Below are positions 1 through 64,000 of a stretch of DNA of 64,000 nt, one piece after another; positions within the stretch are counted from its first letter, which is position 1; every line of letters starts with the position of its first letter. The translations under genes and the position numbers were made by a program. The notes under the pieces were generated by a model, which worked only from the letters and a program-made list of their open reading frames with translations, was not told the DNA's origin and ran no database searches. Source of the DNA: Heterostelium album PN500 (Eukaryota > Evosea > Eumycetozoa > Acytosteliales > Acytosteliaceae); assembly GCF_000004825.1 (NCBI RefSeq), contig NW_008805072.1, forward strand, positions 1,246,435-1,310,434, read 5' to 3'.

Positions 1-3000
1 TACGAATCTATAGAATAACGATCCCTTCCATTTCACATAGTCCTCTTGGAGTAATCTTGTGAGGAGAATCAAAGTTTGTCGACGTACCAACTCTGACTTG
101 TCACGCAAACAACGAGCAATGTTTGGAATGTAGTTATCAACCAGCTGAGTGTAACGAATGCACAGATCACACATGACAATCATTACATTGTTACGAATAA
201 CAGGCGAGTCCGATATTTCAAGCTCCTTTGCAAATGTGGCAATACACTTCTTGGCAAGACGGTCGTCACCAAGACAGAGCTTACCGAGTGTAATAAAGGC
301 ATGAGCACGTACCGACTGGGGAATAGCCTGATCCTGTGAAGAGATAGCAGATTGTCCACCGTCTGTAGTCAAACTCATATTATTGATATTCGCTTTGGTC
401 GGAGCAATCAGTGCCTGCACCATTGTCTTTATTCTACTTGGAACAGTCACCTGAGGAATCTGGATAATCTCACCAATTACAAACAGATATTGTCCAATCA
501 ACTCTTCCTCCTTGCTAATTATCTTATTATTTCCAGAAGCAGTAGCCGTTGTATTATTTGATTCATTCTCATCGACACTAGACGAGGATGATTTGCTATT
601 ACCATTTCCAAACACATAACCACTCATTCCTTCATCACATGTATTCAAAATATCTCTTGTCCACAAATCGATTGCTTTTTCGATTTGTTGTTTTGATTGA
701 TCTCTATTAATTCTAACAGTAGTCTTTGTTAGATAATATTATTGAATTGTTAGTTTGTTTTATGGATTGATTTAGATGTAAAAATAATAATAATAAACAC
801 TTACTTGTAAAAGAATGGCAATGAAAAGATTAACATGCTGTGGATGATAAGTGAATTGTTTAACACGATACATGATGTCAGTGTAGATTTCATTGGCTTG
901 CTTCTCACTGAGATGCGGTGAGATCTGTTCGATCAAGATGAGAATGTTCGATACAAGTTGGATGATTTGGTCGGGTGCAGAATCGTTGTTGATTTCATCA
1001 CAGTATTTCTCCCAGGTGGAAAGGATCAGTTGTTGATCCAACTTATCGGGACAGCAATATCCAATCTTTGAAAGTAAAGTCCAACTTCCAATCAATCCAG
1101 TTTTCATCTCGAGTGCACTCGATTTGATCAATGACTGTAACGCTTTGATAAGCTGAGGAGTGATCAGCTTCTTTTGAGACATCAATATACAACACTTGTG
1201 AAGATAGGCAGTCATTTCAAGCTTAACAATACGATCGAGTATTTGTGCTGTTAAACTAGATGACGATGCTTTGCTATCATCTTTTTCTTTACCACTACCA
1301 GCGGTAATTGAATCGAATATCATTGTTATCATTGACTCTAGTGATTTGTCGGCAACGGTTGATTCACGGTCAGCAACCAGTGGAAGTACACTGGTTATCC
1401 AAGAGTCAGCCAGTTCGAGATCGGTACGGAAGTGTATGAATAATCTGGTCATCGATTGGATTACCTGTTTTCTTATCAATGGTGAAGTATCGTGAATTCT
1501 CTTTGACAGTACACCAATGATCATTCGATTGCACTGACTGGTATCCTCTTGTTGCATACAGAGCACCTCTAGCACTTGAATGGCCGACTTTCTTACACCG
1601 GATTTCTCGTCGTCTGCACGTTTCGCCAAGAATTTCATCAGTGAAGATTGGTCGCCTTCCGATGCCTCTGCATCCATACCAAAGGCAGCTTTCAAGTATG
1701 GTTTGAGTGTATCGATAGTCTTGTCATCCTGCAACAACAATGCCAAACAAGACAGTGCCTTTGAACGAACTGTCGATACTTTATCCGACGATCTCTGTAC
1801 CAATATACTCAACAACTTTGGAATGAACACACCATTGTCTATATTCTCCAACATCAACTCTGGTTTTTGTAATAAACAAAGTGCAACTTCAACTGAGAAC
1901 AATCTAAAGTTACTCTTTATATATATATATAACCAAGTTAGTTTCGATTTGTTAATCCTGGATATATAGAGGGAGAGAGAGATTAACATAATATATTTAC
2001 CTTTGTATTCTTTGAGAATGTTATTAGGAATTGAATGAATCTTTGGGTGTCTGGAAGTGAGGAGATGATTTGGGTGATGGACTCCACAGTGCCACTACGA
2101 TAGTCTGCTTTCTCAGGTACACGAACACATATATGTTGTAGGAGGACGAGTATTGACTCTTGAGTGCTGGGATTACTCTCGAGTAACTGATTGATGAATG
2201 CAATCGAGTTGTCGCGATCTACATAGAGTTGCTTGGGTACTGTTACTGGAAGCGAACCTTGAATGGTGGTGAGTGTCAGCATTGACACCAGCTCCTTTAG
2301 GACGGGTGGTAACACACGACTGACAACTCCATGTCGTCCAGAGATGAGGGTGTTCAATACCTGGAAAGCTGACTTCACCAGTTTACTCTCGTCGCCGGTA
2401 ACACTGTTCTGACTGCCTTTTTTCTGACCGGTTTTCGACTTGGTTTTCGGTCGACGGAAGTTGATGGATCGAGAGAGCGACGCCACAACCTCAACTGTAT
2501 ATTCATAGGTCTCAACAAAGCTATCCAATGAGAATCTCTCAAGAATCCACTGAAGATCATCAAGTAGTTCAATTACACTTGGAAGATGCTTTGATATCTC
2601 TTCGTTGGCTGCATCTTGTTGTTGTTGCTGCTGTTGTTTTCCACCCTTTTTCAAAGATTTTCCAGTTGTTCTCTGTGATGATAGTTGATTTGGATTTTCA
2701 TTTTCATCGTTGCTGTCCATCGCCATATCGGTGTTGTTGTCGTCGTCAGCCTGTGACTGTTGCGATGACTGTGAGAAGATGTCGGACTTCTTGTTGACTG
2801 CTGGCTTTGCACGGAGTAACTTGAGCACAGAGCGGTATGCACTTGGATGGAACATACGTCGTGAGAGAACCACCATATACAAATAGACAGAGGATGCCAA
2901 GAATTGTATTTCCTTTCCACGTGACTCTCTCTCTATCATCCAATACATTAATATACACAATGACTTTACGGAGATCATCGATTGTTGAATAAAGTCTGAG

Positions 3001-3620
3001 AACTCATTCGATTGTTGTTCCATCTCCTCTTCCTCTACATTACATTTCTTATTAAATTCAATATCTACATCTTCTTCTTTTTCTTTATCTTCTTCTTCTT
3101 CTCCTTCTTTTTCTTCATCTTCCTTCTCCTCTTCTTCATCTTCTTCATCTTCATCCTCCTCCTCTTCACTGTCACTATCTAAATCCATATCATCTGTATT
3201 TCTTCCTCTCTTTTGATTGGTAAGTTTCTTCTTATTCTTTGTCTTTTTCTTTGTTTCTGATTTCTTTTTCGATTTTGCAGAGTTGTTTTTTGCTGATTGT
3301 TTCTTGTTGACTGGCAGTTGCTTATTGACTGAGGTGTCTACAGTGATGATTTGTGCCAGTCCAACATTTGAAGAGATATCTTTTAGGCGCGACAATAACG
3401 ACTCTAGTTGATCTGCAGAGATAACGTTTGCGACAGAATCCAAAATCTCTTGATCAAACTCTGTCAACTCTTGTCCTCTCCATATAGTATTACATAATTT
3501 ATCTGTAATTTGATCTAAACCAACTGATAGAAATATCTCAAATATCTTCTTTTCATTTAAAACTTTACTATTACTGCCACTACTACTATTCGTTTTCTTT
3601 TTACTATTATTAGTAGACAT
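1..3620 (-). CDS. ncapd3: Condensin II complex subunit D3 (NCAPD3), N-terminal part, truncated by window edge
   Basis: This is the HEAT-repeat regulatory subunit of condensin II, which compacts mitotic chromosomes. Three exons are visible: 3620-2001, 1914-805 and 723 to beyond base 1, all joined in phase 0 across GTAAAT/GTAAGT donors. About 1,151 residues are present, and family members are usually about 1,500, so the C-terminus lies left of the window. Exon 3 carries the family hallmark: FITLGKLCLGDDRLAKKC, then RNNVMIVMCDLCIRYTQLVD, then a VRRQTLILLTRLLQED stretch. Residues about 100-200 are a Lys-rich then Asp/Glu-rich low-complexity insert, and a second Gln/Asp/Asn-rich insert lies near 2640-2760. 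Two E2F-like sites sit 139-171 bp upstream of the ATG. The start is the first ATG after an AT-rich leader. Identity is firm; the splice sites are my own assignment. Confidence 0.92.
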
Positions 3621-3758
3621 TTTTAACTTAATTAAATATCTTACTAAATAATAGTAATTCTATCTATCTATATCTATCTTTTTTTAAAAAATAATTTAAA
3701 TAATATTCAAAAAAAAACAAAATGTGATTCAATCAATTATTATGTTAAGAATGAATAG

Positions 3759-3791
3759 TTTTCGCGCTCTTTTTTTTTGAATTTTTGGCGC
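3759..3791. promoter_or_regulatory. Pair of E2F-type sites upstream of NCAPD3
   Basis: TTTTCGCGC at 3759-3767 and TTTGGCGC at 3784-3791 both fit the E2F/DP consensus TTTSSCGC and are 17 bp apart. They stand out in a GC-poor intergenic stretch. They lie about 140-170 bp upstream of the minus-strand NCAPD3 ATG, with the HutD-like gene's 3' end on the other side, so NCAPD3 is the natural target. Function is inferred. Confidence 0.55.
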
Positions 3792-3882
3792 GCTGACTTC
3801 TCACCACCCAAAGTTTCAAAACACTTTAAAAATGTACTCATGCTTATTATTATAATTAGAGTTATCAAAGTAAAAATTATAA

Positions 3883-4854
3883 TTAACAGGATATTTGATT
3901 TATATATACAATGATTATAGTTGATTGTTGTGATTGATTTGTAAGTTGTAGTGTTTGGTTTAGTTCAGCGTCAGTGATATCTTGGAGTAGTAGAGTGTGT
4001 CCAGCTTTGACTCTGACCTCTTGATAGGCGTTGTCTTCTTTCTCTTGTCTTATAATGAGGTCGGTGTTGTATGAGTAGACCGCTATGTTTCTGTTGGTTA
4101 TCTGGTGTGGCTGGTTGAGGTGTTGCTGCTGGTGTTGCTGCTGGTAGATCGCCTCGTCCGGTGTCAGTGCAACGCTCGACGAGTCCAAGCCGAGCGTGAA
4201 CGTCTCGCCACAGCTCTGGAAGTGGTGCACTCGGACGAGGTGCGTGGCAACCGCGTCTTTGGTGAAGATGTTAAAGTCTGTCGATTCGTCTTGTGGCGGG
4301 TGTGTCACCACGTAGCCAGAGTTGTGTGGCGACGACACTGGCGATCCATTGCTATTGTCACTGCTGCCAGTCGACTCCACCGATAGCTGCATCATTCTCG
4401 ACGAAATAGCATTGCCACTGCGTCTCAGACAGTCGGTTTCCGACGGAATAAAGATAGAGTCGGTCTCCCAGCCACCACTGAAAGTATAGGGTTTGAAGTG
4501 TTCCAACTGCACCGGTTGCAACGGTTTCTGTCTGTGGAACAACTGCAGTTGGTTTCCTTTCATTAGCACCAGTGATCTTGTATAGCCATCGAATGTAGAG
4601 AACGGTCCAACCGTACTGACAGTAGCTATACTCATGAGTCAGTTGAACAATATCAAATGATCATTTGTCAGATTCACTTAAACAACATTGTTGATCTTGT
4701 CATTCTTTTCTTACTTACCGGAAGATATTCTCCAGGCGAAAGGATCCTGTATTGTCATTGACTCTGGTTCGATGTGAATTTGCACTGATTTACCTTTACC
4801 ACTCTTCCAAACCATATGTTTGTAATTTGATGAATCCTTTGCATACCACTTCAT
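3883..4854 (-). CDS. HutD/Ves-family cupin-like protein
   Basis: The predicted 292-residue protein is encoded by two exons, 4854-4719 and 4625-3883, joined in phase 1. After splicing, the sequence FAWRISSATVSTVGPFSTF continues into DGYTRSLVLMKGNQLQL, the core of the HutD/Ves family. That core has a WR(A/I)S strand, a GPFS-F-G-R turn and a (T/V)LL-G strand. A DFNIFT motif later matches the family's D-N-M-T segment. Bacterial HutD/Ves proteins are about 190 residues. This one is longer because of a Ser/Asn-rich insert (around 4310-4400) and a Gln/His-rich tail. HutD lies in histidine-utilisation operons in bacteria, but its biochemical role is not settled, so I give no reaction. The family call is good and the physiological role unknown. 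Confidence 0.8.
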
Positions 4855-5618
4855 TTTTCAAATAAAATAATCACACTTATTGTTTAAATATTCAGATTAA
4901 TTAACTAATAGTTAATAAAAATTACTTTTTTTCCTATAAGAATTTATAATTAATTAAAAACATATAAAATGAATAAAAAAACCACACAATTAAATAAACA
5001 TGTAACCCTGGGTGTTTTATTTTTTTTTATTTTTAATTTAATTTTATTTTTTTGATATTTATTTCTTTTGTTAATAATAAAATGAATGGACAAAAAACAA
5101 TGAATTTTCATAAACAATTAAATCTAGATTTGATCAATTTATTATTATGTTGATATAATAATTATTAGTTAAAAAGAAATATAATGTTATAAACATTGTT
5201 TGTGAATTTGCCAATATTGCAAATCAATGCAGAGCTTTCAGTATGGCATTTGGGTGTAGAAGTTAAACCTGAATGAATAGGCGGCATTGGTGTTTCATAT
5301 CACTTCTTCTTATCTAAATCATATATTATGAAAATCTTACTAGTTTTACTCGGATTGGAATGTTTTGGTTTAAGTTTTGAGTATAAATCCAATACAATTA
5401 ATTAGAAAGATATGAAGTTGTTTTGTAAAGAATCAATAATAATATGTCACTGATATCTATATGGCAAATCGTTGTGAACAGACAATGTCTCACATTTACA
5501 ATAAATAGTTACATATGACAGTTGTTTTCGAAATTTCGAGAAAAAAAAAAAGAAAAAATGATATGTGTGAGATGAAAAAGAGTTTTGTTTGAATTTATTC
5601 AATAAAGTAAATAAAAAT
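4855..5618. other. Intergenic, no gene seen
   Basis: This AT-rich spacer separates the divergent HutD-like and MATH/USP-like/RING genes and presumably holds both promoters. It contains oligo-T and oligo-A tracts, as at 5021-5055. A somewhat more GC-rich patch around 5215-5295 has no recognisable ORF, tRNA or other RNA. Confidence 0.6.
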
Positions 5619-8418
5619 ATGTTTAATATTAGTAGTAATAGTAATTATGTACAGTTAAATGAAAATACATGGTTTCCTCTTACTCAGAGGAGAACCGATT
5701 CGGTTACTTTGAAGATGAAACTGAATCCGCGACAGGCACTCAAGACATTCACATTGCCCAATCAAGTACCGTTTACATTGATGCTAGTCGACAATCCATA
5801 TGAAAGTCTCTCTTTCTACTTACATTGTCAAACTGGAAATCATAGCACCGTCAAAATAGATTATGAAATAACACTTAAACATCCTGAATATAAAAATAAA
5901 GATATTAAAAAATGTATGTTAATTATTACTACAGGTAAACGTTGTATAAATATTATATAAACAAACTTAAAAATTATTATTATATTGATTGATTGATTGA
6001 TTGATTGATATATAGGTGGATCATTTGAATTCAAAGAAAGTAATTCGTATATATATGAAGAGGATTTCTTGGATTCTTCAAAAGTTAAAAGATACACAAA
6101 CAACAATCAAGAGATGACATTGGTGATAAAGATCAATCAGGTGCAGGAAAAGAAAAATGGAATATTCAATCATATAGTGGATGAGATCGATAAGGTCAAT
6201 AAGTTGTTTAAGTACAATGAGATGGCACAGCAATCACTGATACACTCTTTCTACTTTATGCCTTTCTTGAAGCGTTGCATCCTCGAGATACCACGATCCA
6301 ATTTGAATGCAATCGTCGAGTCGGAACCACAACAATCGCGAAACTGGGTGAGTGAGTTGCAGTCGGTGCTCTACCGGATGTCGAAAGGACAGGATATCAC
6401 TGAGAATCGGCTGACCTCTGCCATCAAGATGTCGGGTTCACTCGGTCTGGCGCCGAGCAACATCTACGAGTTCGAAACAATCACCACGAAAATGATCAAA
6501 AAGATTGCGCAACTCTCGGACGAAGCGAACAAGGAAGAATTGATCTACCACTTCTATATGGGACTGGGCGGTGTCTACAACGAGACCGATATGCACGCCA
6601 TCAAGGTGGAGGGAGACATCAACTTGGACATACTGAACTACATGAAGCGCGAGTCACTAATGGTACGAATGATCGAGCAGTTCCCACCGGTACTCTTCAT
6701 TTCACTGCCGACCAGTGATATCGCGGGTAACGACCATCTCAGAAACATATCGACCACCTTCCGAGAGGATTTCTACTTTGAGGAGGTGTTGACCGAGGAC
6801 GAAGTAATGGATCCGCGATCCAAAGAGAATCACTATATCCTCTACAGTGTTTGGTGTCATGAGCATCCCTCAAACAACGCTAAACAGGGTGAGTTCTTTA
6901 CTTTCTTGCGACCACTGGATCAACCTCACTGGGTTAAAGTCTCATCGAAATCAGTCGAGGAAGTACATCACTTTAACTATGTATTGGGTTGCTCAGCTGG
7001 AAAAGCAAGATCTGAACTTGCCGATAATTCAAGTGGCTTCCCTCAGGAAGCAAGAAGTTGGAAATCAACAACTAGTTATGCTTGTAAGTTGATATTTAAA
7101 TAACAATTATTATTATTCATACAGTGTTCATATATTCTAATAACTTGTTTTTTTTTTGTTTTAGATATGTTGGTATACGTTTTAGAATCAGAGACAAAGA
7201 AACTCTTTAATGAAGAGGATTCAAGATATAATATAAATTTAGACGATCAGTATGTTTTTAAATATTTATATTTGATGATTATGTTATTAATTAAACTCTC
7301 TCTCTCAATCTTATTTATAGATTATCAAAAGAAAAAAAGTTATCATATGATGAGATGAATGATGCAATGCAATCAAAAGATGTTAACACCACGACAACAA
7401 CAACCACTACTACCACCATTTCACCAGCAGCAGAGTTGCTACCAAGTATTGATGATCTTTCATTGGAACAAATAGAAGTACCAAATTTCACTGGAATGGA
7501 TGAATTAAAGATATTCGGAAGTCCTATAGATGATAGTTTCATTAAGAAGGGTAATGGAAAGAGTAGCAGTAATAACACAACATCCACTACTACTACAACG
7601 AGTAGCAGTGGTAAAAGTAATACAACCAATGCATCATTAAATAAATATGAGAGACGTTTGGGAATATCAAAACTACAGAATGAGAATCTAAAGAAGGATG
7701 TAGAGTTTATAAAGAAGAATACCGATACAAACAAGAAAGAGCTGGACAGACTGAAAAAGACATCCGATGACTATCGCAAACAAATAGACCAGTCGAATGA
7801 CAAACTGAAAAAGGCAAACAAAGAGAGAGACAACATTAGAAGCGATGTCGATCGTCAGAAATCGTTTGCCAACAACCAGCTCAAGTCGCTCGAAGCTCTG
7901 AGAAAGGAGTTGGCTGCCACCAAAAATCAAAAATCCGCGGTCGAAGCTGAACGTGACACCATCCACAAACAAGTGCAAGAAGAGAAAAAGAAATCCAACA
8001 AAACCGATCCAAAGTTACTTCAAAAGCGTTTGGAAGCAATGGAGTTAGAGAACAGTCAGCTCAGTGGCGAATCATCTCTTACACAATTGGATCATGAACA
8101 ACTAACAGTTATTGGACATAAACTTAGTAAATCTATATTCAACATTAATGAACAACTTTTGACACTTGTAAATATGAATTCACATAATAATATATATATA
8201 TACTAATAATAGAAAGATAATAATACTAACATTTATTTCTTATTATAATATTATAGAGTAAAGCAAGAGTATGTGTCATTTGCTCAGAACAAGCGAGAGA
8301 AATATGTTTCTTGCCATGTAGTCATTTCGTTACTTGTTTGAATTGTTCGACTATCATTACAAAATGCCCAATCTGTAGAAAGGATATTAATAAAAAGATT
8401 AAAGTAATTAATAACTAA
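5619..8418 (+). CDS. MATH / inactive USP7-like / coiled-coil / RING protein
   Basis: The five exons are 5619-5934, 6016-7083, 7165-7249, 7321-8167 and 8257-8418, and all phases agree, giving 825 residues. Residues about 15-145 look like a MATH domain: YESLSFYLHC, then a late DFLDSSKVKRY and LVIKIN. Residues about 170-475 follow the USP7 catalytic-domain pattern. Markers are FPPVLFISL, ENHYILYSVWCHEH, and YAYMLVYVLES, which forms only after splicing of exons 2 and 3. The catalytic Cys position reads QQSLIHSFYF with no Cys. The GHY motif with the catalytic His reads GEFF. A Thr/Ser-rich linker and a coiled coil (about 600-735) follow. A C3HC4 RING of the IAP type ends the protein (CVIC, LPCSHFVTCLNC, CPIC; residues 778-815). 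I infer a ubiquitin ligase that uses a dead deubiquitinase fold for binding. The ATG at 5619 is the first in frame. The 3' end is 65 bp from a convergent gene. Confidence 0.8.
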
Positions 8419-8483
8419 ACAAAACAAACAAACTAATGTTACGCTATTCTTATTTTTTATTTTGTACAATTTGTTGGTTATCC

Positions 8484-10086
8484 TTATAAAATGTTACATT
8501 GACTATTTGATTCCATATTTTTTGCATCGACATACAATGTGTTTTCCAATTCTTTCAAATTAATGAATGCAATGTTTGATGTTGATGTGAGAATGAAGTG
8601 ATCTTCATCGATTCTCTCGAGAGAGTAGAAACTATTGACACCGTAGATGTCGATCTTTATGATGGTCGATTTGATTGAACCGACACCGTATCGATTGAGA
8701 AGCTCGATCCGACAATGAATCGTTCTAATTGAATCTGGAAGTCTCTGAAAATCTATTTCCGACTTGTAAAAAGGAAAGCTAAATGTTTCGACAGAGTTTG
8801 GTATCGATCGAATATCGACAGGATGTTCTTGATCGTTTTCGAAAATATAGAGATTCTTTGTCGAAGCCGGTATCACTCCTTGACAGAGATACTGCGATTT
8901 CAAAGAGGGAAGCCGTAGCGTTTCAATGCCAAACGGTAGACTTCCAGGAACCAGTGGCTGATTATAGCCAAACAATACGAGTTCTTTGATGTTGGCCGGC
9001 AAATGGCCGGGTAGAATGGCAGACTTGAAGTCCGATATACAAAGATAGTCGTAGTGAGCATCTCTTGGCAGTACATTCGATTCTACATCGTAGGTACTGC
9101 TGATAGTCAGATGTTTGATTGACGAAGGAATATACAGAGAGTTGGACGTGCCAAACGTAGACAACGACAGATCCAACTTTGTTAGAGTATTAGGGAAATC
9201 GCCTTGTTCCATAAAACCAACTGGAAAATCAACGCTTATCACCAATGACTCCAAGTATGGAAGATGCTTTAAATGTTTGATCCAACTCAAAGGACAATAT
9301 TCAATTGTTGTCAAAGTTACAGGTAGTATTGTTCTATCTATTAAATCGAATTCATAATCTTTAAAGAAAAATCAATATAGAAATTATAGAGATAAGTATA
9401 ATATTAATGAAATACATGACTCTTATAGTTCATGATCGGTATGTTATATACATACTGTATAACAGTAATTTTTTCAAACCTAAAGGAAGATGATTACTCT
9501 GTAGTGGAAAGCTATAGTCTGATAATCCTAGAGTATCAATGTTTGATGGTAAACTACCAGGCTGCAGTTCTAGGTTGTACCTACGCAATGAAACCGTTCT
9601 AACATTTGATCTCTCCAAGTGTGATTTCATTCTAGAGATATCGAAATCTTTTATCTCTAAAAGTGAAACACTACTGAATATAGGTGATATTACTGATTCC
9701 TTCATAAATGTATCTATTGTAAATCAATATGAATATTTAGATATTGACTGATTTCAGTTTGTTCTAATTAGATGATATATACCTGTTGTTGTATAATTTA
9801 AACGATTCTTAAAATGATTAGGATTCTCTACGATATTCAAATTCAATTGTTTAGTGATATTATCTTTTTCACAACAATTGATATAGGAATTGAGAGATCC
9901 ATTCGAGTAATACTTGGCTAGAACCAAATAGTGTAGTCTCTCTTGAAACCAACGTCTACAAACTAGAGTGAATCTGATTCTATCGATATGATCATCAAGA
10001 AAACTGATGATTTTCTTCAACAACAAATGTGATAGTTTAATAAATACATTATTATTATTTGAGTTATCATTATATTCTCTATTCAT
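8484..10086 (-). CDS. F-box/FNIP-repeat protein (copy A)
   Basis: Three exons, 10086-9783, 9713-9456 and 9358-8484, joined in phase 1 each time, encode 478 residues. The N-terminus after an Asn run has an F-box-like helix pattern (KLSHLLLKKIISFLDD, then TLVCRRWFQERL). The rest is built from FNIP/leucine-rich units with the usual PGSLP...I..L and LP.GLK.L spacing, for example LVPGSLPFGIETLRLP. FNIP proteins are a large dictyostelid family, and the F-box suggests substrate recruitment to an SCF ubiquitin ligase. A close paralogue lies immediately upstream on the same strand (10284-11918), so this is a tandem duplication. Substrate unknown. Confidence 0.8.
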
Positions 10087-10283
10087 TTTATTTACTTTAT
10101 ATATTACATCTTATAAACTATATACACACTGATAATTATTGCAAAAAAAAAAAACATTCAGATCACATTCCGAATCTAAATCAAATTAGTTAATTAATTA
10201 ATTAATTTTTTAAAAAAATTAATTAAGATTAATTTATTATACAAAAAAAATGATCGATTTATTTAATTAAAATAATAGACAAA

Positions 10284-11918
10284 CTATTGAGTACTACAAT
10301 TATTATTACTCTTACTTTCAACTTTAGATTTATCATTGATTATCTTTTGGTGAACTCCTGCGGAATCGATAAACCATAAACCAATATATGGTGAAACGAA
10401 ATAGTTGCTATAGATACGATTATATTCATAGAGATTTTCACTTTCGTCTTCACCTTTAATCTTGGTCACTGTTGGTTTGATCGAATCTATGCCATATTTC
10501 TCTATTAGCTCCAAACGACACTCAATGGTTCTAATTGAATCTGGTAGCAATGAGAAATCGATTTCTGAAGTATAGTCTCCAAGATTTAGATACTCAACAG
10601 AGTTTGGAATGCATCTAGCATCGAATGTACCTTCTGTCTCCACTTGAAACAAATAGAGATTCTTTGTCGAAGAGGGTATAGCTCCCTCTACCATATACCG
10701 AGCACTTAGTGAGGGAAGCTTCAAAGTTTCAATTCCAAACGGTAGACTTCCAGGTACAAGCTCTTGGTTATATGAAACCAATACGAGTTCTTTGATGCTA
10801 GCTGGCAATTGATTTGGCGTAATAGGATAGGTAATATCATAAATATTAAGATATTCATAGTTGGCTTCTCTAGGTAATACTAGTCGCTCAGTTAAATCTG
10901 GAGATTGTCTACTGAGTGTTAAATCCTTAATAGTGGAAGGAATCATCATCTTTGGATCGAGTGGTGAGTTTGACCAGCTGAGATCCAACTTGGTTAAAGT
11001 CTCTGGGAAATCGCCAGTCTCCAAGAACCCAGAGGGAATATCATCTGCTAACTCCAAAGTAGTTAAAGATGTAAAGTGTTTCAATGACTTGATCCATCTA
11101 CAAGGGCAACCGATAATTGTATGCAATGCCGGAGGGAGATGCTTCTCGTCCAGCTTTATACCACCGACGAAACCAGAACCTTTGAGATAATGTTAGGCTT
11201 TCGAGTAGAGGTGGCAATGATTCAACTTCATTGATATACTCATAGCCATGATTGAATTCCAACTTTCTCAACGATGAAGGTAGTGTATCTTTCTCCAATC
11301 CATAGAAATACAATTTAAATGTCAGCTCTTTCAGGTTTGACGGTAAACTATCTCTTGTCAATCTGCCCACACTATCCAACACCAGAAATTCAACGTTTGA
11401 TCTCTCCAACATATCACGGTACTTTGAAACATCTAAATTGCGTACAGCAAAAGTAATTGATTTAATATTATCTGATATTCCCGATGCTGCTAATTCATCT
11501 ATATTATATCAATCGAATCATTCAATTTTAAATTAAAGGATTAGTTACGATTAGTTAAGTTTATTTAATTATTAATATTTGCAAATATACCTTCTGTAAT
11601 ATATTTAATATGATGCTCCTCTAAATCATCATCATCATCATCATCTTGGCTGCGAGTTGAAAGTTGATCTGATGAAATATACAATTCACACTCCATTTTA
11701 TGTTCATATGCAATTGATTTGTATGCATTTGACAACATACTAGAGTTATACCGTTTGGCAAGAACTAAATAACTATATCTCTCTTGAAACCAACGTTTAC
11801 AAACAAGAGAGAATCTAAATCTGTCAACATTTGTATCAAGATAACAAACTATTTTCTTTATTAATAAAAATGATAAATTAACAAATATATTATTATTATT
11901 ATTAATATTAATAGACAT
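10284..11918 (-). CDS. F-box/FNIP-repeat protein (copy B), frame broken; possible pseudogene
   Basis: This is a paralogue of the gene at 8484-10086, with the same F-box-like start (FVNLSFLLIKKIVCYLD, VCKRWFQERYSYLVLAKRY) and FNIP units. Exon 1 is 11918-11591 and exon 2 runs from 11498, joined in phase 1 as in copy A. Copy A's second intron seems absent here. Between about 11206 and 11177 the frame must shift by one base. The upstream frame reads ESLTLSQ and then runs into noise. The downstream frame resumes at GSGFVGGIKLDE and continues PPALHTIIGCPCRWIKSLKH, which aligns with copy A. No intron of plausible length bridges this; the only GT-AG is 26 nt. Either a sequencing indel or a decaying copy fits. 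About 490 residues if repaired. Confidence 0.7.
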
Positions 11919-12957
11919 TTATTTATTTACTCTTCGTTTACAAATTTAAACAATAAAATGATAATAATAATATTAATCAATTAAAAAGTTTAATTTCTAA
12001 TAATTAAAAAAAATCTGAAATATCTTTATTTGTGTAGAGTTCAAACTATTGATTATCGATAATAACTTTTTGTCAAGATATTAATATGTTGATTGATCTC
12101 AAGGAAGATATCTTCATGAAACACTAATTTGTAGAGCTGAGTTGCACTGATTAAAAAAAGATATGTGAATAGTTACATACACCTTTAGAAGTCAACAATT
12201 TGAAGATCTTTCTTCTCTTTAGTGATGTGTTGAGATAGCACATACATAGTAGAAGGTGAATATCTTCAATATCTTTAAAGATCACTTCAATTTCTTAGAT
12301 CACATGCATGTTTGTTTGAAACCAAACCAATTCATGGTTTCTTTTAATGATCAAACAATGTGTAAATCTACTCTATTTATTGACCTGTCTAATCTATGCT
12401 CTATAGTAATTTATTTGTTATAACTTAAAACATTAAGATTGTAAACTGAACATTGTTAGATCACCATCTTAAGTTCGAACGTTTTTAAATAAATAAAAAA
12501 ATTTTAAAAAATAAATAAAAATAAAATATATTAAAAAATAATAAAAAAAAATTCTTCGAACAAACAACAACAAATATGATAGTTTTTTAATAATTGTACC
12601 ATTTGTTTTTTTAACCCAAAACAACAATAATAATAAATAAATCTCTAAAACTATTTTACTTATTTATTTATTTATTTATTTTAAATTTTGTTGTTTCTTT
12701 AAAAGTTATAACAAATCTTTTGCAAACTTTTTAAAATATAAATAAAAGTTAACTAGTTTTTTTTTTTTTTAGTAAGATCTTAATTAAAACTACATAATAT
12801 TATATCATTACTTTACAATTATTTATTTATTTATTTAAATACAAAAAAAACAACACCGATTTTGTTTTTTTTTTTTTTTTTTTTTTCTTTTACTTTTTTT
12901 TGTTAGATTAGATTTTAGCTTTACATATTTTATAGATATAGTTATATAAATAAACGA
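11919..12957. other. Intergenic region between FNIP copy B and TFIIB
   Basis: About 1 kb of AT-rich DNA serves as promoter for both divergent genes. It holds a perfect 12-bp palindrome GAAGATATCTTC (12104-12115). Related AAGAT/ATCTT half-sites follow through about 12290. Long oligo-T tracts (12758-12770, 12863-12886) precede the TFIIB ATG, as is common in dictyostelid promoters. No ORF was convincing. Confidence 0.55.
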
Positions 12958-13992
12958 ATGAGTTCAAAGGTTGCGAATAATAGCGGAGTTGCAACACCAA
13001 CACCAACAGCAGCAGCACCACCACAAAATGGATCACCTAACAAAGGAAAAGATGTACTTGTAAATAAAGTATTTTGTCATATCTGTCAGAATCCGGATCC
13101 CGACATCGTAGAGGACTACGCCAAGGGTGATTTGATTTGTAGAGAATGTGGTGTGGTGCTCGGTGATCGTATTGTAGATGAACACAGTGAATGGCGTACC
13201 TTTTCCAATTCAGAGTCCACCGGTTCCGACCCCAATCGTGTCGGTGGTCCAACGAATCCACTGCTCAGAGACTCGGGACTCTCCACCGTCATCGGCAAGG
13301 GTACCTCCAAAGATTCTTCGGCACTCTCGAGAATGCAGAATCGTGGTGCACTGGCGAACGGCGACCGTAGTCTGCTCGCCGGTTTCAAAGAGATTGCGCG
13401 TATGGCCGACCACATGGGTCTGCCACAAACCGTGCAAGACACTGCCAACGAACTGTTCCGTGAAATGGACGACAAAAAGTCGATGAAGGGTAGATCGGCC
13501 GACGGTATACTGGCGGCATCGCTCTACATTGCCTGCAGAATCGAGGGAATCACTCGTACCTTCAAAGAGATATGCGCACTCTCAAACAACGTCTCCAAGA
13601 AGGATCTCGGTCGTTGCTACAAGATGATGAAGGAGGCACTGGCCAACCGTATCAATCTACAGGCAATCTCCACCGAGGACTTTATGACTCGTTTCTGTAC
13701 CAATCTCAACTTGCCACTCGATGTAAAGCGTGCTGCCGAGCACGTCTCTCGTACCGCAATGGAACTGGGCATTGTTGCCGGTAAGAATCCAATCTCTGTG
13801 GCGGCGGCATCCATCTACATGGTATCACAACTCAGTCCAGAGAAACGTACACAGAAAATGATATCGGATATCAGTGGTGTCTCTGAAGTCACTATTCGTA
13901 ATGCCTACAAAGATCTCTATATCAAAAGAGAACAATTGTTACCACCCAATTCACCATTCTTAACCAACGTTGCCAATCTCCCATCGTCTTAA
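12958..13992 (+). CDS. gtf2b: Transcription initiation factor TFIIB
   Basis: An intronless 344-residue ORF. The N-terminal zinc ribbon is visible (CHICQNPDPD, then CRECG; C-x2-C, C-x2-C). The B-finger/linker follows (DEHSEWRTFSNSE, DPNRVGGPTNPLL), with two cyclin-like repeats after it (DGILAASLYIACR and SVAAASIYMVSQL as the matching core helices). TFIIB bridges TBP and RNA polymerase II at core promoters. Length is close to the usual 310-345. The start is supported by an in-frame ATG just after an oligo-T leader. It is preceded by a Thr/Pro/Ala-rich leader of about 25 residues. Confidence 0.97.
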   Translation: MSSKVANNSGVATPTPTAAAPPQNGSPNKGKDVLVNKVFCHICQNPDPDIVEDYAKGDLICRECGVVLGDRIVDEHSEWRTFSNSESTGSDPNRVGGPTNPLLRDSGLSTVIGKGTSKDSSALSRMQNRGALANGDRSLLAGFKEIARMADHMGLPQTVQDTANELFREMDDKKSMKGRSADGILAASLYIACRIEGITRTFKEICALSNNVSKKDLGRCYKMMKEALANRINLQAISTEDFMTRFCTNLNLPLDVKRAAEHVSRTAMELGIVAGKNPISVAAASIYMVSQLSPEKRTQKMISDISGVSEVTIRNAYKDLYIKREQLLPPNSPFLTNVANLPSS

Positions 13993-14346
13993 GTTCAACA
14001 CGTTACTCTGCAAAAAAAAATCTTTATTTTTTTTTTTTACTATTTTTTTTAACTTTTTTTTTTTTTTCCATTCCAACTTTTGTCGTATGACATCTCCCCT
14101 TCACATTTTGAAATACTGCATTATTTCGAGTAACCTCTTTCTCTATCACTTCTATTTATATATAAATATTTAATCATTCTTTTCTAGTATCAAGTTATCA
14201 TAATAATATGATATTATAATTAAAAAAAAACAAAAAGGTAAGATTTACTTTATTATTCTTCTTTACTCTCTCCTTTCTTCTTTCTTCTCTCCTTTCTTCT
14301 TTCTTCTTTCAATTGCATTCTTTTAAAAGAACATATTAACTTCTAT

Positions 14347-14442
14347 GCGTATGTCTCTGTTGGAGGAATGCCAAATTAAAATTGAGCCATCACTTTACGA
14401 AACACTACTATTATTAGTGTTTCGTCATTATCGGTTCAGACA
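14347..14442 (+). ncRNA. Candidate structured RNA, resembling an H/ACA snoRNA 3' hairpin
   Basis: The strongest part is 14383-14438. The outer stem TGAGCC (14383-14388) pairs with GGTTCA (14433-14438, one G-U). An internal loop follows. Then comes a perfect 11-bp stem ACGAAACACTA / TAGTGTTTCGT (14397-14407 / 14415-14425) with a 7-nt loop. An ACA at 14440-14442 starts 15 nt after the top stem ends, leaving 14 nt between. That spacing fits the 14-16 nt expected between a pseudouridylation pocket and box ACA. A weaker hairpin lies just 5' (14347-14371), followed by AAATTA, which fits the loose H box ANANNA. Compensatory evidence and targets cannot be tested here, so a simple mRNA 3'-end hairpin remains possible. 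Confidence 0.3.
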
Positions 14443-14764
14443 AACAATTCAAACAAATTCTATTATCTCTAATCTCTCTTTTTTCAATAATTTAAATTGA
14501 TTAAAAAATTATTCATTACTAACTTGCTTTTTTTTGTAAACAGATAATCAAAAGAAAAATAAATAAATTTAATTTGTATAAAACAAAAATAAAATAAAAA
14601 TAAAACAAACAAAACATTTGTTATTCATTCAATTAAACTTTACATTATTTTAATTTATTTATTAAAACTTATCTTATTTATTATTTTTATTTGTTTCGTT
14701 TTCATATAAAACAACCAAAGAAAAAAGATCCTAAAAACCGTTGATTTTTAATTTCATTGTTGAT

Positions 14765-14772
14765 TTTCGCGC
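14765..14772 (+). promoter_or_regulatory. E2F-type site upstream of SMC5
   Basis: TTTCGCGC matches the E2F/DP consensus and lies 114 bp upstream of the SMC5 ATG. It is one of the few CG-containing motifs in this AT-rich spacer. Function is inferred. Confidence 0.5.
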
Positions 14773-14885
14773 TTAAATTTTTTTGTTTTTTTTTGTTTCG
14801 ATTCAAAAAATAACAGATTTATAGTTATAGTTTTATATTTATAGAAAGGTGTTATTTATCTCATAGATATAGATAGTATCAAACT

Positions 14886-17800
14886 ATGAGTATCAATGGA
14901 AATAGAAAGAGAATAATAGAGGAGGATGACGAAGATGAAAATGAACATTCCAATAACAATAACAATGTTAACAATCAGAGAAGAAGATTAGACATGCAAC
15001 CAACACAGAGTAGTGGTTCCACACCTGCACCGGCATCACAGAACTACATTACGGTACCACCCGCCAAAGTCTATATGGAGGGTAGTATCGTTCGTGTCAA
15101 ACTGACCAACTTTGTCACATACACAGAGTTGGAGTTTGTTCCTGGTCCGCGTCTCAACGTCATCATCGGACCGAATGGCAGTGGTAAATCATCGATTATC
15201 TGTGCGTTGGCACTCGGTCTCGGTGGTGGACCGGCACTGCTCGGTCGTGCCAAACAGGTGTCACACTTTATCAAGCACGGTGAGGATCATGCTATCATTG
15301 AGATCGAGCTGTACGTGCAGACCGGAAACATCGTTATTCAGCGTCTCATTCGTAAGGACAACTCCTCAGAGTACAGAGTGAACCGTAGCAAAGTGACAGC
15401 GAACGACCTGCACGAACTCATTCGTAAACACAAGATTCAAGTCGACAATCTCTGTCAGTTCTTGCCACAGGATAAAGTAGTCAGTTTCGCAGCGATGACA
15501 CCGACCGAGTTGCTTCAGGAAACAGAGAAAGCAATTGGTTTACACGATCTCTATGAGAATCATATGAAGCTCATTGAAGAGAGAAAGAATGTATTACAAA
15601 AGCAAACTGTAAGTACAATTATTAGAAACTTTACATTTACTTATTGTTGTTATCGATTGTTTGTTTTATTAATAGTACGTACATCTACTCGATATTCATA
15701 GCAATTCTCTGGACATGAGGGTATTTTAGAGGATTTAAAGAAACAGAATGAAAGTTTAGAGAAAGAGGTAGAGAGATTCAAACAGAGAAAGGAATATCTT
15801 CAAAAGGTTGATCTATTCCAAAAGAAGAGACTATGGGTGTTGGTAGATATCGCACAAAACGAAGTGAATGAAGCCACTCAAGCCAGAAACGAAATAGATG
15901 GCAGAGTTAAAGCTCTTGAAAAAGAGAAAGCACCATTACAAAAAGCAGGAGAGTAAGTTTTATTTTATAGTAGCAGTAGTAGAATAGCTTTACTAATATA
16001 TTTATATTTTAATTTATTAGTGTATTAAAAGGTAATATAGAGAAATTAGATCATGAATCAACTAAACATAGTACGGATGTCAAAAAGACAGAACAAGAGA
16101 CACAGAGAAAGAGTGCTGCCATTGAAAAGTATAACGATCAAATAGATAGCTTTCACAACGAGTTGGATAACATACAGAAGCGTGCTGATGAAAGATTGGC
16201 AAAGATTGCACTAGCCAGACAAAATCAACAGAATTTGACGGAGAATATCAATAATTTACCAAATGAAGATGTTACTCGTGCTAAAATTGTATGTATTATA
16301 GTTTGTTTATTAAAATTAATATGTATTGTAGTTTGTTAATAATTAATTATCGTAATATTCATACCTGCTATTATAATAGGAAGAGAAGAATAAGACATTG
16401 AGAGAGATAAATGTTCAACAAGGACAGATAAGATCGGATATTTCAAATGCAAAGAACTATTTGGAGACTTTGAATATGGAGTTGAGACAAGTGAATGGTG
16501 GACTCGATGCACTTAGTAATATCAATGCAATCAAGTTGGAATCGTTGCGACGTAATGCAAAGAGTGTCTTTGATGCCTATCAGAACATCAAGATGCGTTT
16601 GAAGGATAGATTCAACAAGTATGTGTACGGTCCTATCTGCTTTGAGATGAACGTACAGAATCAGGAGCACGCCAAATACCTCGAGAATGCTATCAATTTC
16701 AATACACTCACAGCGTTCGTCTGTCAGTCAAAGGAGGATCGTGAGTTGTTCTACCGTGAACTCGATGCGCAGAACATTCGTGGTATCAATTCTTTTGTAC
16801 TTGCCGGACGTCAATACCAACTGGGGACGTGACTATCAAATCGATAATCTACAACAGTATGGTGTGGAGTGCTTCTTGGACCAGACATTCGAGGCCGATA
16901 AGCTCATCAAGGATGTACTCGTAAGCACCATTCCACTGCAAAACATCGCTGCTGGAACCAAAGCATCGATCGGCAAAGAAGAAGAACTGCATCGTAAGAC
17001 TGGAATCCAAGGTTTTTTCACTCCAGTCCGTTCCTACAATTACTCACAATCGCGTTACGGTGATAAAAACACAATAACAAGAATCACCGCACTTAAAGAT
17101 GCTAAACTTTTATCACAAGGTGGTATGTATCATTATATCATTATTATTATCTATCTCATTGTTACTAAATCAATATGAATAACGACGCAGTTAATTTACA
17201 AGAGAAAAACAATTTGAATCGTAAAAAGCAAGAGATTGAAGGAAGATTAACTGAAGCAAAATCTGCACATTCAAAGTTGCAAGATCAAGAGCAGGAAATC
17301 AATAGGCAGGTAAAGATGATTCATACTGAGAGACAAGAGCTCCAGTCTTTGTTGGACGAGAGAAAGAAACTCTACAGTAAACTCCATCATCTTAATAGAC
17401 AGATCGAGGATATGTCGGTTGAGGAGAATACCGATCAAATGAAGGCTGACATTAAAAAGAAGATTCAAAATGCACATCTCCATAGAGTCAACAACATCAG
17501 AGAGGTCACCAATTTCCTGCTACAGATTGGTATGTCCATGTCGCAACGTGATCTCGTCACTTTGAAGAGAAGTAAAGCAGAGGCCAAATACAGAGTGGAA
17601 TGCGCTGCTCTTGAGAATCTGATTAGACAAATCAATGATCTTAAAATCAATCTAAAGACTGGTAAGTTATTATTGAAAAAACCATCAACACAAAAAGACA
17701 AACAATTTACTGATATAATATTTAAAAAAATAAGCTATTGACCAGTTTAATGTTGCAAAGAAAAAGTTACAAGGTGCAACAGAAGTAGCTGAAAGAGAAG

Positions 17801-18693
17801 CTCCGTTTGATGATTATGCAGATATGTTTGAAGGTGTAAGTGGTAGCATTGTATTGTTATTGAATTCAATTTATTAATCACCTTTTTATTTATTTAGATG
17901 CCTGATGATATAGAAGAGATTGATGATGAAATCGAAAGCTATAATGAAAAGGCAAGACAAATAGGTAATACCGATCCTAAAGTTATGCAAGATTACGAAA
18001 ATAGACAAAAGGAGATTCAAACTCTTACCAATAAAATCGGAAATCACAAGGCAGCGTTGGAAGAGTCACAGGCAAGAATGGAGGAGCTCAAGAGCGAATG
18101 GCTCATTCCAGTCAGAGAGTTCATTGCCGATATCAATGAGAAGTTCACACAGTTCTTTAAGGAGATCAGGTGTATGGGTGAGGTCTTGTTGGGATACAAC
18201 GAGAAGGACCCAGATAACTTTGAGCAATACAGTATTGATATCAGAGTTAGATTCAGAGATGAAGATCCAATGCAATCACTTACTGCTCATTTACAATCTG
18301 GTGGTGTAAGTAGTTTTATTTTTTTTTTCGCAAACTGACTGGTAAACTAATATTTTATCAATTTTGCAAACTTTACAGGAAAGATCAGTTGCCACTATGT
18401 TGTTTTTGATTTCACTACAAGGTTTAACAAATTGTCCATTTAGAGCGGTAGATGAAATCAATCAGGGTATGGATCCAAAGAATGAACGTATGATTTTCGA
18501 CCAGATTGTAAAGTCTGCCAACAAACCAGGTAGACCTCAATACTTTTTGATTACACCAAAGCTTTTACACGACTTGGAGTACTCTAAAAATACTACTGTT
18601 CTTTGTGTATACACCGGTCCATGGCATGTCAACCAATCGGAATGGGATAAGATGTTAAAGAAATGTATCGAAGCAAAATCAAAATCAAAATAA
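14886..18693 (+). CDS. smc5: SMC5, structural maintenance of chromosomes protein 5
   Basis: This ATPase of the SMC5/6 complex acts in recombinational repair and replication-fork stability. Eight exons: 14886-15608, 15702-15952, 16021-16288, 16380-17122, 17191-17661, 17735-17835, 17898-18305 and 18379-18693. The Walker A motif GPNGSGKSS is near residue 97, and DNLCQFLPQDKVVSFA is a typical SMC5 segment. Long coiled coils flank a hinge in exon 4. The ABC signature LQSGGERS is split between exons 7 and 8, and Walker B lies in FRAVDEINQGMD. Exon 4 contains a one-base frame problem at about 16792-16830: NSFVLAGRQ in one frame must pass to DVNTNWGRDYQID in the next. Removing one T from the TTTT run at 16793-16796 restores the frame and the exon's 3' phase. 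An E2F-like site precedes the gene. Confidence 0.93.
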
Positions 18694-19007
18694 GACTAAT
18701 CCGACAATGTATAAATAAATTCAAGGTAACACTTGCTTTGTTTTTTAATCAAATTTAAACTAAATCAATATGTTTAAATCGCAACTTTTGTGTGTCAGCA
18801 AACAAGCACTCAGAAAATTAGTTGGTGGGACCAAGTCAATTGTTATTGAGATGAACTAATAAAGCTTAAACCTTTTAAACATGTTTTGAATAAATAATTA
18901 TGGTAGGCTACAATATAAAAGTATTTTCACTTTTTAAGGTAGAGGGTATGTAGAGTTGGAGATTTTTGATAGGGGGAGTAAGAGATTAGTTACTGACAGT
19001 ATTAATA
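18694..19007. other. Convergent intergenic spacer
   Basis: The 3' flanks of SMC5 and the membrane-protein gene meet here. It is AT-rich and I see no feature. Confidence 0.6.
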
Positions 19008-20201
19008 TCAATAATAATCGTACTTTATAACTAAAGGAGAAGATTCCGATAAGAGAATCATTTGATCGTTGACTGGAGTTGGTGTTGGTGTATCCTCGTC
19101 CATTTCATTTTCGTAAAGTGAATTGATAAATGTTGAGTCCTCCTCTTCATTTCTCATTCTGCTGTGCCAAATATAAACCTGTAATAGTGTTGGGATGATG
19201 TCTGGTACGAAATAACCAAGAGTCAAAAACATTTCGTCATTCATAAACTTTCCTGTGATTGGATTATACAAAAATATGATTGCTCTAGTTAAGAAACAGA
19301 AGCAAAAAGCTAAAGATAAATAAAACATCTATTGACCAATTAATTAAGAAAAAGACAAATTAGTTCTCAATTCCTAATAACTCTCTTAATAATAAAACTA
19401 TTCTATTTATACCTTTCGAAGTTGAGTAAGTTGATTTCGGCAAACATCTTTGTCTATCGATGTATATTTATGATAAATCCTGACGACTGAAATTAAAAAT
19501 GATAATCCAAGTAATATTGATATTATAACTGAAAGAAAAAAAAAAAGATGATTTAATGGTTAGAGAAGAAATAGTTACTTTTAGATTTAATTATTGTTGT
19601 TACCTTGATATAATGTATTTAGTAAATAAATTGTACTTCCTTCTTTTTTAGATTTGTTAACAGTAAAGAATAAGATAATTAAAATAATTTGAGTGGTAAA
19701 CAAAGAACAAATAAGCACAATGAAGACTTTTTTCAACCTTGGGAAGAAATCTGATGATGATACATATGTTTGGTAATACATTTCGATCCTAAAATAGGTA
19801 ATGGATTAATTGATTTGCTTTTTCTTTTAACTGTATATCTTGTTGCTCTAATTTTACCAATAAAAAAGAATAACCAGTAAACCTGAAACATAGCAATTGA
19901 ATGATAAATTATTTAAAGTAAATGTAATTGGTCCTTCTCCAGTGGCCAACCGCAGTATATACCAAACGGTTCTACCCAATACAAATAAGAATATAAATGA
20001 ATGAAATAGCTATTTATGTATATGATTAATAAGATTGGTAAATTGAAATATAGCTATACTTGATGATGATCTTACTCTAGATATTATAGCTGATTCTTTT
20101 CTTTGAAAAGATTTCCAAAATGAAATCATACATATCAATGTAAGAAATGAATATAAAATAATAGCTAAAAGTTCTATAACAAGAAATACTGTCGATGCCA
20201 T
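19008..20201 (-). CDS. Multi-pass membrane protein, THH1/TOM1/TOM3-like
   Basis: Five exons, 20201-20076, 20009-19858, 19788-19604, 19528-19413 and 19328-19008, keep phase throughout and give 299 residues. Some seven hydrophobic segments are visible, beginning with FLVIELLAIILYSFLTLI. Three regions resemble the TOM1/TOM3 family of seven-helix endomembrane proteins. The exon 2/3 junction gives LLVILFYWIEMYYQ, like the family's LVLFWAEIYYQ. The exon 5 start gives FCFLTRAIIF. YFVPDIIPTLLQVYIW resembles its last helix. The C-terminus is a soluble acidic tail. Molecular role is unknown in amoebae; plant homologues are tonoplast proteins and GPCR-like folds have been proposed. The family call is moderate. 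Confidence 0.6.
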
Positions 20202-20760
20202 AGTTTTTCGCTATCTGTTTATCAATCAAAGATTGACTCTATGTATATTAATTAATTTAAATATATATGTATATATCTGATGGTTTGAGATAAAATAATA
20301 ATAAAAATCTAATTTTCAATATTAAATTGTTGATAACTAACTATTCTAATATTATTATTCTTCAATATTATAATTTTTATCTTATATAATTCATATCAAG
20401 TAGATATGTTATTTTGTTAATATTATTAATAACTGTTACATTAATAATTAATAATGATGATGGTAATGAGTAAAGATTGATTGATCAAAAAAAAAAATTT
20501 AGTGTTAAGATTAAATATTTAGATAAAAAAAATCAAAAAAAAATTTATTTTGGTAAAAATCGTTGTGATTACCATAAAAAATATCTTGAGTTTTGGGGCT
20601 GGTGTTTTCTTTAAACTTTTACAAAAATTAATCCTACCTCGTCCCTATTTTCAAAGGTTGTTGGTTTTCGTGCATAAACATATGTATATGTAAGGGATGT
20701 AACTGAGAATTATTATTATTATTAATAGGGGTGATGAAGTTGTTGTTGTTGTTGATGTTT
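20202..20760. other. Intergenic, no gene seen
   Basis: AT-rich DNA between two minus-strand genes. It holds the promoter of the TOM1-like gene and the 3' flank of NAXD, with ATT repeats and oligo-A runs. No RNA or ORF recognised. Confidence 0.55.
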
Positions 20761-22230
20761 TTAAATGGTTGGTCTACCTCTATCGTCGGTGAGGAAACCC
20801 CATACCAAAGCGTTTGGAACACTCTTGATAATGTCATCGGTGATTGTGGAACGACGATTGTTTTTGAATGCTAATTTCGCTGCGTATCTCACCAAAACAC
20901 ATCCGGCATAGGCTGCACTGGCTGCTGCCGATTGGTTTTCACCGATACTCTCCTTAAGATGCTCTAGCTCCTCCGAGGTCTTGCCTTTCAAAGCATTCTG
21001 TGTCCAAGCATAGAATGTTCCAATGACACCGGCCAACACATCACCCTGACCTCCACATCGCCTTGGCATACCAGCTTTATCACAAGAATAGCTGATAGTT
21101 CCGTCTGTAATTATATCTTCTTGTCCTTTCTGTACAATAACAACATTTCCAAGTCTATATTAATTGTTTAAGTGAGAATAAATAGAAGTAGAAGAAGAAG
21201 AAGAGGAAGAAGAAAAGATAGATATAATATTAGTTTGTTATTCTTTACATTGATTAGCGTCTTATTATTATTATAATAAAAGTTAAATAACTTACGCTTT
21301 AGCTAAATCTGATGGTGATAAGATATTATTGGAGTTATCGTTGTTCAATTTTTTGGCAGCGTCAGAGAGTGCTCTATACTCGACAAAGTTTGGTGTTAAA
21401 ATGACTTTATCATAACCTTTTACCAACTCTAAATCTTCACAAATCAAACGAAGAGCATCACCATCCAACACCATTGGCAAATTTATATTTCTAGCAGCCT
21501 TGATCACCTCTTTAGCAGACTTCCAAGCGATTGATGATCTACCTAAACCTGGACCAATAATCAATACATGTATAGAGAGCAACCATGGAATAATAGTTGA
21601 TGGATCCATCTAAAATAAATAACAAAATCGAAAAATAAAAAAAATAATATTAATGTTAGTCAACGTTTGATTTAAAACTATAGTTAATTTACTTACTTGT
21701 TGATCAAGTGGATGTACTATTAACTCTGGAGAGAGTGTTTTGATAGCGGTTGCCGTTCCACCCTCTGATGGTGCGAATATGTGAACAATGTCAGCACCGA
21801 GTCTGAGTGAAGTAATGCCAGCAAAGAAAGGTGCACCTGTGTACTCTGCACTGCCACCAAAGACACCGATACGTCCGCACTGTCCCTTATGCATATGATA
21901 CTCTAAACTTGGTACATAGCTCAAAAAGTGGTTTAAGTTTGTTGGTAATTCAAAACTATCGTCCATTGACATTTTTTTTGTTGTGGCTGTTGTTGTAGTT
22001 GATAAAGCTCCTTTAGATAAAGTTGAGTATGTTCTAATGTTATTTAATAATAAAGTTTTATTTTTATTTTTATTATTATTATTATTATTTGTTGATTCGT
22101 ATATATTACTATTTAAAAATTTATAATTTTGACAGTTATATTTTAATTTGCTTGAAAATAAATAACGACGAGAAGAACTTGTGATTGTGGCGGCAACTAA
22201 CAACAACTCATTGCTGATCATGATGTTCAT
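20761..22230 (-). CDS. naxd: ATP/ADP-dependent NAD(P)HX dehydratase
   Basis: This metabolite-repair enzyme dehydrates hydrated NADH/NADPH (NADHX) back to the working cofactor. Exons 22230-21697, 21609-21296 and 21154-20761 encode 413 residues. The ribokinase-like core is clear: GRIGVFGGSAEYTGAPFFAG, LIIGPGLGR, LDGDALR, the TPNFVEYRAL substrate loop, and the RCGGQGDVLAG nucleotide/catalytic motif. The first about 85 residues are basic and hydroxyl-rich (SSSRRYLFSSKLKYN), suggesting a mitochondrial presequence. A second in-frame ATG at 21972, just before the conserved domain, could give a cytosolic form. I chose the ATG at 22230 because the reading frame upstream of it has only a non-ATG start. 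Confidence 0.93.
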
Positions 22231-22969
22231 TTTATATGTTTTCAATTTTTGAATTTTTTGAATTTTGTAAAAAAAATTTTTAATATTATCATGATATTAT
22301 GGATAATTTAATAATCAAACTAATAAAACACTTGTAAACATAAGATTTTTATATTATTGGTTTTAAGCTTTTGAGAATATAAAGTAGATGATCCTAAGAA
22401 TTTATCATTCTTTGGATTCCCAAAATGAATTATACAAAACATTTTAATTTTTTACTATTTTAAATTAATTGTAAAAATGGTAGTCTAAAAATGTTAATCA
22501 ATAACTATCATTGAGATATTAAATGATATAAAATATATATTTGACAATAAATTGATCGTGAACCATTGTTTAACATATTTTGAGATTATTTTATTTTTTA
22601 ATAAAATAGTTCCAATAATTGCTCACAAAATAAAATAGAATGATGACTACATATTTTTTTTTTAAAATTAAAAAACTTGTATAACCAATGTGATCAGCAA
22701 TCTCTAACAGTTTTGTCACTGGTTTATTCTACACCAAACCAGGGAATGCACTGTGACTCCATCTATGAACAGTTTTGAATTTTTTTAAAAAGTTTTTAAC
22801 TCTGGGAACTTTGACCGAATACGATATAAATATTTTGCAAAAAAAAGTTTAATTTAAAATATTTTTTCATTTTTATCTGAACCCTATAATATATTATCAA
22901 AGATATATTGAATTGTCAAAGTTAGTTAGTCAGTAAAAATAATAGAAAAATAAAATAAAATAGATAATA
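22231..22969. other. Divergent promoter region
   Basis: This AT-rich region lies between the divergent NAXD and Vma12-like genes. A slightly less AT-rich patch at 22680-22770 shows no ORF or RNA that I can identify. Confidence 0.55.
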
Positions 22970-23880
22970 ATGGATTTACAATTTATATTGACACCTCTTT
23001 TAAAGAGTTCAATCGATAGAATTGTAATGAATGTACATAAATTAAAGATCGATAAAGAAACAAAAGATCTAATAGATAGATATTCAAATTCGACTATTGA
23101 CAAATCAAAATATATACCTTATTCTCTCATAAAAAAGATTTCTGAATTTTTAAAAGAGATCTATTTAGAAGAAGAACAACAAACATCGAATAATAACACT
23201 GTACAAACAACCAATGAACAAGATAAACAATCGAATAATAGTAATAATATAGAAGTACCATGTTTTCTACAAGATATATTAAAAGGATCAACAGTTTATA
23301 TAGAACCAAAACCAGTTGAAATCGAAGTAAGTTAAACTCTCTATTCTCAATATTGTATTCTTCTTTATCACCTGATATTGATATGAAATGATAAACTTTT
23401 AAGGACCCCGAAAAGATAGCGAAAAGACAATATTTACAAGGTTTATACAATGAGCAAAGATATAAAAAGATGGTCAAGAACGTCGCTGGCGAGAGAGAGG
23501 ATGCTATGGAACTTGGATCGATTTCATCACAGGCATCGATCGGTCTGAATATTTTGGCTACATTTTTCACACTTTTGGCATGTGGACTGTTCCTCGGTGG
23601 AAAGATGTGGGATAGCTACGTACTAGGTTTGGCATTGGGTCTGGCATTCGGTATCATCGGTGTCGCCGCTGAGGTGTGGCTCTTTGTCATCAAGAGCTCT
23701 CAAGTACAGTTTGAAAAGGACAAGTTGAGGGTAACAGAGGAGCGAATCGGAGATATCAAGCTCAAGCGAAGAATAAGAGAAATCAAAAAAGGTATTAGCA
23801 TTGTAGATCAAAACAATCAGAAAACTCTCACGATAGTCGATGAAACAGAACAAACTGCTGTTGTTCAAGAGAATCAGTAA
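22970..23880 (+). CDS. V-ATPase assembly factor, Vma12/TMEM199 family
   Basis: ER factor that helps assemble the V-ATPase Vo sector. Two exons, 22970-23326 and 23404-23880, joined in phase 0, encode 277 residues. The family pattern is visible. A conserved FLQDILKGSTVYIEPKP stretch precedes PEKIAKRQYLQGLYNEQRYKKMVKNV in exon 2 (LxxLLxGS-x-Y and E..YK.M..NV). Two membrane helices follow (about 166-190 and 193-216), then a charged cytosolic tail. Yeast Vma12p and human TMEM199 share this order. A Gln/Asn-rich insert sits at residues about 68-92. Confidence 0.85.
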
Positions 23881-24693
23881 GGTAGTACGTTCAATCATCA
23901 AAGATTAAATAAATAAAAACATAACATTATTTTTTTTTTGTTTTTTAAATATGTTTAGTTGAATCATATAATATATATGGTACGATGATTAACATTGTTT
24001 AATTTCCAATGGAAAATTATTAATATCAATATGAAACACTTGATCTGAGCAAAGGTGAGATAACAAACATTGTTTTGAATATTTGATAATGCAAAAGTCA
24101 TTTCACCATCATCAAAATTAGAGTGTGAGTTTTAACCACAAGTTGTGGTGTTGATCCTCTATTATAACAAAATTTAGTGTTTTAATATGTTTGATTTTGG
24201 TGGTTATTTATTCCATGCATATATATATATATGATATAATTATTGTTGGGGGAACATTATTTTAACAACTTTAACATCAAAAACAACTAAAATTGATTGA
24301 TTTGAAATAAAAAAAAAAAAAAAAAAAAAGATAAATAAATGTATTATTGTTTGTTTTTAATTTTGTATTAAAACACAAAAATAAATTTAAAAGTTTTTTT
24401 ACAATTAAATATATATTTTATAATACAAGTTTCAAGTTCTATCTATTTAAAGATAAATAAGAAGTTTGAAAATAAATATTTCTAATCATTAAAATATTTT
24501 TATTAAATTTATAAATATATAAGACTCATTCATTCATACTTTCAAATAATCGCACAATCATTTTTAAATTCTCCCCCTTTTTTAATATAAAATCATTGAA
24601 CAAATTACTATTAGTATTATATAATTATATTTTAATTGTTTTACTAGTATAATTTATATATATTTTTGTCCAATTAATTGGACTTTTTTAAAG
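23881..24693. other. Intergenic, no gene seen
   Basis: AT-rich spacer with a 20-base oligo-A tract (about 24310-24329) and low-complexity A/T. It presumably holds the promoter of the TIG-domain gene. No ORF or structured RNA recognised. Confidence 0.55.
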
Positions 24694-26954
24694 ATGCCAA
24701 CCAAACAATGTATTATTTGCTATAGTTTTGTATTACTTTTAATATTTTATCAAGATACTGTTAATTGTTTGTATTTTTTTTTCAAAGAAAGAAAGAAAGA
24801 AATTTCAAAATAATTAATTAAAAATGAATTTCGAAATATAGGCGATGTATTACCAGAAATTTCAAGTATAACATATGATCTTCACAAGTATTATGTTACA
24901 GGAGATATGGAGAATAATGTAAATTATCTGTTGAAGTTTACGGATGCAGATCAAAAACCTGTCTATAGTGTATCGTCAACTGCACAAAACAAGACAACTG
25001 TTGCAAATATTGATCAAAATACTGTGAATAGTTTTAAGGTTCAATATTGTAGTACAGATAATCCTGATTTGTGTTCACCTTTAAAGGATATTAATCCTTT
25101 TTGCGTCGATGGAGACATTATTAAGATCCCTACTCAATATGATATTCCAGTTCCAGTGACTGGTAGATTTTTTAAATACATTCAAAGAAATACACCAACT
25201 TTCAATGTCGATGCAAAGTTTAACACTATCAACGATACTTTTGCCTACTTTTCAATATCCAAAAGTTTTTTCTATCAATATATTTCCAATACAAACACAG
25301 AGACAACTTTGACTTTTGATTTATTAAAAGCCTATCCTCAAATTCAATGGATTGGTATGTATTTAATTTCTTGGAAGTATCTAAAATTAGTTTTTATTAA
25401 TTAAATAATTTAGATCCAAGTATCAGTTCTGTAACTAAGAATGGTGGAGTTTTAACGATCAATGGTGACAACTTTGGATATGATGCAAACAATATAACAA
25501 TTCAGTATGATGGTACACCATACCCTATTGATAGAGTCTATACAGACAATTCCATCTTGATGGCCACTATTCCAAACTCATTAAATAATATTAAAAACAT
25601 TTATATACAATCATATAATAGAGCATCTAAAACATTTGATTATAGATATGGTAATTATTTAAATTTTGATATCTGTCTTATTTTTTATTAATCATATACT
25701 ATTAATTATAGTAAGAAATGTTGCAATTTCAGTAAAACCTTATTCCACTTTTGGTGGTTTCGTTTTTACCTTGATTGGTTTCAATTCAAAAGAAATAAGT
25801 GAAATTCGTATGAACGATCAAATCTGTACTATTCAAAGTGTAGTTAATTATAATTCTTTAATTTGCGGAATATCTTCTCTAAGTGATACTGGAAACACTT
25901 ACTTTCCAAATTTATTTTTAAAAGATGGAACTAAAGTTATCGGCAACATCCAAACCTTAAGCCATACACCAACGGTTCAATATATCAGTCCTCTAGACAC
26001 TAAGGAAGTTCAATTTATCATTTCAGACCTACCTATCAATACTACATCACAACTTTCTCTATCCATTGGAAACTCAACTTGTGTCATTAATAATAATAAT
26101 TTTAATCAAGGATCAAATAGATTTACTTGTAATAGAGATCTTACTTCTTCAAGTCTAACTATTGTTATTCAAATTGGAAGTGTTATTTTGAATCTAAACA
26201 GTAAGTAATAGTAATTTATGTAGAATATATATCTATCTACTAATCTTTAAATTTAAAAAAGATGTTGTTATTATATATAAAGTTCAATATTTTAATCAGG
26301 CAGTTGATATATTCGGTTTGAATCTAATAGAACCCAAATCACTAAATTTGTTTGGAGGTTTCTATGAAACCAAATACTTTGGAAATAATAATTCTATTAT
26401 TGTTTTTCAATGTTATAAAATAGATAAAACAGTGAACTATACATATACCCTTGATTTCCCAGGTTCTATTCAAACTCACCAAGGAAATTTAATATTTTTC
26501 AATCAATCAATTATTTCTACTGGTGGAGGTACTACTATTGGAAGTACTACCGGTGGTACTACTGGTGGAGGTGGTACAACTGAAGGTACAAGCAGAGGTA
26601 CAAGTGGTGGTCCATTTATACCTGGTTATCCTAAACCCAATGATGGTAAATATATCAAACAAGGACATTGTACAAATTAACATATTTATTAACAAAACAA
26701 ATCTTTTTATACTTTTGTTAAATTTTTCTACAGATCTAAAGAAAATTATTATTATAATTGCTCCAATTGCTTTTGTTGTAATATGTGGTCTGATAGTAGC
26801 AATTATCGTTATTTACAAGAAGAAACAATCAAATTTGAAGAGAAATTATGCTTCTGAAGAAAATAATTTGGATTCAAGCACCAATCCTCAACAAAAGACT
26901 AAACTTACTCTTGAGAATATGAGTAAAGATACTGATGATTATGACCATTTCTAA
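24694..26954 (+). CDS. Type I membrane protein with TIG/IPT domains (Tgr-like)
   Basis: The six exons are 24694-24766, 24842-25354, 25414-25650, 25712-26200, 26262-26645 and 26734-26954, all joined in phase 1, giving 638 residues. Exon 1 encodes a hydrophobic signal peptide (CYSFVLLLIFYQDTVNC). Exon 3 is a typical TIG/IPT fold: DPSISSVTKNGGVLTINGDNFG. Exon 4 resembles a second (YSTFGGFVFTLIGFNS). A Gly/Thr/Ser-rich stalk (26511-26645) precedes one membrane helix (IIIIIAPIAFVVICGLIVAI) and a 50-residue cytoplasmic tail. Constant phase-1 introns between extracellular modules favour shuffling. The architecture resembles dictyostelid Tgr proteins, which act in cell adhesion and kin recognition, but it is shorter; the role is inferred. 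Exon 1 uses a GTTTGT donor, the least certain junction. Confidence 0.72.
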
Positions 26955-27297
26955 TTTATATTTAAATAAATTTATATTTATCTAATTTAAAACTAAACTT
27001 TATATTTTAGAATATTTGTGAATTTATTTACACCTCTTTCATGCGAATATTCTTTAAAACTATTGATAATATCAATCATAATAAACACATGATACAGATA
27101 TTTATATTAATAATCAAATTTCTTTTAATTAAAAACTTTTTGATTTAAAATTATTTTGATATTTGAAAGATTCATTCTCTACATGTATGAATCAGTTGAA
27201 ACTTTATTTATTGTCTACATTTGGTTATTAGTGTGTGATGTTTTAAAAGTGTTGTGTTCGTTGAAAGGTGGGAATATAATAACTTTAGATTGATTGT
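26955..27297. other. Convergent intergenic spacer
   Basis: The 3' flanks of the TIG-domain and LITAF-domain genes. AT-rich; nothing else seen. Confidence 0.6.
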
Positions 27298-27909
27298 CTA
27301 TTTTCCGCTCAATCTGTCGAATCTGTGGAACTTGGTCTTGCAGTTTGGACAGCTGTGCTCGACGTCCTTCATTGAGTCGACACCGAATGGAATCAAACAA
27401 CAACCCAACCAGCAACCACAGAGAATGAGAATGACACAGACCAACCAGACCATACCACCGACGACATAGTCAGTTCTGGTGGTGACTCTGTTGTTACAGT
27501 GACCACAGGTGACATCAACTGGGATCTCACGGAATTGGACGGCGGCTTGAGTGACGACGACGGTGGTGGCTGGTGCGGCCATGTAGGTTTGTGGTGGGGC
27601 ACCGGCTGGTGGTGGATAAGCACCTTGTGGTGGTGGAGCGTAGTATTGTTGTTGTGGTGGGTATCCTTGTGGTGGTGGAGCGTATCCTTGAGGTGGTGGA
27701 GCGTAACCTTGTGGTGGTGGAGCGTATCCTTGTGGTGGAGCGCTGTACTCAGTTCCTTGTGGTGGTGGAGCGTAACCTTGTGGTGGTGGAGCGTAGTATT
27801 GTTGTTGTGGTGGTTGTTGTTGTGGTGGAGCACCTGATGGTGGACCAGTTGGAGCTGGCGATTGTGATGGTGATCCTGATGGTGGTTGTTGTGATTGTTC
27901 TTGAGTCAT
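27298..27909 (-). CDS. LITAF-domain protein with Pro/Gln/Tyr-rich repeats
   Basis: An intronless 203-residue ORF. The first about 115 residues are Pro/Gln/Tyr/Gly-rich with near-tandem YAPPPQG units. The C-terminus is a LITAF (SIMPLE-like) domain. It has a first zinc knuckle CGHC, a membrane-embedding hydrophobic segment (MVWLVCVILILCGCWLGCCLIP) and a second knuckle HSCPNCKTKFHRFD. LITAF proteins are monotopic on the cytosolic face of endosomes and lysosomes and act in membrane trafficking. The ATG at 27909 opens directly onto the Gln/Pro-rich region. Confidence 0.88.
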   Translation of the reverse strand: MTQEQSQQPPSGSPSQSPAPTGPPSGAPPQQQPPQQQYYAPPPQGYAPPPQGTEYSAPPQGYAPPPQGYAPPPQGYAPPPQGYPPQQQYYAPPPQGAYPPPAGAPPQTYMAAPATTVVVTQAAVQFREIPVDVTCGHCNNRVTTRTDYVVGGMVWLVCVILILCGCWLGCCLIPFGVDSMKDVEHSCPNCKTKFHRFDRLSGK

Positions 27910-29080
27910 CTTTAATAACTAAATTGTGTTTTTAATAAATAAATAAATGTTGTAATAATAATAATAAATTAAGTAATATTATAATATAGATAATAAACAA
28001 AAAACAAATAAACAAATAATGTTAGGTTATATTCTTTAAAAATAGAATTGGCAAAAAAATAATAAATCAAAAAAAAAAAAAAATGAAATTTTTAACAAAA
28101 ACAGTTGAGCAAAATGATTTTTGGCGATGACAAATAGTTGGTCAGTTGTGTGCAAGATTTATTTAAATCTAATGACAAAAAAAAAAAACAAATAAACTTT
28201 TTTGTAAATAAACAGGTGGTGATGGCTGATAAAAAAAAAATTGTGAAATAAATGTATGTAATGGCGGTTTTTTGCACTTTCTATGACAAAATTGTTGTTG
28301 AAATGAGGGAGCAGATCGTTGGATATTTATATTTTTAATCGTATCAAACCCTCATCAAAAAAAAAAAAAAAAAAAATCAAAAAATCAAATTAAACAAAAA
28401 TAAAATACAAGAATTTTTTTCTATACCTTGAAATAGCAATCACTCCCATTAGTTTTTCTTTTCTTAAAAATCTGAGGAACTCAAGAGTCTCTGGTGTAAA
28501 AATAAATAAAATAAATTAAAAAAACTCAAGATTTGTAAATTGTGGTTACAAATTATAATCTCCATGGTGTTTTAATCCCCCATTCACTACACGCTGATTT
28601 GTATGTTTTGAAAAACCTGAGAATCAAGAAATGTTTTGATCTGATCGCCACCTAAGTTTGCTTGTCAAGTAATTATTGCGCCTCATTATCCAAATTTGGT
28701 TTGTAATTACAATTAATTTTTTATTTAAAATAGAGAAATATATATATTAAATTAAACATTTACATATGTTATAAACTTTAAAAAAAAAAAAGAGAGAGAA
28801 ATAATTTAAAGTTAATTTTTTTCTCTTTTCTTTTCTTTTCTTTTTCTTTTTTTTCTTTTTTTCTTTTTTGATTTTGTTTTGTTTTGTTTTGTTTTAACAA
28901 TAATAAAAAGTTATACTATTATGAAAGATGATGGGTGATAGATGAAGATAATCTAGAGATAAAGATAATTAATAGTTGTTGAAAGAATAGTTGTGTTGTT
29001 GTTGTTGTTGTTGTTGTTTATCGTTGAGTTATTTTGATTGTTGGTTGATTGTTTTGGTTGATTGGAATCAGGAAACATCA
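27910..29080. other. Intergenic, no gene seen
   Basis: About 1.2 kb of AT-rich DNA between the start of the LITAF gene and the end of cdk5. It has long oligo-A tracts (28071-28083, 28358-28376), a CTTTT-type pyrimidine run (28820-28870) and a (TTG)n run (28993-29017). A less AT-rich patch at 28560-28690 shows no ORF or known RNA. Confidence 0.55.
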
Positions 29081-30186
29081 TTATGATGTGGACTGTGCAA
29101 TCTCTAAACCATCAAAGTATGGATGTTTCAAAGCTTGGGTGGCAGTGATTCTCTGAGCTGGATCGTATTGAAGCATCTTTTGAAGTAGATTCAAACCTTT
29201 GTCGTCGAGTCCATGAACGATCGATGACAATGGATGTGGTGGATGTACAGGAAAGTCGGGCTTGTATTCAGGCAGTTCAGTGATTGTTGGCCAGATCTCC
29301 TCATTGGGAGTACCTAAAATCTTAAATATTCTAAAAAGCTGGTCGCTTGTCCCTGAACCAGGGAACAATGGACGACCAGACGCCATCTCTGCGAAAATAC
29401 ATCCAGCTGACCAAATATCGATCGGTGTTGAATACTTTCTCGAACCCATCAGCACATCTGGAGCTCTGTACCAAAGTGTAACCACCTCATGTGAATAGGT
29501 ACGCACTGGAATACCAAATGCTCTAGCCAAACCAAAATCTGCCAATTTCAATTCACCTTTCTACACAACACACACATTTATTATTATAATAAAAGTAAGT
29601 AAACTGTTCTTCTTCCCTCTACTCCTTATCTATCCAAACAACAATCTCAAATGATACATACTCTATTGATTAAAAGATTTTGTGGTTTGAGATCTCTGTG
29701 TAACACTCTGTGATCATGACAAAAAGCGACACCTCTCAACAATTGATACATAAATGATTTAATGGTTGGCTTGGCGATTTCACCTCCGCACTCATCGAGG
29801 TACTTTTTCAAATCTTGATCCAAGTATTCAAATACCAATGTTAACTTTCTCTCTGTATGAATTACATCATATAATCTTTAAATTAGATATGAAATAGTAT
29901 GTATGTATGTTTGTATTTAAATTAATCAATGTTTTGTTAGTGATCTCTTTTTTACTTGTATAATTAATGATGATGATGATGATGATACCTACCTAACAAT
30001 GTTTGGATGTTTCAATTCTTTCAATAGTGAAATCTCTCTGATTGCAGTACATGGTACACCTTCATCTTCAGAGTCCAAACGAATTCGCTTCAATGCAACA
30101 ATCTCTGTTGTATCACGATTCTTTGCCTTGTAAACGATACCATAAGTACCTTCACCCAACTTTTCTATCTTTGCGTATTTCTCCAT
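29081..30186 (-). CDS. cdk5: Cyclin-dependent kinase 5 (Crp/Cdk5)
   Basis: A proline-directed Ser/Thr kinase of 295 residues in three exons: 30186-29993, 29875-29662 and 29560-29081. All kinase motifs are intact: GEGTYG (with Thr14/Tyr15 equivalents), ALKRI (Lys), a PCTAIRE cyclin-binding helix, [18 protein letters not shown] (DFG), and [14 protein letters not shown], with Ser in the T-loop position as in Cdk5. The sequence agrees very closely with the D. discoideum Crp/Cdk5 kinase as I remember it. The first intron splits the Arg codon of NIVR. Confidence 0.93.
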
Positions 30187-31394
30187 TAGTTAGCTCTACT
30201 CTTGTTTATTCTCGAAATATATATTTATATTATGTTAATTGATCAATTGATTGCTACTGCCACTATTACTTTATGACAATTTATTGATAGATCTGCTGCT
30301 TTTCAAATCGTTGTTGTTGTTGTTCTTGTTATTGTTGTTCTTGTTATTCTTCTGTTGTTAGTTGTTTTGTTTGTTTGTTTTTAAATAAATAAACGATATA
30401 AATATACAAGATATATAGTTTTTGAAAAAAATTTTGAAAGTGATTTAGTTTAAAGGTAAGATGATGAAATTATATTTAATGATGATGAAAATTAAAAAAA
30501 AAAAAAAAAACAAAAAACAAAATATAAAAAAAGTGTAAAGTTTAATTAAAGTTTATGAAGTTTTTTGTTTAATTAGTATTGTGTAGATATAAAATATATA
30601 AAGATAAATTTCTTTTAATTTAATTAATTGTTTGTTTTTCTATTCTTTAGAATATCAATATATTGGTTATCTAATCAATGATTTTTGATTTGGGTACAAA
30701 CAAGAGTAAAAAAAATAAATAAAAAATACACACAATAAATAAAAAAACAAAAATAATAATTGAAAAAAAAAAATAATTCAAACTGTTCGATTGAAATAAA
30801 AAGAACCAAATTTGGTAAAATAATGGATCAATATACTGTTGTACATTGACAAAGACATTGTTATTTTAATTTTATTTTATTTTATTTTTTTATTCTCACC
30901 ACCATTTTGTTTGTTTTTTTTGATTGTTTGATTGTACAAACATACAAACATTTTGAATATGACATTTCTCTGTTTTGATTGAATCTGATATTTATTGTAT
31001 TGTATTGTTTTTTGTGTATCACAACAATGTCAATCAATAATAATAATAATCGTCAGATGAAAACATTATCTTTCATATACACATAAACAATAGAAGTAAA
31101 TTTAATTTTATTTATTTTTATTATTAATCAAATTGAATTGAATTTATATAAATAAATAAAGATCATTTATTTGATCAAATATTTTTTATTAAGTGATTTT
31201 TTTATTATTATAAACATTGATAGTTGAATTAATTCAATTCAATTTATCTGTATTTTAAAAATTAATTTTAAATTACATTATCTTATTTTTTGATTTTCTA
31301 TGATTACACTAAGCTTGATCATTGGCTTTTTTTTGATGTTCTATTTTATACAACTATCATTACTATATTATATCTATCTAGTCTAATACAATTA
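30187..31394. other. Intergenic, no gene seen
   Basis: About 1.2 kb of AT-rich, low-complexity DNA forming the cdk5 promoter side and the 3' flank of the small gene beyond. It carries (TTG)n runs near 30313-30345, oligo-A tracts and TTTTATTTTA repeats (30863-30890). No ORF or RNA recognised. Confidence 0.55.
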
Positions 31395-32125
31395 TTATAT
31401 CTTTGTACTACTCAGAAGATGCAATAGCTCAGCACAAATTGCCTTTACTTTATCGTCTGCCTGTTGAAAATTGAAATCTTTGCCAGTATCAAAGTCCATA
31501 TTTGTAAAAAATGCTAATATCTGTTGTTTCAAAAAAAAAAGAGTAGAGTGTTGTTTAGTTCGTTAGAATTACATTGTATTCGTTGCTGTTGTTAGTTTCA
31601 TAATAATTGAACTTACTGAATCACGAACTACATAAAACGAAAACATATGATTATCACCACGAATATGAATGTGTTGTACTTCATCTTGATACTGCAAAGT
31701 TGCACCTAAAATGTAAAACAACAACAACAACAATAAGTAATTAGTTTTTGCTATATTATAATTGATGTTATTTAGTAGATAGATAGATAGATTACCAAAT
31801 GTAATTGCATATGTCTTTAATTGGTGTATGGTCATCGATAGATCTTTCTCTTTATCTTTTTCTTTCTGTGTTTGTGTGCCTGACGTTTCAACTCTAATAA
31901 AGTAGTGCAAAGGTGAGTGTGTGTTAGCAAAAACAATAGGTGCCAATGATAACCAAGAGTTATCCTAAAATAGAATTGATATGCATACATAATTTCACCG
32001 TTCTTATCCATAATAATACAATTGGTAGTGGTTGGGAATAGCTGTTGTATATCCTTAAGTTTACTTTGAACTTGCTTCAATAGTTTCGGTGCAATTACAG
32101 CATTGCTTCTACTACAATTGGTCAT
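31395..32125 (-). CDS. Conserved-looking small protein, not recognised; frame problem at first junction
   Basis: Not assigned to a family with confidence. Exon 1 starts at 32125 and codes SKLKDIQQLFPTTTN, then CIIMDKNGEIMYAYQ. Later exons are 31964-31796 (DNSWLSLAPIVFANTHSPLHY), 31705-31617 (GATLQYQDEVQHIHIRGDN) and 31520-31395 (ILAFFTNMDFDTGKDF to the stop). Junctions 2/3 and 3/4 are clean. Between exon 1 and exon 2 the frames do not match. The only GT-AG pair would be a 24-nt intron in the wrong phase, and one extra base near 31965 would join the frames directly. The CIIMDKNGEI strand-turn and later amphipathic strands suggest a roadblock/longin-type fold, but that is a guess. About 180 residues if joined. 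Confidence 0.5.
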
Positions 32126-32306
32126 TCTCTATATTTAATCTATTATCTAATTTTATATTATATATTATTTAAATACTTTCGAAAAATATCATTGGTGTTG
32201 TTTTTTTAAAACAACAGTTTGTTATTTTTTTTAAAAATTTTTTTGTTTTTAAAAACAACACTCCTATTACTAATAATAATAACAATAGTAATAATAATTG
32301 ATTTAG

Positions 32307-35300
32307 ATGTATAGTAATCAATTTAGTAATTTTAAATATAAATCAGAGATTGTGAATGATAGGGAAGTAATATCTATTGATAGTTCGAGTAGTGACAATG
32401 GGAGTGATTTATTTGAAGATATAGTTGATCTTGAGAGTAGAAATGATGGTCTGAACAAAAGTGTTGTTGGAAATCAGGAGAACAAGATTTTACAACAATA
32501 CTCTTATAGTGGTGTCAATTGTAGTAACAAAAAGAATAATAATAATAACAATGATGGTTATCATAGAAAGCTTCTACCGATATCACAATCGAATATAAAT
32601 AGATATGTTACAACAACCACTACCACAACAACTACTACAACTATGTATAACAAGAGTTTTGAAAACGATGATACTGAGTTCAACTTTGATTTCGATGATG
32701 ATCTATTTATTAACAATAGTAATAATAGTAAAAATAATAATAATATTATTATAAATGAATCATCAAACTCTTCTTTTACATTCTCACAGCTATCGAATGA
32801 ATCTTTTCAAAACAAAAAAATAACAAGTATTAGTGATCAGAATAGCAGTAGTAATGATATGAATGTGAATGGTGACGATTATTTTGATTTTCAATTTGAT
32901 GATGGTGATGGTGGTGACGATCTGAGTTTATCAAATAGTGTCCTTACATCCCAAAAAGGTAATTATTTATTATAAAAAAATAGAAATAGAATAAATTATC
33001 TAAATCAAAATCCATAAAATAGATACCAATACAAACAAATCTATAGTTAAAAGAAATATGGTAAGATTATTTGATTTATCTAAATATTAATTTTAAGTAC
33101 TTAATAAAAATTAAAAGAGTGAGCTCGATTCATTTATTGGATCAATTTCCAGTGATTTTACCTACCAAGAGGAGTTTAAACAAAAAGATATAAATCATAA
33201 AGAAATCAATCCAAAACACCAATTCTATAATAATATTCATATCAGTATCTACAAAGAGTTGATCAAAGTCCACAGATCACTTTTAGTATTATCACATTGT
33301 ATTTCATATCTCCCAGTTTTATTACTCTATATTATCAACAAGACATACACAAACAATGCAGGTAGCAACAAGATACTATGGATCTCCAAATCCTTGAAAG
33401 ACAAATCACAGATCGAGTCGATTCTCTATAAAGAAGGTTTGCTCTCACAATTCCAATGCATTTCAAGTACAACCAGTCAAGAAATCAAAGCAGATTCATC
33501 AATCATCTATATGAGCAGATCAACCATAAAGAAATTTGTTGATGATTATAGGTATGTTTTTTTTTTATTGCTTATCTAAAATATTTATTTTATTTACTAA
33601 CAAACATTGTTTAGAATCTTTATAAAAGATTACAAGTTTATTATATATGAAATGGTTGGAGATAACATAGAGAATGAAAGACAAGATTATCAAAGAATCA
33701 TTGGAGACTACAACAGTTCTTTGTTAATGGTATCCGACCAGCATTCAAAAGACTATTCTCAATTCTTTAAATATTTCAGAGTAGAGGCAGGTAGAAGTGT
33801 TATAGTGATACACTATTCATTGGAACTAACCTTTAAATCTCCACATTAAATAGTTTATCTTTAGCCAATATGAAAGTGAACAGATATTATCGAATTTCAA
33901 GACACTGCTGTCAATTGAATTAAATAGTATGTGGAGTTGTATTGTTATCAATTATATAGGATATGACTAACAATTTTAATAGTACCTATTAAGAGACTGC
34001 TTACAGATATTTCCAAAGTTATCGTTGAAAAATCATATCGTTTAAATTCAAAGAAACTCTTTACATCACCTCTATCACACTCATCATTACCACTAAGGTA
34101 ATTAATTAAATATATATACATGTAATCAATGTAATGCAAACACTAATATATTTTAAATTTAAACAGAAAGTTACCCTATTCACAAACTGACGGTACATCT
34201 GATTCAGAAATTAAAGAAGTCCAGTTCTTGAATAGCTTGTTGGTTAGGCTCATCAATCAAGGAATATATTTAACTCAATTATACATTAATTCTCAAAAAT
34301 ACTATCGATTATCAAGTAAGTTAGTTTGATAAATAAAAACATTATATTTGATTTATTTAAACTTAACATATAAACTCTTTTCTAGAGGAAACAGAGACTA
34401 TTTTAGAATCAATTAGTTTATATAGTTCAGAGATTGAAGCTGGTATATTGAATGACCATCCAAAGTTTGAGTGCCTAAGACAATTTATACAAAGCCAATT
34501 GCAAAGATACATTGATGACCCATCTACATTCCTAAAAGTAAAGTATTTCATTAGACTCTACAAAAATCATCAATTAGCTAACTGGGTTATCTTTAGATAC
34601 TTGTAATTGTTAAAGATATTATGTCAGCTAAGCACTTGGATGTTATTTTAGGAAGAATAGATGGTTTAAAGATGTATACAGTTGAAAACAATACAACACT
34701 ATCGTATGTATTCTTGTGCTTAATGTATTCACAGAACACAATTAACATATTAGTATTAGTGATGATGTTAAATTCAATCGATCAAACTGTATTATATGGG
34801 CAATGGATGAACCGTTTGAGTTGAATATCAATTGGATTCTTTTTTCAGTGATAATAGAATTTGATTTGTTTTCTGATGAGCAAAATCAATATCTATCGAC
34901 CAATTGTATTTTTAATCATGCTAAGTACCTATATATATATCATAGTATCATGATCATTCTTTAATCATAATATTGATTTTTAATTATTATTATTATTTTA
35001 GATTATATAAACTCTGTGTTACTTCAAAATCAGTTCCCGTTCTATTTGGAGAAGAAAGATCGTTCATAGATACACATAAGCAGTTGAGATGTTTAGAGTT
35101 TGGAAGTGGAGAGCATTTACAGCAGTTATATCAACCAATTAATTTGAAGAGACTGACTGCCAACGGTAGAATCGATAGTTTAAAGAAGCAACAAGTTACC
35201 AACAATATCAATATCTATGAATCGGACGCCAGTGAATACGATATGCCATTCCTGCAACTATCGCACCACATTACAATCATAGCTGGTGAACTACTTCTTG

Positions 35301-36265
35301 GAAAGTATCAGTTGGTTCAATTTCTAGATAAAGAGCTCAACATATCGTTGGTAGAGCGATCTGTTGATGACGCACATATCATTCTCGACGAGTCGAATTG
35401 CCTAATGATATTCGATGATCTTATCAGTCTAAATCGAAAAGAAACAACTAGCAGCATCATTAGAATATCACTTCAGTACTCTCATCTTTGGATAGTTTTA
35501 CAAGTTAACGACCGATCTCTTCAGTCACAACAATCAAAGGAAATCATTAGAGAGCTCAACGGATTACTTAATTATCTAGATATCAAAGTTTCCATTCGAT
35601 ATACGTTTTCATACCAACAAACAGCTTCATTGATAAGAGAAATATGTGAGACTATACCTACCAACAACCAAAATTGGAGTAATGTAAGTATTAAATAGAT
35701 TTTAAAACAAATGAATGAATTGACTAACAAAATAACTAATCATATAGATAGAAATATGGTCAAATAGGAAATGGTTAATGGAGAATGAAACTTTGGTATA
35801 TAACCTTATAATAATGCTTCAATAGTTAAACATAATAATGATGATATCATAGAATTTAAATATAGCTAACTCTTATTACATAGCATGAGCGATTATTATC
35901 TAGAATACCGGGATTGAATTCATTTGCAGCCCAACTATTACTTACATGGACAAATCTATCATACTTTTTAAAGTCTGACATTCAAACACTTTCGAATGAA
36001 TTCAAATGGATATCTGCTAAAACATGGGTAAGTAATATAGACCAACCAACTAACTCATTGTTTTTACAAATATTTATTTTGTATATCTTTAAAGAGTTTT
36101 GTTGAAAAGTTAATGAATCTCCCTAAAGAAAACAACAACAAACCACAATCTAAAAAACAAAAAAATTCCAACACAACCAGCAGTATTAGCAATAATAGTA
36201 AGATATCAAAGAAACCGACGCTACTACAACTTAAACAAACTAAATTGGATCAATTCTTAAAGTAA
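32307..36265 (+). CDS. SHOC1/ZIP2-like XPF-family protein with degenerate helicase region
   Basis: Fourteen exons, about 1,030 residues: 32307-32958, 33023-33060, 33118-33551, 33615 to about 33798, about 33884-33926, 33983-34097, 34167-34315, 34386-34537, 34597-34703, 34760-34924, 35002-35683, 35749-35796, 35884-36027 and 36095-36265. All junctions keep frame except the exon 4 donor, which has several options. The N-terminus is Asn/Ser/Asp-rich. Exons 3-4 resemble a helicase core with no Walker motifs (NKILWISKSLKDK, KFIIYEMVGD). The C-terminal part (from 35251) matches the SHOC1 XPF-like domain in order: HHITIIAGELLL, LNISLVERSVDD, ILDESNCLMIFDDL, RISLQYSHLWIVL. An HhH follows (RLLSRIPGLNSFAAQLLLT). 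No active ERKxxxD nuclease motif is present, as in SHOC1. It ends in QTKLDQFLK, a PIP-box-like tail. SHOC1/ZIP2 is a meiotic crossover (ZMM) factor that pairs with SPO16. Confidence 0.72.
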
Positions 36266-36307
36266 TCATTATTTACATGATTTAATGTGAGAATAAATAT
36301 TTATTCT

Positions 36308-36367
36308 CCCCCATCAGAAGTTCATAAAAGTTTGAATTTTTTGAATATGATGGGGGTTGGCGCCAAA
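36308..36367. promoter_or_regulatory. 9-bp inverted repeat followed by an E2F-like palindrome
   Basis: CCCCCATCA (36308-36316) and TGATGGGGG (36348-36356) form a perfect inverted repeat with a 31-nt loop. TTGGCGCCAA (36357-36366) abuts it. With the next base this reads TTTGGCGCC on the minus strand, an E2F-type site. It lies 40-100 bp beyond the SHOC1-like stop codon, so it could act in 3'-end formation or as a promoter element of an unseen transcript. Role unproven. Confidence 0.4.
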
Positions 36368-37557
36368 TATTCAAAAAAAAAAAATTTTAGTTTTCAAACC
36401 GTTAAAAAAAAACATTCCAATTTTCAATAAATGAATTTGATCGATTTTTTAATCTTTCCAAAATAATTATTATTTATTTTCAATATGTGTTGCTAACTTT
36501 TATTTATTACTTTAATTATTAATGAATAGAATAATAATATTTTAAGATATCTCCATTGAGTTTGTGTATTTATTTGCTTATTTATTTAGTGTTTGTTTGT
36601 TTGTTGTTCACTTGTTTATCTTCATTCCATTGGTTTCACCATTTGTGATATCTCTCTCTTAATCTTGAGCGAACTGAACTCGTTTATTAATAGGACCATT
36701 TAAATAATAATATTTGTAATATAATTGTAAATAATTTAGTTGTGTTTTTTTCAAAAAAAAAAAAAAACAACAATAACAACAAGATAAATAAATAAAAAAA
36801 AGGTATGTTTAAAAAAAAAATTATAAATATATATATTAATATTAATTTTGTGCGGATAGACAAGACTAATCAAGTATAAAACAATAATACAATGCATATC
36901 TGATATTCCATTAATTATCAGATTGTAAATAATATCGATATTTGTCATATGCCAACCTATATATATTTTCATTCATACATTCATCAATTCATACATTTAT
37001 ATATAAAGGGGTTTCATTATTATTATCATTAACAACCAACAACAGCAAAAACAAAAACAAAAAACAAAAAAATAAAAATAAAAATAAAAATCAATTTTTT
37101 TTAAAAATAATTAATAAATAAATAATAGTTATGGTGAATGCCAAAACACCCTTGTTTCAAACAACAAACATTAACAACAATCAAATAATTATAAAAAGAA
37201 AAGAATAGAATAGAAAAAGAAAAGAAAATCACTAGATTAATATTTAAAGTAATAGTAGTAGCTATTGTTTGTTTGTCTGTTTGTTTTTGTTATGTTATGA
37301 TATGTTATCTCATCGCACCGCAACACAATATCTCAACAAATTATAAGCTTGATTCTATAGCAATCAATTCATCCTATATACTATTTTATTTTTAATCTTG
37401 ATTATTTATTATTTCATTATTTAACTATTGTTTATTAGTTTATCTATATTTAGTTTAGTAAAAGATAATCATAAATATTCCAAACGAAAAAAAAAAAAAG
37501 AGAATAAACTAGAGTCGATAATCAATACTTCGGTTTAGGCAAAGGTTAGTATTAAAA

Positions 37558-37622
37558 CTACTCTACTCTACTCTACTTCACTTCACTTCACCATCGACAA
37601 AGGCATTCGACTCGACTCGACT
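37558..37622. repeat. Cluster of pentanucleotide repeats
   Basis: Three different 5-bp units follow one another: CTACT about 4 times (37558-37577), TTCAC 3 times (37577-37591) and CGACT 3 times (37608-37622). Each ends in a CT/AC-rich unit that looks derived from its neighbour. Likely slippage products in the upstream region of the MYB gene. Confidence 0.7.
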
Positions 37623-37734
37623 CTTCTTTCTACTTAGCATAAAACCGACTTGCTCACTCTTTGCATGCATGTTCTATTCGAACTCAAATCATACTGTTGT
37701 TGATTTGTTTCAAATTGAACAATGTCGAAAAGAA

Positions 37735-37766
37735 CGGTCGGTCGGTCAGTCAGTCAATCAATCAAT
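37735..37766. repeat. Graded tetranucleotide repeat
   Basis: CGGT three times, CAGT twice, then CAAT three times in perfect 4-bp register. Each block differs from the last by one G-to-A step. Confidence 0.75.
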
Positions 37767-38713
37767 CAAATCATAATAGATTACGATCGTTTTCAATCAA
37801 TTTTTGTGTATTTGTATATATGTGTGTGTGTTCAAACGGATACAGATTTAGATCATTCAACCAAAGTTTGTCCATCACTGGATTCCTTTGGTATAAAGCA
37901 ATTCCATTGAAAGCCTGGCTAGGCTTGGAAGTCGCCGTTCATTTTCAAACAACACCGCAACAACATGTTAACCACACATGCCTTATTTATCAAAAACATT
38001 ATTAGCAGTTAGAGTGAAACTCACCGTTTTTATTTTTTTCATTTTCAAATTTTTGAAAAAAAACATCACCCCCACACCTTTATTTTTGTCACCAGTTTTT
38101 AATAATCTAACTAAAAATGAAATGAACATACAAAATCAGCTAAAAGAAACACCTACAATATAATATTATACAACAACAACAAAAACCCATATTGATATAT
38201 TGAAGATAAAAATATAGATTAATAATTATTATTTATCTATTTAATTAAAATAATAATATATCAGAATCTGACAAAAATATCAGTTACTATATTTATCTTT
38301 TTTTTTTTTTTAAAAAAATTAAATATCATAAAAACAAATTATAAATTATATAATTATTATTGGTTAAATTGATTTTAATAACTGGTTTTTTTTTTGTTTG
38401 TTTGTTGTTTGTGAACATTCAATGAAATTTGATTTATCAATTCTTTTTTTGTTATCTGGTGTTATTCTAAAAAAAAACACAAAAGTTTGCAATATATATT
38501 TTATTTTGTTGGGTCATTTCTCAATATGTTGACTGACCACTTTAGTTACTTTTATCAATTTAAAAATACTCTAATAAAATTATGATATTAATCACCATTT
38601 TAATATAATATATTTCATATTTCGATCCAAAAAAATTTTCCACTTTTTTAGATATCTTGGTCTTTAATTCTACTAGGATTTACGGAATTCTGGTTACACA
38701 AAACGATTCTTTT

Positions 38714-41700
38714 ATGTTGAGTAGTGGTAGCAATAATAGCAGCGGCAATGGTGTTGCTCCAACTTCATCCTCGTCCGCTGCTGTAGCAAACTCCACTCCT
38801 ACAACATCGTCCAACAACACCTATCAGATTTCACAACATAATACTCCAGCAAAAACAATGATTTTTCATAACAACAATAATAATCAAAATCAAAATAATA
38901 ATAATAATAATAATCATAGTGGCAGTTTGAATGGAAGTGGTAGTGTTGGTAATGGTGGTTATCAGATGATATTCTCTCCTGCGCTCAGCTCCTCTTCAAG
39001 TTCAGGTTCGCTGATTATGTCAGATACCGCATCGACTATCAATGAGAATTACACTCAGGACGAAGATACCGAAGACGACTATGACTACGATGAATACTAC
39101 GACGACGACGACTTGTCTTCGAATCTGTCCTCATCGACGACAATCACTAACAATAACGGTGGCGGTTCATCGGGCAAAGGAAGACTCAACTCATCATCTC
39201 CACAGCCAAAGGAAAAGAATCACAGTCGTGGCAAATGGACACCGGAGGAAGATGAAATCCTGCGGAAGGCTGTCTCTGACAACAACCATAAGAACTGGAA
39301 AAAGATTGCTGAGCAACTACCGGGTCGTACCGATGTACAGTGTCACCATCGCTATCAAAAAGTACTGCATCCATCACTGATCAAAGGTGCTTGGACCAAG
39401 GAGGAGGATGACAAGGTTCGCGAACTCGTTGCCAAGTTTGGCGCAAAGAAATGGTCAGAGATTGCGCTCCACCTGAAGGGACGTATGGGCAAGCAATGTC
39501 GTGAGCGTTGGCACAATCATCTCAACCCAAACATCAAACGCGACGCTTGGACAACCGAAGAAGACAAAATCATCAAAGAGATGCATGATAGGTACGGTAA
39601 TAAGTGGGCAGAGATCGCCAAGCATCTGCCGGGTCGAACTGACAACGCCATTAAAAACCATTGGAACTCCTCAATGAAGAGAGTCACAACCAAGAAGGAA
39701 ACTACCACACAGAAAAAGTCAACAGGAACCAATGGTAGTAGTCGGAAACGTAAAACAGATTCACATGATAATAATAATAATAGTAACAATAATAATAATA
39801 ATAATAACAATAGTAACAATAATAATAATAATAATGATAGTAACAACAACAATAATCATAATAATAATAATAATTTTGAAATGTCAAGTAAGTAATTGTT
39901 TGAAAATTTAATAATTATAGTAGTATAAGCTAATATTTATTTTATTTTCTAATCTAGCTCATTTGGTTTCACCATTTAAAGAAGCTAATCTAAATCTTAG
40001 TCTTGATGTGCCATCACTTCAACAATATATCACTGGTATCAACTCATCACCAAAACAAAAAGAATCACCATTAAGAATCAATAATTTAACTCAAGATCAT
40101 CACTTTCAAAATATTATTACACCAATTAAACCATTTTCCAATCCTGGCAACTCCAAAAAGAAGGCGAGAATAGACTTTTCACCATCGGTAAGCAATCAAA
40201 TCTAGAAAAACAAAAACTGAAATTTCCAAACCATGTTACTAATAATTATCATTTATTTTAGAAACAAACTGATATTTTTAATTCAGATTTACCTCTTCCA
40301 GATCTATTACTATTTTCTCCGATTCAAAAGGTACATGATCGATCGATTCTAGAGACTTCTGAGCTGTCACCTCTCAAATCACCCTTTCACAATACATTTT
40401 TCGATACGCCCTACAAGAATGCGTCGTTATACGACCACTATTTCGACTCACCATCCAAATTCCAGCCGTTCAGTCCATTCAAGAGCAATCCTTCACACTC
40501 TCTGCCTTCATTCAATGTTTTATCACCATCTCAACCCAACAACAACTATAACAATTCATTCTATCACAAAAACCCATCGACACCCAATGCCATTTTACCT
40601 TCAAGTCCTTACCATTCGCTCTCGTTGATGTCACCCTCCAAACAATATCAAGCACTGCCGCAACCAACAACAACAACTACAACAGCAACCTCCTCGATTA
40701 TATCTGCGCCAACCAGTCAATACAGCTCTCTTAGTGGTAAATTTGATTCGTCACATCGTAAAATCATTGGTATTCAACTCTCGGACAAGGGAATCGACAA
40801 GAACTCGCTTAACACTATCAACTCTAAACTGAAGGGAATCGATACATCGGCAACCTCCACACCATCATCCATCTCCAGTAGTGACCAACATAATACAAGC
40901 GGTAACAATCTCTTTGTTCCAACAACACCATTCAAAGATCCACTGCCACTGTATCACAACAGTCCAAGCGCTCAATTCTTATCAAACAACAGTTCTGCCT
41001 TTTCAACACCTGGCAGTAGTCGTGACAGATCAAGAATGTCTCAGAAATACCAACAACCATTGTTTTTTGATCAAGATACAAATCCAAGTCCATATAAGAA
41101 ATCTCAGCAACAACAACAACAATCATATAATAGTGATACTAGCAGCAATCATGATAACATTAATAACTCAGTACAAAATAATAATCATAATAACAATAAT
41201 ATTAATGAATCTGTAAACAAGAATATGAATATTATGTACAATGAACAAAGTGACTGCTCCAGTGCCAATACAACTCCGAGCGACTGTTCATTTGAAGCAC
41301 TTAAACTTTTGAAAGATAATTCTAAACATTCGATATTTACTAGGGCCAAGCAAATCCTTGAGCGATCTAACGATCAGACACTAAAGATATCCAACATTAG
41401 CATATCCGATATTCAAGTGCCATCTTCACCATCCACCTCTGTTTCCAACTTTATTTATATTCTTACACCCTCATTGATGAGAAAATCATCAATGACCGAA
41501 AACAACAATAACAACAACAACAAACCACATCAACAACACTCAACAACAACGACAACAACTAATACTAACAATAATAATAATCATAATAATAGTAACAACA
41601 ATAATAATCATAATAATAATAATGGTAATGCACAACCAAACTCGTTAGCAACAGCTCCACAACAACAACAACCCAATACTAATAACTTTAATTATAATCA

Positions 41701-41731
41701 ATCACTTCACACAAGTATAATCTCGACATGA
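38714..41731 (+). CDS. Three-repeat (R1R2R3) MYB transcription factor
   Basis: Exons 38714-39887, 39958-40187 and 40262-41731, 957 residues from the first in-frame ATG. Three MYB repeats occupy residues about 170-320: [11 protein letters not shown].., [12 protein letters not shown].., and [12 protein letters not shown]... The Trp spacing is intact and the helices [24 protein letters not shown] and [12 protein letters not shown] close each repeat, as in animal c-MYB/B-MYB and plant MYB3R. The rest is Asn/Gln/Thr/Ser-rich and dotted with SP/TP sites ([29 protein letters not shown]), potential CDK targets. The reading frame stays open upstream of 38714 to a good acceptor at 38653, so a 5' coding exon may exist and the true N-terminus is uncertain. 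Confidence 0.85.
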
Positions 41732-44047
41732 CACTAACCCAAACCAACAATTCAATAAATAATTATCTCATTTACCCAATTTTGCTCCAATGAATTGAAT
41801 TCATTTACAAAAAAATAAAAATGTTTGCATCCAACTGAAAAATTTTGTAAGACCTTGAGCAAAAAACACCCCCACACAACGAGTATCCAAATTTTGAATA
41901 AAAAAGCAATGCCCACCTCTTGTCTCTGGTGTGTGCAATAAAATCAAAATCTTGATCGAAAAAAAAAATCTAGAAAAATAGATTTTGCGGTTTTTTATTT
42001 TTTTTTAATTAATTTTTAAAAACTTTAATTTGTTTCAATTCTTTGTATTATTATTAGATTTTTTTTTTTACTTTCTATTTTTTCTATTTTTTTCTATTTT
42101 TTTTATTTTTTTATTTTTACACATCTTAAAAATAATTTGTTGTTTTCCCTTTGACTAAAACGTCATCAACTTTTCATCTCGAGGCAACTCAACTCAGTAT
42201 CAGCGCGGTATCAAACTATATACCAATATAGTATTATATCAGATATATATATAGCAGCAGTCAGCCAACTCTTAAAACCAAAAACTTGTAAACAAGGTAA
42301 ACAATAATTTAATCTAAACTTTTTTAACAACTCGTTCATAGTTTCAGATGGGAAGATAATTTCCTATCTGATACTATTCCCTTTTTCCATTTTCCTTTTT
42401 CTCTACATATTGAATCATCAACTAATTTAGTGACACTCAACACACCAACACCAACACTTTGTTTTCACCATTACTACATCACAATATTTTGTTTTAATTT
42501 TTCAAATATTTAAATCCGTACTCAGATAATCGCAACAGTCTTGAAAGCATATATAAATATAGTAACAACTATTTTGTATCTCTTCAATTGAAATATACAA
42601 GAAAACTATCACCTTGATGATATCAAGTTGTTGTTGTTGTTGTTGTTGTTATATATCTGTTGTGCTATCGTTTTTTTGTTTTGTGGTTGTCATTCATCAA
42701 TTAAATTCATTCATTTTCAATTTTAAAATTGTATCATGTAATTTTACATTCTATCAGGTGTAAAACATGCCAAGGTTGAAATTGTGTTGTGACTTTTAAA
42801 ATAACCAAACAAACTATTTACATTTTGTGGTAATCAAACAATGTCAATCAAACAATCTATCAAATAATCGACCATGTAAACTTTATCACCACCACCATCA
42901 CCACGCTCATTATATACTGGAGTGGTGGCTTCGTGTGTGATGGTAGTGAGCGATTTCCAAAGTTAAAAAAGGCTGTTTTTTGTGAGAAAATATATAATAG
43001 AACAGCAGTAATGATTGGAGGATTTTGGTTTGTTATTTATTTATTTATTTTTTCAATTAAGTTGTTGATTATTATTATTTTTTTTTTATTTTGTAAAAGT
43101 GGTGGGTTGGTGAGTACACATTTACATATATATAAAATAGTAGTTATTGTTATTGTTGTTGTGTGTTGTTGTGGTGTTGTTCTGGATAAAAGAGTCAATA
43201 CCACCCACCATCACCCAAATTTGTTTTTGATTAATCATAAAACACACACACACACAAAACACACACATTTATTTTTCATCCAACATTGGCATCTTTAATA
43301 ACTAATGACACAATGTATGTGTTTCTAAAATGATTATCAATACCAATGTGATTCATTCCGATCATGATATGTAACATTGGAACTAACTACTTCCATACAT
43401 ATTGATTGTTGTTGTTGTTTAAATTTATAAATTTGAATTTATTATTGTTAACGCTAACAATAAATTATAAATGTGTTAACAATAAATCACATCAAATCAC
43501 ACAACACACACATATAACTCATATAGATTAATGGTTGTTCCCTCTTTTTCAACTAGTACAATATCTATCTTGACTAAAACACTACCACACACACACACAA
43601 AACAAACACATTAAACCAAAGAATAGAAAAAGAAAGAAAAGAAAAGAGAAACAAATCAAATCAATAACAAAATAAATAAACAATAACAAATCCAGTTATC
43701 CATCAACAACACATTAGTATAACATTTTAAATTTTAAATTAATAATCATTATATAATTTAAATATAATATATCTTACTTAATCAACTAGAACAATTATAA
43801 TTTCTATAAATCAACTTTTTTTTGTTTATTTATTATTTTCTTAATTTGTTTTTTTACAACTTGGTTTAATTAATCCAGAAATTTATAAATAATAATAATA
43901 TTTCCAAAACATATATCTTGAAATAAATTATAAATAATTTATTCATTAATAATTTAAATCTTTCCATATTGTTTATTTATTTGGTTATTGATTATTATTT
44001 TTTTTTTCCAATCAATATTTTCAAAATTATTATAAACAATAAAAAAA
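41732..44047. other. Intergenic, no gene seen
   Basis: About 2.3 kb of AT-rich DNA between the MYB and CARMIL-like genes. It has long oligo-T runs (42055-42115), a (TTG)n run (42629-42650), an ACAC run (43241-43265) and an A-rich leader up to 44047. Open frames here are low-complexity and not convincing. Confidence 0.55.
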
Positions 44048-47000
44048 ATGAATCAATCAGCCAGTTTTTCATTGTCAATACCAAATAGTCCACCTGTTTC
44101 AACAGCGACTACAACAACTACCACATCGACTACATCATACAGCGGTGCTTCGACACCAAAAAGCACAACAAGCCAATCACCAAAATGTTCACTCACACCA
44201 AGAGGAGTGACACCACGACAATATCCGCCTCACCACTCTAACAACACCTATGGCAACAACAATCATTGCTACTCACCACAACTCTCACAATCATCACCAC
44301 TTCCATTGCCACCACCACCACTTTTACCGACACCATCTACACCACCGACACCATTCCTATATCAATCGAAATCGGCCATACCGATAAACCCACTGGCCAA
44401 CTCCACCAACAGCATTGCCAGTGCGGGATACAATGTAAATGGCTATGAGAATGGGCTGATGACACCATCGTCTTCATCGTCGTCCATCTCACCATCGGCA
44501 TCACCATCATCAATGTCATTCTACCCACTATCTTCACAGTCACTACTGAACACCACCAGTAACACCAACAACAATTCCAGTTCTGGACCGAGTAGGTCGA
44601 AATCACAGAACTCCACATCAAAGAAATCATCTAAATTATTTTCCTCTCTATCTTTTGGACACTCATCCTCTGCACATCATCATCACCACCACAAAGAAGC
44701 GCCTCTCTACTCGCCATCGAAAGGATCAAGTTCTGCACCAACCACACCTTCCTTACTAACACCAACCACTTCAAGATCACAGATACCCCACCCCTCCACA
44801 AACAACAGTAGCAGCAGCAACAACAGCAGTAGCGATAAACTTACGAAATCAATCAGTAGCAGCAGTAGCAGCAGTAATAGCAGTGGCAGCAACAATAGTA
44901 TCAAGCCATACAAAGTACACAAGAAGATCAAGTATCGATTAAAAATGACTGAACTATCAGGAGGAGAGAAACGATTCGTATTCGATTTGGAGGGTAGAGA
45001 TCCAGATTTTTGTCTCTGGGTCAAAAAGACCAACAAGAAAGATGTTGTTCAGGATCGTCTTTTCGTTCTGACACAATACAATGTATATTCAATCAAACGT
45101 AACAAACTCGGAAAGAAGCACGTACAACGACAAGGTCACCTCTATGACCTCGTTGAGATCAAAACCGACGACATCGATCATGTATTACTACGTTTCTCAA
45201 CATTCACAATTGACATCAGTGGTAACAACACTGGTATTACCATCCCTAAAATTTTGATCAATGCATTCCATCGTATCAGTTTCACATTCTCTTTGGAGGC
45301 ATCTCCATCGTTAATTATTATTCCAGTTGAAAGACAAGCTCCTGAAATAGAGAATATTGGTAAGTTACCGTATAACTCAAAAAAGAATAATTATAAACAA
45401 AATCCAAAACATTAGGTTTTAACTAACATCATTTTTTCTGTCGTCTATCTATCTTTAGATCCTGGATTTGCACATGGATTCGTTGAAGTATACAAAGCAC
45501 AATGTAATTATTATAATTCTCCATTTGTTTTGGATTTAGTTCAATTCTTGGAGGAGACTGTCTCTCAGGGAAATAGAGAGTTTTGTTTGGATGATTTCGC
45601 AGGTATCGATAAGACAGCGGAGGGAGCTATCAACTTGATTCCGGTCATGGCATCACTCCGTCACAATACATACTTTGATTCGTTCGTATGTCACAACAAG
45701 ACCAGAAAGGAGGTTCCTCAGTTGCTGGCTGACGTGTTCCACCACAATCGTACGCTAACTCGTGTTTCGCTGCGTGGAATCGATACCGACGAAGGTTGGG
45801 TTCAACTTGGTGACGCGCTCCGTGAGAACACATCGAACGAGTTGCGTTATCTCGATATCTCTGACAACCCTGTTCGTGACCGTGGTATCACATCGATCAC
45901 CAACGCAATTCGTGCATTCTCACGTGAGTTTTGTCAGTTGTCAGCATCGAATATCGACCTACAGTCCAAAGGTGCTGCAGTTATGTTCCGTTCGCTCCAA
46001 GCCAACTACGCCAGTTCTGGTGCCATCGAAATTTTGGATCTCAGCAACAATCATCTCGGTACAACCGGTTCCGATCCACTCCAAGATTTCTTTGCACTGA
46101 TGAACTCATCCAATCCAAATCCAGAGAAGCCGATGCGTCATCTCAATCTTGAGAACACTCAGATCGACACTCCTCGTATCACCAATGCCATCCGTCAGGC
46201 AAACGTACAGAATCTTCAATTCCTCAATCTCAGTGAGAACAAGTTCACCAATGAATCGGTACAGGGCATCTGTTTGTTGATTAGCAAAGGTCAGAATCTG
46301 ACTGATATTCAGCTGCGTGGTTGTGGATTGTTGGGTGAACAAGTTGCTCTGCTCATTCAGGCTTGCACCAACGGTGCCGCCGTCGAACAACGTTCACTCG
46401 ATCTCTCCAACAACAATCTCGGAAAGAACGGTGCCCTAACATTTGCACCGACCATCAAGAATTGTACCAATATCACATCACTCCTGTTGTCGTTGAACAA
46501 CTTCCGTAAGCGTGGAATGACCTACATCATCAGTGCACTCGAAGAGAACACCACACTTCGTTCGATCGACCTCTCAAACAATCTCAAGAGCGGAAGCAAA
46601 GCCGACTCTGTCATCGACCACTTGGCACGTGTCGTGCAACGTCATCCAAACCTCGAGAAACTGGTGTTGGCCGGTCGTGACTCGCGTGGATTCTTCTTGG
46701 GTCGCGAACTCCTACCGTTGGTGAAATCGATGAACGAAGAGAGCCGTCTCGTCGAGCTCGACATCAACGGCAATGCAATGGGTGACGATCTCTGTCGTGA
46801 ACTCTTTGAATCACTCAAGAAGAACTCGAGTTTGCGCACATTGAACATCGATAACAACGCCATTGGATTGGCCGGTCTCGCAGCAATGAAGCGTTGTTTC
46901 AGCGTCAATCGTACACTCTCTGACATTCCCGTGCCAACTCGTGATATCGCCAAGATTCTCGGTGCCGCCAAAGACAGAAAGACCACCAACGACAAGATCG

Positions 47001-47662
47001 CAGAGATTCTCAACGATGTCCAATGGGCATTGGCAAACAACAAGAACGGCATTCCCTACACCGACATTCCATCGTCCACCGTCAAGACCACAAGTGTCGC
47101 CGTGTCGTCGGGATCGACACCAAACTTTAGAGCCACCACATATATTTCCAATCCATCGTCGCCAATGATCAACAACAACCGATCGAGCGCCGACGACATT
47201 GGAAGATACTCTGCCGGTGGCGCCGCACCTGCCTCAACCTCACACTTTACACTGTCACACAGCTCACCCGCACCAGCACAAAAACTATACAACCCACCAC
47301 CTCCACCACCTCTTTACGATCCATACCAACAACAACAACAAAGCTATCAACCACCTCCACCACCACCACCCGCTGTCGATAACAACTATGATCAATACTC
47401 TTATGATCATCAACAACAGGAACAACAAGAACAACCATCGGCAACTGACTATGATCAACAATACTACAACCATGATAACACCAACACTACAAGTTATGAC
47501 GAAAGCAATGCAGATCATGACCAACATCAACAATACGATCAAACTCAATACGATCATTCACAATACGATCAAAATCAATATGATCAATCTACAGAACACC
47601 ATGATCAACAACAACAATACAATCACAACGATACTGCATACGAATATGAGGCACAGTACTAA
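44048..47662 (+). CDS. CARMIL-family leucine-rich repeat protein
   Basis: Two exons (44048-45359, 45459-47662) encode 1,171 residues. Residues 1 to about 285 are Ser/Thr/Pro/Asn-rich with a His6 run. A PH-like domain follows (about 287-430; RLFVLTQYNVYSIKR, LLRFSTFTIDI). The CARMIL linker GFAHGFVEVYKAQCNYY leads to about 15 ribonuclease-inhibitor-type LRRs (LRYLDISDNPVRDRGI, IEILDLSNNHLG, LNLSENKF). A capping helical segment ends them (FSVNRTLSDIPVPTRDIAKIL), matching the CARMIL cap. The C-terminus has polyproline runs (PPPPPPLYDPY) and YDQ/Gln-rich repeats. CARMILs bind capping protein and Arp2/3-linked myosin I at leading edges. I do not see the basic CPI motif that binds capping protein, nor a RhoGAP domain as in Dictyostelium CARMIL-GAP. 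So this may be a CARMIL-like protein with another partner. Confidence 0.82.
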
Positions 47663-48383
47663 ATAATCAACAAATTCAATTTGAATATAATAAACATTTA
47701 TTGTTTTATACTTATGTAATATTATAATTTTAAAATAAGACTTTGATTTCAACATATCTTGCTACAATCTCCAATATGTTAAAATTGAAAGCCTTGTTGA
47801 AGAGGGGAATGTTGATGAACTAAAGAATATATGTACAATCGTCCTTTTTGTTTGTATCTACAACTACCCAGAAAATTAACAAGAGATCTCTTTATTTGAT
47901 TTATTTTTTGTAAATTAACAAAATAAAATAATGATATCTTTAAGTAAATTTTAATTTAATTGTAATCCTTTAATTTAAAATTACTCTAACAAAAGTGTTC
48001 AAATGAAGTTCAAAAACTTTAAAACAACAATTTTGAAAAGCTATTTTGCATGGTGCTCACCCATTGAAAAACCCACATTTGTTTATCATAAATTTTGTGA
48101 GGAGCATTATTCAAAAAAAGATTTTTTTTTGCAAAAAAAAAACCCAAAAAAAAAGAAAAAATAAAATTGAAAAATTCACTATCTAGTTGTATGGTTGATC
48201 ATTAGCAAAACAATAATTAAGAAACTTTGTAATTTATACATATATTATTATCATCATTATCAATAATAATATAAGAACAAACCTTGTATTTAATATACTA
48301 TTCGATATTTTAGAAAAACAAATCACCTCCACCTTGTAGAATATATTTATAAATAATAATAATAGAAACAATAAAAAAAAAAA
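47663..48383. other. Intergenic, no gene seen
   Basis: AT-rich spacer with oligo-A/T runs (48119-48175). It contains the 3' flank of the CARMIL-like gene and the promoter of ARPC3. Nothing else identified. Confidence 0.55.
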
Positions 48384-49413
48384 ATGGTAAAATCATAATA
48401 TTATATCATATAAATCAATAATAGATCGAGATTCATTCAAAACCAGTGGATAATGTCAAGAAAATAAATAAAAAAACAACAGATCATACACATACATGGC
48501 AACGATTATTGTGATTAATGATAGTTACAAAAAAATAAAATAAAAAAGTGATCATCAACTATCTATCAATCAACATCACGCACAGACTGATCTTAATTAG
48601 AGATGAATATGAAAATATAAATATAAATATAAATCACTAGACAAATAGTGTGAAGAGGAGTGAAATATTATTGATCTATTATTTTCATCATCATCATCAT
48701 CAACTACATATTATTACATTTAATCAGTAAAGAAACTAACTAATAGTTGTTAATTTATTTTCAAATCTTAGGTCTATCACTCAAATTTCAATACTGATGC
48801 TGGTTATCGTTCAATCGGTAACTACCCAATCTTACCATTGAAGACCACCCACAAGGGTCCAGCTCCAAAGGCTGGTATGTAATCAAAACAAACAAAACAA
48901 AACAAAACAAAATAATTTAGAATCAATATGATTACTAACTATTCTAATTTATATGATCGTTCAATTCAATTCAATTCATTAAAATAACAAACAACAGATC
49001 CAAACTCTCAAGATATTATTGATGAAGCATTGGAACTTTTCAAGGCCAACATTTTATTCCGTAATTTTGAGGTTCAAGGTAATGGTGATCGTGTTTTGAT
49101 CTATTTGACTTTGTATATTACCAAGTGTCTCTTGAAGATCGCCACCTGCAACAAGGCCGACGCCGAGAAGCAATTGTTCACCATGGCACAAGAGCAATTC
49201 ACTGTTCCAGGTGACTCTGCTTTCCCACTCGGTGGTATGATCACCATCCCAAGCACCCGTGATGCCACCGACGGTATCCGTCAATCACTCACTCAGCTTC
49301 GTTTAGAGTTAGGTGTTCGTCTCGTCCAAAGAGTCTACGCCACCGATCCAGCTCGTCCAAACAAATGGTGGATGTGTTTCTCAAAGAGAAAGTTCTTAGG
49401 AAAGGCTCTCTAA
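48384..49413 (+). CDS. arpc3: Arp2/3 complex subunit 3 (ARPC3, p21-Arc)
   Basis: A 173-residue subunit of the actin-nucleating Arp2/3 complex. Exon 1 contributes only the ATG (48384-48386), followed directly by a GTAAAA donor. Exon 2 is 48772-48874 (VYHSNFNTDAGYRSIGNYPI, ending THKGPAPKA). Exon 3 is 48998-49413 (DIIDEALELFKANILFRNFE to the stop). Start, length and sequence fit the family throughout, including RVLIYLTLYITKCLLKI and the C-terminal KWWMCFSKRKFLGKAL. The first intron (385 bp) is the longest assigned in this window. The ATG-only first exon rests on family N-termini, which begin Met-(Val/Pro)-(Tyr/Ala)-x-Ser. A non-coding first exon with a different ATG is less likely. Confidence 0.92.
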
Positions 49414-49859
49414 ATAAGAATCTACAAAAAAAAATAACAAAACAAAACAAAACAAATAACACACATACCATACTCTCAAACAATCACCATCATGAAACCA
49501 ACAAAAAACAACATTATATTTAAGTTAATTAACAATTATATTAATAAATAAATTAATAACATCTTAAAAACAATATATATTACACACTTATTTGATCATC
49601 TTTTCTTTATTTAAATTAATATTCTAGAATTATGACATAATATATATATATAAATTTTATATAACAATATATTGCTTTTTTTGGACACAAAAATCTTCGA
49701 AAAAATTGATTTTTAAAATTTTTTTTAGAAGAATTAATATTTTAGTTTTATTTGGTGGGTGTATGATGTTTAAACTTAAAAACTTGATTTCATTTTATTT
49801 TCATTTTTGATTAACTAATTAATTAATTAATAGATATATAGATATATAGATAGATAGAT
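49414..49859. other. Intergenic, no gene seen
   Basis: AT-rich spacer ending in a GATATATA/GATAGATA run (49833-49859) directly before the next ATG. No feature recognised. Confidence 0.55.
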
Positions 49860-51780
49860 ATGTCAAATCCATCAACACCTTTAAAAAGAAAAAAGACTGA
49901 AGAGATCATCAAGAATGGCAATGGTGATCATCCAGTTGCTACCAACGCCTACAGAGAGTTGAAGAGAGTGAATACAGTGAACTACGCCTATCAGGAATCG
50001 AATGGACATTTGAAACCACTTAATGGATTCGTTACACCACTGCTCACCGATATGTATCAGATAACAATGGCTTACAGTCTCTGGAAGAATCAACGTCACA
50101 ACATTCATACGGTGTTCGATCTTTACTTTAGAAAGAATCCATTCCGTGGTGAGTTTACTGTTTTCGCTGGTTTGGAAGAGGTCATTCGTTTCGTATCGGA
50201 TTTCCACTTTAACGACGACGAAGTAGAGCACATCAGATCTCTGATTCCAGATTGCGATCAAGGTTTCATCGACTACCTGAAGACTCTCACCTCGAAGGAC
50301 GTCACTATCTATGCTCTCAAGGAAGGATCCGTTGTCTTTCCACGTATTCCACTGATTAGAATTGAGGGACCACTCGCCGTATGCCAACTCTTTGAAACTA
50401 CTCTACTGAATCTTGTTAATTTCGCTAGTTTGGTTGCTACCAACGCTGCAAGACACAAGCTGGCAGTTGGAAAAGATAGAGTTATGTTGGAGTTTGGTTT
50501 GCGTCGTGCACAAGGACCTGACGGTGCCATGTCTGCCTCGCGATACTCCTACCTTGGTGGTGCCGACGGTACTTCCAATGTTCTTGCACATTGTTTCTTT
50601 AGCATTCCAGTCAAGGGTACACATGCACACAGTTTCGTTACCTCTTACAACAGTATGTATCCATTTAACTCTAAAAAAAAAAAAAAAAAACCTCTACTTA
50701 CATTCTTTTTGTTTTTTCGATAATAGGTGTATCAGATTTAGTTGACAAGACACTCGTTGGTAAAGATGGTAAAACATATAATCTATTTGATTTGGCATTG
50801 AAGTATAGAAAAGAAATGGGATGGACAATCACAAACGAGAGTGAATTGGTTGCTTTCACAGCATATGCTAGAACATTCCCCAATGGATTCCTTGCTTTGG
50901 TAGATACCTATGATACTCTCAACTCTGGTGTACCCAACTACTTGTGTCTTGCACTGGCACTTAATGAAATCGGTTATAAAGCAGTTGGTATTAGATTAGA
51001 TAGGTAAGTTAGCAAACGAACAAACAAACAACAAAACTTTATATATTTCATATATTAACATTTAATATTCACTTTATTTTTAGTGGTGATTTATCATATC
51101 TCTCCAAAGAGAGCAGAAAGATGTTCAAGACGGTCGGTGAAAAGTATAACATTGACTACTTTAATAAATTCCAAATCGTTGCTAGTAACGATTTAAATGA
51201 GAGTACTATTCACGATCTCAATAGACAGGGTCACGAGATCGATGTGTTTGCCATCGGTACCAACCTTGTCACCTGTCAAGCTCAGCCAGCACTTGGTTGT
51301 GTGTTCAAGTTGGTAGAGATCGACGGTCATCCAAGAATCAAGCTATCTCAAGAAACAAACAAAGTAACACTTCCCGGTAGAAAGACAGCATACCGTCTCT
51401 TTGGTGAAGCCGGTCACCCATTGGTAGATCTGTTGCTGCTCACACCGACCAACGCCTCTAGCAGTCCAGATGAAATACCAAAGGCTGGTGATAAAGTGCT
51501 TTGTTTGCATCCATTCGAAGAGCAGAAGCGTGTCATTGTAACACCAAAAGCGGTAGAGGAACTTCACATCAAAGTATTTGACAAAGGTCAAGTCATGACC
51601 AACCCACTTCCAAGCTTAGAGGAAGTACGTGCTTTTTGTCTCTCTGAGATTCAACGTATTCGTGAGGATCATCTTCGTGCTAGCAATCCAACACCCTACA
51701 AAGTCAGTATTACAAAGAAACTCTATGATTCATTACATAGTCTATGGTTAGAATCTGTACCAATCAGAGAAATGAAATAA
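49860..51780 (+). CDS. naprt: Nicotinate phosphoribosyltransferase
   Basis: Preiss-Handler enzyme: nicotinate + PRPP (+ ATP) to nicotinate mononucleotide, an entry to NAD synthesis. Exons 49860-50652, 50727-51003 and 51084-51780 give 588 residues. Family signatures are plain: LLTDMYQITMAYSLWKN with the FDLYFRKNPFRGEFTVFAG strand, FGLRRAQGPDGAMSASRYSY, KGTHAHSFV, LVDTYDTLNSG, GVRLDSGDLS-type GIRLDSGDLSYLS across the exon 2/3 junction, and NDLNE. The N-terminal about 50 residues are a charged extension typical of this group's proteins rather than a targeting peptide. Length is slightly above animal enzymes. Confidence 0.95.
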
Positions 51781-52008
51781 AAACAAAAGCAAAAACAAAA
51801 TAATACATAATATGTATGTATAATAAATATTGATTTGTTATTATAATCGAGTTTATTTATTAAATACTCCCATAGAGATTGATAGTATTATATTATACTA
51901 TTAATATTATTATTATTATTACTATTTACAATTAATAAATACTTTATGTTTAGATTGTGCAATATTACAAGGTGTCTATATATATATTTGTTTGTTTCTT
52001 TGTTGCTT

Positions 52009-53561
52009 TTATACGTTATCTTCTGATGGTGTTACTGTTGTTGTTGAGTCTGTTGCTGACATTTCAATTTGGGTGGATGGTTCACTGAGAGATGGTGGTG
52101 TAGTTGAGACTGAAGATGAAATTGGTGGTGTAGTTGATACATTTGGTGAAGAAGTCTCTGATTTTGGTGGTAGAGCAACAAGTGGAGTTATCGATGAAGT
52201 TGATTGTGTTTTAAATAGTTCAATTCCATTTACTTTACGTAAACTATCTGATGCCGAGAATGTATAAGAATCTCCTCTAGCAATAGATGATGATTCACTA
52301 TCCAATCTGAAACTATCTTCATATTTCTTTGATAAATCAACTATTTAGAATTATTAAAAAAAAAATATATTTTTTGTTAGTAATCTTATCTATTTTTATT
52401 TTTTTCTTTACTTTAATATTATTTAATAGCTTACTTGATTGTACACCAGATCCAGTATCAAGACTTGTAGAGCCGGATTTCGATGCAATATTTCTTACTC
52501 TTCTAAAGAGAATATAGTTCTTTAGTGAGTTTCTATCGGCCATGACCACCATGACAACGATCATCTGTCCGACGTCTACAAGCATTGTAATGGATGTCTC
52601 CAATGGGAAGTATTTGTATGGCTTATCAAGAACAAAGTTGAACAGTACATCGTGTAGAATGATAATGGTGACACTGACAACGGCAGTAGACACTAGGATC
52701 TTTGTCTTTCTGATGATCTTATCAAAGTGTTTCATCTTGTTTCGCTTTTGTGAATTTCTCATTCCACGAACGAATGTTACACCATTGAATACCACCCACG
52801 ATGCAAACAGAATAAAGAATCCAAAAAATCCAATCGCTTCGAGCAACGTCAGATCTCTGTAGAGACACAATATCTCCACTGGCAACTGCCAGCAGAAATA
52901 GAGAATAACCAATGAATAACTGACTATCCATACTCTCTTTACTGCTCCCAATCTAACTTCATCACTTATAAAGAATGTATACAATAATTGCATCCTATAT
53001 ATATATATTATATTGTATTATAAGAAGATTGATTGTTTATATTATTAGTTAGTTTTTTTCATTCAAATAAAATGTATTTTACAATTGTTTGTTGATAGTT
53101 ACCAAAATCCAGCAATGAAAACCCATTCTACCAAGACAAAATACACTCCAAATGAGAAAAAGAAATAGTATACACTACCGACTTGATAATCATGTGGGTT
53201 TACATATCTTAAAATATCACCTGTAACTCTACCTATAAATTTTTATATTTTTTATAATAATAAAAAAAAAATCAAGATTAAAATTTTGTTGACTTTTTTG
53301 TTTGCAAATAAGCTTTGCAAGATTAAACTTACAGGCACAAAACAATGACATTGATAAATAGGTAAAGAATCTAGTATTTACATTCTTTTTTTCCATAATA
53401 ACCAACAGTTCAAAAAATGTTTGGCCAATGTTTACCAGTAAAAAGAATATATATATTAGAATTCTTATTCCCCAGAATGAATACATTAATCTGTCGGTTG
53501 CAATCGATCCTGTGTATGTGGAATCATCGTCGACACTCGAAGTGGCATTTAATATATCCAT
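52009..53561 (-). CDS. Multi-pass membrane protein, about seven helices
   Basis: Exons 53561-53333, 53232-53103, 52994-52435 and 52340-52009, all in phase, encode 416 residues. After a short hydrophilic N-terminus (MDILNATSS, one possible N-glycosylation site) come about seven hydrophobic segments. They include RILIYIFFLLVNIGQTFFEL, VYYFFFSFGVYFVLVEWVFI, LEAIGFFGFFILFASWVVF and MLVDVGQMIVVMVVM. The C-terminal 120 residues are soluble, Ser/Thr-rich, with repeated TTPP units. The layout (short N-terminus, seven helices, long hydroxyl-rich tail) resembles the protein at 19008-20201 and TOM1/TOM3 or GPCR-like folds. I see no decisive family motif, so function is open. Confidence 0.65.
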
Positions 53562-56500
53562 CTTGATATTTTATGTTGAGTGTGTGTGTGTGGTTTCTAA
53601 ATGTCTCCTTCCTTTAATTTCTACTACTATTTCCTTTCTTTTAAAAAATTCACTTTTATATTATACAAATAATTAATAAAGAATTGGCTGATCTATTATT
53701 CGAAAATCCGAAAGGAAAGGGGACCTCCACAAATCTAATTTAAAAAAAAAATAAAAAAATAAAATTAAAATTAAAAAATTAAAAAAAAAACTGCAACTGA
53801 ATTGGCTTGATTAATCAAACATTATTACAATGAGGAGGGAATAATTAAGGATTGATCAACTATTTAAAAAAAAAAAAAAAAAAAAGAACTTTACTGTTTT
53901 ACATTTTGATTTAATGGATTTTGTAGTTTTCTATGACAACAGAGTACGATGAACTCGTTTTGGGGGGTTCGATTAACCAAACAGTTGCATTTGCTTTTTG
54001 CTTTTTTAAAGTGGTTTTAGAAAAAAATATCAGTTCCCCCTAACCAAATTTTAAAAGAAAATTGTTGAAATTTTGAAAAAACCTCGTAACTTTTGGATCT
54101 TTGATACACTTAGAGCCCAAAAAATTGAAATCAGATCTAAAATGCAAAAATAGAAATGTAATAGTCTGATAACCAAACAGTACCACATTTCGGGGGTGAT
54201 CTATGAGATTTTTCAATTCATCAAAAAAAAAAAAAATTGACTTTGGTTTATTTTTTCTCAAATAACGAATCAAGGGTAGACTTACCAGAAGTAACCAGGT
54301 TAAGGCCGGTATCCAGTATGCACAAACCATCTTTAAATGGTCGAAACAAATTAAAAGATTAATACATTACACAAAAAATAGATGTATAATTTCCTATTCA
54401 ATACTATGATCTGATAAAAAAAAACCAAAAAAATTCTTGATGGTTTTCGTGAGTCAACATCGAAGTTATTTTGATGAGCATATTTATTCTCTCAGTTTGG
54501 TGGTTATACGTTAACAAAAAAGAAATTCTATTTGATGATTGTTTGTTCACCTAATATGAAGATGAAATAAATAAACAATGTTTAATATATCTACGGATAG
54601 ACTGTTGTTCTACAAATAAATGAATGTGGTTGTAGTGGATGAATGTGTTAATAGGGTGTATGTAGATTTTTAGTTTGAAATTAACAAATTATGATATCAC
54701 ACTTTCACCGAGAAATCCCACTTTTGTTTATCTTGAAAAATTATATTATATCTAGAATGAAATTGTATCACTAAAGAAATAAAAGAATAGTAGTTGAAGA
54801 AATATTTTTATTTATTTTAGAAATAATTATATTTTTAAAGTTTATCTATTTATTTTATAGTTTTTTATCAATAACAAATATTTCCTTTTTTTTTAATAAA
54901 AAAAAAAGAGATGTGATAAAGTAAAAAAGTAAACAAACTAGAATTTAGAATATAAAAAATTATATGGATCAAACAATTAATAATACCAGATCAAGTATTT
55001 CTAAAAACAAAGATATTAATAGACAATTATTATCCAAATTTATATAAAAGTGAAACCATATAATTTTGAAAGGGTAAAGTTCATCATCTGTTTATTTCTG
55101 AACCACAAATCTATTTTGTTAATGTATGATACTCATTATATATATTATTAGCACCACCACTGGAAATTCAAAATTCAATCTTTAATTTCAATGTATTCAA
55201 ATATAATTCAAAAAGATGATGAAAATAAATTGTGTGTGAATAAGTTATAATAATGTGTTTGTTTGTTTAGTAACAAAACTATTATGCTGTTGCTTCTAAT
55301 ATCTCTAATTTGTCAAGAGTTTCAAAATATAATTTATATTAATTTGTTATTGTATTAAAGTTTAAAATATATTTATTAATCGAATAGTTACCATTTTACT
55401 CCAAACATACTGAATCAAAGAAGATTTTAGTTTAATGATTATATATGCTAAATAGAGTGGGTATGGGAGTGGTTCGTAGGAATGTGTTGTTGGCAATAAT
55501 AATTCGATCACCTTGTTAAAGTTGTTGATGGTTTTTTTTAATATATTCCACAATAATTTTATTCTAACAGTAATAAAAATATCACCTCCACCATCATCAA
55601 GCTTAACATACTAAAGAATCAAGAATACATTCACACACAAACACACTGACACATACAAATAAATAAACGATCTAAATGCCACACCACTCTTTTTGTCAAC
55701 TAAACATCCACCATCCAAATGAATTTAGATTTGTCTTACAATAACAATAGTGTTATCGCACGATAGTATCCTCTTTTCATTTTTTTAAGAGTTTGTTTTG
55801 TTTCTTGTTTCCCTATTCCAATTCTTTTCTTTTCAGTCAGTTCCTTAATCAATCCAAAGTTATATCAAAAAGTTAGATTTAATCAATTTTTATTTATTCA
55901 TTTTTAATTCTTGCTAAATTCACACATTTGTTTTTATATTTATCACTTCCGTCGAATATTTAATTATTGCAATCAGATAAAGATATTAAAATATATGTTT
56001 GGAAAAAATAAAGAATTTTAGAAATAAATATAGATGATTTACAACAACAGGATTTGGAATAACAGAAAGAATAAACAATATAAAAAAGGTATATATTAGA
56101 TTTAGAAGACCAAAATATATATAAGAGATTTTTTGGTGCAAAAAATCTTATCAAGATTTAAATTTTTATTATTTTATAAATATTTTATTTTAATTTTTTT
56201 TGGCAAAAAAAACATCAAAAGTGTAAAATCAAAAAACACTCATATCATCAGTAGTTTTTTTTTTTCAAAAAATAAATAAAACAAAAATTTTTGATCGTTG
56301 ATTTTTTTTATAAAAATTTTGATCTAGAGCTATTGATTAATATCGTTCAGCCCTCTTAAAAACTTAAAATTGGGCAATTCTCCTTTAAGCCCCACCACTT
56401 GGTGTAGATTTTAAACATCGCAATAAAAATCACACTCACAATACTCCAACCAAATTTTGTTATTCTCTACTTTTTGGTCAAATCAAACTATTAGTTTCAT

Positions 56501-58293
56501 AATTATCTCTAAAATAATAAAATAATAATAAATTGTAGAGGAGGGAAGCAATCAACAACACCCCACTGCTCATTATTGTACATTAACAACACAAACAGAC
56601 CAAATAATTATAAAGTAAATAAAAAAACGAACCTTATTTAATTTTAATATTAAAATTCAACAACAGAGACAAAAAGGCAGACACAAAAGGTACATCAACA
56701 ACACATCAATCAAAAAAAAACAATCAAAGTCTCTATTCCAATACATTATCATTTTTAAACAAAACAAAAAAATGTAAATATTTACAACCTCCCCGCCATC
56801 AATAAAATAAATCTGATAAGAAAACATAAAACACCAATAATCATAATAAAAATTCACACAATTTATTGATCAAAAAACCCACAACAAACAACAACAGCCA
56901 AACAAAACCAAAAACCAAAACAAAGTAAAACCACTAAACATCAACGTTGATGCCCATCATATGTATACATATATTATTATTTTTATGAGAGCGCTCTCTT
57001 GATGTTTATAATTCAATGCAACTTTCTTTATTATTGTTATTATTATTTTAAAGAGGCTGAAATTTTAAAGAGAGACAAATCAAATAATTCTTTAATCATA
57101 CTCACCATTACCATTAATTATTAAATATAAAAGAGACCTTTCATTATTCTTTCATTCTTTTTTATAATTATCATAATATATCAGAGCCTTTGAGGAGCAG
57201 CAGTAGTAGTCATAGAAATAATAATTTTTATTTGGTTTAATTTTTAAAAAATATTTATTTTATTTTAATTTTATTTTGGTTCTTTATTTTAATTGATAGT
57301 TATCTTTTTAATTGTCTTTTAGTTGTTTGTTTTGTTTTGTTTTGCCAAACACACACACACACACCATTCAACAAAGCAGCATCACCACAGACAGTTGGTT
57401 ATCTGTGTGTTGTGTGTGATTTCAGTAACAGTAGTAGTTATAGTATTGTGTTTGATTGTGCTACTATTTATATTTAGTTTATTGAAAACAACAATAATTG
57501 TGTTTTCATGAGAATCCAATTAATTAATTCTAAAACTTAGCAATAATCAACATCATCGTTACCTATTTTATCATCATAAATATTATCATCATCACATCTA
57601 AATATTATAGTTTACAACAGTAGTAATAACAATCAACCAAACCAATAACAGATAATATAAAAATATATATGATAAACAATAATAAATCATAAAAAAGAAT
57701 TACATATAAAATTTGTTTGTTGGCCAACAACAATATCGACAAACATCTCACAGTTTTAATCAACTTATTTATTTATTTATTTATTTGTATAATAATAGAT
57801 TTTCATTTATAAAAACTTTAAAAGTAAAAATTAAAGTAGTCAATTCGTTAAGTTATTTATTTATTCGTTCACAAAAAAAAAAAAAAAAAAACAACAGATT
57901 AGATTCAACTAAACAAAAAAAAAAAGTATTTATTATTACATTCCATCACATTCTATCTCTTAAAACATTCTTTTTTTTTTTTGGATCAAATCACAATCCA
58001 TTTTAGAACAATTTTTAGTTTTTTTTTTTTCAAACTATTTTTAATTTCTTGTCTTTCTTTTCTTTTCTTTTTTTTTTTTGTAGTGATATTTGTAATCATT
58101 CGATTTATTTATTTGTAATAAAATTTTTATTTGTATCTTAATTGTATCTCGTAAGTTTTGTGAAAATTAATTAAATTAAAAACCAAAATAAAATAAATAA
58201 AATAATATAATAAAACCAAATGATCATTTTCAATCAATCAATCAATCATTTAATCATAATATAATAATTTATTTTAAAATAAACAAAAAAAAA
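53562..58293. other. 4.7 kb region without a convincing gene
   Basis: The longest gene-free stretch here. It is AT-rich with many oligo-A/T tracts (53868-53884, 54220-54236, 57874-57890). It also has a run of three palindromes (separate entry), ACAC repeats (57349-57363) and CAAT repeats just before the Sec7 gene. Open frames are low-complexity and short. One minus-strand frame at 54330-54040 begins MVCAYWIPALTWLLL, followed by a perfect GTAAGT, but I could not find a matching exon. Confidence 0.5.
56941..56998. promoter_or_regulatory. Three consecutive perfect palindromes
   Basis: TCAACGTTGA (56941-56950), ATATGTATACATAT (56959-56972) and GAGAGCGCTCTC (56987-56998) are perfect palindromes packed in 58 bp, about 1.3 kb upstream of the Sec7-domain gene. 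The first and third are GC-containing islands in AT-rich DNA. Possible dimeric-factor binding sites; no known factor matched. Confidence 0.4.
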
Positions 58294-58419
58294 ATGACAG
58301 AAGAAAGAAAATTACTAAAACATCAAATTGAATTTCAATTACAGCAACAGCTACAGAAATATCAATCTACCTATCAAACACCATATCAGATAAGGCCTTC
58401 TTTACAACAACAACAGCAA

Positions 58420-58470
<51 letters not shown>

Positions 58471-59771
58471 TATAGTCATAGCCCACAGAATCATCCACCA
58501 CTTCCACCGTTACCACATCATCAACAACAACATAATAATAACAATAGTCAATATAGTCGTTCACCCAAAGGTGGTATTTTATCAATATCTTCTCAACCAC
58601 CATCAACACCACAACCACCATCAACCTATTCAATAAAGTGTAGTACAAGTCGTTTCGATCAAAACAGTGATAGCAGTTATTATAATCAGAATCATCATTT
58701 CGAGGTAGAACCAGAGGAATCTGAATTTGAAGAACCAGAGTTTGAAAGTGAAGAATTAGAAAGCGAAGAAGCAGAATACTCTTGTTATACACAAACTGAA
58801 AATTATTATTACCCTTACGACGACAGTTCAGAAATGTCAGATACTGCTTTGGCATCTCCAAAGTCACATTTGGACGGTGCCTCTGAATTAACAAAAAATA
58901 ATAGCAATAACAACAATAATAATAATAATAATAATAACAATCATAATATTCCAACTATTACAACAACATCAACAACACCATCATCATCATCACCACCATT
59001 ATTATCAACGTTACCACCAATAATGCAACCACCTCCACCATTAATGGCACCACCAATGTTACCAAATAACAACAGCAACAATAATATAAATCATAATCAA
59101 TCGGAATCAATAGACTATACAGCACGTTGGTCTATTTTACATAATAAGATGAAATGCGTAGACGACAAGCTGGATCCATTGAAGCGTGGATCGATTTTGA
59201 TAGAGCATCTCTCAGAGATGAACAAGTTGGCAGCATCACAGGTGATGGTGATGAACGAAGAGGAACAGGTCAACTCGGACGGAAAGGACAGCGACGATCT
59301 CTCTGTGAGCAGTGCCAACCCACCAAGTGACACCATCGTACTCACTGGAATCAAGTTGTTTAACGATAAGCCACGCAAAGGTGTAGAATACTTTTTGTCA
59401 CAGGGACTCATTGAGAAGACACCACAATCGATATCAGAGTTCCTACATACATGTCCACTGCTGAACAAGCGTGCAATCGGTGATTACCTCGGTGAAAGCG
59501 ATGCTTTTTGTATCGAAATACTCGAGGCATTCATCGCAAGATTCAATTTTCAGGACTTGGATTTCGACATGGCACTTCGTCAGCTTCTCTATTGTTTCAG
59601 ACTGCCTGGTGAAGCTCAGAAAATAGATAGAATCGTACAAAGATTCGCTAATCAATTTTATAGAGATAATATTAAAAGTGGTATATTTGAAGATCCAGGT
59701 AAGCTATTAAAAAAACAAACAATTGCTTTTAAAAACAAATCTACATATTTATTAACTAATAATATTTATTA

Positions 59772-59814
<43 letters not shown>

Positions 59815-61397
59815 TTTAGACGCTGTATATATATTGGCATTTGCTATTATTTTATTAAATACCGATGTTCATAGTCCTGTTATCAAGGCGACATTGACCA
59901 AACAGAAATTCATAAAATCACTCTCACGTATCAACAATGGCAAAGATCTTCCTCTCGATTACATAGAGGATCTATATGATAGAATTTGTTCAGATGAAAT
60001 CAAAATGAATCCATCAGAGTATGTTATAATAATATAGGATTTATAGTTATTCTTAATATTAATTTATTATTTTCTTTTATTAAAGTGCACAATTCCCGTA
60101 TGCAGTTAAAAAAGGATGGTTATATATTAGAGTAAAAGGAAAGGTAACAGAAAAGTGGAGTAAGAAATGGTGTATTCTAAGTGAAGGATCACTCTATTTC
60201 TTTAGAAAGCCAAGTGATACTATTCCCATTCGATATTTACATCCAACCGTTATCACACCACAAGGCAAAGAGGTCAAGGGTAGAAAGTATTGTTTCAACC
60301 TCAACCATAGTTCGCCACCCATCTTGATGGACATGATTGCCAAAGAGATGAATCAATTGTCGACCAACAAACACAAAGCACTTGCCAATCAAGTTGACCA
60401 ACAGCAACAACTGGTATTCCAAAAGATGTTGCAAATGACCGCCAAAGATCGTCCTAAAGTACCGAGATTCTGGGATAGCGTTGCCGAGAAGATGGGTGAC
60501 GAACTGAGTCCGAGCGTCAACAATATTCTGCGGTTGGAACAGATGCCCGTCGAAGTACTCGACACCGATTCAGTGAGCTCTGTCGACACACTCTCGGAAT
60601 CTTCGCAATCCGCTGCCTTTTACGAAGAGGAGAGTGTCTCCAGTTCGATCTCTTCAAGTTCCTCCTCGCCAAACTCACCGCTTTCCAGCTCGGTGCAGCA
60701 ACAGCACGGTGGCAAATATCTTGACGTCACAGATCCAAAGAAGAAAGGATTCTCATTGCGATTCGGCAAGGCAAAGAAAGAACAACTACAGATGCAACAA
60801 CAACAAGGATATCAAGAGAGTTTGGCACGAGAACGTGAAGCTGCCGCCGCCGCTGCTGCCGGTGGAACCACCAACAACAACAACAATAACAATGGATACC
60901 CACCAAATCACTCACTGACACAACCAAGACCTTCGCCAACACCCTACAAACCTGGATCATCCTCTTTGATTAGATCATCGAGTATCTCAACGTTCTCAAC
61001 ACCCTCATCGATGTTGTCTTCATCGCCAGCCTCATCACCATTGTCCGGATCCACCAACTCCAACAGTAGCAACCAAAGTTCTCCAGGTGTACCATCATCT
61101 GCATTATCTTCAACATCCACTACACCAAGTAAAACTCCACCATCTTTCCACAACAACAACAACAACCATAGTAATAATAATAATCATAGTTCAACCACCA
61201 CTACAACAACAACTACATCCAACAACAATCATACTAAATCACTTGAACAACAAAACATTGAACACTTGATGAGACTTCAACAAAAAATGTTGAAATCATC
61301 TAAACAAACCACTTGTATACTCAGTACCGAAAGTAAGCGCGAGATGGAATCATGGACCAGATTAATTCTATCACAATTCCAAAAACAACAACACTAA
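58294..61397 (+). CDS. Cytohesin-like ARF guanine-nucleotide exchange factor (Sec7 + split PH)
   Basis: Exons 58294-59698, 59820-60018 and 60086-61397, 971 residues. The N-terminal third is low-complexity, with a 22-residue Gln run, Glu-rich and Asn-rich blocks. A Sec7 domain spans about residues 348-535 (RKGVEYFLSQGLIEKTPQ, LGESDAFCIEILEAFI, then VYILAFAIILLNTDVHSP). It keeps the catalytic glutamate in FRLPGEAQKIDR. A PH domain begins right after it (KKGWLYIRVKG, KWCILSEGSLYFFR, GRKYCFNLNH). Its last strand and helix appear only at the C-terminus (TTCILSTESKREMESWTRLI), about 330 low-complexity residues later. ARF-GEFs of this type activate ARF/ARL GTPases at phosphoinositide-rich membranes. 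An (ATT)14 microsatellite lies in intron 1. Confidence 0.85.
58405..58470 (+). repeat. CAA/CAG repeat coding 22 glutamines
   Basis: An in-frame polyglutamine tract at the N-terminus of the Sec7-domain protein, mixing CAA and CAG codons, the second half in a regular CAG-CAA alternation. Such runs are common in dictyostelid proteins. Confidence 0.9.
59773..59814 (+). repeat. (ATT)14 microsatellite in an intron
   Basis: Fourteen uninterrupted ATT units just upstream of the TTTTTAG acceptor of the first Sec7-gene intron. Confidence 0.85.
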
Positions 61398-61838
61398 ATT
61401 ATCAAATTTATATTGATATGAGAAAAAATGCGTCGATCAAACGAAGAATCAGAAGAAAAAAAAAAACACAATTAATAATATTTATTTCGATCAAAGCTTA
61501 ATAAGTGAACATCAATAGAAAAAAAATCATGTAAAATAAAATTAAATTAATGTTAACACCAAAAATACACACATATCTTTATCCATTTTTTTTTTGATTT
61601 GATAAATTTCTTAGTTTTTTTATACCTGCTAATTTTTAAAGAAAATTTAGAGAAAAAGTGGGAAGTGAACTTTTAATTAATTGCTTTTTAATTAAAGAAA
61701 CTCAGTGTTGTTATTTTCAGTTTAATCACTTTTTTTTTTTTTTTTCCCAAAGTAAAACTCCTATTTATTTATTTATTTAATTGTATAAACCTATTTCTCA
61801 AATAATAATTCGATCAACTAAATAATTATTTTTATAAG
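61398..61838. other. Intergenic, no gene seen
   Basis: AT-rich spacer with oligo-A and oligo-T runs (61455-61468, 61730-61744). Promoter of the RING gene; nothing else identified. Confidence 0.55.
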
Positions 61839-63080
61839 ATGGGAAAAGGTAATAATAATTTAGTAAAGTTGGGTGATTTCACAATTACGTCAATTTCTGA
61901 TCCGGGTGGCAAGCCTGTTTCAGAAGATTTAACATTTGGTATAGATGAATTTTTATTACCAAAAAAGTCAAAGCAAAGATATAATAATAAATCCAAATCA
62001 ACAAATTCACAAATAAATAAATCCAATAAACAATCCAATAATAATAATAATAATAATAATCATAAAACTTTTTCCAGAACAGAAATTGAACAGCTTTTCT
62101 CTTTTAATTATAAGAAAGATATTAGAGACATAGCTGAGGAATATATTCAAGATAAGAATAGTAATACAGAAGAAATGGAACAAGAAATAGAAGTAGCAGA
62201 AGAAGATTCCGGAGAAGGTGGAAGCAATGGTTTAACAGTAAAGGATTTTGAATATATTAGTACAGAAAAAGAAGAAGAAGAAGAGAAAGAAATGGAGTTA
62301 AAGAATAGTAATAATATTGTAGATAGTAATAATAGTAATTTTGAAGATGTAGTTTTAGAAATCGAAGAGGAAGAAGAGGAAGAAGTTTTAAGTTTTAGTG
62401 TAAATAGTTTTTTGGATAAGTGTGATTTTGAAGACAGTTGGGAAAATGAATTTTTTGGAGTAAAGTTTGACGGTGAACATTTGAGACACTGCAACAAAAA
62501 TAAGAAGGATAGAATTAAGAGATTCTTTGAAAGCTCATACCTGAGTAAGAAGGAGTCCGATCAACGTGCATGGATGTCAAGATACTTCTCCACAGTCAAA
62601 GGTGGTGAGCCATTGCGTCAACAAGAGAGATTGAACAGAACTTTTAAGCCAAGCCAAGATCAAACCTACGAAAAGGAGTTGCAGGCTGCCATGTCAATGT
62701 CCGCCGCTGAATATGACCGTACCGTTGGAAGATCACTTGCCGTCACAACACTTACTCAACGTCAAATTAACGATTTGCTCAACCGTGAACTTACCCCAGA
62801 AGACTATGAATTGCTACTGCTTTTGGACAACTCAGTCAAGCCAAAGACCACCCCAAAGGAAGTTTTGAGAACATTGCCAACCGTAAAGTTCTCGCTTTCC
62901 AACACCAATCACTCCAATTGCGATACATGTATGGTTTGTCTCAACGAATTCAATCCAAACGAAACCGTTACCAATCTACCTAAATGCAATCACATTTTCC
63001 ATGGTGAATGTATTAACAATTGGTTGGCAAACTCTTCAAGAAATTGTCCAATCGATGGACTGCCTTGTTTTGATTGCTGA
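61839..63080 (+). CDS. RING-H2-type E3 ubiquitin ligase candidate
   Basis: An intronless 413-residue ORF. The N-terminal half is Asn/Lys- and Glu-rich with little structure. A conserved-looking central block (about 205-330: KGGEPLRQQERLNRTFKPSQ, MSMSAAEYDRTVGRSLAV, LTPEDYELLLLLDNSVKP) precedes a C-terminal RING: CDTCMVCLNEF, CNHIFHGECINNWL, CPIDGLPC. The first six ligands fit RING-H2 (C-x2-C, C-x-H-x2-H-x2-C). The last pair is C-P-I-D instead of C-P-x-C, so Asp may be the ligand, or a later Cys (CPIDGLPC) substitutes. The phrase ELLLLLDNSVKPKTTPKEVL resembles a segment found before RINGs in several protist proteins. The substrate is unknown. Confidence 0.75.
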   Translation: MGKGNNNLVKLGDFTITSISDPGGKPVSEDLTFGIDEFLLPKKSKQRYNNKSKSTNSQINKSNKQSNNNNNNNNHKTFSRTEIEQLFSFNYKKDIRDIAEEYIQDKNSNTEEMEQEIEVAEEDSGEGGSNGLTVKDFEYISTEKEEEEEKEMELKNSNNIVDSNNSNFEDVVLEIEEEEEEEVLSFSVNSFLDKCDFEDSWENEFFGVKFDGEHLRHCNKNKKDRIKRFFESSYLSKKESDQRAWMSRYFSTVKGGEPLRQQERLNRTFKPSQDQTYEKELQAAMSMSAAEYDRTVGRSLAVTTLTQRQINDLLNRELTPEDYELLLLLDNSVKPKTTPKEVLRTLPTVKFSLSNTNHSNCDTCMVCLNEFNPNETVTNLPKCNHIFHGECINNWLANSSRNCPIDGLPCFDC

Positions 63081-63448
63081 CTAAATAAATATATTTTAAA
63101 CAAATCAAATCTTATTTTTTCTTTTTAACTTTTACCTTATTATTTTTTAATTAACTTTTTTTTATCACAATCAAAAATAATTTTTGCAACAATTGTTGCT
63201 GAGTTAGTAGACGAATATGTAATTGGTCGAGAGATAGACATTACTAAAGATACCATCCACTGCGTATAGTTAAAGTTAGAATTTAAATCTAACAAATAAA
63301 TAGATGAGAATATTTGATAGTTTTGAACAACAATCGATGCAGTTCCAAAACAATTGGTTCAAAAACTTGAAGATTCAAAGAAATTTAAATTTTTATTGTA
63401 CAACTCCTTCAATGATGATAGTTTCTTAAGATGATCATCAGAATAAAT
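63081..63448. other. Convergent intergenic spacer
   Basis: Short AT-rich 3' flanks of the RING gene and WASP. No feature seen. Confidence 0.6.
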
Positions 63449-64000
63449 CTACTCGTCTGACCAATCATCATCGTCGTCATCATCATCTACATCATCTTCT
63501 CTCATGTTTCCTCTTCTTTGAGCCATAGCGAATGCAAGAGTGTCTACGAGTGAACGATTACCAGCATCATCAAGTTTGTGGAGTTCTGGAAGATCTTGTT
63601 GGGTGTGATCGACCTTCTTGAGACTGGCACCTCCTCTGATAGCAGAGAGTAGATCGGCACGACCACCGCCACCACCATCGCCACCACCTCCACTGGTTGG
63701 AGGTGGTGGTGGTGGAGGAGCACCACCTGGGGGAGGTGGGGGAGGAGGAGCAGATTTCGAAGGGGGTGGTGGTGGAGGTGGTGGTCCTCCTGATGAAGGC
63801 TTGTGTGCAGGTGGTGGAGGTGGTGGCGCTGAACGGTTGCCCGATGGTGGTGGAGGTGGTGGTGGATTCGAACGGTTGGCAGACAAACCTGGAGGTGGTG
63901 GAGGTGGTACACCACCACCGGCAGCAATGGACTCACCGATGACATTGACAATGAACTGAGCGGTTTCGGCATTCTTCAACTCCTTCTTTGTGATACCGGC
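63449..64000 (-). CDS. wasA: WASP, C-terminal part (end of GBD, proline-rich, WH2-central-acidic), truncated
   Basis: Only the last 183 residues plus the stop lie in the window; the N-terminal WH1 and most of the GTPase-binding domain lie to the right. The visible part starts in the C-terminal helix of the GBD (AGITKKELKNAETAQFIVNV). Polyproline blocks of five to eight prolines follow (residues of the kind NPPPPPPPSGNRS). A WH2 (V) motif GRADLLSAIRGGASLKKV comes next, then a central amphipathic segment (VDTLAFAMAQRRGNM) and an acidic tail ending DDWSDE with its Trp. WASP binds G-actin and Arp2/3 and activates it downstream of Rac/Cdc42-type GTPases. All output-region elements are intact. Confidence 0.95.
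   Translation of the reverse strand, partial: AGITKKELKNAETAQFIVNVIGESIAAGGGVPPPPPPGLSANRSNPPPPPPPSGNRSAPPPPPPAHKPSSGGPPPPPPPPSKSAPPPPPPPGGAPPPPPPPTSGGGGDGGGGGRADLLSAIRGGASLKKVDHTQQDLPELHKLDDAGNRSLVDTLAFAMAQRRGNMREDDVDDDDDDDDWSDE

Follow-up and report, generated by a model that had tools for sequence, protein, structure and literature searches.

The gene at positions 5619-8418 (+ strand) of a 64,000-nucleotide stretch of the Heterostelium album PN500 genome (contig NW_008805072.1; hereafter the window) raises the question of whether the remains of a deubiquitinase have been joined to a RING domain, and of what such a protein might do. A first-pass annotation had described the product as a MATH domain and a catalytically dead USP7-like domain fused to a C-terminal RING, and had proposed that a substrate adaptor derived from a deubiquitinase was rewired into a ligase. 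The window gene was compared with the H. album genome (32.9 Mb, 39 contigs), with Pfam, with the PDB and with the open-access literature.

Structure of the Gene

The gene has five exons and four GT-AG introns, and the in-frame joins give 825 codons (825 amino acids; Table 1). The introns are 71-89 nt long with a GC content of 12-18%, and the exons have a GC content of 27-44%. The frame of unspliced exon 3 stays open until a stop at 7356-7358, so that retention of intron 3 would yield a protein lacking the RING. The same stop would suit two adjacent genes with wrongly chained exons, namely a pseudo-USP gene that stops near 7358, followed by a coiled-coil-RING gene of its own. This is very improbable because intron 3 (18% GC, GTATGT..TTATAG) keeps the frame and resembles the other three introns, and the gene is preceded by 749 nt at 22% GC (4870-5618). 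On the - strand, a HutD-family open frame lies upstream of the gene (3886-4638; PF05962, 3.9e-16), and a protein with FNIP repeats, which are typical of dictyostelids, is encoded just downstream of it (8487-9371; PF05725, 5.6e-16).

Table 1. Exons, introns and catalytic-site positions of the window gene (window coordinates)
Feature	Position	Strand	Description
Exon 1	5619..5934	+	ATG, residues 1-105; stands where USP7 has its MATH domain, MATH weakly supported
Exon 2	6016..7083	+	Tail of the MATH-like region, then almost the entire degenerate USP domain, residues 107-461
Intron 2	7084..7164	+	Splits T|AT in AY|MLVY, last USP strand
Exon 3	7165..7249	+	Final USP strand, start of linker
Intron 3	7250..7320	+	71 nt; separates the USP7-derived half from the linker/coiled-coil-RING half
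Exon 4	7321..8167	+	Thr/Ser/Asn-rich linker, coiled coil (about residues 596-735), helix preceding the RING
Intron 4	8168..8256	+	Phase 0; five residues ahead of the first RING Cys
Exon 5	8257..8418	+	IAP-type C3HC4 RING, short C-terminal tail, stop
Met175	6222..6224	+	Cys position if the alignment is extended ungapped from QSLIH; own reading
Glu398	6891..6893	+	Catalytic His position; GHYY in USP7, GEFF here
Ser415	6942..6944	+	Catalytic Asp position; WLKFDD in USP7, WVKVSS here

Kinship of the Central Domain to USP7

Of the checks named in the first-pass annotation, the HMM search matched Pfam UCH (PF00443) to residues 107-480 with an E-value of 8.5e-9 (35.8 bits against a cut-off of 23.9; profile positions 18-254), although hmmscan of the full 825-residue protein at E<=1 did not list UCH, perhaps because of the coiled coil. 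Fold prediction speaks neither for nor against a USP fold, the single-sequence AlphaFold model of exon 2 having a pLDDT of 37.

The USP7 of the H. album genome is the gene at C25, which has MATH, UCH, USP7_ICP0_bdg and USP7_C2 domains. The landmarks on which the annotation had relied (FPPVLFISL, HYILYSVWCHEH and YAYMLVYVLES) are all present in the window protein, align with this USP7 and follow one another in the same order in both proteins. In alignment with the USP domain of USP7, residues 151-500 scored 106 against a shuffle mean of 38.5 (z 12.1, 500 shuffles). Residues 151-490 gave a z of 12.8 against the joined USP7 exons and of -1.4 to 2.2 against 16 further USP stretches from the genome, each taken as the UCH-matched stretch of its locus (300 shuffles each). 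When USP7 was treated like these stretches and left unspliced, its z was just 3.9, still the highest (next 2.2) but by a smaller margin, so that its lead is due in part to splicing. Against single frames of selected loci, z was 4.3 and 6.0 for the USP7 exons, whose raw scores were surpassed by some low-complexity frames. Two-sequence blastp matched residues 328-476 to USP7 with an E-value of 8e-7.

Other searches missed this kinship, which counts against it, or turned up chance matches. No match was obtained by phmmer between the window protein and USP7 or between residues 106-500 and the frames of selected loci, and in whole-genome searches at E<=0.001 the window protein and USP7 did not retrieve each other. 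When residues 1-489 were searched against PDB sequences at E 1, there was no match; the USP region, searched at E 10, gave five sequences, two of them USP47 (E 0.29, His-box segment) and three unrelated. Run with residues 106-500 on the frames of selected loci, blastp gave only a 17-residue reverse-strand match at C29 (E 0.66; z about 6 in the single-frame comparison), which was judged to be chance. In a viral collection, 20 stretches matched USP7 patterns and none was a relative; the single locus that exon 2 picked up (L038) had phage-like frames on the opposite strand and was dropped as chance.

The exon structure provides an independent sign of descent common to the window gene and USP7. 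In both genes the T|AT of AY|MLxY is split by an intron at the identical place and in the same phase. Four other USPs, the only ones whose last strand could be read by motif, lack this intron. It is also found in a gene of the genome that we call USP47-like, and a USP47-like parent was considered because of this shared intron. It was set aside on its z of 1.8, compared with 12.8 for the joined USP7 exons. A smaller comparison, which took six USPs, two of them (L024 and L031) as 109-residue stretches without the His box, gave 3.1 for the USP47-like gene and 11.7 for the joined USP7 exons. The best reading is that the USP body comes from the USP7/USP47 clade and, judged by similarity, from USP7 within that clade. 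The USP7 descent of the middle domain is thus supported by both the scores and the intron.

Two observations on the parent candidates are recorded here. By our own reading, the exon 2/exon 3 junction of the USP7 gene (L037, 1842-1952, at C25) is not in frame. At C8, about 6.7 kb separates the end of the USP47-like gene (L039, 3452-8609) from a small RING gene on the opposite strand (L040, 5424-5852) that has a coiled-coil-like stretch; this nearness is probably a coincidence.

Loss of the Catalytic Residues

The annotation had reported that the catalytic Cys is missing and that Glu-Phe stands where Gly-His-Tyr should be, and both statements proved correct. The catalytic Cys position of USP7 falls in a gap in alignments with the window protein, and, whatever the register, the stretch between residues 99 and 193 is free of Cys. 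The GHYY of USP7 has become GEFF and WLKFDD has become WVKVSS, so that Glu398 and Ser415 occupy the positions of the triad His and Asp (Table 1). No Cys/His pair was found at the aligned positions. The motif QQSLIHSFYF begins at 6228 and GEFF at 6888, rather than at the 6227 and 6889 given earlier.

Loss of the usual triad has precedents. According to the available part of PMC10919355, the pseudo-deubiquitinases USP39/Sad1 and USP52/PAN2 likewise lack the usual catalytic residues in their USP domains, and that part describes no RING ligase fused to them. Activity despite the absence of the usual triad is reported there for USP52/PAN2, and the window protein has Cys193, Cys386 and Cys431 within its USP domain, one of which might serve as a non-canonical nucleophile. 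An active deubiquitinase of this kind is nevertheless extremely unlikely, since the triad His and Asp have also been replaced and the LKRF box is missing.

The remainder of the domain has also diverged. In addition to the loss of the LKRF box in the alignment with USP7, the stretch bounded by the DVQEL-like motif and FPPVL has 74 residues in the window protein against 103 in USP7, a shortening by 29 residues. The DVQEL of USP7 pairs with NIYEF in one alignment, and two others put NIYEF slightly earlier. The USP fold is built for holding ubiquitin, and the pseudo-USP might therefore grip ubiquitin already attached to a substrate while the RING lengthens the chain. The Glu of DVQEL is kept as NIYEF in that one alignment, but its Asp and Gln are changed there, and the other alignments, the missing LKRF box and the shortened stretch all count against such a grip. 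We consider this ubiquitin-reading ligase improbable.

Divergence of this extent, together with the lost USP motifs, would also be expected of a functionless relic that is decaying into a pseudogene. All 825 of the 825 codons are open, however, and exon 2 alone has 355 open codons, where mononucleotide shuffles (n = 1000) contained 21 stops on average and never fewer than 8. The splice sites and the zinc ligands of the RING are intact too. A relic is accordingly a quite improbable account of the gene.

The N-terminal Region

The MATH domain of the first-pass annotation stands less firmly than the USP domain. For residues 1-152, PF00917 (MATH) is the sole Pfam family listed, as a partial match of residues 61-100 to profile positions 33-74 that lies below the cut-off (E 0.022). 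Alignment with the MATH domain of USP7 was weak: its score of 48 (z 2.7) was exceeded in at least 1 of 500 shuffles, the highest of which reached 68. Comparison with four MATH domains of the genome by hhalign was not significant (probability 0.4%), and a PDB sequence search with the N-terminus at E 10 gave no match. For the DWGF segment in the MATH domain of USP7, no clear equivalent is seen; by eye it corresponds to GGSF, and one alignment places DWGF otherwise. An N-terminal MATH domain is expected in a USP7 derivative and is likely from context, though weakly supported by these comparisons.

The Coiled Coil and the RING

An intact IAP-type C3HC4 RING behind a coiled coil had been described earlier, and this part of the description was borne out. 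The window protein matches zf-C3HC4_3 (PF13920) with an E-value of 1.1e-11. The nearest RINGs in the PDB are those of cIAP and XIAP (best E 2e-9), to which the window RING is similar in type and zinc-ligand spacing, with all ligands in place; no BIR domain is listed for the window protein. The heptad moment of residues 596-735 was reached in 1 of 2000 shuffles.

A free-standing coiled-coil-RING gene, L010 (C3:1163239-1164027), aligns at 37% with residues 590-824 (E 9.2e-28), and the coiled coil alone aligned with it with a z of 21.9 (500 shuffles). Judged from these alignments, the coiled coil and IAP-type RING of the window protein are homologous to L010. The two genes have the coiled coil, the helix before the RING and the RING in common, and apparently also a phase-0 intron located five residues ahead of the first zinc Cys; in L010 its splice uses a GTAAGT donor and is one of three frame-keeping options. 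Unlike the window gene, L010 has an open frame that begins with an acidic stretch and for which no Pfam family is listed. Another RING (L043, C3:1170321-1170458) lies about 6 kb downstream of L010; the frames look unrelated except for the RING.

The window protein also has weak matches in two Kelch genes, L013 and L014 (E 3.3e-7 and 2.3e-6). Both have a coiled-coil-like stretch followed by a C3HC4 RING at the end, with Kelch repeats where the window protein has the dead USP domain. Tails of this type therefore sit behind different recognition modules in the genome. A K-box-like stretch precedes the RING in L013 and L014 (Pfam K-box about 1e-4, below the cut-off).

Origin and Proposed Function of the Fusion

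The fusion anatomy, the loss of the aligned catalytic residues and the presence of the zinc ligands can be read directly from the sequence. Each half of the gene apparently carries an intron of a different parent, which argues for the fusion of two gene copies and not for chance chaining of frames. A genuine fusion gene is the simplest account and is well supported.

The window protein resembles USP7 in its landmark order and in the intron within the last USP strand, and differs from the MATH-USP-UBL arrangement of USP7 in the absence of the UBL domains, in the added coiled coil and RING and in a MATH domain that is not demonstrable. The C-terminal UBL/ICP0-binding family of USP7 (PF12436) was found at only two places genome-wide, C25 and C29, neither of which is in the window. 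The locus at C29 (66-70 kb; L042, about 3300-7500) looks like a second USP7 derivative, with several MATH repeats (30-42% to the MATH domain of USP7) followed by USP7-type UBL/ICP0-binding sequence (PF12436, E 2.7e-21). Of the 38 UCH matches in the genome listing, not one is on C29.

As the best explanation, we lean toward a dimeric RING E3 ligase that docks its substrates through a dead USP7 body, put together from copies of USP7 and of a coiled-coil-RING gene. The active site and the C-terminal UBL domains would have disappeared from the USP7 copy, and a low-complexity linker would have come to connect it to the coiled-coil-RING copy. The coiled coil and RING would form the dimer, the RING would recruit a charged E2, and the MATH-like region and dead USP body would together bring the substrate. 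From the earlier proposal of a deubiquitinase-derived adaptor rewired into a ligase, the USP7 descent, the lost catalytic residues and the real fusion held; the step to a ligase, with the activity and targets of the fusion protein, is what we infer.

In a special case of this explanation, whose probability overlaps with that of the explanation itself, the dead USP7 body would still bind proteins with which USP7 interacts, as partners or substrates, while the RING would ubiquitinate what USP7 spares. The apparent descent from USP7 suits this idea, gene fusions often join partners, and MDM2 is a RING ligase. USP7 binds MDM2 and p53, as stated in PMC10919355. The missing UBL domains and, by eye, the lack of a clear counterpart to DWGF weigh against it, and we hold this special case to be unlikely. 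More generally, a carry-over of the specificity of USP7 itself is doubtful, because the LKRF box is lost, the DVQEL-to-FPPVL stretch is shortened and DWGF has no clear counterpart.

In searches of an open-access library, no listed title or abstract opening described a dead USP7 body joined to a coiled coil and RING, in agreement with the first-pass annotation, which knew of no such architecture; its parts are already known. More speculatively, USP7 may have been taken apart in this organism, one copy becoming the body of a dead-USP RING ligase and the C29 copy keeping MATH repeats and UBL without the USP domain. The fusion might then mark an old partnership of USP7 with the coiled-coil-RING protein, and the ligase might reverse the action of USP7 on its clients, turning an eraser into a writer. 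The testable partners predicted are the L010 coiled-coil-RING protein and USP7. If the fusion protein is made and active, it would be an example from nature of an enzyme that erases a modification being reused to aim one that writes it.
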